Shown here in pieces: positions 1-64,000 of a stretch of DNA of 64,000 bases. Every line of letters starts with the position of its first letter. Position 1 is the first letter of the stretch. The position numbers were made by a program, and so were the translations under genes. The stretch is from Lepus europaeus (Eukaryota; Chordata; Mammalia; Lagomorpha; Leporidae). The stretch lies in NCBI RefSeq assembly GCF_033115175.1, contig NC_084836.1:83604253-83668252 (forward strand), in the 5' to 3' direction. The notes under the pieces were generated by a model. That model was not told the DNA's origin and did not search any database. It saw nothing but the letters and a program-made list of their open reading frames with translations.

Positions 1-210
1 AGCCAGGAGCCAGGTGCTTCCTCCTGGTCTCCCATGTGGGTGCAGAGCCCAAGCACCTGGGCCATCCTCCACTGCACTCCCGGGCCACAGCAGAAAGCTG
101 GACTGGAAGAGGAGCAACCAGGACAGAATCCGGCGCCCCAACTGGGACCAGAACCCTGGGTGCCGGCACCACAGGCGGAGGATTAGCCTAGTGAGCGGAG
201 GTGCTGGACC
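1..210 (-). mobile_element. CSINE, cut by window start
   Basis: Antisense copy of the lagomorph C-repeat. It shows the gccaggagccaggtgcttcc body, the near-consensus gaatccggcgccccaac block and the aggcggaggattagcct head, ending near 210. Its A-rich tail lies outside the window. Intact CpGs suggest a young CSINE2-type copy. It lies in PCSK2 intron 1. Confidence 0.9.
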
Positions 211-1149
211 AGGGTTTATCTTGACAGGTGTCAGTTGCACTCATCAGGTGAGATTATCTCGTCAGATTGTTAACTTCACCAGATTTAGCTAAAAGGTACT
301 GCCTGTGGGGCTATGGAGACATGAGGAGAGAGATGGCAAGGGAAAAAAAAAAAAAAAACAAAAAAAATTTCTCCCAAATCTGAGTATGAAGCAGAGGGCT
401 CCTCTCCAAGAAAAAATGGGAGAGAAAGAGGCCTGTTTATCTAATTTCATCCCAAGGTACAAGCTTCAGGGGATTTCAAGATCAGTGTATCAAAATGATT
501 GAAATGCTGTCTCTATACCCCCATCCTCAAAGCCATGAATTTCTCATTAATCTGCTTATTCCTACAAGGACCAGTAAACAATCTCCCAGAGAATTAATAA
601 GTTAAGGCATTATCATTCTCAACTACACTAAGATTTAATCAAGTTTCTGATGTCTGATTCTAAGGGTAACTTGCAAAGGGAGAACCAAAGAGGAGATAAA
701 AAGACCGATGGCAATATTTGCCCACACTAGGCGAAGATGGGTGGCAACGAGAGGGGGCCACAAGTATTTTTTTGCACCAGCTGCAACCCGATACGCGCAA
801 GAATTAAATAAATCAAGGCCATATCCGTTCTCGGCATATCCTAACGCCCAGCATACCTGCCAGCACCTGGCTTGCTGTGTACCAAGCGGAAAAAAAAAGA
901 ACACGGGTTCACCTCTGAAAAATCAGATTTTAAATCCTTGCCTATTTTGACCTTGGGCTTCTGTCTGAACCCATTTCCTCATCTTTCTCCTTCATAGTAG
1001 CCCGCTCAGAGTTGTTAAGATCAAGTAAGAACATATGTAAGGACTCCAGCACATAAACGTTTCTACAGCTGTCAGCTAGTAAGGATCACTACTGTGTTTC
1101 TACCGGTGCCTAGGACCTGGGTCTCGCCAAGTTTGGGATAGGGGAAGAA
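211..1149. other. PCSK2 intron 1, no gene or clear repeat
   Basis: Non-coding sequence between the CSINE at the window edge and the CpG island. It contains an A-run (341-366) and moderately CpG-containing sequence around 725-860. I see no coding signal. The short ORFs lack any recognisable domain. Confidence 0.6.
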
Positions 1150-2640
1150 GGAAGAGTGTGTTCCTTTACCGTGTTGGGGGCGCTCTTGAAGCAGCCCCCA
1201 GGCTCTGGGCCGCCGCGGCCGCGGGCTGCTCCCCCCCACCCCGCGGACACCCTCTCTCCTCTGCTCCACCCACGCCTCCCGCGAGCAACAAGTTCGCTTC
1301 TGCGAGACCCGCCCGCGCGCCACAGGCAAACCCGGCGCCTACTCCGAGCCCACTCGGGGCCGACATCACAGCCAGGCGGGAGAGCCCGCCACACTTGCGG
1401 GGGCCGGCGAGGGCCGGGCGAGCGGCGGGAGGGAGGCGTGGGAAGTCGGACTGAAGAGGGTGATGGGAGCTCCAGACCGTGCGGCCCTTTAGGGTGAAAG
1501 CAACCGTCAGAAGCGCCCAGCGCTGACATCCCGCCTCTCCTCTCGGGACCCGGAATCTCACCGACTTCCACTCAGCCCCCCCCCCCCCGGTATTCAAATT
1601 GCGCCCCTCTGTCCATCGGTGTCCCCTCGCCCCAGCTTCTGCCCCCTCATCACCACTGCACTCAAGCCCGGGCCAGGTCCCCTAAGGACACTCGCGATCC
1701 CCGACACAGATTATTTCGCCGGGAGAGCAGGCAGGTCAGCCACAGCTCCTGGCCAGCGCTCTCCTTCCGAATGTCCGTCCTCCCAGGCTGGGTACCCCGG
1801 CGTCCGCCCAGGAGCCGGGAGGCAAAGTGGGCTGGGAGCCATCTCTAAACTGCTCAAACAGTTGAACTATTGACAACTTCTGGGAACGGGGATCCCCGCG
1901 CTCTTGTGGGAAAGCCAGGCTGGCCGCCCACGCCTCTGGAGGGGACACCTCCACTTATCCGTGGGGGAATCCCACTCGCAGTCCACACTCGCCAGGAGCG
2001 GAGAACCAGGGAACCAACCGCTAGCGCGCTCCTGGGGGAGTGGGCGGCCGTGGGCGGGGGCGAGGGCGCAGAAGTTCCGCCCTGATTTGGAAAAGAGGCC
2101 GTTTCACGCGTCGGAGTCTCCTATACCGGGAGGGAGCGGCTTTTCTCTGGAAAAGAGCGGGGACAGAAGTCACTGGGAGGAAAGTCCTCCCAGCGCGGGG
2201 TCGCGGAGGCACCGTCCAAGCTTTGGGCCCGGTGGTGGTGAAACTCTTCGTTCACCGGGTGGTGGGGGAGAGATCCCTGGCGAGGCGGAGGACGCCAAGC
2301 CCCACTGTTCTGGGCTCCATCCCTGCGTCCCCAGGCAGCCTGGAGAACTTGGTACCTTGGACAGCAGCCGGGGACGCCGGGCATCCTTTGAAAGACCTGG
2401 CCCTATTTTCGCCACCAAGTCCAAGAGCAATAAATTATTTTGATGACCTTACGAGTGCAGATGAAGGACATTTTAATTACATAACCCGTGAAAGATCACC
2501 GGAGGCTACGTCGTGTTCGAGAGCCGATGGCGGAATATCTGCATCGCAGGAGAAAGAGAAAACTTGCAAATCTGCAAGGAGATTGCGCAGGGGCTACCCG
2601 TCGTTCGGCAGCGACATGCGAAATGCACGGGAGAGCTTAC

Positions 2641-2817
2641 CTTTCGGACTCCAAAGCCGTGTTCTGCTGCAACTTGGCGAGCTTCTTCCTCTCCCCCTTT
2701 ATGCAACTCCACAAGGAAATGATTCGTGAAGACTGCTCTCTCGGAGGATGCAAAAACCGTGGCACACAAGAGGAGCCCGGCGGCCGCCTGCCAGCGGGAG
2801 ATAAAACCACCCTGCAT
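2641..2817 (-). CDS. PCSK2: PCSK2 coding exon 1 (proprotein convertase 2, N-terminus)
   Basis: The exon encodes 59 residues, from the ATG at 2817-2815 to an AAG codon ending at 2641, followed at once by a consensus splice donor (gtaagc, 2640-2635). PCSK2 is a calcium-dependent subtilisin-like serine protease of neuroendocrine secretory granules. It cleaves prohormones such as proinsulin, proglucagon and POMC at paired basic residues. Visible here are a basic N-terminus, a hydrophobic signal peptide core (about residues 11-24: AAAGLLLCATVFAS) and the start of the propeptide, with the highly conserved VFTNHFLVELHKGG and ARQVAAEHGFGVRK blocks. Residues 42-46 read GEEEA, where human PCSK2 has GEDKA. 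The catalytic domain lies in later exons beyond position 1. The ATG was chosen because the signal peptide starts there. The upstream in-frame extension (to 2985) is AT-rich, unlike protein, and is presumably 5' UTR. The junction phase is 0. Confidence 0.94.
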
Positions 2818-3110
2818 CTCCTTTGGGAGCGGAAAGTGCGGCTCGGAGGCGCGCAGGCTGGTGGAGCAGGGAGACACGGAGGGAAGGTGCAAATAAATAA
2901 ATATATATATATTTATAGTTTCTTTGCCTTTCTTTAAAATCTTTGTGTGGAGACGGAGACGGAACAGGGGCTTGGGGAGCAGCAAATCAAGTGTGCGTTC
3001 TCCTCCAGCGCCTGGCTGGAGAGGGAGCCGTGTGGCCCGGCGGCCCGGCTCGCTGGCAGGGGTGCGAGCGTGGGGAGCTGTGTGTACCGGAGAGAAAGAG
3101 CGAGTGTACG
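2818..3110 (-). other. PCSK2: Probable PCSK2 5' UTR and core promoter (TSS not fixed)
   Basis: This is the region immediately upstream of the PCSK2 start codon, on the minus strand. It contains GC-rich 5' leader-like sequence next to the ATG, an AT-only tract at 2891-2918, and then GC-rich sequence again. The upper limit is a guess. A pyrimidine-rich stretch around 3090-3105 (minus strand, ctctttctctccgg) could hold an initiator, but no single start site can be read from the sequence. The assignment follows from exon 1 and its position in the CpG island. Confidence 0.5.
2911..2917 (-). promoter_or_regulatory. TATA-like motif in an AT tract, 5' of PCSK2 ATG
   Basis: On the minus strand this reads CTATAAAT and continues into an alternating AT run (2891-2910). 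It is about 95 bases upstream of the start codon. If it were a working TATA box the leader would be very short (about 65 nt). The alternative is that it is simply an AT-rich part of the 5' UTR. Confidence 0.25.
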
Positions 3111-3210
3111 TCTGTGCTTGATGCTAAATCTGCATTTTCAGCTCCTCCTCGGCTCCAGTTCCCCAGGGGCTGGAGGAGAGCACCAGCTTGGCTGACGTGC
3201 GCCCGCCCGC

Positions 3211-3217
3211 GGCCAAT
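3211..3217 (-). promoter_or_regulatory. Inverted CCAAT box candidate
   Basis: The plus strand reads GGCCAATGAG, so relative to PCSK2 it is an inverted CCAAT (ATTGGCC), the orientation often bound by NF-Y. It sits about 395 bases upstream of the ATG within the CpG island. A TGACGTG half-CRE lies next to it at 3193-3199. Motif match only. Confidence 0.3.
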
Positions 3218-3334
3218 GAGGGCTGCAGAAGCGGCGGGCTCCGCCCTGGGCCGCCCCGGGCCCGCCCCTGCCCGCCCCCGGCCCGGCCCGGCCCGGCCCG
3301 GCCGCCTCCGCCCGCGGGGGGCGCCGCGAGCCCG

Positions 3335-3343
3335 CGCCCCCGC
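3335..3343. promoter_or_regulatory. EGR1/Sp-type GC box candidate
   Basis: CGCCCCCGC is an exact match to the reverse complement of the EGR1 consensus GCGKGGGCG and overlaps Sp1-type GC boxes. EGR1 control of the PCSK2 promoter has been described in other mammals. Here there is only the motif, about 520 bases upstream of the ATG. Confidence 0.35.
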
Positions 3344-3440
3344 CCCCCCAGCAGCCGGCGCGCTCCTGCAGCTCCGCCCCGGCGGCCGCCGCGCGCCCAG
3401 GAAAATCCCCCCAGCTGCAAGCAGGCCGGCGGCGCCCGAG

Positions 3441-3448
3441 TGATGTCA
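3441..3448. promoter_or_regulatory. CRE/AP-1-like motif TGATGTCA
   Basis: This is a one-base variant of the palindromic cAMP response element TGACGTCA, about 625 bases upstream of the PCSK2 ATG. It is embedded in a locally AT-richer patch (TGATGTCATTGTTTGTGG) between GC-rich blocks. Such contrast can mark a conserved factor site, but conservation was not tested. Confidence 0.3.
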
Positions 3449-3581
3449 TTGTTTGTGGAAATCTGTACGGCTCTGGAAAGGGAATTACGGAGCGCGCGGC
3501 TCCCCAAGGCCCGGAGGGGAGCTGGGGCACCGGCCTCTCCCTGTTTCTCTTCCCTGCTTATTATTTCCCGCTGCAAAACAA

Positions 3582-3652
3582 CTCTCTCTCTTTCTCTCTC
3601 TCTCCCTCCCTCTCTCTCTCTCTCCCTTTCTCTCTCACACACACACACACAC
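3582..3652. repeat. (TC)n-(CA)n compound microsatellite upstream of PCSK2
   Basis: A polypyrimidine CT-rich tract (3582-3636) runs directly into a pure CA run (3637-3652). It lies about 770-830 bases upstream of the PCSK2 ATG inside the CpG island. It is likely length-polymorphic, and the mirror-like polypurine/polypyrimidine strand asymmetry could support triplex DNA. Confidence 0.85.
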
Positions 3653-3849
3653 GCAAACGACATTCTTTTCTTGCCTGTCCTCTTCCCAATAGCCAATTTT
3701 AACCCTGCCCCCCGCCACTTTGGGCAAGTCCCCACGGGAGGTTTGCGCGCCTTCCTGGCACCCAGAGGGTTGGGGAAAGCAGCCCGCTCTGGGCGACTCA
3801 AGGGGCGAGGGTTCAGGAAAGAGCTGCAGGTGAGGCGCTAAGGCCGGTG

Positions 3850-4440
3850 GGCGGCTAGGCTGGCCCGGTGCGCACTGGCCCCGGAGCAGACTCCTCCAGG
3901 AGCCGGGGCTGCGCTGCCCAGACAGCCCTGGCGGAGACGAGCGAGGGTGGACACGCATGGAGGCGCCTTCACGGGCGTGGGGACTTTGAGCCGCACAAGG
4001 ACAGAGAGGGTGCGAGTTGGTGGAGGTGTCGCTACCGGGCCGAGCCTCGCGCTGAGCGTCCTTGGCGGGACGCGAATGGGGTTCCAGTGGCAGGGGTCAG
4101 CCAAGTTGCCCCGTCAGGAAACGCGCGCCCACGGTCCGCGCTGTGACGCCGAAGGCCGGCTCCCCTGCTCGCGCCAGTGGGGGAGGCTCTGCTGGAAGGA
4201 AAAAAAGACGCTTGTTTTCAACCAACTCGCATACGGTTGAGTTCCAGAGTATTTACAGCGATGTGGGTTGCATTGAGTTCCAAAGTTCAGAATCTGCCTT
4301 ACTGGGATAAGAGGTAAGAGACCTTTGCTCAGAGGCTTAAGTGTATGCAAGAGACAGGAGAGGAGAGGAGGGGAGGGGGGAGGGGGAAGAGAGAGGAGAG
4401 GAGGGGAGGGGAGAGAATTTATAACACATCTCACACTTCC
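3850..4440. other. Distal CpG island flank and GA-rich tract
   Basis: The CpG-rich part ends near 4190. It is followed by about 150 bases of ordinary sequence and a GGGGA/GAGAG purine tract (4353-4414) just before an L1 tail. A potential splice donor (ctgcag|gtgagg near 3829) exists on the plus strand, but no plus-strand coding exon accompanies it. Confidence 0.5.
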
Positions 4441-4445
4441 ATATT

Positions 4446-4890
4446 TTTTAGAAAGCTTTTATTTAATAAATATAAATTTCAGAAGTATAACTTTTGAATT
4501 ATAGCGGTTCTTCCCCCGCCTCGCGCTCCCACCCCCAAACCATCCCACCTCCTACTCCCTCTCCCATCCCATTCTTCATTAAGATTCATTTTTAATTATC
4601 TTTATATACAGAAGATCAACTGTATGCTAAGTAAAGATTTCAACAGCTTGCACCCACACAGACACACAAAGTATAAAGCACTGTTTGAAGACATGTCTTA
4701 CTGTTAATTCTCATAGTACAAGACATTAAGGACAGAGATCCTACAAGGGGAGCAAGTGCACAGTGACTCCTGTTGTTGATTTAACACTTGACACTCTTAT
4801 TTATGACGTCAGTGATCACCCGAGCTTCACATCTCCATATATATGCAGTCTCCTCCCTTTCCACTGTAGTATGAAGAGTTAGGCTCTACA
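4446..4890 (-). mobile_element. L1 3' end, 5'-truncated, antisense
   Basis: It starts with the antisense L1 3' terminus (agcttttatttaataaata) and runs through the C-rich complement of the purine tract (4509-4560), the aagattca...tctttatata block and the gactcctgttgttgat block. Divergence is higher than in the 6.1 and 44.7 kb copies and it shares the aatttcagaagt subfamily variant with the fragment at 7231. No target-site duplication found. The 5' limit is approximate. Confidence 0.85.
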
Positions 4891-4923
4891 CAAGAAAAGC
4901 ACTCTTGGTAGAAATGAACACTT

Positions 4924-5192
4924 AATTTTTTTTAAATTATTCATTTGAAAGGCAGAGTTCCAGAGAGAGGGGCACACACACACACACACACCTTCCATCT
5001 GTTGGTTCACTTCCCAAATGGCCGCCAATGGCTGGAGCTGGCCAGGCTGAAGCCAAGAGCCTGGAACTTCTCTCAGTCTTCCATGTGGGTGGCAGGGCTG
5101 TCCTCTGCTGCTCTCCCAGACATATCAGCAGGGAAGTGGATCAGGAGTGGAGCAACCGGGACTCACTCGGTGAACCCAGTCTCAATGCCGTG
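4924..5192 (-). mobile_element. Old CSINE, antisense
   Basis: The tail complement (aattattcatttgaaaggcagag) at 4935-4957 is followed by a CA microsatellite grown in the SINE pyrimidine region (4974-4991), then the body and core. Heavily diverged. The head is not recognisable beyond about 5190. Confidence 0.8.
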
Positions 5193-6084
5193 GAGCACAT
5201 CTGTTTGCCACTGCTGCTGTCTGCCCAGAGCTCTTTCAAGTAATGTCAAATAAAAATGTGGCACTGCTGGAGATTCTGATGACAACACAAGACATCTGCC
5301 ATTATTATTTTTATTAGAATTTTTTTTTAAAGAAAATTAACCAATGTGCCGAGAAGGTGGCCAGTCCGGGGCTAAGGATGCAAGGGACCAGAGCAGAAGC
5401 AAGGTTTATGGAAAAGTCTTGATACAAGGGCTCAGCCCAAGTCTGAGTCCCCTCAGTTACTGCCCAGAGGCTCTCATTTCTGCTGAGAAATTTGGCTTTT
5501 ATCTCCCTATTGACTCCACACCTTACCCTCCTAGATTCCATCTGTTTGTGGTGCAAAGTTTTCTTACTTGGAGCCCTTCAGCTCCTCCTCCTCGGTTCTC
5601 TTACGTTTCCTCTGTGTTTTGCATCAAAGCACGCAGCTGGTATGAAGCAGTACCACATGGTTCTTCCCACTCTATATTGTCACTTGAGAAAAATGGCAGT
5701 AAATGTAAAAATTGCATTAGATAGAGTCACAATCATGGAGAGCATTTCAAAAGCAGTGGCACAGACAGAATCTGTCTTTAGAAAAATAGATGTGAAGAGC
5801 ATCAAATAAGTCAATTTAGAAGATTATGGGTATGGGGAAATAGTGCTGCTAATGCAGCTAAATCTCTCTGAAAACCAACATGAAATTACCATCTATTTAG
5901 AGAAATTTATTAATTTTTTTTCTGAAACCACAGAGCAATATTTTATTTCCTAAATAAACTCCAAAGATGAGATGATGTTAAATGTTGAATATTATACTTT
6001 GCTATTGGTTTATCCCTTCTGAAACTCAAGGTGAAACTGATTACCATGATAGTGGGTATAGGGAGGTGGGACCTTTAAGAGGTG
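5193..6084. other. Intergenic, no gene seen
   Basis: AT-rich single-copy-like sequence. ORFs here (up to 126 codons at 5344-5724) have no recognisable domain, codon bias or splice context. Confidence 0.5.
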
Positions 6085-6983
6085 GTAGGGGGTTGACATT
6101 GGGCCCAGTGGTTAACTTTTTTTTTTTTCTTACTATTATTCCCACTTTTAGTTGTTTATTTATTTTTATTGGTTTCTTTTTTTAAAAACTTTTATTTAGT
6201 AAATATAATTTCCAAAGTACAGTTTATGGATTACAATGGCTTTTTCCCCCCATAACTTCCCTCCCACCCGCACCCCTCCCATCTCCCGCTCCCCCTCCCA
6301 TTCCATTCACATCAAGATTCATTTTCAATTATCTTTATATACAGAAGATCGATTTAGTGTATATTAAGTAAAGATTTCATCAGTTTGCACCCACACAGAA
6401 CATAAAGTGTAAAATACTATTTGAGTACTAGTTATAGCATTAATTCACATTGGACAACACATTAAGGACAGAGATCCCACATGAGGAGTAAGTACACAGT
6501 GACTCCTGTTGTTGACTTAACAACTGTTTTTTATGGCATCAGAAATCTCCCTAGGCTCTAGTCATGAGTTTCCAAGGCTATGGAAGCCTCTTGAGTTCAC
6601 TGACTTCGATCTTATTTAGACAAGGTCATAGTCAAAGTGGAAGTTCTCTCCTCCCTTCAGAGAAAGGTACCTCCTTCTCTGATGGCCCGTTCTTTCTGCC
6701 CAGTGGTTAACTTTGTGACAACTACATTCCCTATCAGAATGCCTGGTTTGAGTTCTGGCTCAGCTATGGTTTCCAGCTCCTGCTACTGCACACTCTTGGG
6801 AGGCAATGGATGATGATGGCTCAAGTACTTCAGTCCTTGCCACCAAAGTGGGAGACCCAGATGGAATTTCCCATTCCTGGCTTTGGCCTGGCCAAGATTT
6901 GGCTGTTGTGGGCATTTAAGGAGTGAACCAGCAGATGGAAGACCTCTGTCTCTCTACCTTTCAAGTAAAAATTTAAAAAAAGA
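6085..6983 (+). mobile_element. Old CSINE split by an L1 insertion
   Basis: The SINE head (gacattgggcccagtggttaac, 6095-6116) and body (6715-6983, through agtgaaccagcagatggaag to a tttcaagtaaaaattt tail) are separated by the L1 at 6120-6697. Joining across the L1 at its duplicated target gives a continuous SINE, so the SINE is older than that L1. Confidence 0.85.
6120..6697 (-). mobile_element. L1 3' end with target-site duplication and probable 3' transduction
   Basis: Antisense, 5'-truncated rabbit L1 inserted inside a CSINE. A perfect 17-bp duplication (gcccagtggttaacttt) flanks it at 6103-6119 and 6698-6714. The normal L1 terminus is at about 6187. Between it and the outer poly-T (6120-6130) lie about 55 bases that are not L1, which fits read-through past the weak L1 polyadenylation site to a downstream one. 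Confidence 0.88.
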
Positions 6984-7069
6984 GAAGTGATTCTGCAGAG
7001 CCCTCATGCATGGATCAATCTATTCATATATTAATGGGTTACTAGATATCGAGTTACTATGGGTATGGC

Positions 7070-7376
7070 TTTGTTGTAAAGTTGCATTCTCTGTAGCTTC
7101 CTTATGCTGTTTTGCTGTTGATGCCCTCCACCAAGTAATGCTGCAGCGAGAAGCCCTCGCAGATGCCAGGGCTGTGCTCTTGGACTTTGTAGCTTTTACA
7201 ACCATGAGCCAAATAAACGTCTGTTCTATTTTTTTAGAAAGCTTTTATTTAATAAATATAAATTTCAGAAGTACAACTTTTGGATATAGTGGTTCTTGAT
7301 GAGCCAAATAAACTTCTATTCTTTATAAATTATCCAGTGTCAGGTATTTTGCTATAGCCATGGAAAATGGACAAAG
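7070..7376 (+). repeat. MaLR/MLT-type LTR remnant
   Basis: The 3' part is diagnostic: catgagccaaataaac, then ctttataaattatccagtgtcaggtattttgctatagc and gaaaatggacaaagac. This is the typical end of mammalian MLT/MST LTRs, including the aataaa signal. The 5' boundary is vague. A 68-bp L1 tail interrupts it at 7231-7298. Confidence 0.65.
7231..7298 (-). mobile_element. Minimal L1 tail insertion (68 bp) with target-site duplication
   Basis: Antisense L1 terminus (agaaagcttttatttaataaatataaa region) of the same subfamily as the 4446 copy. The host LTR sequence atgagccaaataaac is duplicated on both sides (7204-7218 and 7299-7313). This shows a real but extremely 5'-truncated retrotransposition into the LTR. 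Confidence 0.8.
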
Positions 7377-7981
7377 ACATGCATCTTCATTAAAACCATA
7401 TAAAATTGAGTACACACTAAAACCTGGGGGGCTGATTAAAATAAGTCACTTTTAGTGCTTCACATAGAATAAAGCTCATCATAATATTGTCAGGGCAGCA
7501 TGGCAAATGAAAAGAGATTTTTGTGATGCGAATGCATGCATAAAATGAATTTTTAATGCACAGCAATGTAGTAAGCAAGTAAAGGCAATTTATTGATACA
7601 CTGGGCTGTTATTTGAAATGCAAATGCACACGCATTACTCTCCCAGTTAGCTATTTCTCCAGTTCCTTTCCCCAAACCAGTGGTAACTTTGGAGAAGGAA
7701 CTTGGAATAGGAAGGGGAACAGCAACATTTAGTCTTGAGGATTGACCCAGAAGCCAGTTGTCAGGAATTTTAACAAAGACTCTGCTACCAATGACCATGT
7801 ATGCCACTTGGGCCAAACCATTGCACCATGCATAGCCTCTCTCTCTTCATTAGTAAAGAGAGACAGATGGCTTATATGTCCTTTGGATTCCAAAACCTAT
7901 AATTCCAAAAAGATGCAGCAGCACAGATGCTGATGTGTAAGCCACTGTCAAGAGCTTGAGAAATATTGGGGACAATCATAC
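7377..7981. other. Intergenic, no gene seen
   Basis: AT-rich sequence without recognisable repeats or coding signals. ORFs are short and unrelated to any family I know. Confidence 0.5.
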
Positions 7982-8030
7982 TTTTTTTTTTTTTGTTAAG
8001 ATTTATGTATTTATTTGAAAGAGTTACAGG

Positions 8031-8087
<57 letters not shown>

Positions 8088-8328
8088 CATCCACTGGTTC
8101 ATTCTCCAGTGACTGCAATGGCTGGGGCTGGGCCATGCCTAAGCCAGGAGCCAGTCTCCCATGTGGGTGGCAGAGGCCCAAGAACTTGTACCATCATGTG
8201 CTGCTTTCCCATGTGTATTAGCAGGGAGCTGGATCAGAAGTGGAGAAGCTGGGACTTGAGCCTTCACCTATATGGGAAGGCAGCATTGCAGGTGGCAGAT
8301 TAATCCCCTGGTTACAATGCCAGCCCTG
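7982..8328 (-). mobile_element. CSINE with expanded GA microsatellite
   Basis: Full-length antisense copy. A poly-T/AAGATTTATGTATTTA tail complement is followed by a long (GA)n run at 8031-8083, then the body and a diverged head (ccctggttacaatgccagcc). The GA run is the SINE's own CT-rich segment, expanded. Confidence 0.9.
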
Positions 8329-8969
8329 GGGGAAGTCACATTTTTTGAAGGCATTGTGGTTTTGGCCAGCAGACTTACTTTTGTTTTTGTAGCCTCTCCC
8401 AAATTGCCTCATATTTACTGACTTTGTGGATTGTAGAAAACAATAACTTGCACAAACAGATCGACACTAAGTCCCAGAAATGAAGGCCATCAGAATCCTG
8501 AGGTTCTTTCAGTTTATTTACACTCGTGTCTATAGCGGCGACATGGGTTGTTTGGTTCTGGATCAGGTGTGCCACAGACTCTCACGTTCACTTTGAAGAT
8601 ACTGCCTTGCAAAGACTAGGAAATTCTCATTTTGTTATTGCATAACTATAAATTAATAAAGCTAGGAGCAATGCAAAGCTCCTAAACCACCCAAGTCATG
8701 ATTAGGATTCTCCCATTCAGATGGACATCTAAGTGGCGAACTTAGGCTGTACATTGAGCAGAACAGAGTAAGTTGCAAACAGCTCTAGGGAGAGGCTGTC
8801 AGATCTTTGAAAACTATTTGGATTGTTAGGGAAATGATCAAATTTTTTTTTTCCTGTAGGGGAATAAGATGCACAGCTGACAGTCTTAATTTAAAATTAC
8901 AGCTTGTGCAAAGTCAGATTGGGCTTCTCCTTTTTCTGCTGTATTCATTCTGAGAACTTATTTATTTCT
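8329..8969. other. Intergenic, no gene seen
   Basis: Low-CpG non-coding sequence. No repeat family recognised. Confidence 0.45.
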
Positions 8970-9262
8970 TTATAAAGATTTATTTGTATTTATTTGAGAG
9001 ACAGCATTACAGAGAGAGAGAAAGCGAGCGAGAGAGAGATCTTCTATCTTCTGATTCATTCCCCAAATGGCTGCAATGGCCGGAGCTGCACCAATCTGAA
9101 GCCAGGAGCCAGGAGCTTCTTCTGGGTCTCCCATGCAGGTGCAGGTGCCCAGGGACTTGGGCCATCTTCCACTGCTTTCCCTATCAGGAGCAGAGCTGAA
9201 TTTGGAACCCAGGTGCTCTGATATGGGATGAGTGTGTCCCAAGCTGCCCCAAAGCCTGTCCC
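8970..9262 (-). mobile_element. CSINE, antisense
   Basis: Tail complement at 8975-9000, a GA-rich segment (9011-9038), and the gaagccaggagccaggagcttc body. The head has decayed after ctgatatgggatg (9220), probably with a small deletion. Confidence 0.85.
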
Positions 9263-9634
9263 TATTGTCTTTTTTCCCCCCACAGGTATGAACGTTTCCA
9301 GTGATGGTTGAGTGGGAAAGATAAAGCTCTGTTCTCTAGGGCCTTCCACGGGCCAGCTTCACACCTGTATGTGCTAACGTCCTCCAACTTGGGGAGGAAA
9401 GAGACTTGACCTCCACTGACTATGAGGGAAGAGAGAAGAGGCTCTTTTTCAGGGCACAGCAGGAGTCTAACAGTTTGGAGGGGAAACCGTGCATCTTAGT
9501 TTTACCAAACCACTGCCGGAGAGTCTGCTTCCCCTTCCACTCTGAGTGCAGCCCCGGGGCAGGGGTGAGCACTTCCCGAGCTTCTGCTGTCAGTGAGCCC
9601 TCATCAGTCACTGCAGTGTGTTTTTTGTTCTTGT

Positions 9635-9972
9635 TTTTAAAATATTTATTTATTTATTTGAAAGTCAGAGTTAGAGAGAGAGAGAGAGGGAGAGAGAGAG
9701 AGAGAGAGAGAGAGAATGATAGCGAGCTTCCGTCTGCTGATTCACTCCTGAAATGGCTGCAACAGCCAGGGCTGGGCCAGGAGCAAGGAGCTTCTTCTAG
9801 CTCTCCCACATGGGTAGCAGGAGTCTAAGCACTTGGGCCATCTTCTTTTGCTTTCCTAGGTCATAGCAGAGAGCTGGATTGGAAGAAGAGCAGCTGGGAC
9901 TAGAACCGGTGCCCATGTGGGACGCCTGTACTTCAGGCGGTGGCTTAACCTACTGCGCCACAGCGCCAGTCT
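9635..9972 (-). mobile_element. CSINE with (GA)n run
   Basis: Complete antisense copy from the tttttaaaatatttatttatt tail complement to ctactgcgccacagcgccag. Its (GA)n run is at 9673-9714. Well preserved. Confidence 0.9.
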
Positions 9973-11671
9973 CATTCTTAGAACTTCAGATGAAGTAATG
10001 ATACCTTCCTTGGATGGCAGCAGTTCTCTATTATCACATTGTACTATTGACTCTTTCGAGCAGGTCCTTCCTAACGACCCGAGCTTCCCTGATCCCTCCA
10101 TCCCAGCCTTTTCCCAGGTTTCCTGAAATAACCTTAGCTCCTTATAGATTTCTGCTAAATTTTAGTCCTAACATCGATGAACTGTTATTCTTTCTGCAGC
10201 TATTTCTTATATTTTTAGATCTCACCTTACTTTCCTGTGGCATTTACACTCTTGTTTCTATAACTTAAAAATTCAGATGGTGGGAAATTTTAACTGTTTC
10301 CTCAGTGCAAATTTGTTCACCTTTTCTATATCATTGGCATTTAATTGTCCTACCTCCAATTCCTATAGCTTTCACTGACTTACAGCTTTTTCACCTATAT
10401 GTTTTCCCGTCAGTTGGAAATTCTTTACTGACTTGTTATCTAAGCTACCTTTAATTAGTATAGTAGGGAGTTTCATCAGGTGCCTTATTATTATCAAGGA
10501 ATTGAATCTAGAGTGCTTTGGGTCATATTCATTTTCTTACTTCATCAACAAGGCATCAAATTTACTCTTACTAATTGATTCTTTCTTCGTAAACAGAAGC
10601 TATTCCTTGTCTTCTTATTTTCCAGGACAGTGAAAACTTACTTTTTGTGCTAATTTAGGTTTTATTATTTTGATAGGGTTTGAAGTAGCTAAACAATGAG
10701 GAACAAGGGCCCTTTAAATCTCCTTTTGAAAATTAGAAACACATTGCTATTCACTATCTTTAGATTCCTCCCCAGCTCTACAGGACTACAAAATAATGTT
10801 TGCTCACTTGGAAAATTAATTAGTTATTTCTCAGGGCTTATTGGAACATTGCTTATTGTCTGTTGAAAGTGATTATCTATTCATGAATTCTCTACCTTGT
10901 GTTATTTCCCTTTTCATGGTCTTTAAAAACATACAGTGAATCTTCCCCAATTCACTTTTTGAATGATTATGGAAATTATCTTCAAGAAGGGGAATTCTTT
11001 TGTATCTCTCAAACTTCCTATAATATAGGAAGAATTCAGAGAGAACAAAGCACATGGTTTGTTAGCAAATAAAAACTGGAATTTTAAATGATAAAAGTTT
11101 TAGGTGCAAAACAAAAGTTCAAATATTAACAGATATATACTAGTTCTATAAGGTCAACTTTGCCCACTGTAGTGAAACAAAAGAGTCAAGGAAAGTCTTA
11201 ACTTTGACCTTCATGCTTTGAGTAATTGTACACTATTTAGTATTAATTTAGACAATCTAGTCTAAGTAAAGAAATTGATGTATAATTTCATTAAACATAT
11301 TGAAAAAAGTTATAAATGTATAGCTGTGTTCTCCGATATACTGCTTTCTATTCTTTTGAAGATATTCTATGATTTCATCATTTGAAGAAACATGGCATGG
11401 TTTATTTATAGGAAACTTCATCACCCAATATCCTTTTTATCTCCTTATGATACAGGAGAGAATGAACCAGAAAGCAGATCCTTACAGGCACATTTTTCTA
11501 GAGCTATTCACCCAACACAACCTTTGTAGATTTATTTTCTCTTTTCAAATCATACAATCAAGAGATCATAACTCACAGAGGATCTAATCACAGTCCTCAA
11601 TTTCTGATGATATACTCCATTCTGCATTAATTTATGTCAGAGTTTATCAGTGGTATCCAGCTTGCAGATAC
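9973..11671. other. AT-rich intergenic stretch, no gene seen
   Basis: About 1.7 kb of AT-rich sequence. Several ORFs of 60-84 codons on both strands have no domain, no start context and no splice signals of note. No recent repeat is recognised, so this may be old unique sequence. Confidence 0.5.
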
Positions 11672-11727
11672 ATTTTATTTATTTATGTATTTATTTATTT
11701 GAGAGGCAGAGTTAGAGAGAGAGAGAG

Positions 11728-11774
<47 letters not shown>

Positions 11775-12019
11775 CTGTCTGCTGGTTCACTCCCCAAATG
11801 GCCAAAATGGATGGAGCTGGGCAGATCTGAAGCCAGGAGCTTCCATGTGGATGCAGGGGCCCAAATACTTGGGCTGTCTTCCACTGCCTTCCCAGGCCAT
11901 TAGCAGATAGCAGAGAGCTGGACTGGAAAAGGAGCATCTGGGACATGAACCGGTGCCCATATAGGATTGTTGGCTCTGAAGGTGGAAGCTTAACTTGCTA
12001 TGCCTCAGCTCCGGCCCCA
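11672..12019 (-). mobile_element. CSINE with GA/CA microsatellite
   Basis: Antisense full-length copy. The microsatellite at 11715-11772 is GA with a short CACACA interruption. The head ends gcctcagctccggccccac. Confidence 0.9.
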
Positions 12020-13169
12020 CAGATTTGTTTAAAATGGATCACAGTGTTAATAAAAACAGTCATAATCCTTTAAAATTAATCATTTCTCAGAGAAATTCAG
12101 ATGTGGCTTCTTTTGGATTAACCAAGGATTTGACAATGTATTTACAATTTAGCTAGTGTTAGTGGCTGCCATTATCTCTTCCCATGTAATAGTGCCTGAG
12201 CTGACCATTTTGTTAGAATTTTCAACCAGCCTTCCAATTCATATGGTTTACATTCCTGACCTGGCACCTAATCATTTGAATCTATGACTTATGGCTTAAA
12301 CAACCTGTGTGATCTCAACTCATTTTGCAGTAGATAATTTTTATAACATCTTTAATAGAACATTAAATACCATGGAAATAGAAGTGTATCCTCTAAATAC
12401 CATTGCTTGGATGTAAAAACAGTTAAATTTAGGCCTCCAGAGCACAGACTTTCAGGGAAATGGAGCAGAGTTGGCCAAAGGTACTCTGTCCAGATCTGCT
12501 AACACAAAATAGACAAACTGACATCACCTCCCTTTCCTGCTAGTGAAAGCCTTTGCAAATGTCCAATATGGTCAGTGGGTTCTGCAAGGCAGTCCTCAGA
12601 GGAATTGCAAGAATAAAAAAAACTCCAGGATTACAAATATGAGAAGAGTAAGATGTTAGAATATGAATTAGTCTATTATTGCTCAAGAGAGGTTAGAGTG
12701 ACATTGTGGGAATATTGTGGATTTGCAGGCAGATTTTGTTTGATGTTGGCTCTGTGTCATTTTAGTCATGTGTGGTTGTAAAGAATGTCACTTGGCCCTC
12801 TTGGCATCAGTGTAACTGGGGATAGGGATCATGTTTAGGGCTAATATACAATGATGATATCCTGGACTACACACTTGCTGACTTCTCTCGTACATCTCAT
12901 GCCTCTTATGGCACACTGGCTGCACAAGCTATGCAGTGCCACACGAAGCCCAGAAGTGTGGTTATATAGAGTACAGCAGTCAACTATGGCCATGGTGATG
13001 TTGTGTAATGAACTGCCCTGAACTCAATGACTTACAAGTATTTTGTTCTTAAGTTATGAGGAGTCTTCAAAAAGTATCCTTGTAGTTTCCTGGGGCTTGG
13101 ATGATCTAGGTAGGCTTGGTTGCAGGTTGGCTCTTGGTATCGAAGTTTGGTTGAGGTCTATGCCACACG
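12020..13169. other. Intergenic, no gene seen
   Basis: Unique-looking sequence. Apart from a TCTTCAAAAAGTAT motif at 13068-13081 resembling a MITE terminus, nothing is recognised. Confidence 0.45.
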
Positions 13170-13345
13170 GATTTAAAAGATTTCATTGAAATGAAATTAA
13201 AAGATAATTTTATTTGGCACAAAAATTTTAAATCCATGCGTATGAAGAGTCTCAAAAAGTTCATAACATTTATTATGAAAAACTATGGATTTCAATTTTT
13301 TGCACTGCCCCACCCCCAAAAATATTCCCTGAACATTTTGAAGAA
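13170..13345. repeat. Mariner-like palindromic MITE remnants
   Basis: Two diverged arms of a palindromic element: one at 13186-13242 (aattaaaagataattttatttggcac... aaatccatgc) and a second at 13248-13345 (ctcaaaaagttcataac... atgaaaaactatggatttcaattttttgca... gaacattttgaag). Related copies occur at 21.1, 28.2, 38.4 and 60.4 kb. The mariner/Tc1 assignment is an inference from the palindromic termini. Confidence 0.55.
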
Positions 13346-14577
13346 AGCTGTGTTTGTTTGGAAGGCTAGGCTGAAGTGAGAGCAGTGACCCAAGGTTCTC
13401 CTTATGGCTTATTACTGGAGCACAAACCTGAACCAAATCATCAAAGACCCTTCGGGCCTCTGTGTCAGTACTGTCGGGTTGTATTCCACTGGCAAAACAA
13501 GCCACTATGGCTAACCCTAACACTGTCCATAGTGAGACCATGAAGAAGACAATATTTGCTCAACAGTAATCAAAACTATCATACCAAGCAAGATCCAGCA
13601 TCTAAAGTCATTTTTATTAAAAAGTGTATTTTCACAAGTTATCATAATTTAAATGATTGGTTCCAGGACCATTTTAAAGGGTTAATTAAAAATCGATATC
13701 TATAATGAATTGGGGGGTGTTATTCTTACATGTTGAGAAAGAAAATTGGAAAATCTCATTTCTGTATGGAAGAGTGACTCATTCTTCCCGTTGAAGCCTG
13801 CAGAGTTAGAGCGTGTATCTTCTGAAGAGCCAGCAAGTGTTGGTGGGGCCTGAATCTTACTTGAATGGCAATGTTTAGGGTGCTGACAACATAAGCAAGC
13901 CTTATTTTGCCTCCAGATGAATCAACCCAGACTCAACGATCATAATTGTATGAGACCCAGCACGGAGAATAGATATTAGGATCCAGCTCTGACCTTAGCC
14001 TGTGGGCACCATCCAGGTTGTAGTTCCTTATTTGTATTAACCAGAGGTTTTTTTTTTTTTTTTCCTCGTGGGTACAAGCAACAGATGTGGGTATCCTATG
14101 TAGAATCTTTACTCCTATGTCAAATGCCCACCATTCCCTAGTAATTTTTATAGAATCTCACTAACTTGACTCGTAGCATGTGGCCAATTCTTCTCCAACT
14201 ACAGGGTCCAAGCATTGGAATCAGCTTCCAGGTGAGGCCTCTGTGTTGTGCCTTCTCTGGGAGCTGACCTGTGACTTTAGCTTATGTTAAGCCATGTGGA
14301 CTTAAGAAGGAAGAAGAAAACAAGGGGGGGGGGGGAGTCTTCCCTCTAGGAAGGGCAAGGTGCATATGTCTATTACAGTTCCTGTTCACCAAATATGGAC
14401 AGTGAGAGAGGGGCCAATTTATGAAACAGAAACACATTCAAAGATGTTGACCAAAATAAAGCTAAACTGCTGTAAAGGAGCTGGTGCTGTACTAACACAC
14501 CCTCTAGACACTGAGTAGAGAGAGTGACATTTGATATCCTGGTTATTTATTAATGGATGTTAAGAATGACTATTCCA
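13346..14577. other. Intergenic with poly-T and poly-G runs, no gene seen
   Basis: Contains a T-run (14048-14063) and a G-run of 11 at 14324-14334. A 114-codon minus-strand ORF (13197-13541) overlaps the MITE arms and is not credible as a gene. Confidence 0.5.
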
Positions 14578-14905
14578 AGGCTGGTGGTGTGGTACAGTGG
14601 GTGAAGCAGCCACCTGTGATGCCAGCATCCCATATCGAGTCCCAGCTACTTCACTTCAGATCCAGCTTCCTGCTGATGCTCCTAGGAAGTCAGAGAAAGA
14701 TGGCCCAAGTGCTGGGGTCCCTGCCCACCCATATAGGAGATCTGGATGGAGTTCTAGGCTCTTGACTTCAGCTTGGTCTAGTAAGTGCTGTTGCAGCCAT
14801 ATTGGGAGGGACCCAGTAGATGGAAGCATGCTCTGTCTCTCTCTGCCTTTCCAATAAACAAATAAATGAGTGAATAAGTAAATAAATAAATATATCTTTT
14901 AAAAA
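14578..14905 (+). mobile_element. CSINE, sense
   Basis: Head (ggctggtggtgtggtacagtgg), body and (aaataaat)n tail leading to atatctttt. Moderately diverged. Confidence 0.9.
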
Positions 14906-15874
14906 TTTTTATAAAAAGAAGGACCTTTCTTTTCTATATTCCCAATAGCAATGATAAAAGCTTAACAAATGGCTTAGACGTATCACTAACTTAGGTCTGT
15001 CTGGTGACTTGTTGATGATGGGTCGACACCGCTAGTGAAAGTATGGGGGTAGCTTCATCAAATACCGTGTTCAGTCTTCATGAGGGAAAGTCAATCATTT
15101 TATCATGCAGCAGTTTGTGAATGCTAGGATTCAAATGGTGATAAGAAGAAATCCTTAAAAAGATATCTATCTATGCTAAATGTGTGTATCTATCTATATA
15201 TGTGTATGTATATCTGTATATTTTTCCACTGGCAGGGAAAGCAGGTTTTTTTCCTCAATTGCATACGAGATGACAAAATCATGTCAACCTTCGCCATTGC
15301 CCACAGTCCTTTATGTATAATTACATTGTTTCTTCAAGGTGCCCTTATTACTTCTCTCATTTTTCCCAGGAGACGTGCACCAGAAGGAGCTGGCAAGTTT
15401 CCTTGGCAAGAACAGATGAATAAATAAAGAGCATGAGCTTGCGTCTTTTTGCTGAAGTGATTTGTCAAACACCACGGTTCTCTGGCTGTTTTCAGATTTT
15501 CAGGGTTGTGTTCAGCCTTAATCGGGGTGAATCTTAAAAGCTAAATCTGAACAAATTGAACAGAGGGTTTTGGTAGAGCATGATGTCAATTCTTCACATG
15601 TGGCTGAGTACAGCTGTCTGAAGGCATTTCAACCATATGTTGAAGAGTTGGACAATGGTGAATTCCCCCTCACTTTTGTCTAATTTATTGAGTGGTGAGT
15701 AAATGGGGCAATCTTATGAAGAATAATTGACTTTGATATCCAAGAAAGAACAAAGTCTCTAAGCAAGAGATCTTTGAGGGTCTGCCACTTATTGCAAGTG
15801 CCAAGTGGTGAATATGGATACATTGGGTTCTAAGTTTATAATATCTTTGTAATTTCCTCTGTTGTGAAGCATTG
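14906..15874. other. Intergenic, no gene seen
   Basis: AT-rich, with a TATC/TGTA-rich simple patch at 15164-15220. No coding signal. Confidence 0.45.
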
Positions 15875-16181
15875 GGGTTGGAGTTGTGGCATAGCAGGTT
15901 AAGCCACCGCTTGCAACACTCCCATCCCATATCAGAGTCCAGGTTCAAGTCCTGGCTGCTCCATTTCCAATCCAGCTCCCTGCTACTGCAGCGGGAAAAG
16001 CAACAGATGCTGGCCCAGGTACTTGGACCTCTGCCACACACGTGGAAGACCCAAATGAAATTCCAGGCTCCTGACTTTAGGTTGGCTCAGCCCTGGCCAT
16101 TGCAGTCCTTTGGGGAGTGAACCAATGGATGGAATCTCTGTCTCACTCTGCCTTTTCAGTAAATAAATCTTGAAAAAAAAT
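15875..16181 (+). mobile_element. CSINE, sense
   Basis: Starts at ggggttggagttgtggcatagc and ends cttttcagtaaataaatcttgaaaaaaaa. Diverged older copy with short tail. Confidence 0.88.
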
Positions 16182-17836
16182 TGTGATGTATTATTATGTC
16201 AGTTCCAACAATGTGTGGTATATATGTCTTCTTGTTTCTGTTTTCCACCTTCAGATCTCCCTTTCAGCCTTCTTCACTGGGAACTGTGCCTGGATACTGA
16301 CTTTTACGCACCATATCAATGAGATGCATTGTTTTATGGCTTCCCATGGGAATTAGCCAACAGGGGGTGTTGTTTTGAAAAATAGAGAATGGATAGGAGA
16401 GCCAGTTCAGGGCTTTTATCTTCTACATGCCTCCCTACTGGCTCACTGTGTATTGACTTCATCCTGTCATGGAGTCTGTTCCAGCTTCCATTGGCCACCA
16501 TGTCTCCTTCTTCTTTAGCTTTAATAGGGTAATGGCGCCAGTAAGTCTCCAATCCCAGGGTGTTCATTATGCTCCACTGGGTTTGCTTGTTCCTCCCATA
16601 CATTTTTAAATAGTTCCTTGCTAAACTCTCAATTATTACACTCATGTATACCATTCTTTCTGTCTTCCTGGCACCTTAATGGACATAAAACCTATATGAA
16701 ATATAACATGTGCTATATATTTTCAGGACATAGGATGCATTTACATTTGACTTAATATATATTTCAACAGAACTCTTGTGATGAATACAAGTATAACCAA
16801 AACACATCTCAGCTTTGTGGGAGGTTGGCTGGAAAAACACAGTAGCCAACATAAACAAAACAAAAGAATATAACACAGAAGGACAAAAAAATGTGACATA
16901 TATTGGGGCAAGAATAATAATATTAAGAAAAACCATGTGAAGAGGCCAGGGAAAATAGGAAAGTCAAGATATTTAGGAAAAGACCGCAGGACAAGCAACA
17001 AGAATTCAGTGTTAATCTAGAAATCCTGTATCTGAGGAATAGAAAATGGCAGAAATGAAAAAGGAACTTTGAAAAAACTACTACTACTAATAATAATGCT
17101 CCAAGCTCACTGATGAAACTATGTGAGGAAGGGAAGGACTATAGCTGGGTGATAGCACCGAGAGCCACCATCCCCAGCAGCAGCTGGTGGCTCTGTCTGT
17201 GGTGCTGCCTAGACCAGGGCAGCTGTGCCTGTCCTCTCTGCAGAGCAGGTGAGCTGAAAGAATTCTTAGTGCCTACCTGATGTGCTTTCAGGCCTCCCTG
17301 GAAATTACATGGTTCTAAAGGCATCTTCCAGGAGAGCAAACCATACCAGGCTAACAGAAGAAGAAGGGGGATATCTCATTTGTCTCCGAGCTATTACACA
17401 TTTGTCCATGATTGATGCTAGCATTACTGCTGCTGACAATTGATCTGAGCACATTACCATGCCAAAACAATTCACCATGAAGATAAGCACAAATATGAGA
17501 ACCCAGAGAAGCATTTTCAAAATGAGAGGTCAGGGTAAAAATAACTAAATCCACAACCTGGAAATATTCCAAATGTCTGTATATAAGAATGGGACAGAGT
17601 TCCTTTTATTTCCTACGTTAATTTAAACTGGGCTGAAAGATGATTATCACATGTTCCAAATATCAGATAAACATTGTTAAAAAGTCTAAGATGAGACTAA
17701 ATTAGCTGATACACGCAAAGTATTTCTGGATTTTGGAAGAAATCACAACTTTATCTAAGGTTTATTTTATTATATGACTATTATTGTAATAACACCGGTG
17801 AAGAGAAAGACATATATCTTTTCTTCAAGGCATTTT
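16182..17836. other. Intergenic, no gene seen
   Basis: Contains ORFs of up to 106 codons on the minus strand (16334-17572), none with recognisable domains. A local GC-richer patch at 17155-17310 has no CpG enrichment. Old repeats may be present but I cannot name them. Confidence 0.4.
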
Positions 17837-17852
17837 CAATACGATAATTTTT

Positions 17853-18182
17853 TTTAAAGATTTATTTATTTATTTGAAAGTCAGAGTTACACAGAGAGAG
17901 AAGGAGAGACAGAGGGAGAGAGGTCTTCCATCCGCTGGTTCACTCCCTAGATGGCTGCAATGGCTGGAGCTGCGCCGATCTGAAGCCAGGAGCCAGGAGC
18001 TTCTTCCAGGTCTCCCACGCGGGTGCAGGGGCCCAAGGAATTGGGCCATCTTCTACTGCTTTCCCAGGCCATAGCAGAGAGCTGGACTGGAAGTAGAGCA
18101 ACCGGGTCTCAAACTGGCGCCCATATGGGATGCCAGCACTTCAGGCCAGGGCGTTAACCCACTGTGCCACAGCGCCAGCCCC
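17853..18182 (-). mobile_element. CSINE with perfect 16-bp target-site duplication
   Basis: Near-consensus antisense copy flanked by caatacgataattttt at 17837-17852 and 18183-18198. The tail complement (taaagatttatttatttattt) and the head (ctgtgccacagcgccagcc) are intact, so this is a recent insertion. Confidence 0.95.
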
Positions 18183-18419
18183 CAATACGATAATTTTTAA
18201 TGGAAACAGAACATACAGTTTCTTAGAAAATATCAGATATATAATTAATGAGAACTGTGTATCTACCTGGAAGTTTTGAGAAGCTTTGCCATTACCTTAA
18301 GTTTGAAAGGTAGGATCTAATTCTAACAGGAGCATTGAAATGAAACTACTCTATGGATTAGAATGAATTGATGTGAGGCTGGATGGGAAAAGGAAATGGA
18401 AAAAATTGCAATGAGGGAG

Positions 18420-18741
18420 GGCAGGCGCCGTGGCACACTAGGTTAATCCTCCGCCTGCAGTGCTAGCATCCCGTATGGGCGTCGGTTCTATTCCCTGCTG
18501 CTCCTCTTCCAAGCCAGCTCTCTGCTGTGGCCTGGGAAAGCAGTAGAAGATGGCCCAAGTGCTTTGGACCCTGCACCCCATGGGAGATGGGAATAAGCAC
18601 CTGGCTCCTGGCTTCAGATTGGCACAGCTTTGGCTGTTGCAGCCATTTGGGGAGTGAACCAACAGAAGGAAGACCTTTCTGTCTCTCCCTCTCACTGTCT
18701 GTAATTCTACCTGTCAAGTAAATAAATAAAATCTTTAGAAA
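18420..18741 (+). mobile_element. CSINE, sense
   Basis: Head gcaggcgccgtggcacactagg with the aatcctccgcctgcag variant of the CSINE2 type, ending gtcaagtaaataaataaaat. An imperfect duplication (aaaaattgcaa..agg) surrounds it. Confidence 0.9.
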
Positions 18742-19181
18742 AAAATTGCAACAAGGAGAATAGGAATCTCGAGAGCTCACCGTACGTCAGAAGGAAGTAT
18801 CCTCTCAGTTTTGTGATCAAGTTCTCAAAAAACACAATGTAGATTGACAATCCTTTCCATCATCAGCACTCAGAAATGCAAGCACTTGGAAGTCACCTTG
18901 TGTTCTAACTCTTGCCCTTCACCTTCTGATCTCGGAAAAGTCTCTGAGTATGGTGACAAGAACATTAAAAAAAAATCTCAAGACACAGGTTCTCAACCTT
19001 ATCACAGTGATGTAGAGAAAGCTGTGTAGCCTTTGGTACTTGGTGTCTCCTCCATGCTCCTCCCTTTTACCTTCCCCTCCTCCATATAATACTTGAGTTA
19101 TCTGGTCCAGTAAGTCATCCTAGTTTTTAAATAAACATACATGAACATAAAAAATACAAAAAAAGATTAAAAGTAACCCAG

Positions 19182-19517
19182 AAGGGGCCAGTGCTGTGGC
19201 GTAGCAGGTAAAGCTGCCGCTTGCAGTGCCAGCATCCCACATGGGTGTCGGTTCATGTCCTGGCTGCTCCACTTATGATCCTGCTCTCTGCTTATGGCCT
19301 GGAAAAGCAGCAGAAGATGGACCAAGTGCTTAGGTCCCTGAACCAGGGTGGGAGACCAGCAGGAAGCTCCTGGCTTCTGGCTTTGGATCAGCTCAGCTGT
19401 GGACCTTGCGGCCATTTGGGGAGTGAACCAGTGGATGGAAGACCACTCTCTCTGTCTCTCCCTCTCTCTGTAACTCAGCCTCTCAAATAAATATATAAAT
19501 CTGCAAAAAGAAAAAGG
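19182..19517 (+). mobile_element. CSINE with 13-bp target-site duplication
   Basis: Flanked by aaaagtaacccag at 19169-19181 and 19518-19530. Complete from ggggccagtgctgtggcgtagc to an aaataaatatataaatc tail. Confidence 0.93.
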
Positions 19518-19847
19518 AAAAGTAACCCAGGGATCAGTCGAGTTTCTTCAATTCCCTGAGATTTGATTTGGCTTGTTGCACAACCCAGTAGGATGGCCTG
19601 GGGGAATCTTAATCCTCTTCAAGGTATCTGAAAGTTTTTGCAGATTACTCAGTTATACTTGTCTTCATTCTCAGACTTGTGTGTTCACATTGGTGATTTT
19701 AGACAGAATTGCATTAACTCAGACATGGACCTTGAGACCCCTGTCTCCAAAACTTGCTCATCCAAACCCACAAAATTCCTCAAGAGTACCATTGCCAGGG
19801 AACTAGCAGGAGGCAGCCTTTACTGAAAGCAGGTGTTATATGATTAT

Positions 19848-20166
19848 TGTTTTAAAGATTATTAATTGATTTGAAAGACAGAGTTACAGAGAGAGAGCGG
19901 GGAGAGAGAAAGAGAGTGCTTCCATCTGCTGGTTCACTCTCCAAATGGCTATAACAGCCAGGACTGGGCCAGGCTGAAGCCAGGAGTCAGGAGCTTCTTT
20001 CAGGTCTCCCACATGGGTGCAGGGGCCCAGGGATTTCGGTCATCCTCCACTGCTTTATCAGGTGAATTAGCAGGGAGCTGAATTAGAAGTGGAGCTTCTG
20101 GGACTCACACTGGCACCAGTATAGGATGCTGGCTCTTCTTAACCCACTGTACCACAATGCTGGTCC
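19848..20166 (-). mobile_element. CSINE, antisense
   Basis: From the ttttaaagattattaattgattt tail complement to ccactgtaccacaatgctgg. Flanked by a short likely duplication (aggtgttata near 19831 and 20176). Confidence 0.88.
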
Positions 20167-20880
20167 CAGAAAGAAGGTGTTATAGAAATTAAAAATACTT
20201 TTCCTGTTACAGTGATTTTAATACCACTAATAAATTGATCATACAATAATAGAAACATGGAAGCTTCCTTAAAATGGCATAAAATAAGTAACTATAATAG
20301 ACAGACTATACTTGAATAATTGGTGCAGTCTAGAAAAATGCTAATGGGACAAAATACTCAAAAATAGAGACTGAATTATTCAATTTCTCTGAAGATTTGT
20401 TCCTATTAGTAGGGAAGAAATGTAACAAACATGCAGTGTGGCTATCCTTGGACATTTATGAGATGGTTTAAAACAAAAATAGGGCTCAGATACCTGTCAA
20501 GGCTTCGAATTAAGCAATACATTGTTTCTTGCTTATAGCTGCACTCTTCCACCTCGCACAAGTTTAGTTCAATAGATATTTCCCCATTGTGAACAAGGTA
20601 AAGCAAAATGCATGTCATGAATCTCTTTCTCAAACTGGGGCAATATGTTCTGAGGAGTTTCTGGGGTCATTGCTGAGGGTCTATTTTGACAACTCTGGTC
20701 ATAATTTTTGGTTAACAGGGCTAATGATGATGCAAAACAAGAGTCAACATTCTCTTTTAGTCCTACTTCAAACCAGATCTCAAAATATGTTAGCAAAATT
20801 AGAAAAGTACATTCACATTAGCAAAATATGTTCACAATCAGAACAAAATTCCACCTGCTTACCAGAGTCTGATATACAGT
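20167..20880. other. Intergenic, no gene seen
   Basis: AT-rich. A 136-codon ORF at 20589-20999 runs into L1M sequence and has no domain. Confidence 0.45.
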
Positions 20881-20884
20881 CAAA

Positions 20885-21075
20885 CAAAGACCTTAACATG
20901 CAAAATTTTAGTCAGGTAGGAGGATCAAGTTTAAGGGATCTATTGTACAACATGGTGACAATTGTTAACAACAGTTGTTGTGCTCTTTACAATGACTAAG
21001 AGAGTCGATTATAAGTATTCTCAATGCACCAAAATGATGTTTGTGAGTGAATGCATACTAATTTCCTCAATCTAG
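20885..21075 (+). mobile_element. Ancient L1M 3' end fragment
   Basis: Contains the diagnostic mammalian L1M 3' block: ggatctattgtacaacatgg, a tgacaattgttaaca block, then gactaagagagtcgatta and ttctcaatgcaccaaaatga. Strongly diverged and lacking a tail, so it predates the CSINE and rabbit L1 activity. Confidence 0.65.
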
Positions 21076-21084
21076 AAATTCCAC

Positions 21085-21165
21085 AATGAATTTTTTGCAT
21101 CAAAATAAACTTAATTTTAGTTCCATCTTCCATGAATTTTTTGAAGTGCCTTCATATTTTTAAAA
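21085..21165 (-). repeat. Mariner-like MITE, one arm
   Basis: Matches half of the palindromic element: ttttttgcatcaaaataaactt followed by ccatgaattttttgaagtgcc. It directly abuts the L1M fragment. Confidence 0.5.
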
Positions 21166-23500
21166 ATGTTATACAACAATATGTACAAATTTTAATGTCA
21201 ATTAAATCAACCAAGCAAGTAAGACTTTAGTTACCCAATGGCATTAGTAACAATACATTAACAAAGATGTCTTTTGGTGGATAGGTGGAAATATATAATG
21301 TTCCGGTCCAAAGGTGAAGTCTGAGACTGGGTTTATATTCCTTTGAAGGAGGAGCATTTCAAGTGTTTGGCCTCTCAGGCATAGCATATGAATCCTGAGA
21401 ATCAGGATGCCAGCGGCAAGGTGTATGGCCTCTCTAAGCTAGCTCCTAGAGTTGCTCATCTTATTACTACACAACCTTGGCAGGGTGAAGAAGGAAGGAA
21501 AGTGATATCACACGCAGAAGCCGAGCATTATCACATTTGCTGCTGTGATTGGAGCTGGAGCAGCAATCTTGGCTCATGCAATAATCTCGGGAACAGAGTT
21601 AATACACAGTTTGGGGTACACCCCAGGCAAAAACCAGTCTTGACTGATACAGTTGGCCTGGATGCTACCACAGTTCTAACACTTCATGCATCAAAACTGC
21701 CTCATATCTCTGTTTCATGCTAAGCACTCTGTAGTGTTGGAGGCTTTACTAAACAGTGTAGGAGAAGACAAGCAGAACGAAGGTGTGTGCGATGCAGTCA
21801 GGTCAGGGTTCAAGGACTGGATTGGCGCTTGTTAACTGTGTGACTGAGAGCCAGATTTTAAACGTGTGCAGTCTCCGTCTATGCTTTGTGAAATCTAAGA
21901 TGAAACATGCACAGTGCTTTGCAAAGAGTACATCCGTAGTAAAATGATTGGTTTTATGAATATGATATAAGTATACTTATTACAGGATTAAATAGAAGGC
22001 CCAGTCCTTCAGCCCTACATGGTGCTATCACCTTTTCGTTAGCCCTCAGTGCCTTGTGTTAGTCACTCTTATCCCGGTATAGTTTTGGAAATGGCCATGG
22101 AGGGTGATTAGGTTTCAAATGGTGGTTTTGATTAGGGTAAGTGATAAAGCAAGTGATTATTTGGGGCTTCCCTGCCATATCCTGGTATTTTACCTAAAAA
22201 TTGGAAGGAAAGATTTGGCCAGAGGATGATTTAACTGCTGGTAACTGTAACAGATGCAGAAATGCCATGAGCGGCTTCCAAAAACTAGCATTTTGAGAAA
22301 GGCAGGGTGCACCCTTAGTTCATATCCTCATTTCTTTTTCTTCCTTCATGCTGGCTGCAACACAGCCCCATGTGGTTTTGTTCAGGAATCGCTTGGGTAA
22401 AAACTGACACTACATTTGCCAGAAGCAACCTTCCTTCCTTGTGTGTTTGCAGATTAAGTTGGCCAAAAGAGGACGATGTAGAGATGTGGAGGGGCGCGTG
22501 ATGGCAGCAGCCACAAGCTCTGAAGGGCGTGGTGGTCAGACCCAGAGGGAGAGAGGCAGGGATGGGCTCTCGTTTGTGTCTACCCTCTACCCTACACCAA
22601 GGCCAGGCTCCTCTCTGCTTCCCAGGCCTGCTGACCTACAGCAACCCTAAGTTGAGCAGTGACCCCTGGCTGCAAACAATAAAGGCACCAGCTGTGAGGA
22701 GGCTGTAGCTTGCACCGATGTCCACACCAGTCCTGCCAGAGACCCCATTCCAGCTGCTGTTGTGCTTGGGTTCCCAGGGCCACTGTGTACTCTTCCGTGT
22801 CCACCTGCTGCCGTGCTGCAGGCAGCCTTGTTAGTGACCATCCCTTATACTCCTTCTTCCCCACTGGATCCTTCCTTCCCCAGCACCTGCTGCACCTGTG
22901 TGAAACTGAATTCCTGCAGCACGTTCCTGATTCCACAAGCGCTCACGGTGCTTATGCTTTCCTGACCCCGCCCTGGTATTGCATTTGATTACTTTCTGGA
23001 ATCACTCTGCGACAGTGTCAACTTCATCCTCCCAGAAGCACTTGAACTGAAGTGGGTTTTGCGTTGAACCTCTATGTTGTCATCCAACTTCCATTTTCAA
23101 ACATCCACATAAAAACCTCCTTGCATTCTTTAACTGAAATTGATGTCGGGAGACCTGCCTATCATGTTACCTTCATAAAGTTTTACATGAGAAATGTCTA
23201 TTTCATTGTCGCTGGCTTAGACTTCATTTCTTTGGAACATTTATTGGTATGCTTCTTCCTTTGTGGGAAACCCTTTGGTTTCCATTTTTATTCTGGATTT
23301 CAGGAGTCTCAGAGTCCTGAGTGTTGCCAGATTACAAGAACAATCTTAACTATCAATGTATTTGGTTCTTTCTCATATTTAATAAACTCTACTTTATTAA
23401 CTTTAGAGCCTATTTGCTTTTTGGTGTGACTTCTGTCAAATTGGGAATGATTGGGACAGGACAAAGGATTGACAAGATCCATTTACTCAGTGCCTAGACA
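21166..23500. other. Intergenic, no gene supported
   Basis: This includes a GC-richer part at 22470-22980 with ORFs up to 114 codons, and an ORF at 21388-21723 whose product I do not recognise. Neither shows a domain, splice context or conserved start. An old processed pseudogene cannot be excluded for 21380-21730. Confidence 0.4.
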
Positions 23501-23681
23501 GCATCATCCAGACCACGCATTCTACCTGCATTTAAAAAAAATTTTTCCTGGGCCTTGGCTGGGGGCTTCAAGGATGCCATCTGAAGCTCAGCCCCAGGCT
23601 GTGCAGCAACAGGACTGAGAACAGGTACCCTGCCGGCGCAGGCAGCTCTGCATTCGGCACCCTGGCTCACTGCCCACTGAT

Positions 23682-25150
23682 ATGTGGGCTGCCCCGAAGT
23701 TGGTTCTGTAGCCCTGCACTTGCACTGTTGCCCCAGGGCTGCGTGGCTGCTGGGACCTGGGGTCCTGCTGGGCTCAGGCTCTGCCACCTACCAGGAGAAC
23801 TAAGAACAATTGAAAGCACTAGTGAACCAACTCCACGAACCAGCACAGTCTGTAAGAGTAGGAGGTAATGAGAGAACCGGAGCTGATCACATAGCAAGAG
23901 GAAAACTGTTACCCAGACCTCTTGACCCAGGGTTTTCATTTCTGGAATTGTCCCAGTTTAGAGGTTACCAGTTGTATGAAGAGGTGTCCACAGATAGCAC
24001 CGGGTCTCCTGCATCTACCACTGGATTCAGGAGGGGAAAACTTACCTCAACAAGCAGATACATTTCCAGATTGAGATCATTTGGGTGCATATTTTATAAT
24101 CAGGTAATTGTGTTGTCTACAATTATTACACAGCTAGCGGTGATCATGGGCTCCTGTAGGCAGGATGTGCCTACTTGCCTGCAGTGGCCAATGAAAACAT
24201 CATCTTCCACAAGCAGGGTACCATTTTCTTGGCTGGACATCCCTTGGTTAACGCATTACCTGGAGAAGAGGTGTCTGTTGAGGATCTTGGAGAAGCTGAT
24301 CGTCATTGCATAATGTCTGGAGTCACTGACCACTATGCTTTAGATGACCCACACGTCCTCCACTTAACAAGGAAGGTTGTGAGGAGTCTAAATTACCAGG
24401 AGAAATTAGATGATACCATGGACCCTTCTGTAGAGCTCTGCTTCCTTCTGATGAACTCTATGGAAGAGTTGGTGCTAACCTCAAGAGAAACTTTGATGTC
24501 CAAGAGGTCATTGCTAGAATCGTGGATGGAACAGATTCAATGAGTTCAAAGCCTTGTATGGAGACACATTAGTTGTAGATTTTGCTCAAATGTTGGAATC
24601 AATGGAGTTCCTTTTTTTGAGTCTGCAAAAAGGAATGCACTCTTCACCTAGCTATGCTGCCAAAGAAATACTCAAAATGTTACTATGAAGCAGAGGGAAT
24701 TGCCAATGATGGGGCGAAGATGGTGGCTGCTGTAGCCTGTGCCAAAGTGCCCAAGGTAACTGTCATCAAAGAGTTGATGCTTGGAAACCAGGGATGTGTG
24801 GCGAAGCATAGAGCTCCTGATTTCTCAGCATTTAGCCAAATGCTCGCATCTCAGTGATGGGAGGAGAGCAGGCGGCCAATGTCGCAGCCCCAGTAAGCGA
24901 AGACCAAAAAGCACCAGGAAGGGAAGCAGGGCTCCAGTGCTGAAGAAGCTGCTCTCAAGGAACCTATTGTCAAGAGGTTCGAAGAGGTGGGAAACCCCTG
25001 CAACTCCAGTGTAAGGCTGGAGTAGCTAATTCAAGATGATGGGACAATGGCTTATTGATCTGGTGGATGCCAGACTGGTCCTGGGTCTCAATATTGGTAC
25101 CACCCTCAACACACCAATCCAGAAGTCTGAGTCTGGCATCTTCAGGATGA
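23682..25150 (+). pseudogene. MCCC2: MCCC2 processed pseudogene (methylcrotonoyl-CoA carboxylase beta)
   Basis: An intron-free, frameshifted copy of MCCC2, whose mitochondrial product is the carboxyltransferase subunit for leucine breakdown. It starts at an ATG at 23682 (MWAAPKLVL, then a stop) and includes YQEN-stop-EQLKALVNQLHE (about 23773-23826), RGKLLPR and FLELSQF.GYQLYE. It continues with [83 protein letters not shown], and near the end LVLGLNIGTTLNTPI and GIFRM. The normal stop is replaced after GIFRM (about 25147). Relative to an intact protein of about 563 residues, roughly 50 codons are missing after the GYQLY region and about 15 before YEAEG. At least four frame changes occur. Similarity to a 3' UTR may run to about 25290. 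No expression is expected. Confidence 0.94.
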
Positions 25151-25303
25151 AACCAGAATATAAAATGTCTTCTGTTGGACATGTACCAAATATTAGCACA
25201 TGTCACAGTCTCAAGATTTCACACTTGTTGAACATGTGGCTGTTCTAGTAAATTTTTTCAGCATAGTTCATTGTACTTTTCTGCCTTAAAAATATCAACA
25301 ATG

Positions 25304-25436
25304 CAAATGGAAGGCGAGAGGGAGCCGGAGAGGGGAGGGTTGCGGGTGGGAGGGAAGTTATGGGCGGGGGGGAAGCCATTGTAATCCATAAGCTGTACAC
25401 TGGAAATTTATATTCATTAAATAAAAGTTAAAAAAA
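25304..25436 (+). mobile_element. L1 3' tail, 133 bp, with target-site duplication
   Basis: Contains the L1 purine tract (gagccggagaggggagggttgcgg), cattgtaatccataagctg and aataaaagttaaaaaaa. Flanked by atcaacaatg at 25294-25303 and 25437-25446. It landed just beyond the MCCC2 pseudogene's 3' end. Confidence 0.9.
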
Positions 25437-25693
25437 ATCAACAATGATGTCTATTTGGTGAGTATTAATTCCTTTTAGGTTTTCTTAGAGAAAATCAATT
25501 TTACCACCCATAAAATGAACAGAATAATTTCCAGTTATCCTTTCTGTCCTACAAGCAGCATTGAAAAGCTCTTTAATCTGTAAACTCAAGGTATTATTGA
25601 AATTACTCATATCAAGTTGCATTTCCATTGAAATGATTGTTTTGCTGATTATGCCTGATACTCTCTAACTCTTATTTTAAAAATCCATCTATT

Positions 25694-25981
25694 GAGGCAA
25701 GTGTTGCAGCCTAGCGGGTTAAAGCCCCAGTCTATGGTGCCGGCATCCCATATGGGTGGGCGCCTGTTGGAGTCCTGGCTGCTCCACTTCTGATCCAGCT
25801 CTCTGCTATGGCCTGAGAGACCCAAAAGAGATTTCTGGCTCCTGGCTTCAGAGTGGCCATGCTCTAGCGGTTGCAGCCGTTTGGAGAGTGAACCAGCAGA
25901 TGGAAGACCTTTCTCTCTCTGCTTCTGCCTCTCTGTAACTCTGCCTTTCAAATAAATAAATAAGTCTTTTTTTAAAAAAAA
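25694..25981 (+). mobile_element. CSINE with 14-bp target-site duplication
   Basis: Flanked by aaaatccatctatt at 25680-25693 and 25982-25995. The body has an internal deletion around 25815, where the cagtagaagatggcc block is missing. Confidence 0.93.
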
Positions 25982-26202
25982 AAAATCCATCTATTAGTTT
26001 TCTATTTAGCCACCATCCTGTCTCCTTCCCATGAGAGTGCTATTTTTGCATTGTCTGCACCCTAGGCTCTGTCAGCTTGTTCCTTCCTCACTCTGTTCTT
26101 TCTGACTTCTTTCACCCATAGCTTTCTCTGAGTTGACCCTTAATCTCCATGTGGCTGAAACCCCAGACCTTGTTTGGCTTAGCTCCATAGCATTTGAGTC
26201 GG

Positions 26203-26323
26203 TTGAGCACGGCCTGGAAGAGGGGCAACCGGGATAGAATCCGGCGCCCCAACCGGGACTAGAACCCGGTGTGCCGGCGCTGTAAGGCGGAGGATTAGCC
26301 TGTTAAGCCACGGCGCCGGCCCC
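26203..26323 (-). mobile_element. CSINE head fragment lacking its 3' half
   Basis: A near-consensus, CpG-rich antisense CSINE2 head (gaatccggcgccccaaccgg, then gccggcgctg and ccacggcgccggcccc). It stops abruptly at about 26203 with no body, CT-rich segment or A-tail. Confidence 0.85.
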
Positions 26324-26429
26324 CCTTCTGCCATTCTTAGTCTCCTGTGTAGATGCCTCTTCCTTCACTGATCCTCCTCTACTCTCCTTATTTGCCTTGA
26401 TTTTCATTAGATACAAATGCATTCTTACT

Positions 26430-26740
26430 AGAAGATAAAAATAACACAGAAGTACCTTTTATCACTTTTATATATGTTTATATACATTTATTATATACAT
26501 AAAACATAACATTTACCATTTTATGTGTACACTTCAGTGGCATTAAGGATCTTCACACTGTTATGCAGCCATCATACCAATCATCTCCAGAATTTATTAA
26601 TCATCCTTAACTGAAACTCCCTATCCATTTCATAGTAACTCCCATCTTCCCCTTCCTCCAGCCCCTGGCACACATCTTGTTCTTCAAGGCATGCATTTCT
26701 CCTGGCTTTTGGAATCTGATGTACCTACAATGGAACAGAT
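26430..26740 (-). mobile_element. Ancient L1M-type fragment
   Basis: The blocks aacatttaccattttatgtg, cacttcagtggcattaagga, cacactgttatgcagccatc, atctccagaatttattaatc and cccctggca match a sequence common in old mammalian L1 untranslated regions. Strand and subfamily are uncertain. Confidence 0.5.
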
Positions 26741-26757
26741 AATTAAAATAATGCACA

Positions 26758-27115
26758 GGGGCCAGCACTGTGGTGTAGCGGGTAAAGCCACCACCTGCAG
26801 TGCCCACATCCCATATGGGTGCCGGTTCGAGACCTGGCTGCTCCACCTCAGATCCAGCTCTCTGCTGTGGCCTGGGAAAGCAGTAGAAGATGGCCCCAGT
26901 CCTTGGGCCCCTGCACCCGCATGGGAGATGCAGAAAAAGCTCCTGGCTCCTGGTTTTGGATCAGCATAACTCGGGACGTTGCGGCCAATAGAAGAATGAA
27001 TCAACGGGTGGAAGACCTCTCTCTTTCTCTCTCTCTGTGCCTCTCCTCCTCTCTCTATGTAACTTTGAGTTTCAAATAAATACATAAATAAATAAATAGT
27101 ACATCTTTTTTTAAA
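26758..27115 (+). mobile_element. CSINE, sense
   Basis: Complete from ggggccagcactgtggtgtagc to an (aaat)n tail. The CT-rich segment is 27020-27056. Confidence 0.9.
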
Positions 27116-27296
27116 AAAATAAAGCACATATCTTAAGCACAGAGTGGAAAGTCATGAGATTTAATCTCCCTATCGATTTTTCCAATTCTAAGCAAATGCC
27201 CTGAAATGTCACTAGATATAATGTGCTCAATTAAGTTATTGTGAAAAAATGCATTATGATTCCAGTACTCTCTTGTTACAATCAGCTTTTCTTTCT

Positions 27297-27598
27297 TTTT
27301 TTTTTTTTGACAGGAAGAGTTAGACAGTGAGAGAGAGAGACAGAGAGAAAGGTCATCCTTCTGTTGGTTCACCCCCCCAAATGGCCACCATGACTGACAC
27401 GCTGCACCAATTCGAAGCCAGGAGCCAGGTGCTTCCTCCTGGTCTTCCATGCAGGTGCAGGGCCATCCTCCACTGCCTTCTCAGGCCACAGTAGAGAGCT
27501 GGACTGGAAGAGGAGCAACTGGGACTAGAACTCAGTGCCCATATGGGATGCCGGCACTGCAGGCGGAGGATTAACCAAGTGAGCCACGGCGCCGGCCC
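27297..27598 (-). mobile_element. Young CSINE2-type, antisense
   Basis: Poly-T followed by ttgacaggaagagttagaca (the CSINE2 end type), ending ctgcaggcggaggattaacc and ccacggcgccggccc. Confidence 0.92.
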
Positions 27599-28229
27599 AA
27601 TGTATTTGTATTAATCTTTTTGTAAGTAACATAGTTGATCCCCAAGTCCAAGAAATGATAGTCATGATTTGCATCCTAATATCTCACTTCTAACAGCTCA
27701 GTTAAAATGGCTTTGTTTTGATTCTTGGCTATTTTATATCATGCCTAAGGCCTGCACTATCTAATCATACAGTGAGATTTACACCACTCAGGGAGTCTCT
27801 AGCTGGATGTGATGTCATGAAGGATGTGATGTCATGAAGGATGTGACTGCAGTTGTCTCTTGATATTTGTGAGGAATGGGTTTCCGAATATCCCTCAGAA
27901 TTTGCATATTCTCCTGGATACTTCACATAATCTCTAGGTTACTTAAAATAACCAATGCAATGTGAGTGCTTTGTAAATAGTTGTTATATTTTATGGTTTA
28001 GAGAATAATGACAACAAAAAAAATCTGTGTATGTTCAGAACAGATGCAATTATTTAAAAAATTGATTTGCGGTTGGTTGAATCCATGGATGTAGAACCAA
28101 TAGATACAAAAGGCCAACAGTATTTCTTTTGTGCATGTGTGTGTATACACACACACATACACACCTTTCTCAGGGCTTTAAGTTTGTTTCATTTGTAAAA
28201 TGTCCCATATTTGTGGATGAGAATGGCTG
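27599..28229. other. Intergenic with a short tandem duplication
   Basis: The 17-base unit gatgtgatgtcatgaag is tandemly duplicated at 27807-27840. A TG/CA-rich patch lies at 28130-28165. No gene. Confidence 0.5.
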
Positions 28230-28366
28230 AGAGTGCTTCAAAAAGTTTTCAGAAAAATAGAATGAGAAGATAAGTTTAGGTGCAAAAATCTTGTAATCCA
28301 TACACAATTTTTTTCATAACACACATTTTCCATGCAGTTTTTGAGTAGTCCTTCATAGACTCTCCC
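28224..28366 (+). repeat. Mariner-like palindromic MITE, nearly complete
   Basis: The left end is gcttcaaaaagttttcagaa and the right end ccatgcagtttttgagtag, so the ends are inverted-repeat related. The interior reads agataagtttaggtgcaaaa and caatttttttcataaca. This is the most complete of the five copies. Confidence 0.6.
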
Positions 28367-28518
28367 CATTTCTTGCAGCCTACAAAAGACACACTTTTTT
28401 ATGGAGAAGTATAGCTCATAATAAAGCAAGCCTTTTCCATGAGTCTGTGGGTGGTTTAGGATGGGCTCCTGGAAGCAGATCATGCATGAGGGAAGGATTC
28501 ACATGCAAGTAACTTATT

Positions 28519-28575
28519 TAAAAATTGATTGAGTTGAAAAGTAGAGTTACAGAGAGAGAGGAGGGAGAGACAGAG

Positions 28576-28612
<37 letters not shown>

Positions 28613-28852
28613 ATCTCCTGTTTCACTTCCAAATGGCTATAAAAACCAGGGTTGTGTTAGGCCAAAGCCAAGAGCCTGCAACTCTGACCAGGTCTCCCAC
28701 ATAGGTGGTGGAGCCCTGGCACTTGGGTTATCTTCCACCACTTCCCAGGAGCATTGGCAGGGAGCTGGATGACATGTGGAACAGGTGAGTCTCAAACTGG
28801 TGCTCATATGGGTTGTTGCTGTTTTGGGAGGCAGTTAAGCAACTGTGCCTCT
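28519..28852 (-). mobile_element. Old CSINE, antisense
   Basis: Tail complement aaaaattgattgagttgaaaa, (GA)n at 28577-28604, and a diverged body and head. Confidence 0.82.
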
Positions 28853-30456
28853 TGGTGGCCTGAGTGTGACTGATTTTTGAATGAGGTGCTCCTGGTGTCT
28901 CTGATGAAGGAAAAGAAGGAAGAGGAGAGTTCTTGTGACCTCTGGCAAAGTCCCCTCTTCTGCCTGGTCCTGCAGAGGAGTGATGATGATGGTTGCATGC
29001 CTTCGAGTCCCTTCTGAGACTGTGTAACACCAAAATTCCAGCTCCCTCTGAATTTTGGACCTCGGTTCCGGAGAGGTCAGCATGTGGATTCTGTGATGAC
29101 TTCTACTTTTACTTCCTGTCCTCTCTTGGTCACCATAAAACTGTCATCTGAGTAAATCATGTGCTTCAATTTCCAATTCAAGGACGAGCAAATCTCTCCA
29201 CGAGAAGGTGAATGATTCATGTACGCGATACAGCTTGATGGGAGGCAACCCTGAACTCTCAACCCAAGTCATAGCCATTTCACAGAATCTAGCACTTTCT
29301 CTAGAACCTGCCATGGGATGGTTGGCTTCTTTGTTTCAGATATAAATTTATTCTTCTGTAACATGCATATCCATCATACCCATAAAATCAGTGAGCACTT
29401 GACAAATGGGAACCATCATGAGAAACTTCAGGTGCTCCTAGGAGTGGTAACTTTTTGTGGTTCCCCACTTTTTGTTAATGAAACCCTCGATTGGCTTCTC
29501 ATTCAGAAACTGGAAGTCTCACACTGGCGGCCAACAATGTACTTAAACTCCTTTGAATTAATTGTCACATTTGTGAGTTGGGAGGCTTCAAGCATGGTTT
29601 TGATTTCCAGCGTCACTGTAAGTTAGGTGAACTACTTGCATGTGATCTGCCTCTTCTGTGCCAACAGCTTGCTAGAGACAGGCTGGGGCTGTTTTCCTTC
29701 AGATGTGCTTTGCAATTTGCCAGTCTCTGTCCAGTTCATGTTGCTCATTTCTGGTGCTTGCTTGGCCTGAGTCATCACCTGCACTTGCTACTCTTGCAAG
29801 CCCTAAGCTAATGAGAGGAAAGATGGGTAAAGCTGAAGGACTTGCACTCTAGTAATTGCTATTAATGAACTTAAAATGATGAATCACCTTCTGAGCTAAA
29901 CAGACATTGGAAAAATTGTCGTTGTCAGCTCTTCAATTATTCAAATGTTGGTTCCTTATTTTATGAACCGTTTTGTCTCCAGGATGTTTTTTTCTGTGCT
30001 TCCGTTATATTACATGTTTCATAGGCATTTCATTGCTACTTAGCATCCTCTAGGAGAGATGGAAGCAAACCACATAAAACAAAATGTCTTTGCTTGCAAG
30101 AAAATCTGAAACTAATGAAATTGTCTTCCCCTTACCTGTGATATTTGTCTTACACTGTCATTTCTCAGTTTCATTAGTATATGAAGAGTTTACTCTGTGT
30201 ATTAACTATTGATATGAACACTCACACACACATCAGTTTTTTGCATGTCTTGTGCTCAATGTGGATAAAGTCCTCATATTTTCTGTGCTACAATGAGAAA
30301 GTGTGCAGATTAAATATCTAGAGTTTTGCTGTTTTGCCTTTAAATCTGTGATGACTTTGCCACTAAGTCTCCCAGGCTTCAGTTTCTTAAATAAGAAATG
30401 AGATAATGAGTAGGAAGGGAGATGGCAAGATGTTTCATTCAACTCCTGCTGTGTTT
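28853..30456. other. Intergenic, no gene seen
   Basis: About 1.6 kb of unique-looking sequence. ORFs up to 102 codons (28728-29811) lack recognisable features. No young repeats. Confidence 0.5.
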
Positions 30457-30483
30457 AAAAATCACAATTGCCTAATTCTTTCA

Positions 30484-30806
30484 GGCCGGCGCTGTGGCTC
30501 ACTTGGTTAATCCTCTGCCTGCAGCGCCGGCATCCCATATGGGCGCCGGGTTCTAGTCCCAGTTGCTCCTCTTCCAGTCCAGCTCTCTGCTATGGCCCGG
30601 GAGGGCAGTGGAGGATGGCCCAAGTGCTTGGGCCCTGCACCCGCATGGGAGACCAGGAAGAAGCACTTGGCTCCTGGCTTTGGGTCAGCGCAGAGCCGGC
30701 TGTAGCAGCCATTTGGGGAGTGAACCAATGGCAGGAAGACCTTTCTCTCTGTCTGTCTCTCTCACTGTCTGTAACTCTACCTATCAAATAAATAAAATTT
30801 ATTTAA
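30484..30806 (+). mobile_element. CSINE with a long (27-bp) target-site duplication
   Basis: The flanks 30457-30483 and 30807-30833 match over 27 bases with three substitutions (core taattctttca). The head is ggccggcgctgtggctcacttgg of the CSINE2 type. Confidence 0.92.
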
Positions 30807-30988
30807 AAAAATTACGATTGTCTAATTCTTTCAAAGCCTCTTGAACACTTCATACTCAAGCTATGCATTTTCCTGTATCTTGACCAATGTATGTTCAGAG
30901 TCCAGGCAGCCAACCCTTCATGAGAGTGTCATCTAGAGTCACTTGTTGCTTTTGTAATAGTCTAAAGGATGGGTAAGAAAGGGCTGGA

Positions 30989-31184
30989 CCTGTTGAAATC
31001 CTTGCTTAGTATATACTAAGTTGATCTTCAGTATATGAAGGTAATTGAAAATGAAACTCGATAAAGGGCGGGATGGGAGAGGGGGAGGGGAGGGCCACGG
31101 GAGGTAGGGAGGTTGGGGGGGAAGCCACAACAATACAAAAGTTGCACTTTGTAAATTCACATTTATGAAATAAAAAATAAAAAA
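30989..31184 (+). mobile_element. L1 3' tail with target-site duplication
   Basis: Flanked by aagaaaggKctgga (K = G or T) at 30975-30988 and 31185-31198. It shares the L1 3' variant of the 47254 copy (gttgaaatccttgcttagta, gaaataaaaaataaaaa), unlike the ataaaagtt-ending copies. Confidence 0.9.
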
Positions 31185-31198
31185 AAGAAAGGTCTGGA

Positions 31199-33211
31199 AA
31201 TTATTTTCTATGACTGTGTCATGGTTAGGTATCTTCTTGTAATATGCCTTCTTTAATCAAGATTCTATTTTATTGAGATATTGTCACAAGAATAAGGATA
31301 AAATATAATTTACATATGTGTATATGTGTATCTTACTGTAAACTATCACCTTTATCCTAAGGTTCCTTGTAGAGGTCAGCGTCCTTTCCACTTTGCCATG
31401 AGACAGCAGCACATTCACCACCACAAATGCAGTTCATCAGTCTCATCCAAACAGACTATAAGAGAAAAGGAAAAAACCTCAATGGAAACAAATAATAGAT
31501 ATGAGTTTTTTTTAAGATGGAAAATAAAATCAATTTGGTGTTGCTTTAATTTTTGATGATTTACTGTTGGAGTTCTAATACCCAGCAGCTACCATTTGAC
31601 ATTTTCATCTCCAGTGCTATGAAGAGATTAGCGCTTACCAGTATTGATTTAAACCAGGATTTATACCAGGGTTGTCATTTTTATGGAAAGCACAATAAAA
31701 GAGATTAGAAAGAAATTGCCAAGTGGGCTGGGTCTAATCAATTGTAGAATGCTTTCATTGGGAATTTGCAATTTTACCAAGCAGAAAGTTAACAGAGGAT
31801 AAACAACAGGAAATGAAATTCCCATCAGGACTTAGGGATTCCGGCTAGTCCCAAATCAAACCAAACCACATGACAGGGCACAGTATCACTCTGTTACCTT
31901 TCCATGGGATTTCCAAAGAGAAGTGTCTGAAAGACAGCATGTTACAGCCTAACCCACTGAAGGGTCAATGGGAACACATGAGAGACATCAAGACAGAACA
32001 TTTATGGTTTCATTTGAGGAGACTTTCTTATAGCTGAAGTTGAGTTGACTCAATAAGGGTATATGATTTTTATTTGGTTTTGATTGAGAGGGTGGAATTG
32101 GTCCGTGACTGGCTGGGGGACAAAGGGTCTGATGTCAGTGAGCTCTGAGTCCATTAGTCAAACTGAAATCAAAGGTCAGGAAAGACAAAAGGTAGAGGGG
32201 GAAAGAATGTGCTGGGAAGGTATTCATTTAGCCCTGAATTGGAGCTCATCCGGCAGCTGGCAGTGTGACCTGTGAAGGTTGAGACACAAACATCAGAAGG
32301 GATATCAGTGAAGATGCTTGACTTTCCAGCAAGGAGACACTCAAGCCATCTTTAGTTGAAAAAGTTATCTAGAAAGAAAATTCTATTTCCTATTGTTTTA
32401 AATTAATCACACATTAAACCTATACTCAGTGCTAGTGATTATTCAAAATTTCAAGGTTAAAACAAGAAAATATGGGACTGCTGCACACAAGAGGTTGTCA
32501 ATGTATAGAATGACAGACTTGAAGGTGAATTATTGCAAGACAGAGCAACAACTAGGATCGTACTCAGACTAGAAGGCTGTTTAGTCTTTGGGGAAGGGTG
32601 GGAAGAAAGGGAGAAATTATGGCTTCTGACGAAAACCATATATAAAAGCAGAGTTTTGCAGAATAAGTGGAGAGCAAAGGAAAGGAAGACCATTCTGGGC
32701 AGAAGGAGCAACAGGCACATGATCATGACACAGCACGTGGAACATGCGTGGGGAGAGGTGTCCAGAGTCTGGACGTTCCCATGGGCAGCAGGGAAAACTT
32801 TCACCGGTTTTAGGTGCGTGTACAGGTGGTGTGTGTGCGGGACAGGCAGGGAGAGTGGCCCGATCAGAACTGCCTTTTAGAACGACCAGCTGATCCTGGT
32901 GATGGTCTTTCCCCTTGTCTTTCTGCTTCCATCTTTGCCTCCAGAGGCTGATGCTCTAAAAATGTTACCCCTTTGCTTAGGCCTATCAGTGTTTCATCTT
33001 GGGACTCAGAGACATCCTGTTCCATGGGTCCTAGTTCATGAATCACAGGGAGGCCTCACAAAGGACTCTCTACCTCCTCTTCAAGTGCATCATCAGGGCA
33101 TTGTCTTTTTGTTGTATCATTGCCTCTTCCTGGAATATCTTTTCACGTGGAAATCTCCATTCTTATTACTTTAGCTGATCAAGGTGCTTAGATGTCAACT
33201 TTACAGAGACT
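31199..33211. other. Intergenic, no gene seen
   Basis: About 2 kb without recognised repeats. ORFs of up to 115 codons occur on both strands at 32457-32880 and antisense to each other, with no domain or splice context. Confidence 0.5.
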
Positions 33212-33307
33212 TTTTTAAAGATTTTTTTACATTTGTTTGCAAGTCAGAATTATAGAGAAAGAGGGATGGGAGAGAGAGGGAGAGAGGGAGAGAGGGAGAG
33301 AGGGAGA

Positions 33308-33357
<50 letters not shown>

Positions 33358-33585
33358 TTTGACCCACTGGTTCACTCCCCAGATGGCTGCAATGGCTAGA
33401 GCTGGGCCAGAGAGAAGCCAGGGGCTTCTTCCAGGTTTCCCATGTGGGTGGCAGGGGTCCAAGAACTTAGACCATCTTCTGCTGCTTTTCCCAGGCTGTT
33501 AGCAGGGAGCTAGATCAGAGGTGGAGCAAGTGGGACTCGAACTGGTGTCCATATGTCAGCTTTACCCGTTATGCCACAATGCCAG
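33212..33585 (-). mobile_element. CSINE with long GGGAGA/(GA)n tract
   Basis: The microsatellite at 33261-33353 comprises about six GGGAGA/GAGA units, then pure GA. Body and head follow, ending ccgttatgccacaatgccagcc. Confidence 0.9.
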
Positions 33586-34312
33586 CCAGAGACATTTTCA
33601 CCAGCTGCTTTGTGTGCTCAGTATAACTTTGAGTAAATGAATCAATGGATGGGTGAGCAAACTGAGGAGTTAACAGTGGAAGTAAATGTACTCCAGGGAG
33701 TTGGTGAGAGTCTAAGGAGAGGTTCTGCAGGACTGGGGATTAAAGGTAATGGTACTCGATGATTGCTTGAATATGGTGGAGCTACTCTGGAAGACTGACA
33801 GGTTAGAAATGCAGACGATCACTCCCAGGTCTGGGCTGGAAGTCCAGATGGATGCAGGAGGAAGGGCATGTTTGTAAAAGGAAGTAGGAGTAGCCAGTAA
33901 AATAAATAATCAGAGTATTAGTTAAGAGTTTTACAGCGCCTATTAGGTTCCAAGCACGGTTATGTATTATATATTTTATCTCACTTAATTCTCTATGGTA
34001 GATGATTTCTCTTATCATCATCATTTTTTAAAGCTGAAGAACATGCAGCTCATAGAAGTTAAACAATTGGCTAAACTCACACAGCTGGTAAGAGGCGGAG
34101 TCAAGACTTACATGTAGCTCTCTCTGATTCAGTTCAATAAACATAAGTTACTTGCTCACTGTCATATGATTTAATTGTGAGAATCAACTCCAACAGTCTA
34201 TATGGAAGTTTAGAACATACATAAATTAGATAGATCTTTGTACCGTGAAAAGCATTAAAACTGCACTGCTCCTGATATTATTTTGAGATTTTTAGAGCAA
34301 GAAGTTCATTTA
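33586..34312. other. Intergenic, no gene seen
   Basis: Includes a block at 33915-34130 (cctattaggttccaagcac, acagctggtaagaggcggag) that resembles the conserved core of an ancient MIR SINE, not defined well enough to annotate separately. Confidence 0.45.
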
Positions 34313-34325
34313 TTGTTTAACTTTT

Positions 34326-34648
34326 TTAAAAAAGATTTATTTTATTTATTTGAAAGAATTACAGAGAGAGGTAGAGACAGAGAGAGAGGTCTTACATCTT
34401 ATGGTTTACTCCCCAAATGACCCCAAAGACCAGAGCTGCTCTAATCCGAAGCCAGGAGCCAGGAGCTTCTTCCTGGTCTCCCACATGGGTGCAGGGGCCC
34501 AAGGACTTGGGCCATCTTCTACTGCTTTCCCAGGCCATAGCAGAGAGCTGGACCAAAAGTGGAGCAGCCGAGTTCTGAACCAGCACCCATATGGGATGCC
34601 AGCACTGCAGGCCGGTGCTTTAACTCACTGCACCACGGCGCTGGTCCC
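34326..34648 (-). mobile_element. CSINE, antisense
   Basis: Complete antisense copy with a near-duplication of attgtttaaYttt on both sides (34313-34325 and 34649-34661). Confidence 0.92.
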
Positions 34649-35330
34649 AATTGTTTAATTTTAATCCTTTATGCAACAGCCTTGACTCATTTCCTTTTTA
34701 CCTAAAATCCATAGACAGCTGAAAACTAAGAAGCAGTGCACCTGGGCGCTGTGCAGTTACATGCAATTGCCCCTTCGTGAGTGTTACTCCCTCCAGTTGT
34801 GCGATGTAGCAGCACCCAAATCCTTGTGTTTACATGTTTTAAAATTGTCATTCATCGTATTTATCACTCGCCAGTGAAGGAAAGGGAAGCCGATATTTCT
34901 ACGAAGAGGAAATGAAAAAAGTGAGGGCCTTGCCAACCATGGAAAAAAGAGCCTCCATTCTTTTAGAGAGGATATGATGAAAATGCCTCTGAACGGCACG
35001 AGACCGACACAGGCAAGGCAAGCTTTTTATGTTGCAAGGTTGGGGGGTTCAGTGCAGGTGGGGAAACAAAGAAGGAAAGGCCAAGGTTATTTTCATAAAT
35101 ATTGTCTTCACAGCAAGAACATTGACCTTTTCTCCAAGTTAAATCCTCTATAAACCTACAAATAGGCACCAGTCATTTCCCTTGAAATTGCCTATCAAAT
35201 CAACGAGCAGTCGAAAATAATGTCTAGGATTTTTCTTTTCCATTTATAGAAAGAACACCAATCTTGACTGGTGAGTTTTACAGAGCTTTCTTCTTCCCTC
35301 TTTCCATTCTTTCTCTCTCCTTTTTCTTTT
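34649..35330. other. Intergenic, no gene seen
   Basis: Unique-looking. ORFs of 68-71 codons on the minus strand are not recognisable. Confidence 0.45.
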
Positions 35331-35472
35331 TTTAAGGTTTATTTATTTATATTTGAAAGGCAGAGTTACAGAGAGGTCTGTTTCACCACTGGTTCACTCC
35401 CTAAATGGTTGCAGTCGCCGAAGCTGTGCTGATCTGAAGCCAGGAGGCACAAGGACTTGGACCATCTTCCAT
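35331..35472 (-). mobile_element. CSINE 3' half, left arm of a foldback pair
   Basis: An antisense tail and body (ttaaggtttatttatttata through gatctgaagccaggaggcac to cttggaccatcttcc). It then switches directly, without spacer, to a sense CSINE 3' part. Neither arm has a SINE head. Confidence 0.88.
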
Positions 35473-35733
35473 ATGGGTGCTGGTTCGAGTCCCAGCTGCT
35501 CCACTTCCTATCTAGCTCTCTACTATGGCCTGGAAAAGCAGTAGAAGATGGCCCAAATCCTTGGGCCCCTATACCCGCATGGGAGACCCAGAAAAAGCTC
35601 CTGACTCCTGGCTTTGGATCGGTGCAGCTCCAGCTGTTGCAGCCAATTGGGGAGTAAACCAGCGGATGGAAGACCTCTCTCTCTGTGTAACTCTGACTTT
35701 CAAATAAAAATAAATTAACCTTAAAAAAAAAAA
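35473..35733 (+). mobile_element. CSINE without head, right arm of a foldback pair
   Basis: Sense body (atatgggtgctggttcgagt through agtagaagatggcc to gactttcaaataaaaataaa and a 15-base A-run). It begins at the CCATATGGG core rather than at the head. Its 3' part is complementary to the left arm. Confidence 0.88.
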
Positions 35734-35854
35734 AAAACAAAACCTGTAGTTTTGCTTGACTTTTACATGCATATCAATGAAATCATATTGGGCTTTCCCT
35801 TTGGCATTGCTCTATTTTTTTTTTTTTTAATTTTGGCTTAATGTTTTGTGTTGA

Positions 35855-36005
35855 AGTTTTAGTCAGAAGCATTAGGCAAGAGAAAGGAAAAAAATTATAC
35901 ATGTTTGTAGATAATCCAGGGAAACCAAAAAAGACTCCAGCAAGAGATTATTAGCATTGGTGGGTGAATACAGCAAAGTTGCAGGATACAGAGTCAATCC
36001 ACAAA
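35855..36005 (+). mobile_element. Ancient L1 ORF2 (reverse transcriptase) fragment
   Basis: The translation at about 35957-36022 reads VGEYSKVAGYRVNPQKSVAF, matching the L1 ORF2 INEFSKVAGYKIN.QKS block. Upstream, gcattaggcaagagaaagga is the usual neighbour of that block. A CSINE2 inserted right after it. Confidence 0.7.
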
Positions 36006-36020
36006 AATCAGTAGCATTTT

Positions 36021-36368
36021 ATTTTATTTATTTATTTTTGACAGGCAGAGTGGACAGTGAGAGAGAGAGACAGAGAGAAAGGTCTTCCTTTTGCCATTGG
36101 TTCACCCTCCAATGGCTGCCGCGGCTGGCGCGCTGCAGCCAGCGCACTGCGCTGATCTGAAGCCAGGAGCCAGGTGCTTCTCCTGGTCTCCCATGGGGTG
36201 CAGGGCCCAAGGACTTGGGCCATCCTCCACTGCACTCCCGGGCCACAGCAGAGAGCTGGCCTGGAAGAGGAGCAACCGGGACAGAATCCGGCGCCCCAAC
36301 CGGGACTAGAACCCGGTGTGCCGGCGCTGCAAGGCAGAGGATTAGCCTATTGAGCCGAGGTGCCGGCC
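36021..36368 (-). mobile_element. Young CSINE2 with 15-bp target-site duplication
   Basis: Flanked by aatcagtagcatttt at 36006-36020 and 36369-36383. Near-consensus with ttttgacaggcagagtggac, gaatccggcgccccaaccgg and intact CpGs. Inserted into the L1 ORF2 remnant. Confidence 0.95.
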
Positions 36369-36383
36369 AATCAGTAGCATTTT

Positions 36384-37080
36384 CAATAGAATCTTGTTTA
36401 TTGTTTTTGCTGACTCTTGTCTTTTTGTGTGATTATTTATCATTGACTATGTGCTGGACATTGTACTTGGAAAAGTATTTGTATAAATAATTTTCAGTAA
36501 TGAATCATTGTTTCCTCCAAAGAAGACTTTCCATGGATTTTTTTCCTTGGTATCTAAGAGCACTAGCCATCAGGGATAACTAATGTAAAGTTAATCTAGA
36601 ATTAGGGTTTGTAATTTTCTGGGTTACTCATCAGAGCTGCAGTTGGTCTGTGGTCTGTGGAAGGGCTGATCCACGTTCATTTCACTTGACTGCTAGAATC
36701 TTAGTCCAGTATGGGGGGTGTGGTTTACCTTGACAGGCCCTGGGTGCAGGTGGGTGTTCTGCTTGCCTGGGAAGGTTGTCAAAAGTGCCAGTCGGATGAC
36801 CAGCCCTGTCTTTAGGATTGGCAGTCGTCCTCAGGATGGGAGTGTCCTGGCGTGCCAGGCTCACCTCATTGGACTCTTTCTTTCCTGGTTCTTGGTCCAG
36901 TAATTCCTCAACCTTCCCTTAGTTTTTTGGTCCTTTTTAAGATGCTTTATGTATTGTTTTCCTATTTTTCCAGTTTAGGCAATGCATTATCCAGCCATTC
37001 CTTACTAGAAGTTGGAATCTTTGTAATTTACACACTTAATTTTAAAGGGGGCGAATTTTAAATCAGTTTTCATTAAAGAA
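36384..37080 (-). mobile_element. Possible ancient L1M untranslated-region fragment
   Basis: Blocks such as tgactgctagaatcttagtc, cttgcctgggaaggttgtca, gtcctcaggatgggagtgtc and caggctcacctcattggact resemble a conserved, widely repeated old L1 UTR sequence. Identity and strand are from memory of the pattern only. Confidence 0.4.
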
Positions 37081-37339
37081 ACAGTATTTAAAGAAATTTT
37101 GAAAGTCATTCTGATAGGAATAAGGCTCTTCCCCAACAGAATATTTTGTAATTTTTAACCATTTTCTAGTTCCTCTGCCTATTCTAGGTTTCCAATTTTT
37201 TATTTTTATAAAAATAAATACAATTTTATTTATTTTTATAAATAATCACACAAAAAGACAAGAGTCAGTATGAACTCTTATCTTTTTTCTAGTAAGTTGA
37301 CATCAACCTAGCTAGAACTATTTTAAAATTTATTTTTAG

Positions 37340-37612
37340 GGGGCTGGCATTGTGATGTAGCAGGTAAAGCTGCCACCTCTAGGGCCAATGTCCCGTGTGA
37401 GTACCAGTTTGTGTCCCAGCTGCTCCACTTCCCATCCATCTCCCCATTAACAGCCTGGAAAAGCAGCAGAAGATGGCCCAGGTGTTTGGGCCCCTCCCAT
37501 CCATGTGGGAGACCTGGATGAACCTCCTGGCTCCTGTGGCCATCTGGGGAGTGAATCAGTAGTGGGAGATTCCCTCTCTCTCTCTCTGTAACTCTTTCAA
37601 ATAAATAGTCTT
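37340..37612 (+). mobile_element. CSINE with perfect 15-bp target-site duplication
   Basis: Flanked by aaaatttatttttag at 37325-37339 and 37613-37627. The body is shortened near the 3' end and the tail is short (aataaatagtctt). Confidence 0.94.
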
Positions 37613-37854
37613 AAAATTTATTTTTAGCATAAATACAGAAGATATCAAGCTCTATACCTGCACTATGTTTGTGGATTTTACCCCCTTGCTTTGTGATGAA
37701 TTAAAGGGAAGAATTGGTTCTGTTAAGCTATTCATCTCACTCTAAGTAATACAAACAACACTGAATTTTGCTCTTTGATGTATATTACAACAGAATTAAA
37801 GCAAAGTGAACCTGAGGCCTCGGGTGAATAAAAAAACATAGGTAGGATTTCAGT

Positions 37855-38188
37855 ACTGCCATTACAGTGCAACAGGTTAAACCAATGCTTGTGGTGCAGG
37901 CATCCCAGATTAGAGTGCTGCTTCAAGCCCTGGCTGTTCTGTCTGTGATCTAGCCTCCTACTAATGTGCCTGGGAGGTAGTGGAAGCTAACTCTGGGCCT
38001 TGGATCCCTTGGGTTTTCCACGTGGGAGATGAGGATGGAGTTCCTGGCTCCTTGCTTCAGCTTAACTGCTACCTGGCTGTTGTGGCCACTGTGAGGGGGG
38101 TGGTGAATCAAGAGATGGAAAATTGCTCTTTGTCTCTCTCTGTCCCTTTACATTTCAAATAAATAAAGAAATACATCTTTTTTAAAAA
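37855..38188 (+). mobile_element. Old CSINE, sense
   Basis: Diverged head (actgccattacagtgcaacagg), body, and aaataaataaagaaatacatc tail. Confidence 0.85.
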
Positions 38189-38419
38189 ATCATGGGGACC
38201 TACATATATATTAGCACTGCTTTTAATAGTTTCAGGATGTTTAATGAAAGACCAAAAGACTTCTCAACATTTGAACAGAAAACTGAGATAACAAGTGAAG
38301 CAAAACCTGACTCTCAAGGGGGAATATAACACGAGAGGTGGATTTCAGATTTTTCTGGGTACTTGTCTTTGATGTAGCTGGATGAAAAGCATCAGACGTG
38401 TCAGATCAGCAAAACTGAA

Positions 38420-38558
38420 CATCATGTTGAAAGAGATACAAATAGAATTAACAGATAAGTTTATTTTGGTACAAAAATGTGATCTATGCACAATTCTTTT
38501 CCATCAGACCTATTTTTTATGAACTTTTTGAAGGACCCTTGTATATTCATTAATTTGG
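38420..38558 (+). repeat. Mariner-like palindromic MITE
   Basis: Interior agataagtttattttggtac and right end tatgaactttttgaaggacc match the family seen at 13.2, 21.1, 28.2 and 60.4 kb. The left terminus is decayed. Confidence 0.55.
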
Positions 38559-39403
38559 CTCATGTAAAAAAAGTTAAATGAGATCACACAGCCGAGAGCT
38601 ACACAGCTGAGAAATGTCACAACGATGGGGTGAAAAGGACACAACGAACGTGAGTTTTGTTCTCTCTCCTCGTTACGCGCTCTAAATTCATCTTTCCCTC
38701 TACTTTACCCTGGGGATCAATGGTCTTCGGTATATAATGGAAAAAGCTAGCAAATGAAGGTTTCCCCCTCACTTTGGGCCTTTAATGCATCCAGACTGAA
38801 CCAATGTCGTGGCTTGAAGTGCCAATTTGCTGGTAATAGAGTCCTTATGGCTTTTGCTGTGTGTGTTACGCAACCAAATCAAGGGCCAAGCAACTGTGGG
38901 AGCTTTAAGACTTCAATCGTTAAACAGGCATAAAAATGCGCAGGAACTGTCCTGGTCAGACAAATAAGCAGCAGCTATGGTTAACAGAAAGCAGTGAGAT
39001 TCAAAGTCAGAAAATACCCCCGCTTGGGAATGCTTCTCAGGGTGATTATCAGCAAATTGTCCCATTGATCAGCAGCCTTCACAAATGCTCGGGCTGAACC
39101 TACCAACGCAACGTGCCCAGGACGGTGCTGTGTAAGGCTGTGATCCAGGCCCTGGCACTCGGAAGCTTGCCAGTGAGCCGTGGAGCATAACGTAGGCTCT
39201 GCAACATATGGCCTGCCTTCAGTTCTGTGTTCTTCCACTTCATAGCCAGGAAGCTCTGGACAAATCGTCTTCCGTGAGCAGCAGTTTTCTTATCTATAAT
39301 GTGGAGAAGAGCCCTACCTTCCAGGGCTACTTTCAGGAACTACTGCAAAAAGATTAGGATACGGCCTGGTCTGAGACAATAACTTCTGCTGTCACTGAGG
39401 TGT
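38559..39403. other. Intergenic, no gene seen
   Basis: Unique-looking sequence with scattered CpGs around 38640-38690. An 85-codon minus ORF (38981-39238) has no recognisable domain. Confidence 0.45.
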
Positions 39404-39416
39404 TGCCATTGTTCTT

Positions 39417-39731
39417 CTTTTTTTTTTTTTTTTGACAGGCAGAGTTAGTGAGAGAGAGAGACAGTGAGAAAGGTCTTCCTTCTGTTGTTTCACCCCCCAA
39501 GTGGCCACTACGCCTGGCACGTTGCGCCAATCTGAAGCCAGGAGCCAAGTGCTTCCTCCTGGTCTCCCATGCGGGTGCAGGGCCCAAGCACTTGGGCCAT
39601 CCTCCACTGCACTCCCGGGCCACAGCAGAGAGCTGGACTGGAAGAGGAGCAACTGGGACAGAACCAGTGCCCCAACCGGGACTAGAACCCTGTGTGCTGG
39701 TGCCACCAGGTGGAGGATTAGCCTAGTGAGC
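39417..39731 (-). mobile_element. CSINE2-type with 13-bp target-site duplication
   Basis: Flanked by tgccattgYtctt at 39404-39416 and 39732-39744. It has a poly-T(17)-gacaggcagagttagtgag end and a gtggaggattagcctagtga head. Confidence 0.93.
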
Positions 39732-39787
39732 TGCCATTGCTCTTATTAAGATACTTGCACCGGAAATAGAATGATCAAAATAAGACA

Positions 39788-40136
39788 ATGGGGGCATAAG
39801 CAATTAAGACCGTGTTAGGGTGCCCATGTCCCATACTGGAGTGCCTGGGTTCAATATTCAGCTCTGCTCTTGACAACGTTTTCCTGATAATGCAGACTCT
39901 GGGAGGCAGGAACGACTGCTCCGGGAATTGGATTTCTGTTACCCCTATAGGAGAGAGGGAGTGAATTTGCTACTCCTGGCTTCAGCCTTGCCTAGCACTG
40001 ACTGGTGCAAGCATTTGGGGACTGGGTGATGGGAGATGGGAGATGGGAGATTGGAAATGGGAGATGGAGCTCTATCTTTCTGTTTGTCTTTCCATGCTTG
40101 TTTCTCAAGTAAACAAGCACATAAATTTTAAAAAGA
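39788..40136 (+). mobile_element. Very old CSINE with GATGGGA tandem patch
   Basis: A recognisable but weak SINE body (ctcctggcttcagccttgcc). A short heptamer tandem array (gatgggagatgggagatggg) lies at 40028-40070 near its 3' end. Confidence 0.7.
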
Positions 40137-40202
40137 ACACAATAAATTATGTGACCAATGAGAAGTACACAGGAAAGATGCTGCTTAAGAATCCAGCCAT
40201 TC

Positions 40203-40497
40203 TTTTTAAAAATATTTACATATTTATTCGAGAGGTAGAGTTATAGACAGAGAGAGGGAAAGACTGAGAGAGAGGTCTTCCAACCACTGGTTCACTCCCC
40301 AAATGGCCACAATGGCAGAAGTCAGGCAGATCTGAAGCCAGGAGCTAGGAGCTTCTTCTGGATTTCCCAATTGGGTGCAGGGGCCCAAGCACTTGAGCCA
40401 TTTTCCACTGCTTTCCCAGGCCAGATTCAGCAGAGAGCTGGATCGGAAGTGGAGCATCCAGGACTTGAACCAGCACCCATATGGGCTGCTGAGGCTT
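40203..40497 (-). mobile_element. CSINE, antisense, head lost
   Basis: Complete from the tail complement to cacccatatgggctgctgag. The last ~30 bases of head are missing. Confidence 0.87.
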
Positions 40498-41220
40498 CAT
40501 GAATGTGACATCACTTTTCCAGGAAACTCTTTCTTAAGAAGTTGCAAATAACCTGGATCAATCATTCCAGAAATTTCCTGAAAAACCCATCAGCTCACCA
40601 ATAGAATGTACCACATGACAGCTTACCCAGACGTCCTTGAATCCTTCATCATCAATTACTTCGTTAGCCTGCCTATCCACCAATGCTAAACTATCATGTC
40701 ATGATATTTACCTATTAATACCAAGTCTACAACTCCCATTGAAAATCTCATCTCAAACCAGACTTCAGAATCTTGTAAGTATTTACACTTTGCCAGTGTC
40801 CTCTGAAATGCTACCAAGACTTTCAAAGTAACACATTTCCTTTCTACAAAGAGTAGGCTCAGCTTTGTCTTATCAACAAGTTGTTTTGAAGACATTTTCA
40901 GCAACTGGTATTTAACATAATGGAAGAGAAAATAGGGAGAGAAGAAGATATTTTCTTGTATCCTTAACAACTGACAGGGTGCCTTATTCCTAGGAAGTGC
41001 TCAATAATGACTGAATAAACATCTGAAATGACTGATCACATGAATGCTATCTTCAGAATGCCCCATCTCCAGATGAATTTAATGTGATTTGAGAGTTATT
41101 TCAAATATTAAAATACAATTAATATTATAAAATATAATGTTTATTGAGTACTTATTATGGGTCATGAACAGTTCAAATTTCCTCTTACAGGATATTTTTA
41201 AAAATCTTTGAAAAATAAAA
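40498..41220. other. Intergenic, no gene seen
   Basis: AT-rich unique-looking sequence. The stretch at 40930-41040 (cttattcctaggaagtgctc aataa...tgaataaac) is MIR-like but too weak to annotate. Confidence 0.4.
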
Positions 41221-41545
41221 GGGGGGGCCGGTGCTGTGGTGTAGCAGGTAAAGCCACCACCTGTGGTGCCAGTGTCCCATGTGGGTGCTGGTTCAAGCCG
41301 TGGTTGCTCCACTTCCGATCCAGCTCCCTGCTGTGGCCTTGGAAAGCAATAGAAGGTGGCCCAAGTTCTTGGACCCCTGCACCTGTGTGGGAGACTGGAG
41401 GAAGTGCATGGCTCCTGGCTTCGGATCAGTGCATCTCTGGCCGTTGTGACAATCTGGGGAGTGAACCAGTGGATGGAAGACTTGTCTTTCTCTTTCTGCC
41501 TCTCTGTAATTATGCCTTTCAAATGAACAAACAAATCTTTAAAAA
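41221..41545 (+). mobile_element. CSINE, sense
   Basis: Complete from gggggccggtgctgtggtg to caaatgaacaaacaaatc. Confidence 0.9.
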
Positions 41546-41939
41546 ATGTTTTTTGAAAAAAGGTAAAAATGATAATCCTTATATAGATAAAAGTGAGTAC
41601 CAGTTCAAAGGAGAATTCAAAGTATTTTATATTTATAGTTAGATAAGCAATGCTGAAATAAAGTTAAATGAGATACTGGTGCATATACATGGGCTATAAT
41701 CAACTGCATTCCATTCGACTCAATTTGTATTTCAGGGGTGGGAATGATTTGCATTGTTGTCAGTCTTCTACAACTTCTGAGTTATGAAGTATCTCAGTAT
41801 CTCAGTAGAGACAATGAGAGGTGGACATAACCCAGGTGGATGAAGGATTCAGGCCTCTGATATCCTTTCTTTTATTCCCCCATCTTAAAACTGTACACTA
41901 AGTATTCACAAGAAGCATTCATGCTAAGAAAAAAAAGTT

Positions 41940-42259
41940 GGGGCTGGCGCTGTGGTGCAGGGGGTTAAAGCCCTGGCCTGAAGCGCCAGCATCCCATATG
42001 GGCACTGGTTCTAGTCCAGGCTGCTCCTCCTCTGATCCAGCTCTCTGCTATGGCCTGGGAGAGCAGTAGAAGATGGCCCAAGTCCTTGGGCCCCTGCACC
42101 CATGTGGGAGACCCGGAAGAAGCTCCTGGTTCCTGACTTTGGATTGGAGCAGCTCTGGCCGTTGTGGCCATCTGGGAAGTGACCAGCAGATGGAAGATCT
42201 CTCTCTGTCTCTACCTCTCCCTGTAACTCTGTCTTTCAAATAAATCTTAAAAAAAAAAA
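41940..42259 (+). mobile_element. CSINE, sense
   Basis: Complete and well preserved: ggggctggcgctgtggtgca through cctgtaactctgtctttcaa with a short poly-A. Confidence 0.92.
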
Positions 42260-42319
42260 AAGTCAACAAAAACACCTCACAGGCAGAAGAAACTTGATTA
42301 ATCAGATTAAAGGTATATA

Positions 42320-42636
42320 TTTTTTTAAAAGATTTATTTATTTATTCAAAAAGCAGAGTTATGCAGAGAGAGAACAAGAGGCAGAGAGAGGTCTTCCATC
42401 CCCAATTGGCCATAGTGGATGGAGCTGCGCTGATTTGAAGCCAGGAGCCAGGAGCTTCTTCCAGGTCTCCCATGCGGGTGCAGGGGCCCAAGGACTTGGG
42501 CCATCTTCCACTGCTTTCCCAGGTCATAGCAGAGACCTGGATCAGAAGTAGGGCAGCTCGGACTCAAATTGGCACCCATATGGGATGCAGGCTCTGCAGG
42601 CGGCAGCTTTACCTGTTACACCACAGCTCCGGCTCC
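42320..42636 (-). mobile_element. CSINE, antisense, facing the copy at 41940
   Basis: Complete antisense copy only 60 bases from the preceding sense SINE, tail to tail. The GA segment is short and interrupted. Confidence 0.92.
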
Positions 42637-43919
42637 GAGGTATCTATTCTAAAAAACTGTAGCAAACATCAGCTTGTCTAGGGACAGATTGAAATTTCCC
42701 TTTGAGATGAGAACCAAAACAGGGCTGGCCACTGCTGCTGCTTTCATTTACTATTGCAATGGAATGCTTAGCAAGTGCAATAAGGCAAAAAGAAGGAATA
42801 AGAGGCAAATAAAAAGGGATGAACTTGTGATACGTGAAACAGCTTGCAGGTAACTGAAACACACTATGCTAAGTGCAAGAGCTAGATTAGAAGGCTGCAT
42901 CACATAGGATTCCACTCATGTGCCACTCTGGAAAAAGCAAAAACAGAGGGACAGAAATCTCACAGCAGCAGTGTTGATCCCCAGGGAAAGGAGTGGAGTA
43001 CGGAGGGGAAAAGGGAAGTTCTGTGATCATGAAACTTGATGTTGATCGTGGTGGTGGCTAGGCAATAACATGCATTTGCCAAAATTTATAAGATTGTTCC
43101 CCCAAAGATGAATTTCACTGTTTTTAAATTATTTCTTGGGAAATCTGACTCCAAGCAAGGGTCTAAGCTGGCATATAGGTGAGTGCTCTGTGAAGCAGAG
43201 TGAAGGAGAAATGTATGCTTTGGGCAGGTGTAGAGTTAATAGGATATTATGGAAGTAGGGGTGGGAAGTGGGAAGAAAGTGGGAAGTTAGACGCCATCAA
43301 GGTCTGAATAGTCCAGTCCACGCGACACTGTGGTTCGGAGAGACAGGGAAGCGAACCTGACACAAAAACATCCTGTGAAATCACAAATGTGGGAGACATC
43401 CTTTCCAAAAAAAGATGATTCTTAGCTGAGAGAACAAAGAGAAATGGAGCAGAGTGGAAACTTGAAAAGGTACTGGTGAGATAAATTCTTTATTATGGTT
43501 ATTTTCTATTAAAATTTCTAAAAAATCATTTTTATTGGTAAAGGCAGCTCGAGGTAGGTTCTAGAACATGGAGTAAGTGCAAGATGGATTTTAATAAATC
43601 ATCTCAGTTTAGTTAAATACTAAGCAATTTAAAAGAAAACACTTACCCTTACATGGAAGGGAATTCTGAGTACTGCATAATTTTTATTATATGATCACAA
43701 ATTCCTAGAGATCGCAAGGAATGCCAGTTAGTGGCTGGATAGCCTTAGACTGAGGAATGCATAAGCATTACATCAAAGGAAGAAAGCATCAAGATGAACG
43801 AATTTGGCTCAAACTTGAAATTGTTGAAAGTTCAATACCAAAAAAGAAGAAACAGAATCTTTTTTATGTTATATGAGAGATAGAGGTCATTGATAATCTT
43901 ATTTATTATTTACTTAAAA
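42637..43919. other. Intergenic, no gene seen
   Basis: About 1.3 kb of unique-looking sequence. No recognisable repeat or coding signal. Confidence 0.45.
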
Positions 43920-44740
43920 TTGACAGACAACATTGTATGTTTCCATTGTGTATGAGTTTTTCAACTACTTTTTGACGTATAGTTGTCATACAGCAAGCTA
44001 TTCCAAGTGTGCCATTTCATGTATTTTGACACAAATGTATGCAATGAAGCTATCATCAGAATCAAGAAAGTGAGCATTTTCATCAATGCCAACCATTTCC
44101 TCACACCCCTTTGCAATCTCTTCTTCCCTTCCTGGGTAGCTACCCATCTGCTTTCTGTCACTACAGATGTTTTCATTTTCTGGAAACTTATATAAATAGA
44201 GTAGTACAATATGTATTGATTTGTATCTGGTTTCTTTCATTCAGTGTAATTATTTTAAGTTTTATCTGTGTTGTTGCATGTATCAATAATTCTTTTTTAT
44301 TGTTGTATTTTTTCATTAAATGCTTGATATCATTCATCAGAGAGGCCATCTGGGCCTGGAGTTAGATTTGTGGGAACAGTTTTTAATATGAACTTAATTT
44401 GTTTAATAGACATAGAGTTATTTAGGGTATCTGTTTCTCTTTGAGTGAGATTTAGTATGTATCTTTCAAGGAATTTGCCCATTTCAACTAATTTTTCAAT
44501 TTTTGGTATGACGTTTTTCACAACATTTGTTACATTCTTATAAAAAGAAGGTAAGATTTTAAGAAATCTTAAAAAGCTATCTTAGTATTTTAGTATCTAT
44601 AGTATTGTCACATCATTTAATTGTGAGGTAATCCAATTTATTGATCTTATAAATGAACTGACTTTTGGTTTTGCTGATTGTCTGTGTTCCTTTGGCTTTC
44701 AATATCTGATTATTTTTCTCAGTATCATTCTGTTATTTCT
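43920..44740 (-). mobile_element. Ancient L1M, ORF2 part, interrupted at 44740
   Basis: The minus-strand translation at 44521-44330 gives EMGKFLERYILNLTQRE and PTNLTPGPDGLSDE, the L1 reverse-transcriptase start region (normally ending SPGPDGF). Below it, ttcattcagtgtaatta and tgttgcatgtatcaataatt are typical old L1 sequence. The element resumes at 51256 on the far side of the composite L1. Confidence 0.75.
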
Positions 44741-45539
44741 TTTTTTTAACTTTTATTTAATGAATGTAAATTTCCAATGTACAGCTTATGGATTACAATG
44801 GCTTCCCCCTTCCATAACTTCCCTCCCACCCGCAACCCTCCCCTCTCCCATTCCCTCTCCCGTTCCATTCACATCAAGATTCATTTTCAATTCTCTTTAT
44901 ATATGAAAGATCAATTTTGTATATATTAAGTAAAGATTTCAACAGTTTGCACCCACATAGAAACACAAAGTGAAATATACTGTTTGAGTACTAGTTATAG
45001 CATTAAATCAAAATGTACAGCACATTAAGGACAGAGATCCCACATGAGAAGCAAGTGCACAGTGACTCCTGTTGTTGACCCAACAAATTGACACTCTAGT
45101 TTATGGCACCAGTAACCACACTAGGCTCTTGTCATGAGTTGCCTAGGCTATGGAAGCCTTCCAAGTTTGCCGACTCTGATCATATTTAGACAAGGTCATA
45201 AAAGACAGGGTGAGGATAGTAACCAATGATCCTAAGAGTGGCATTTACCAGGTCTGAACAATTATACAGCATTAAGTGGGGAAGAGGACCATCAGTACAC
45301 ACACGTTGGGAGTAGAGCCATTGGTGGTAGAGTAGAGGTTATGATTACAAAGGAATGAGGCCCAAGTGCGCTAGACAGGGTCTAGAACAAAGGACAGAGT
45401 CATTATTAGAGGAGCTAAGAAAGGTGCTGTCTAAGTTACAATTAAGTTTTCTGATTTAGAGGCAAATAGAACCTGACAGAAGGGGCCTGGTAATAATCTG
45501 GTTGGCTTTAGGCCTTGTAAATTAAGAGGCCAAGAACTA

Positions 45540-46084
45540 TCTATCTCTTCACATGGGGTACATCCTAAGGGAGGTGTGAACCTCCTAGGGGAAGGCACTC
45601 TGTTGACTTTCATTACTTAGCTGGCCTGGAAGGAGAGCTGGCCAGGTAAAGGCAGGTGGCATCTCTAACAAGAAATTTATGGTTCTGCCTGCAATGTTGC
45701 TGACCCTGCTTGGCCGTCCCCTCAGCTGCAGTGGTCACTTTGGAAGTTGGGCTGAGTGAAGGGCTTTTCAGCTTAGAGCCAATAAGATCTGTGGCTCTGA
45801 CCTGGGCATCCTTCGACTCCAGGGCAGGTCCATTTCCAGTGATCCAACTCTTGGCAGAGCTGCCAGGGCTCTTCACAAGTTGACTTCTGCTGAAGCCCAG
45901 GCTTACCACATTGAAAGCCACTGCAGTGGACTGGCCTGTTGGGTCTCCTTGAGGGCAGATCACTGTACAGATCAGCCATTAATAGGCCTGCCACCCATTG
46001 CTTCTGATGCCGAGCTTTCTTTTCCTCCTGGTTTGTGTTAAAGCAGACCAGAGGATGCAAGTCAAGGGAGTGCCCAAGTCCCAT
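45540..46084 (-). pseudogene. Class I ERV gag nucleocapsid / protease remnant
   Basis: The minus-strand translation contains two retroviral zinc-knuckle-like motifs (45824-45925): FQCGKPGLQQKSTC, with the histidine replaced by leucine, then CQELDHWKWTCP. Beyond it, across frame changes, lie TDLIGSKLKSPSLSPT (linker-like), NIAGRTINFLLE followed by a decayed active-site position, PGQL, and TPPLGCTP. That order (NC, linker, protease) is typical of gamma-type endogenous retroviruses. Stops and frameshifts are present and the DTGA catalytic motif is not intact, so it is non-functional. It lies in the same sense as the surrounding L1 element. Confidence 0.68.
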
Positions 46085-47253
46085 CTCTAATCTTCGGTGG
46101 CCTGAACTACAAGTCTATAGTCACAGGCATGTTCTGTAGTAGTTTTTCTAAGGTAGACAATACCTATGAGGAAAATCATGTTCTCACTTTAAAACTTTCT
46201 TTCCCTTTGGTCTGAAAGGGAGGTTTTTTCTACTTACTGCTTACTTCGCTGATGGCAAAGTGAATCTAGCTATGAGATTATAATTTAAGCTCTTATTTTG
46301 GCTATGCTATCACAGAAAAATGTTAGCCATCTCTTTTATAAGGTCTAAAGATTAAATTGTGTGTCCTACTGATTCCTTCATAATAGAATTAGTTTCCTAC
46401 CTTGAAGAGAATAGAGAAATGAAAGAACAAGTTGGGCTTAGAATAGAGAAATGAGGGAGCAAGTCCTAGATCCCTTGCTGACAATAGCAATATTACATGA
46501 ATACTTAGCAAACAGTTTCAACCATTAGATAACAACTTAAGAAAACATTTACCAGAAGGTCCAATGCCTTCTCTAAATTTTAAGAATCATGTATTTGGAA
46601 ACACCTCTTAAGTATCTAACATGGTGTAGTTTGTTTAACCAGTAAACTTAAGCACAACCATATAAAATATTTTTAGTTTCTTTCTACCAACAAGTATAAA
46701 ACATATGATGCAGAAATTCAGGTCACATGAATAAAAATGTATCTTTGATTAATTTTAGCAGCTTAAATTTATGGACAATCTTATCTATAAGCCAATTAAA
46801 ATAAAACTCTTAATGAAATTTTCCCATGTGGACATACAATATGTACACACATATAACATAGCATAGTAGACCAATATAGCAATTTTAATAATAGCTTTTA
46901 AAATCTTTAACTCTTTTTGTAGATTGCCAATTGATTTGAATTGCTTTTTGTTTTTAGTAACCTCAGTTAAGCATACTTTCTCTCAGTTGGTACTGTTAAT
47001 ACATTATTGGCTTCATCTGTTTACAGAGCCATCCCAAAGTACTGAATACAATAGAAGTGGCTGGAAAAAGTCCATAGGAACCTATAGGAGGACAGCTAAA
47101 CACAGAACCAACAACGCTTTAGTTTTATGAGCAGCAAGTCATATATAACTGTGGATGACAAAAGACTTTAAGTTGCCATGTTTAAAATTATAAACTCATC
47201 AAACAACAAGAGGCACTTGCTTACTTCACAGTATTTTTGAAAGCACCTGTAGG

Positions 47254-48117
47254 GTATCAATGTCAGCACACTTGGTAAAGTGATAAGTATAAATACACAA
47301 CCGATCAAAAAGATAGGGTATGTGTCGAAGAGATTTCACAAATAAGACCAGTGTAAGCAAATAATGAAGGATAGAATTAAAAGGGAGAGTATGATCCTGC
47401 GGGGGAAGCAGGACACACAGCAGACTCATAGAATGGCAAATGCCCAAAACAGCACTCCTGCCTCAGAATCAACTCTTGGGACATTCGGATCTGGATAAAA
47501 GGTCCATGAGGGTCTCACAGGCATGGAAAGCCATGACATGGTGGCAAAAAACAATCTAAATGAAAGATCCTGGTGAACAGGACCCCAGCAGAAGGAACAG
47601 GCCATCAAGGAGAGAGGTGCCTTTCTCTGAAGGGAGGAAGGAACCTCCACTGTGATACGGCCTTGACTAAACAAGTTCAGAGTCGGTGAACTCAAGGGGC
47701 TTCCATAGCCTAGACAGCTCATAGCAAGAGTCTCGGGTGATTGCTGACATCATAAATAAGAGTGCCAATTGTTAAATCAACAACAGGAGTCACTGGGTAC
47801 ATGCTCCCCACGTAGGATCTCTGTCCTTAATGTGTTTTACTATGAGACGTAAAAACACTACTAGTCGAACAGTACCCTATACCTTGTGCGGTTGTGTGAG
47901 TGCAGCCTGTTGAAATCCTTGCTTAGTATATACTAAGTTGATCTTCAGTATATGAAGGTAATTGAAAATGAAACTTGATAAAGGGCGGGATGGGAGAGGG
48001 AGAGGGAGAGGGGAGGACCACGGGAGGGAGGGAGGTTGGGGGGGGAAGCCACAACAATACAAAAGTTGCACTTTGTAAATTCACATTTATGAAATAAAAA
48101 ATAAAAAAAATTAAAAA
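47254..48117 (+). mobile_element. 5'-truncated L1 with 14-bp target-site duplication, nested
   Basis: Flanked by aaagcacctgtagg at 47240-47253 and 48118-48131. It includes the L1 3' UTR block (gcttccatagcctagacagc, gtcaacaacaggagtcact-like 47775-47795), the purine tract (47986-48045) and a gaaataaaaaataaaaaa tail. Opposite orientation to the composite L1 it entered. Confidence 0.94.
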
Positions 48118-48131
48118 AAAGCACCTGTAGG

Positions 48132-48651
48132 ATTTTACAAGTATTTAACCCTTTAGGCCTCTGGGGCTTTCTCATTAAGATAACTATCATGTCTAGTAAC
48201 ACAAGATCATTAGACTTTTTAATTCTCAAACATTTGTATTAATAGCATTTTCCATTATAGAAACTTAAAATTTAGAACCATGTCACATCTTGACAGTACT
48301 TCTAATATAATCCAAATAGCCTGATTAGTTGGTGTCTCTATAAGATGAGAGACATAGGTCCTTCGATTTTTTTTTTCAGTTGGGCCCAAACTGGAAAAAC
48401 CAAAGTCCAAGACTTACTGGAAATTTTAGAGTCCAGATTGTTTGAAACTTTGATTTTTTGAATGCCTGTCAAGAATGCCAAGAAGGCTCAAAATCCAAAA
48501 TATCTGGTTGAAATAAGATTCCTTAAAATCATGACATAACATAGACCAAATTTGATCATTGTTACAAGGTGATTATTCAAATCTTTGAAAATAAGCACAT
48601 ATTTAAATAACCCATAGCACTTAATAAAAATTCAGCTGTTTTTGAACAATT
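48132..48651 (-). other. Non-L1 segment of the composite element
   Basis: AT-rich sequence between the nested L1 and the nested CSINE, and part of the segment that replaces ORF2. It has no long ORF and no recognisable motif. The equivalent stretch on the other side of the nested L1 is 46085-47239. Both may derive from the same captured source as the gag/protease remnant. Confidence 0.5.
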
Positions 48652-48669
48652 AGAATTTAACAGACATCA

Positions 48670-49004
48670 GCTGGCGCCATGGCTCAACAGGCTAATCCTC
48701 CACCTTGCGGCGCCGGCACACCGGGTTCTAGTCCCGGTCGGGGCACCGATCCTGTCCCAGTTGCCCCTCTTCCAGGCCAGCTCTCTGCTGTGGCTAGGGA
48801 GTGCAGTGGAGGATGGCCCAAGTCCTTGGGTCCTGCACCCCATGGGAGACCAGGAGAAGCACCTGGCTCCTGCCATCGGAACAGCGCGGTGCGCTGGCCG
48901 CAGCGAGCTATCGCGGCGGCCATTAGAGGGTGAACCAACGGCAAAAGGAAGACCTTTCTCTCTGTCTCTCTCTCACTGTCCACTCTGCCTGTCAAAAAAA
49001 AAAA
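48670..49004 (+). mobile_element. Young CSINE2 with perfect 18-bp target-site duplication, nested
   Basis: Flanked by agaatttaacagacatca at 48652-48669 and 49005-49022. It includes the long head form (cggcgccggcacaccgggtt and ggtcggggcaccgatcctg) and ends cactctgcctgtcaaaaaa. Unmutated CpGs and the long duplication mark it as one of the youngest insertions here. Confidence 0.97.
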
Positions 49005-49135
49005 AGAATTTAACAGACATCAAGAGAACATAATAGATTACTTTAACACATTGCTTTAACAGAGAATCAGATTTTAATTCTATGTCAAAGAGAAATGGAG
49101 CTTCCTGTGATCTTTTGCTCTGAGGTTTCCTTCCT

Positions 49136-50170
49136 TTACCTTCTTTCATATTGATGACCATGTTTCTGTGTTTCTGTGTGTAACACATCTTTAAGCATCT
49201 TTTGCAGGGCAGGACGAGTGGCAACAAATTCTTTCAGTTTCTGTTTGCTATGAAAAGTCTTAATTTCACCTTCATTCACAAATGAGAGCTTTGCAGGATA
49301 TAATATTCTGGGTTGGCACTTTTTCTCTCTTAGTACCTGGGCTATGTCTTGCCATTCCCTTCTAGCTTGTAGGGTTTCTGATGAGAAGTCTGCTGTGAGT
49401 CTAATTGGAGATCCTCTGAGAGTAATCTGACATTTCTCTCTTGCACCTTTTAGAATCTTTTCTTTATGTTTCACTGTGGTGAGTTTGATTACGACGTGTC
49501 GTGGTGAGGATCTCTTTTGGTCATGTTTATTAGGGGTTCTATGAGCTTCCTGTACTAGGATGTCTCTGTCCTTCTCCAGACCCGGGAAGTTATCTGCAAG
49601 TATCTAATTAAAAAGGCCTTCTAATCCTTTCTCTCTCTCCATGCCTTCAGGAACTCCTAGAACCCTAATGTTGGTTTTTTAATAGTATCCTGTAGATTCC
49701 CAACAATATTTTTAGATTTCTAATTTCCTCTTCTTTTCTTTGGTTTGACTGTATACTTTCCTGTGCTCTGTCTTCTAAGTCCGATATTCTCTCTTCTGCT
49801 TCCCTCATTCTGTTTTTAAGGCTCTCTAATGTGTTTGTCATTTGATCTATTGAGTTCTTCATTTCATTATGATTTCTCGTCACTATCACAGTTTCTTGTT
49901 CTGCTAGTTGTTTCATTTCATTTTGATTCCTCCTTAATATTTTATTCTTGCGTGAGATTTTCTATCTTGCCCATTAAAGAATTCTGTAGTTCAATAATTT
50001 GTTTTTGAGAACTTCTTAATGTTCATATCAATTTTTTTGAGATCTGCTTCTTGCATTTCTTTTATCTCATCATCTTCATAATCTTGAATTGGGGTGTCTT
50101 TTTCATTTGGGGGCGTCATAGTGTCTTCCTTGTTCTTGTTACCTCGGTTTTTGCGTTTGTTGTTTGGCAT
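49136..50170 (-). pseudogene. L1 ORF1 (RNA-binding chaperone), frameshifted
   Basis: Starts MPNNKRKNRGNKNKED at 50170. The N-terminal acidic region is followed by a coiled coil (MREAEERISDLEDRAQ, about 49800-49750) and the conserved C-terminal RNA-binding block (ILKGAREKCQITLRG, LQARREWQDIAQVLRE, PAKLSFVNEGEIKTF), ending QYERR at 49136. The frame changes at least twice (near 49950 and between 49665 and 49474), so this copy cannot make an intact protein. ORF1p normally forms trimers that coat L1 RNA. Confidence 0.88.
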
Positions 50171-50359
50171 ATTGGAGATACTCTTTGGTTTCTTCACTGT
50201 GGTGTTTTTTCTTTTTATACTATGAGGCTAGATTAAGTGACTGTCTGCTTTTGATGGAGCCTTAGAGCCTTGAGATGGGTGTGGCCTGAGAGCTCTGTTT
50301 GGTTCCTCAGGGTTGAGGGTGTGTCAACGATGACACTCCCAGGTTAGGCGTGGTAAATC

Positions 50360-50423
<64 letters not shown>

Positions 50424-51239
50424 TCGGGAAGTAATTCCGCACAGCTGAACGTAATTGGAGGTAGTTAGCAGGCAAATGATATACCCACAGGAGCCAGAGA
50501 TCAGAAACTCTTTCCCAAGGACCACACAGGGAATCTGTGCTGGCCTCAGTGTGGGCTCAAATTCTCCTGCAGTATCCCACTGGGTTGCCAAGGTTACCAA
50601 ATTGTAGTGTCTCTGGAGAGTACTCACGTGAATTCTGTGAGTTCTCTCCCCCACCGTCTCTTTTTTACAGTCTCAGTTCATTAGCACCACACATTCATTA
50701 GATCCTAATCTCCTTTTATTTCAACACCCCCCTCCCGCGAGTCAGCTGTTTCTGCTGGGCTCAGGGCTGGTGCAGACCTGAGGTCGCCCTGCTTATGATG
50801 TATGTCCAAAATGGCGCCTGCTCTTTGTCTTGCTTGCTTTTGAGAGGTGAGTGGAGAGAGAGAAACTTGTGTCTGTATCGGTCACCTTTTTTTTTTTTCT
50901 CTCTCTCTCTTCTAGTTAGCCTGGTGAACTTTTCCCCATGGGGTTTCAAGCCTCGTTCCCTCTAGTCTCCTCTTTCTGCTTTCCCGCTGGTGTCCCGGGC
51001 TATTGAGGTTCGGCTCACCTCGCGTTCCAGCGCTGGTGTGTTGAGTCTGCTGCTGGTGTCCCGAACTTGGGCTCCCACGCTCTCCACGCAGGACCACTGT
51101 GAATCACTAGTTCTGGTTTCCTCTGCTGTTTCTTCCCCTGCTCTTCCCTGAATCTGCAGTATCTCCACTTTTATTAAACTGTCTCTCCCCCGGACTATCA
51201 GTGTGCTCCCTTCCTATTCCGCCATCTTGCCGCTCTCCC
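50171..51239 (-). promoter_or_regulatory. L1 5' UTR/internal promoter of the composite element
   Basis: The first bases contain CAAGATGGCGG (51221-51230 on the minus strand), the YY1-type site at the start of mammalian L1 promoters. CpG-containing sequence follows (50740-51220). A (TTTC)n/(TC)n microsatellite lies at 50359-50424 just before ORF1. There is no 5' truncation relative to the YY1 site. Confidence 0.8.
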
Positions 51240-51255
51240 TCATTCTGTTATTTCT

Positions 51256-52049
51256 AACTTAATTCCTGTGTGGACAGAGAATGCAGGTTGTGTGACTTGA
51301 GTACTTTTTTTTTTTTTTTTTTTGCTTATTTGTTCTACCAAGTACTGTGAAAGGTACTGGAATCCCTAACTGTGATTGAGGATTCGTCTATTTCTCTTTG
51401 CCCTTCTGTCAGTTTTGAATTCATGTTTTCGGATGCTCTTTGGCTAGGCATATAAATGGAAAGGATTATTATATGGTCTTAATGCACTGATTCCCTTACC
51501 ATGACGAGCTAACCATCATTGTCTCTGAAAACAGTCTTTGCTCAGAATCCTACTTTGCATCATTTACTAAAGCCACTTCTGTTCTAAATAGTGTGATGGA
51601 CATGCCCAGATGACCCCATTGTTATGCTGCTGGGTGACATGACAAGTGCAGGTGAACTTCTAATTTGTGCCAACCAAAGCCTGTGGAAAGGGAATGGGAG
51701 GTCACTCCTATTTTGCCTTTGTTTTTTACCATGAATAGCTTTTGTTGCTACCTCTTCAAGTTTATTAATCTTTTTTTTTCTTTGAGGTCTAATTTGCCAT
51801 TAATTCTCTTCAGCATAATTTTTTTATCTTAGAAATTAGTGTTTTATCTCTGGAAGTTGGATTGGGATGTTTTTCTTCAATATCTCTACTTAACTTTTGA
51901 ATGTATGGGATACAATTATAATTATAGTTTTTTATTGTCCTAATTTGAACATCAGGGGAAGTTCTGAGTTACCTTCTTTCTTTTTTTTTTAAAAAAGATT
52001 TATTTCTGAGTTACTTTCAGTTGACTGATTTCTTCTGCTGACTATAATT
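51256..52049 (-). mobile_element. Ancient L1M, ORF1 part
   Basis: Continuation of the L1M that was split by the composite element. The minus strand near 51830-51730 translates to a coiled-coil-like ELMANLDLKEKKINKLEEVA, comparable to the INGRLD..EEKISELED part of L1 ORF1. Includes a T-run at 51307-51323. Confidence 0.55.
51976..52003 (-). mobile_element. Tail-only retrotransposon micro-insertion
   Basis: A poly-T plus aaaaaagattta (the complement of a CSINE terminus), flanked by ttctgagttacYttc at 51962-51976 and 52004-52018. It appears to be a retroposition truncated to its last ~25 bases. Confidence 0.5.
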
Positions 52050-52060
52050 TTTTTTTTACT

Positions 52061-53589
52061 TTTATTTAATGAATATAAATTTCCAAAGTACAGCTTATGG
52101 ATCAGTGGCTTCCCCTCCCCCCATAACTTCCCTCCCACCCGCAACCCTCCCCTCTCCCGCTCCCTCTCCCCTTCCATTCACATCAAGATTCACTTTCAAT
52201 TCTCTTTATATATGAAAGATCAATTTAGTATATATTAAGTAAAGATTTCAACAGTTTGCACCCACATAGAAACACAAAGTGAAACATACTGTTTGAGTAC
52301 TAGTTATAGCATTAAATCACAATGTACAACACATTAAAGACAGAGATCCTACATGAGGAGTAAGTGGACAGTGACTCCTGTTGTTGACTTAACAAATTGA
52401 CACTCTTGCTTATGGCATCAGTAATCACCCTAGGCTCTTGTCATGAGTTGCCAAGGCTATGGAAGCCTTTTGAGTTCACCGACTCTGATCATATTTAGAC
52501 AAAGTCATAGTCAAAGTGGAAGTTCTCTCCTCCCTTCAGAGAAAGGCACCTCCTTCTTTGATGGCCCATTCTTTCCACTGGGATCTCACTCACAGAGATC
52601 TTTCATTTAGGTCATTTTTTTTTTTTCCAGAGTGTCTTGGCTTTCCATGCCTGAAATGCTCTCATGGGCTTTTCAGCTGGATCCGAATGCCTTAAGGGCT
52701 GATTCTGAGGCCAAAGTGCTGTTTAGGACATCAGCCATTCTATGAGTCTGCTGTGTAGCCCACTTCCCATGTTGGATCATTCTCTCCTTTTTTTTTATTC
52801 TATTGGTTAGTATTTTCAGACACTAGTCTTGTTTATGTGATTCCTTTGACTCTTAGTCCTATCATTATGATCAATTGTGAACAGAAATTGATCACTTGGA
52901 CTTGTGAGATGGCATTGGTACATGCCACCTTGATGGGATTGAATTGGAATCCCCTGGTATGTTTCTAACTCTACCATTTGGGGCAAGTCCGATTGAGCGT
53001 GTCCCAAATTGTACATCTCTTCCCTCTCTTATTCCCACTCTTATATTTAACAGGGATCAATTTTCAGTTAAGTTTCAATACTTAAGAAGAACTGTGTATT
53101 AATTACAGAATTCAACCAATAGCATTAAGTAGAACAGACAAAAAAATACTAAATAGGATAAAGTATTAAGTTGTTCATCAACAGTCAGGGCAAGGGCTGA
53201 TCAAGTCATTGTTTCTCATAGTGTCAGTTTCACTTTAACAGGTTTCCTTTTTGGTGCTCGGTTAGTTGTCAATGATCAGGGAGAACATATGATATTTGTC
53301 CCTTTGGGACTGGCTTATTTCACTCAGAATAATGTTTTCCAGATTCCTCCATTTTGTTCAAATGACCGGATTTCATTGTTTTTTACTGCTGCATAGTATT
53401 CTATAGAGTACATGTCCCATAATTTCTTTATCCAGTCTACTGTTGATGGGCATTTAGGTTGATTCCAGGTTGTAGCTATTGTGAATTGAGCTGCAATGAA
53501 CATTGAGGTGCAGACCGCTTTTTTGTTTGCCAATTTAATTTCCTTTGGGTAAATTCCAAGGAGTGGGATGGCTGGGTTGTATGGTAGGG
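52061..53589 (-). mobile_element. 5'-truncated L1 with ORF2 C-terminus and full 3' UTR
   Basis: The minus-strand ORF2 C-terminal region (WNQPKCPSTVDWIKKLWD, YSIEYYAAVKNNEI, 53510-53360) is followed by about 1.2 kb of 3' UTR and the aataaaagt terminus at 52061. A short T-rich duplication (ttttttttact, 52050-52060 and 53590-53600) may be its target site. It provides the internal reference for a normal ORF2-to-3' UTR junction. Confidence 0.9.
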
Positions 53590-53600
53590 TTTTTTTTACT

Positions 53601-53927
53601 GGGTCTTTTCATGTCTGGTGATCATTGCATGGATGATGGGCATGGTAAAGTTTATGTTGCTGGTCATTGATATTTTTCACTTCTATATATTTTCTCTTTA
53701 ATTCTTTTCTAGGGATACAATTCAGTTACTTAGACACACTGTTATCCTTTTGACTCTTATTTTAGAAATTTGTTAAGCAAGATCAGAGAAGTTAATTTCT
53801 CTATTGTCAAGGCAAAACTCTCCCGAGTACACTGCCCAATGCTTCTGTGAATCATGAGGTCATTCAATCTGGCTTGTGGGAAAAGGCACTGGTCCCGACC
53901 CTGAACATGTTCTCTCTAATCCTTTTC
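53601..53927 (-). mobile_element. Ancient L1M 5' UTR, first segment
   Basis: Contains agtacactgcccaatgcttc, tgaatcatgaggtcattcaa and ctggcttgtgggaaaaggca, blocks of the old mammalian L1 5' UTR in antisense. It continues at 54280, 54640 and 55114 between CSINE insertions. Confidence 0.6.
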
Positions 53928-54264
53928 TTTCTTTTTTTTTTAAGATTTATTTATTTATTTGAAAGTCAGAGTTACAGAGAGAGAAAAGGATAGGCAAAGA
54001 GAGATAGGTCTTCCATCCGCTGGTTCACTCCCCAAGTGGCCACAATGCCCGGAGCTGTGCCAATCCAAAGCCAGGAGCCAGGAGCTTCTTTGGGTCTTCC
54101 ACGTGGGTGCAGGTGTCCAAGGACTTTGGCCATCTTCTACTGCTTTCCCAGGCCACAGCAGAAAGGTGGATCGAAAGTGGAGCAGCCAGGTCTCAAACCA
54201 GCGCCCATATGGGATGCCAGCACTGCGGGTGGCAGCTTTACCCGCTATGCCACAGCGCCAGCCA
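53928..54264 (-). mobile_element. CSINE with 15-bp target-site duplication
   Basis: Flanked by tctctaatccttttc at 53913-53927 and 54265-54279. Complete and near consensus. Confidence 0.95.
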
Positions 54265-54322
54265 TCTCTAATCCTTTTCAATGCTTTTTTCTCCAGCCTC
54301 AGGAAATCTCATGTATGTACCT

Positions 54323-54639
54323 TTAAAAAAAAGATTGATTTTTTTTTGAAAGTCTGAGTTACAGAGAGAGAGAGAGAGAGAGAGAGTGAAATTTCCATCT
54401 GCTGGTTCACTCCCCAGATGACCACAATGGCTAGAGCTGCACCGATCTGAAGGCAGGAGCCAGGAGCTTCTTCTGGGTCTTCCACATGGGTGCAGGGCCC
54501 CAAGTACTCAGGCCATCTTCCATTGCTTTCCCAGGTGCATCAGCAGGAAGTTGGGTTGGAAATGGACTAGAACTGGTGCCCATATGGGATGCCAGCACCA
54601 CAGGCAGAGGCTTTACCTGCTACGGCACAGCACTGGCCC
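54323..54639 (-). mobile_element. CSINE, antisense
   Basis: Tail complement tttaaaaaaaagattgattt, GA run 54366-54386, and a head ending ctacggcacagcactggccc. Confidence 0.9.
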
Positions 54640-54752
54640 AATGATTAGTATTTTGCTTAATATTTGTGCAAGTTTCCCTGCAGATCTCTGCTTTTTAGCT
54701 TTCTGCCTTGCAAATTCTTATTGCCTTGGCCTTCCCAGGTTCTCAACTACAT

Positions 54753-55102
54753 CTTTTTTTTAAAGAATTATTTTATTTATTTATTCAAAAGTCAGAGTCA
54801 CAGAGAAGGAGAGGCTGAGGCAGAGAGAGAGAGAGAGAGTGAGAGAGATCTTCCATTTGCTGTTTCACTCCCCAAATGGCCACAACAGCCAGGGCTCGAC
54901 AAGGCCAAACAGTAGCTTCGTACGGGTCTTCCATGTGGGTGCAGGGGCCCAAACACTTGGGCCATCTTCCACTGCTTTCCCAAGCATATCAGCAGGAAGC
55001 TAGATGGGAAGTGGAGCAGCTGAGACTCAAACCAGTGCCCATATGGGATTGTGGTGCTGCAGGCATCTGCTTTACCTGCTATGCCATAGTGCCAACCAGC
55101 CA
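54753..55102 (-). mobile_element. CSINE with 11-bp target-site duplication
   Basis: Flanked by ctcaactMcat (M = A or C) at 54742-54752 and 55103-55113. Diverged head (gccatagtgccaaccagcc). Confidence 0.9.
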
Positions 55103-55400
55103 CTCAACTCCATGTTTTAAACCAAGGAAGCTTGCTGGCCTTCCCATTGGTTCCCCTTTATTGTGCAATGGGTGGAAATTCTCTCTAGGTCAAAAGCTGA
55201 GGCAATTGTAGAGGTGGTTTTATTTGTTTCCCATCATTTAGAATTATTGTCCTTCATAGCCCTAATGTCCCATGTCTTGAAAATCATTGTTTCATCCATT
55301 TCATCTTTTGCTTTGGTTGTTTTGCGTGGCAGACTAAATCCAGTCCTTTTTATTCCATCTGAACTTCTTGTAGTTTTGAAATGTGGTGCTTAAATGAGAG
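55103..55400 (-). mobile_element. Ancient L1M 5' UTR, last segment
   Basis: gcttgctggccttcccattgg, cccatcatttagaattattg, tcttgaaaatcattgtttca and ctaaatccagtcctttttat are antisense L1M 5' UTR blocks. Four antisense L1M segments from 43.9 to 55.4 kb therefore belong to one dismembered element. Confidence 0.6.
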
Positions 55401-57290
55401 ATCAGTAAATAATCAAAACCAGAAAGTCTTGTGTGTGTGTGTGCATGTGTAATGGCACAGTCAGGTAGAAGGGACTCTCTAAATGTGAAACATTTTGTAC
55501 CGTTCCTGTTTATTTACCTTTGATCATTTTTCCTAATCATCAAAGTCTCAAGATCAAATATGTTGGCAGATATGTCAGCGCTTTGGACATTGTGTGATTC
55601 TTTTGATATTGTTTCCAATTTTCTCTTCATCTTCAACTGAAAGGATATTTCTGCGCCTGCTTCAGTAATGGGACAGAAGACATGACAGCATCAGAATTCT
55701 TAAATGGAAAGGGTGGTAAGTGAAAAGAAATTCTCCGATTTAACCAGTTCTTGATTATGCAAGATACAGAGTGGAGAAAAGATTCTCTATGTATCTGCGT
55801 ATGTGTGCGTGTGTGTGTGTGTATGCACTTGAAAGACCTCTGAGATTGTGTGTTTTCCAAATTGCAAGTTTCCTATCTCCCATTTTTATTCCAGGGGCCC
55901 AAAGTGCTCCAGTGCGCATGTCACACATTTTTAACAAAATGTATACAACCTTTTTAAGGAAGAACTAATAGCCCAATGTAAAAGCTTCCTGGGGATGAAA
56001 GATGTTCCCGTGAAAAGTTTCTGGTGCTAGGTGTGAGATCTGACTGAAGGCATTAAGCTGTGGCATCTACCTGTGATCTGTGTCTAGCATCTTCCCTCAC
56101 TATCTTCCATCTCGCTCAGAACACCTGGGGCCGACTGTCTTCTCATGTGGCTCCTGGGAGCCGTGCAATCCCAGAGCTCAGTGGATAGATAATCCGCTTG
56201 GCTTTAGAATTAGAGAAGGAAGGGAAGTTTATCTTCCTTTTCCTTCTTAGCTCAATTTAATTTTCTCAGGGACTTCTGCTGCAGTGGCTCGCACTGTCTG
56301 GAATAACTAGAAGGAGGTGAACTCCTTTCTGCTCATGAACTCCAGAGGTTTATCTTTCAGCCTGTGCAGGTCCTGAGTGGCTGTGTGGGGAGCTTCTTAG
56401 TCTCTGAGGCAATGCTTCAGGTTGATGCTATCATGGCATTGACTGACAGGAGCTTCTTGCACCACTAATATGATGGGAAAAGAACTGGCTTTTCCTATTG
56501 TCTGCATTTACCTGTCCCCAGCGTCCACTGAACTGATGTTATTTCATATAAGTGACCTGCATCTATTAAGCCATCTTATTTTGTGCATGTCTGTGCATTC
56601 AAAGAGGCTTAAACAAGTGAATAAAGAAGAAAACGCTCCCAAACAACCACCCAAGGTATAAAAATGTGGCCCGGTTTAGAAAGCATCATGGAGGGGGATG
56701 CATAAGGATCAATTCTTTACAACTATTCCCCTGCCTTTGGATCCATGGGAAGAGGAGGTCAGAGTGTTCTATGGCTGTTTTTAACACAGTTCTTGCTTTT
56801 GATGCGAGGTGCTCGTGACCCTCATGGGCCAGCTTATTTTTTTCACTCCATGCCCAGCTTTAAGTGATTTCATGGTTCCTGTGGTGGGAAGCTTAGCAGA
56901 TTCCTGAGACCTCCTGTGGCTAGGCTTGGTTGCATCATTAGCCCAACCTATAATTTTGCATGCTTGCAACCACCTGGGAACAAACAGTCATGGTCTTTAT
57001 CCATTTTCCTCACCAGTCACCTACAATTGTCCTTGCCTAATGTCTCCCCGCTTCCTTCAATGGGGCTCTTTTTTTCTGATTCAAATGGGGATGTTCTGTG
57101 GTTGCCCCGCTAACAGGTCCCTCCCTTCTCCCCTAACCTCACCAGGTGGATGGCCGGGAGCAGGAGACTCCGTTAGAGCACAGCGTGGGCTTTGTCTGTG
57201 GGCCATGGTTCCCACAGTGCCCTTCATATCCAGTCTCGAGCCAGGGGACTCAAAGGATGCTATAACCAGAATTCACTTTTGACAGCTTGC
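55401..57290. other. Intergenic with two TG microsatellites, no gene seen
   Basis: (TG)n runs at 55431-55443 and 55806-55822. The rest is unique-looking with CpG-poor composition. ORFs of up to 118 codons (56926-57282) show no domain. No splice-flanked exon is recognisable. Confidence 0.45.
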
Positions 57291-57716
57291 TTTATTTTAT
57301 TTTATTTCTGAAAGAATGGTAGACAGAATGATCCCTGGAGCAGGAGAAAAAAGTCCAGAAATAGACCCCAATACACATAGGAATTCAGTATATAAAAAGA
57401 TAAAAAAAAGATGGACCATTTACAGTTGTATTAGGACCCCAGGCTAGACATGTGAAAAACCAATAGTTTAATCCATTTTTCATACCTTACACCAAAGTGA
57501 ATTCTAAAAGAACTCTTGGCTTAAATATGAAAACTGAAACCATGAATAATTAGAAGAAAATACTTGAAAAATGTAGTCTTGACGTGGGGGAGACATTTGA
57601 AGTATGATCCCAAAGTCAGCAGTTATAAAATATTTTTGATTTAACTACATACAAAATTTAGTATAAAAATCATGATAAAAAAATCAGAAGACAAGTAATG
57701 AATAAAAGCAAATTGC
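57291..57716 (+). mobile_element. Ancient L1, ORF2 3' region, first segment
   Basis: aatagaccccaatacacata, ccttacaccaaagtgaattc, aactcttggcttaaatatga and aaactgaaaccatgaataat match the L1 ORF2 RNase-H-like/C-terminal coding region in sense, heavily mutated. It resumes at 58790 after an LTR and two SINEs. Confidence 0.65.
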
Positions 57717-57797
57717 AATTCAGTTGTTGTATTAGTCTGTCTCATCACTATGATGAAATACTTAAGGAAGTCTGTTCATAAAGCAAAGAGGTTCGTT

Positions 57798-58135
57798 TAT
57801 TTTTTTAAAAGATTTTATTTATTTATTTGAGAGGTGGAGTTACAGACAGTGAGAGGGAGAGACAGAGAGAAAGGTCTTTCATCTGCTAGTTCACTCCCCA
57901 AATGGAGTCAATGGCCGGAGCTGTGCAGATCCAAAGCCAGGAGCCTGGAGTTTTTACTGGGTCTCCCACGAAGGTGTAGGGGCCCAAGGACTTGGGCCAT
58001 CTTCTACTGCTTTCCCAGGCCATAGCAGAGCGCTGGATAGGAAGAGGCGCAGCTGGGACTAGAACTGGTGCCCATGTGGGATGCTGGCACTGCAGGCAGC
58101 GGCTTTACCTGTTATACCACAGTGCCAGCCCCACA
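57798..58135 (-). mobile_element. CSINE, antisense, inside the LTR
   Basis: Complete copy with a duplication of caaagaggtt... around it (57783 and 58134 onward). Ends ccacagtgccagcccc. Confidence 0.92.
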
Positions 58136-58270
58136 AAGAGGTTTATTTAGTTCATAGTTCTGAGAGCTCAGGGGTTTGCTGCCAGCAGCAGCAGAAGTCA
58201 GGAGAGGGCTGACTTTGCTGCATCACGCCATGGAGGAAGTGTGTGAGGGTGTGTTAGAGCACACTGCCAG

Positions 58271-58613
58271 GGGCCGACGCTGTGGCATAGCAAGTAAAGC
58301 TGCCACCTGCAATGCTGGCATCCCTTTTGGGTGCTAGTTCTAGTCCCGCTGCTCCTCTTCCGATCCAGCTCTCTGCTGTGGCCTGGGAAAGCAGTGGAAG
58401 ATGACCCAACTCTTTGGGTCCCTGCATCCGCTCAGGAGATCCGGAAGAAGCTCTGGCTCCTGGCTCCTGGCTTCAGATTGGCGCAGCTCCGGCCGTTGCA
58501 GCCAACTGGGGAGTGAACCAGCAGATGGAAGATCTCTCTCTCTCCCTCTCTCTTTCTGCCTCTCCTCTCTCTGATTTTCAAATAAATAAATAAATAAATC
58601 TTAAAAAAAAAAA
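58271..58613 (+). mobile_element. CSINE, sense, inside the LTR
   Basis: Complete copy (ggggccgacgctgtggcatagc to (aaat)n plus A11), flanked by gaRcacactgcYa (about 58258 and 58614). Confidence 0.92.
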
Positions 58614-58789
58614 GAACACACTGCTAGACAGAGAGCTAGAAAGAGCAATTCAGGGGCCAGCCTCCTGGCTCACTCTTACAACAATTCACTATCATGAGAA
58701 CTAATCTGAATCTCTAGTGGGCTGGGAGCTCCACCACTTAACACTGTTACCACTTCCCAACATTGCTACCCTGAGGACAGAGATTCCAA

Positions 58790-59215
58790 CACACACGTCC
58801 TAAGCCATCTCCAAACCAAAGCAGGTGCAACATACAAAGATTCTTGCAAATTGATTAGACAAAAATCTCAAAACTGCCATTGAAAAATAACCATGGATGC
58901 GAGTAGGTGTTTCAGGACAAAGAAATACAAATGACTCATAATCAATAACAAGCCCATCTAACTCATAACAGCTGAAATTCAAATCAAAACCATGACTGGA
59001 ATATTGTTTTTATTTTAAAATCTAGGCATTTAATTACTTTGTTATGGCAAGTGCCAGTGTATAGAAACTATATGCTTTGTGACCGGGCAATGGCAGGTCC
59101 ACTGTGTGAGGCAATTGACAATATCTGTGAAGACTGTAAATGCACAATTGTAGGCCACCATCATTTGGGAATTTATTGTGAAGCTTTACTGATATATAAG
59201 TTCAATGTTATGTCC
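58790..59215 (+). mobile_element. Ancient L1, ORF2 3' region, second segment
   Basis: aagattcttgcaaattgatt, aggacaaagaaatacaaatg and acagctgaaattcaaatcaa match the sense L1 ORF2 C-terminal region. After about 59000 the match is unclear. Confidence 0.55.
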
Positions 59216-59219
59216 AACT

Positions 59220-59690
59220 GTATTAATTTCCTGTGACTGTCAAAAGAAATTATCACAAACTTGGTTATTTCTTAAAACAATCAAAATTTACTCTCTCACA
59301 TTACTGGAGGGCAGAGGTCTGAAATCAGTTTCATGAGGTCAAAACCAAGGTGTCGGTGGGGCCACACTTCATCTGGAGGATCTGACAAAGGATCCATTTC
59401 CTGGTTCTTCCAGCTTCTGTGGCTGCCTGCGTTTGTTGCCGTGTGGCCACATGGCTCCAATTTCAAGGCCAGTGCATTCAGGGCTCTCCCTGCTCTATCT
59501 CTCCCGCATGTGTTGTGTGATCCTCCTCTTCCAACCTTTTGTAAGGATAGCTGCTATTGCATTTAGGATCAGTCCAGGTAACATATAATAATCTCCCCAC
59601 CTTAAGAGCCTTCATTTTATCACATTGCAATATCTGCTAAGCCTCACGGGTTCCTTAGGGGACCACTGTTTAGCCTGTCACATCAAAATT
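59220..59690 (+). repeat. MLT-type LTR
   Basis: aactgtattaatttcctgtg, tatcacaaacttggttattt, ctctcacattactggagggc, agaggtctgaaatcag, ttccagcttctgtggctgcc and ttttgtaaggatagctgcta are diagnostic of an old, very abundant mammalian ERVL-MaLR-type LTR. Subfamily not resolved. Confidence 0.65.
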
Positions 59691-59900
59691 ATACATGATG
59701 GGATTGTTTGTCATAATTCAATATTGGAAACAGCTCACATGCCCATCAGTAGAGAGTTGATTAAATAAATTATGGCCTATGTGTAACATGGAATATTATG
59801 CAAATTCTGATATAGAAAGATTGCCAAGATGTTGTGTATAGTTAAAAATGCAAGACATTTGACATTTGTGATAATAGACTACCATTGGTGTAGAATTATA
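59691..59900 (+). mobile_element. Ancient L1 3' region, third segment
   Basis: ttggaaacagctcacatgcc, catcagtagagagttgatta and aaattatggcctatgtgtaa match the classic sense L1 block near the ORF2 end, so this is the same element as 57291 and 58790. Confidence 0.65.
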
Positions 59901-59954
59901 GACAACCTCCCATCCACCATCCACGTGTACTTACTTTTATGAGGATGCTTTAAA

Positions 59955-60282
59955 AGACTTGTGGTGTGGCATAGAGGGTAGGACCACCGCCTGCAGTGCT
60001 GGAATCCCATATGGGCACCAGTTCAAGTCCCAGCTGCTCCATTTCCAATCCAGCTTTCTGCTGTGGCCTGGGAAAGCAGTGGAAGATGGCTCAGGTCCTT
60101 GGGTCCCTGCACTCATGTGGGAGACCTGGAAGAAGCTCCTGGCTCCTGGCTTCGTACTGGTGTAGCTCCGGCTGTTGTGGACATCTGGGGAGTGAACCAG
60201 TGGATAGATCTCTCTTTCCCTCTCTGCCTCTGCCTCTCTGTAACTCTGCCTTTCAAATAAATAAATAAATCTTTAAAAAAAA
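59955..60282 (+). mobile_element. CSINE, sense
   Basis: Head slightly shortened (acttgtggtgtggcatagag), body and (aaat)n tail intact. Confidence 0.9.
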
Positions 60283-60347
60283 GCCTCATGGAAAAATTAA
60301 ATAAAAGGATGTGTATTTGGGTGCCCCAAATTTTGAAATTCAATCAT

Positions 60348-60478
60348 AAGAAGGTTCTTCAAAAAGTTCATGGAAAATGTGTACTATGAAAAAATTATGC
60401 ATGAATTTCAAATTTTTTTCACAAAATAAACTTATGCTTTCATTCCATTTTTTTTGCAGGAGCCTTTTCAAGTACCGT
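60348..60478 (-). repeat. Mariner-like palindromic MITE
   Basis: Left end ttcttcaaaaagttcatgga followed by ctatgaaaaaattatgcatg and cacaaaataaacttatgctt. The right end is decayed (gagccttttcaag). It shows the cleanest inverted-repeat terminus in the window. Confidence 0.6.
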
Positions 60479-62239
60479 GGTATTCCACATGTACTTGAAT
60501 ATATGTTGAGTATTTCTGGTAACACAAACAAGAAATCAGTGTCATTCCTCTGTTCAAATGGGAATTGAAAAATGGGATGGTGGGGATAGCAGTGGAGGAC
60601 AGGGCTTGTTTTTCACTGAATTGTTACTTTTAAAAAATAAGTTGCCTACAAAAATCTTAATAAATCAATTCATATTCTGGTAAGAACACTGCCGCTGCTT
60701 GCTGCTAGCTTTCGTGGTCCACCATGTGGTACACCTCTTCCCGACTGCCTTCTCCTCCACACAGGGCTCAAAGCCAGCTCCGACTCTATCACTGTCAGCT
60801 GTGCAAGAGGCAGCTTTCTGGTCGACCAGTTACATTCTTCATTGTCCACCTGACTGATGGGAAATGTACCTCTTGTTGACATAGCGACCAGTGGAAGGAG
60901 GCTGCCCTTTGCGGTCTTCTCAGCTCTCCACTTCTATTCTCCCTAGTTCCAGTCAGGCTCCTACTCAGCGATGGAATGCCATCCTTCATAGTCTTGAGAG
61001 AAGTCAACCCCCCATCTTTCCTTGAAGCCGGAGGAATAGAGCCCCATGCAACAAAGCACTCCTCTCTTGGTACCACCTAGGTACTCTCCACAAAGCTAAG
61101 GCTCCGAGGGCTACAGGCTAACAGAACTTCTTCAGGCCTGGAGGCTGGGGTGGCAGCTGTTCAGAATATACTTTCATAGAACATTTTATTTTATGGCAAA
61201 TGCTTAGCAATACAGAAATCAAGTATCTCATACCTTCATCGATCTGAAACACAGTTGGAAGTTTGTAATAAGCATAGAGTTCTTTTGAATATCCCAAGTC
61301 GGCGTTAAAATGTTTATTCTTTAAATATCCTGCCTTTAATTTACAAGACAGCACAGACTTTCTACCCTGAGCCTTTCATCCTTCACTTTACTTATGTTTC
61401 TAATAGTTGCTCTGACCTAATTTCCACCCTTGGCAGATTAGAAGCTACAAATTAGAATTAGGAAGAGGCAAACCTGGCAAATGCAGATAGACACTATGAG
61501 AGCAGCAAGAAAGTTACAATTTTCCTAAAAGGGAAAGAGAAAAACATCATGAAAAAAAAAAAGATAATAATAACAACAAAACCCAGTGTAGGCACAAGTC
61601 CATTATTTCCCCCGAGGTCATCACCTAATGTAACAAGGTCTGATTTTCTTTGCACGTTGCTGCTCAGTTTTCAAGTATTTAATCTATCATGTTGAAGAAG
61701 GCAGAGAAATGTGCAACACATTTTTGAGATGTCTTTGTCCTCATTTTTTTTAAAATAAAAACTTGATGTGAACAACATTTATCTATGGCAGCTTCTATCA
61801 TCAGGATACCAGACTCATTCCTGCAGTGAGGCATTTGACATATGGATAGGCTCCCTGGAACAACAAAAAATCCATTTGAATATGCACCTTAGTTCTCTTA
61901 TCACATATACAGATGGATCCAAGGGCTATGATAGAAAAAGGACTTCCATATGGGATCTCTTCAGGTTCCTGCTTCTAGATTCTTAGCTGTAACATGAACA
62001 GGTATTTAATGTACACAGTTCTCCCTATTAAGTTTATTCTTTTCTCTTAGATATTTGTTCATTCCATGTCTCTGATGATACTTGTTACCTTCTACTTTGC
62101 ATAATTCACAAATTTTTGTGGAAAGTGAGGTTGAGGTCTATGTCATCTTTGTTTTGAAGTAATACATTTTGAATAACTACTCATTGGATGAATGAATGAT
62201 TACTGAGTGAATTAAATATTCAAATTTGCATGGCTTATT
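60479..62239. other. Intergenic, no gene seen
   Basis: Unique-looking. ORFs of up to 93 codons (60670-61076, minus) lack domains. The A-run at 61552-61563 has no retroposon attached that I can recognise. Confidence 0.45.
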
Positions 62240-62345
62240 TTTAAAGAAAGGTTTAAAAAATTTTATTTGAAAGGTAGAGTGACATACATACACACACACA
62301 CACACAAGTTGTTGAAAGACAGAAATTGAGCCCTCTCCTGTTGGA
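62240..62345 (-). mobile_element. Old CSINE 3' fragment with CA microsatellite
   Basis: ggtttaaaaaattttatttgaaaggtagagtg is the diverged tail complement. A (CA)n run at 62289-62307 replaces the usual GA segment. The body is not recognisable. Confidence 0.6.
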
Positions 62346-62380
62346 CACAGGCTATTTCTTGTAGTTGAGGATGGTTTTCT

Positions 62381-62561
62381 TTTCTTTTTGACAGGCAGAG
62401 TTAGACAATGAGAAAGAGAAACAGAGAGAAAGGTCTTCCTTCCATTGGTTCACCCCCCCAAATGGCTGCTATGACCGGCGCACTGTGCCGATCCAAAGCC
62501 AGGAGCCAGGTGCTTCCTCCTGGTCTCCCATGCGTGTGGAGGGTCCAAGCACTTGGGCCAA
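62381..62561 (-). mobile_element. 5'-truncated CSINE2 with perfect 14-bp target-site duplication
   Basis: Flanked by gaggatggttttct at 62367-62380 and 62562-62575. Only the 3' 181 bases are present (tttgacaggcagagttagac to ccaagcacttgggcc). Confidence 0.95.
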
Positions 62562-62651
62562 GAGGATGGTTTTCTAATTAGAAGAAATCAACAATGTGTC
62601 TTAGGCTGGTTTAGGAAAATCCCTTCAATACTGGTAGTCAGAAGCCATGCA

Positions 62652-62977
62652 GGGGCTGGTGTTGTGGTGTGGTGGGTTAAGCCACCATTTGCAATGCCAG
62701 CATCTCATGTCAGAATGACAGTTCAGTCCCAGTTGCTCTGCTTCTGATCCAGCTTCCTGTTAATGCACTGGGGAAGGCAGCAGAAGATAGCCCAAGCATC
62801 TTGTCCCTGTCACCCATGTCACCCTGACCTCTGGCTTCATGTTGGCCCAGACCTGGCTGTTGTGGCCATCTAGGGAGTAAAATAGCAGATGGAAGATCTT
62901 TCTCTTTGTCTCTATCTCTCTCTATATATAACTCTGATTTTAAAAATAAATAAATAAATAAATCTTTTTTTAAAGCA
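62652..62977 (+). mobile_element. CSINE, sense
   Basis: Head aggggctggtgttgtggtgt, diverged body with a small rearrangement near 62810-62830, and an (aaat)n tail. Confidence 0.88.
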
Positions 62978-64000
62978 ACTGATAATTGTGACAGTAGGTG
63001 CATGGACAATGGATTAGTTGACCAACTGTGGCAGTCAAGGCAAATGTAACAGTGAAATGAAAAACACATTTCTATGAATAGACTAATCTGAAATTGACAA
63101 ATGTAGAATCATCCAGGCCAGGTGTGTAAAAAGGGTTGAAGTATATGGAAATGTAGGCAGTTCTGATTGGATCATAAAGTAAGAATACCAAGGAGTTAAC
63201 CTACAAATACACTTTTATGTCCCAATGAAAATCTATGAATCACCTCACCTGGTACAGCATAGCATAACAACTGATAAGGAGAGAAGTAAAATACAGAAAT
63301 TCCCACATGTCTGATAAAGGAAAGATGCTAACCATGTTACTGCAGTAACTCCAGTAACTGTGATGGTGGTGTGCAAAACCTATGTGCTAACTCGCAAATG
63401 TAATTTGCAGATTAACAGGTCTCCTGAAAATCAGAAGCCCATGTCTCAGCTATTTCATTTAAACGTCCATGCTCATGTGAGTTGAAACTGCTAAAGACAC
63501 TGTGTCTCTTGAAAAAGTTGAAATACTTTTCTCTAAACTTAAAAGTGGATGACCTGTGCCCAGGGATACAAATCCTGTTAAGATGCAGAGCCCGATGCAG
63601 CAGGTTTGGGATAGGCCTGAGGTGCTGCACATCCCACACGCTCCCAGCGGATGCTGATGTTGCTGGGCAGTGGACCGTAACTCTAAGCAGCAAGGTTTTA
63701 TGTGCAGAAGAAGATCATTGGTAGTGACTGTTTTGAACTGTGCCTCGAGTTTTTGCACTTCCATGGGGGCAGAGTTTACATAGAGGGCAAGAGTGTGGAC
63801 TAGATCCCTGAAGAAAGAGGTCTTCAATCCCAATTGCAAAATCTTGGGCATTGAAGAGCTATCAGCCTGTAACCTCCTGGCATGAGCCTCGTATTCTACC
63901 CTGTGTCAAACTGGGACCACTGCTTGCTCTCTGCCCCGCCACAATGGGCACTTGCCCTGTTCTTTCAAGCTTGTATCATATGTAGGGAGGGAGTAGTATC
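62978..64000. other. Intergenic to window end, no gene supported
   Basis: ORFs of 93 and 130 codons on the minus strand (63412-63851) overlap in different frames and match nothing I recognise. No repeat family is identified. Confidence 0.4.

Follow-up and report, generated by a model that had tools for sequence, protein, structure and literature searches.

The window, a 64,000-nt stretch of Lepus europaeus contig NC_084836.1, holds on its minus strand a composite L1 element whose parts are given in Table 1. The element had initially been annotated as an L1 inside a perfect 16-bp target-site duplication (TSD), with a YY1 site in its 5' end, an ORF1 and two nested insertions. All of these were found: the duplication flanks the whole unit, the 5' end holds a YY1-type word, the C-terminal part of ORF1 matches Pfam L1 ORF1 families, and each nested element has its own duplication (14 and 18 bp, recognized by eye). 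A normal L1 3' terminus with poly-A had also been proposed, with its match to the neighbouring ordinary L1 ending near 45208. The terminus itself held, aligning at 92% to the ordinary L1, but the homology stops at about 45200. Once the two nested elements are subtracted, the foreign insert between spacer and 3'UTR is about 2.65 kb long, and no second copy of it was found in the window.

Table 1. Features of the composite L1 and its comparison element (positions in the window)
Feature	Position	Strand	Basis or remark
TSD pair TCATTCTGTTATTTCT	44725-44740 (3' side) and 51240-51255 (5' side)		Perfect over 16 bp
L1 5'UTR	50171-51239	-	Holds the presumed YY1-type word at 51221-51228
L1 ORF1	49136-50170	-	Pfam PF02994 and PF17490; tblastn of P0001; other copies
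L1 ORF1-ORF2 spacer, initial 40 nt	49096-49135	-	Alignment of composite copy L020 with L043 and L054, both ordinary L1s
Foreign insert, replacing ORF2 together with the upstream 3'UTR	45201-49095	-	Non-homologous to ordinary L1s past the breakpoint; colinear in other copies
GC-richer part of insert with gag/protease-like frames	45201-46114	-	Dead, stop-ridden
Terminal 460 nt of L1 3'UTR and poly-A	44741-45200	-	92% to 52050-52509, by alignment
Nested CSINE, private to the window copy	48670-49004	+	18-bp duplication 48652-48669 / 49005-49022, by eye
Nested 5'-truncated L1, private to the window copy	47254-48117	+	14-bp duplication 47240-47253 / 48118-48131, by eye
Ordinary L1 3' end, comparison element (ORF2 C-terminus and 3'UTR)	52050-53589	-	ORF2 C-terminus assigned by eye; Pfam gave none there

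Comparison with ordinary L1s of the same genome located the point at which the composite departs from its parent. L1 upstream stretches were fetched for eight ordinary elements, and ORF1 was reached in L043 alone. Aligned to composite copy L020, ordinary L1s L043 and L054 agreed in putting the breakpoint 40 nt beyond the stop codon of ORF1 and upstream of ORF2. L054 resembles L020 closely in the 5'UTR (95.3%), ORF1 (94.9%) and the 40-nt spacer (92.5%) and then continues into ORF2, while the 5'UTR of L043 is about 70% similar to that of the composite.

Both junctions of the insert recur at many places in the genome. A 36-base word spanning the boundary of insert and 3'UTR, searched with up to two mismatches, gave 16,619 matches in the species' own 2.93-Gb assembly, with none for the reversed control. 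The ORF1/insert junction query returned 2,216 first-look candidates, and all of the best 40 scored (the window itself included) spanned the junction at 98% or more; a query of ORF1 plus junction returned 3,070 candidates, with the best 40 scored, the query's own locus among them, all running through it. We fetched 20 copies, which are not a random sample because they were chosen as the best matches to the window's insert. The insert/3'UTR junction was present in every one of them, and the ORF1/insert junction in all ten copies whose sequence was inspected. Among five loci picked solely by the 5' junction, four reached the 3' junction by way of the insert (two with internal deletions); in the other, L053, the insert was gone after its initial 114 nt.

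Eleven of the 20 fetched copies carried 5'UTR, ORF1, insert and 3'UTR in that order. The gap between ORF1 and 3'UTR in these copies consisted of parts of the insert, with later insertions as well in L015 and L025, and an ORF2 C-terminal query found no match there. The nested L1 and CSINE are missing from full copies: between the ORF1 stop and the 3'UTR lie 2,680-2,700 nt in the eight copies measured (of the 11 with ORF1 and insert, L015, L025 and L027 were excluded as interrupted or partial). The initial annotation had held that ERV-derived sequence replaced ORF2; replacement by non-L1 DNA is borne out, but its retroviral nature drew no significant match. In one further copy, L009, the 5'UTR is fused to the middle of the insert.

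The copies also bear the hallmarks of retrotransposition. Five of the 20 were excluded from the TSD test because their 5' ends are rearranged. Private TSDs of at least 11 bp, a threshold chosen after the values were seen, flanked 10 of the 15 testable copies, compared with 1 of 210 cross-pairings, and were missing at the other five loci. Copies are spread over many contigs, with poly-A ends and 5' truncations, and three of them (L017, L022 and L023) are 5'-inverted. The search that had been suggested, for the same junctions at other loci each with its own TSD, therefore came out in favour of the proposed HAL1-like, ORF2-less family moved as one unit: the composite is a mobile family and not a local accident. 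Of named proteins, the nearest comes from Oryctolagus (89%), and among 147 places scored for that protein in the genome of the window, the best is 92% identical.

The ORF1 of the window copy is split into three frames (50170-49136), and over the C-terminal 155 aa it matches two Pfam families of L1 ORF1, RBD-like and dsRBD-like (E = 1.3e-20 and 7.2e-28). ORF1 was open over 345-348 aa in four of 11 other copies examined and not wholly open in the remaining seven, nor in the window; L027 has part of ORF1 alone, with no frame of 60 aa. The ratio pN/pS was 0.30 in the four copies with open ORF1, 0.34 in 10 copies and 0.33 in 11 including the window, against 0.77-0.94 in a shifted-frame control. This substitution pattern indicates that the family's ORF1 evolved under constraint, and recombination with ordinary L1s could be the source of part of the signal.

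A gag/protease remnant had been proposed in the insert, a recognition made by eye that the searches did not bear out. The faint retroviral look is limited to about 0.9 kb adjoining the 3'UTR, the other ~1.7 kb being AT-rich. The insert could be the remnant of a true class I ERV gag-pro region that L1 captured, a plausible reading that we nonetheless lean slightly against. Degenerate zinc-knuckle-like and protease-like words stand in the right order, by eye, and tblastn of the gag-like stretch against 12 loci in this genome that carry gag placed one weak match just behind the p30 domain (L035 and L036, E = 0.48). However, that search gave no significant retroviral match; the best other gag-like match lay before p30 (E = 0.27) and was no better placed, the AT-rich part of the insert reached 0.20 and a reversed control 0.029. 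Many stops in the gag/protease-like part are, moreover, common to all 21 sequences compared. Nothing retroviral was found by Pfam searches, by a protein database search with the gag-like frame or by PDB searches, in one of which the two rows (E = 0.75 and 0.8) were bacterial binding proteins; a protein search with a frame that runs from the end of ORF1 into the insert gave no useful match. Of 48 direct-repeat families in 44000-54000, the 20 largest that were listed included no LTR-like pair, and in this stretch a single LTR would be unrecognizable without a repeat library. Viral-contig and genome-contig collections, from which records of the same genome may be absent, gave no confirmed match, and no locus from which the insert came turned up among the best 40 places scored in each DNA search.

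Turning from the insert to the whole unit, recombination with a nested ERV could have removed ORF2 from an ordinary L1 at this one position, the alternative raised in the initial annotation. The flanking TSD alone would look identical in that case, and two nested elements do sit inside the insert. A local nested insertion is nevertheless refuted because each junction is seen again at many other loci, and the private TSDs at 10 of the 15 testable copies likewise leave post-insertion loss with practically no probability. Nor are the copies at all likely to be segmental or tandem duplicates of one chimaeric locus. They are close to one another (mean pairwise K2P 0.021-0.039 in the sampled copies), as duplicates would be, but each of 10 loci has a different TSD, which rules out segmental duplication for those copies, and the 5' truncations, inversions, poly-A ends and scatter over many contigs argue the same way. 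As to how the founder arose, two template switches in the course of one L1 reverse transcription would give one chimaera inside one TSD pair in a single step. We consider this unlikely, as rearrangement in the genome and subsequent transcription account for the founder equally well.

The window element is almost certainly one copy of a high-copy, non-autonomous HAL1-type L1 derivative that has its own ORF1 and would use ORF2 protein in trans. The family joins the 5'UTR and ORF1 of an ordinary L1, with 40 nt of its spacer, to about 2.65 kb of non-L1 DNA in place of the whole of ORF2 and the upstream 3'UTR, and ends in the last 460 nt of an L1 3'UTR with poly-A. It spread to thousands of places by an L1-type mechanism, as shown by the TSDs, poly-A, 5' truncations and 5' inversions, and its ORF1 was under constraint meanwhile. 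Family RNA would yield its own ORF1 protein, acting in cis on that RNA, and ordinary L1s would supply the ORF2 endonuclease and reverse transcriptase in trans, a dependence that we infer, the observed traces being hallmarks of TPRT. The insert would be a passenger or spacer without protein function, and part of it may derive from a retroviral remnant that died long ago. A bolder proposal has one lagomorph L1 lineage dividing in two, with ordinary L1 on one side and, on the other, a high-copy half-L1 parasite with a selected ORF1, whose insert aids the RNA through stability, export or ribonucleoprotein packing. Taken jointly, this seems to us quite improbable; if the insert did give the RNA an advantage, one and the same insert would for that reason recur in full copies.

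An abundant half-L1, fairly young at a mean pairwise divergence of about 3-4% among sampled copies, with a constrained ORF1 and in one genome with parent-type L1s, offers a natural test of ORF1 retention. It bears on the cis preference of the ORF1 protein, on how ORF2 is lost and replaced in L1s and on how unrelated DNA joins a mobile unit. A tally of L1 ORF1s in a genome of this kind will take in elements unable to move alone.

Among the matches listed, no paper described a half-L1 composite from a lagomorph; the likeliest sources (Bao and Jurka 2010, Yang et al. 2021) were outside the scope, so this is no proof of novelty. HAL1 elements, as described in excerpts of PMC5753468, PMC5322556 and PMC4161310, are L1-derived, with ORF1 only, poly-A and TSDs, and should depend on L1 enzymes acting in trans. 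The composite family is alike in having an ORF1 that is related to L1 ORF1 and coding (Pfam; open in 4 of 11; pN/pS about 0.33), in lacking ORF2, with a breakpoint that precedes it, and in its poly-A, its own TSDs (10 of 15 testable loci) and its 16,619 junction matches. It seems to differ from HAL1 in having about 2.65 kb of foreign DNA at the position of ORF2. SVA contains an ERV-derived part, and neither SVA nor LAVA is known to encode a protein. Both are composite retrotransposons moved by L1 proteins in trans, according to PMC7353768. The family described here shares their composite build and, by our reading, their mobilization, whereas its constrained ORF1 and its L1 5'UTR set it apart. 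With ordinary lagomorph L1s (L043 and L054) it has in common ORF1, the first part of the spacer, a 5'UTR that is close in L054 and, judged against the L1 at 52050-53589, the 3' terminus; unlike an autonomous L1, it is without the ORF2 endonuclease and reverse transcriptase.

Both junctions of the composite element recur across the window's own Lepus europaeus assembly (2.93 Gb, 649 contigs). Searching with the 3' part of the insert yielded 5,543 candidates (here and below, candidate numbers are first-look matches, not verified copies); among the best 40 places scored, one was the window itself and the other 39 matched at 97%. Twenty of these scored places were fetched as composite copies: comparison of bases placed the insert/3'UTR junction in all 20, and the ORF1/insert junction was identical in 10 of the 10 copies printed. 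A word of 36 bases spanning the junction of insert and 3'UTR was found, at no more than two mismatches, 8,601 times forward and 8,018 times in reverse; its reversed control had no match. Queries covering ORF1/insert and ORF1 plus junction gave 2,216 and 3,070 candidates; of the best 40 scored for each, all 40 spanned the junction with the former (the window among them) and all 40 ran through it with the latter (own locus included). To avoid selection via the 3' end, five loci were picked by the 5' junction alone. Four reach the 3' junction, though sequence is deleted internally in L049 and L050; in the fifth, L053, the ORF1/insert junction is present and the insert match ends after 114 nt, short of the 3' junction. 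A word across the ordinary ORF1–ORF2 spacer of one subfamily had 1,184 matches (control 0), which is not comparable with the 16,619 junction-word matches because the latter take in 5'-truncated copies.

Eleven of the 20 fetched copies hold 5'UTR, ORF1, insert and 3'UTR in order, one of them (L027) with only a partial ORF1; each of the remaining nine is truncated, inverted or rearranged. The insert is interrupted or partly deleted in L015 and L025. In L009, the composite part sits behind an old L1 3'UTR piece, and at sense positions 4035-7187 the L1 5'UTR is joined straight to mid-insert, with ORF1 lost. Fifteen copies had ends testable for target-site duplications (TSDs): ten carry private end repeats of 11–15 bp and five repeats of 4–8 bp, the 11-bp threshold having been chosen once values had been seen. 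Exchanging ends between loci gave at least 11 bp in 1 of 210 pairings. The private repeats begin with A in nine of ten cases, and three copies (L017, L022 and L023) have 5' inversions, both of which target-primed reverse transcription of L1 would be expected to leave; from these hallmarks we infer that ordinary-L1 enzymes are the likely agent of spread. The recurrent junctions and private TSDs, which the initial annotation had proposed as a test, bear out its claim of an L1 without ORF2 mobilised as one unit.

Features of the window copy and its comparison element
Feature	Position	Strand	Remark
TSD TCATTCTGTTATTTCT	44725-44740 / 51240-51255		perfect, 16 bp
Composite	44741-51239	minus	
L1 5' end with YY1-type word		minus	start of composite
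5'UTR stretch unmatched in full-length copies	~50593-50697		~105 nt; breaks at 5'UTR query positions 542/648
Simple-repeat run	~50356-50425		apart from the unmatched 5'UTR stretch
Nested CSINE	48670-49004		own flanking duplication
Nested L1	47254-48117		own flanking duplication
Retrovirus-like frames	45613-46114		
End of 3'UTR homology	~45200		
Ordinary L1 3' end	52050-53589		comparison element

In the window, the minus strand reads L1 5' end (with what we take to be a YY1-type word), ORF1, non-L1 DNA and L1 3'UTR terminus; no second copy of the insert was found there. The nested L1 and CSINE are missing from the full copies fetched and are thus later arrivals at this locus. The last 155 aa of ORF1 match two Pfam families of L1 ORF1 domains (RBD-like and dsRBD-like), and the best UniRef match of this stretch is an Oryctolagus protein (89%). 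That Oryctolagus ORF1 protein gave 62,224 first-look candidates in the assembly, the best of 147 scored places having 92% identity; the assembly may thus belong to a different leporid, or the protein may represent an unusual copy. The final 460 nt of 3'UTR align with positions 52050-52509 of the ordinary L1 at 92% identity; this homology ends at about 45200, not near 45208 as first annotated.

The 5' breakpoint was placed with two ordinary L1s, L043 (found via the ORF2 end) and L054 (found via ORF1); L055, the second ORF1 locus fetched alongside L054, is a composite. Homology spans the ORF1 stop and the first 40 nt of spacer, then stops, 28–29 nt before the ORF2 start (its codon assigned by eye) in the ordinary elements. 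Identity between L054 and the composite L020 is 95.3% in the 5'UTR and 94.9% in ORF1; L043 is 93.4–95.2% identical to nine composites in ORF1, but only 70–71% in the 5'UTR. The family thus joins an ordinary L1's 5' half to foreign DNA in the middle and an L1 terminus at the 3' end.

The initial annotation took the foreign middle for captured retroviral DNA. By eye, its frames contain words that we presume to be zinc-knuckle-like and protease-like; the retrovirus-like frames had no match in Pfam and no retroviral match in PDB, and the gag-like frame none in a protein database. Translated comparison with 12 gag p30 loci of the same genome gave nothing above chance: matches just behind and before p30 had E 0.48 and 0.27, the AT-rich insert part reached E 0.20, and a reversed control 0.029. 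We put a retroviral origin of the ~0.9 kb insert end at about even odds. Many stops in this end are common to all 21 sequences compared, and pN/pS over its first 342 nt is 0.63, not below the other frames (0.54, 0.51), so the stretch was dead before these copies spread. The remaining insert is AT-rich (31–33% GC) and almost without CpG. The assembly itself has a large load of gammaretrovirus-like ERVs; a Gag_p30 profile gave 1,454 first-look candidates, and all 150 places scored passed the cut-off, many of them with long open frames.

ORF1 is open (345–348 aa) in four of 11 copies, or four of the ten with full-length ORF1; the partial ORF1 of L027 is not. Its pN/pS is 0.30 among the four open copies, 0.34 among ten and 0.33 with the window added, against 0.77–0.94 in the two shifted frames. 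Variants in at least two copies comprise 20 synonymous and 22 non-synonymous changes, versus 9–10 and 32–33 in shifted frames.

Mean pairwise K2P among copies is 0.033–0.039 for ORF1, 3'UTR and two insert parts, and 0.021 for the insert part used for choosing copies; among the best 40 scored places, L025 and its nearest relative are 98% identical over 1,152 nt. At an assumed 2–4 substitutions per billion sites per year, divergence in this biased sample would correspond to a spread ~4–10 million years ago.

The family may well be catalogued already, in Repbase or Dfam or by Yang et al. (2021). HAL1 elements are described, in PMC5753468, PMC5322556 and PMC4161310, as L1 derivatives encoding ORF1 only and dependent on full-length L1; the tabulation in PMC3183009 lists young families for marmoset and guinea pig, and none for rabbit. 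The composite family shares every HAL1 feature that could be tested here but differs in its large foreign insert, and we therefore regard it as a distinct form of HAL1-like element.
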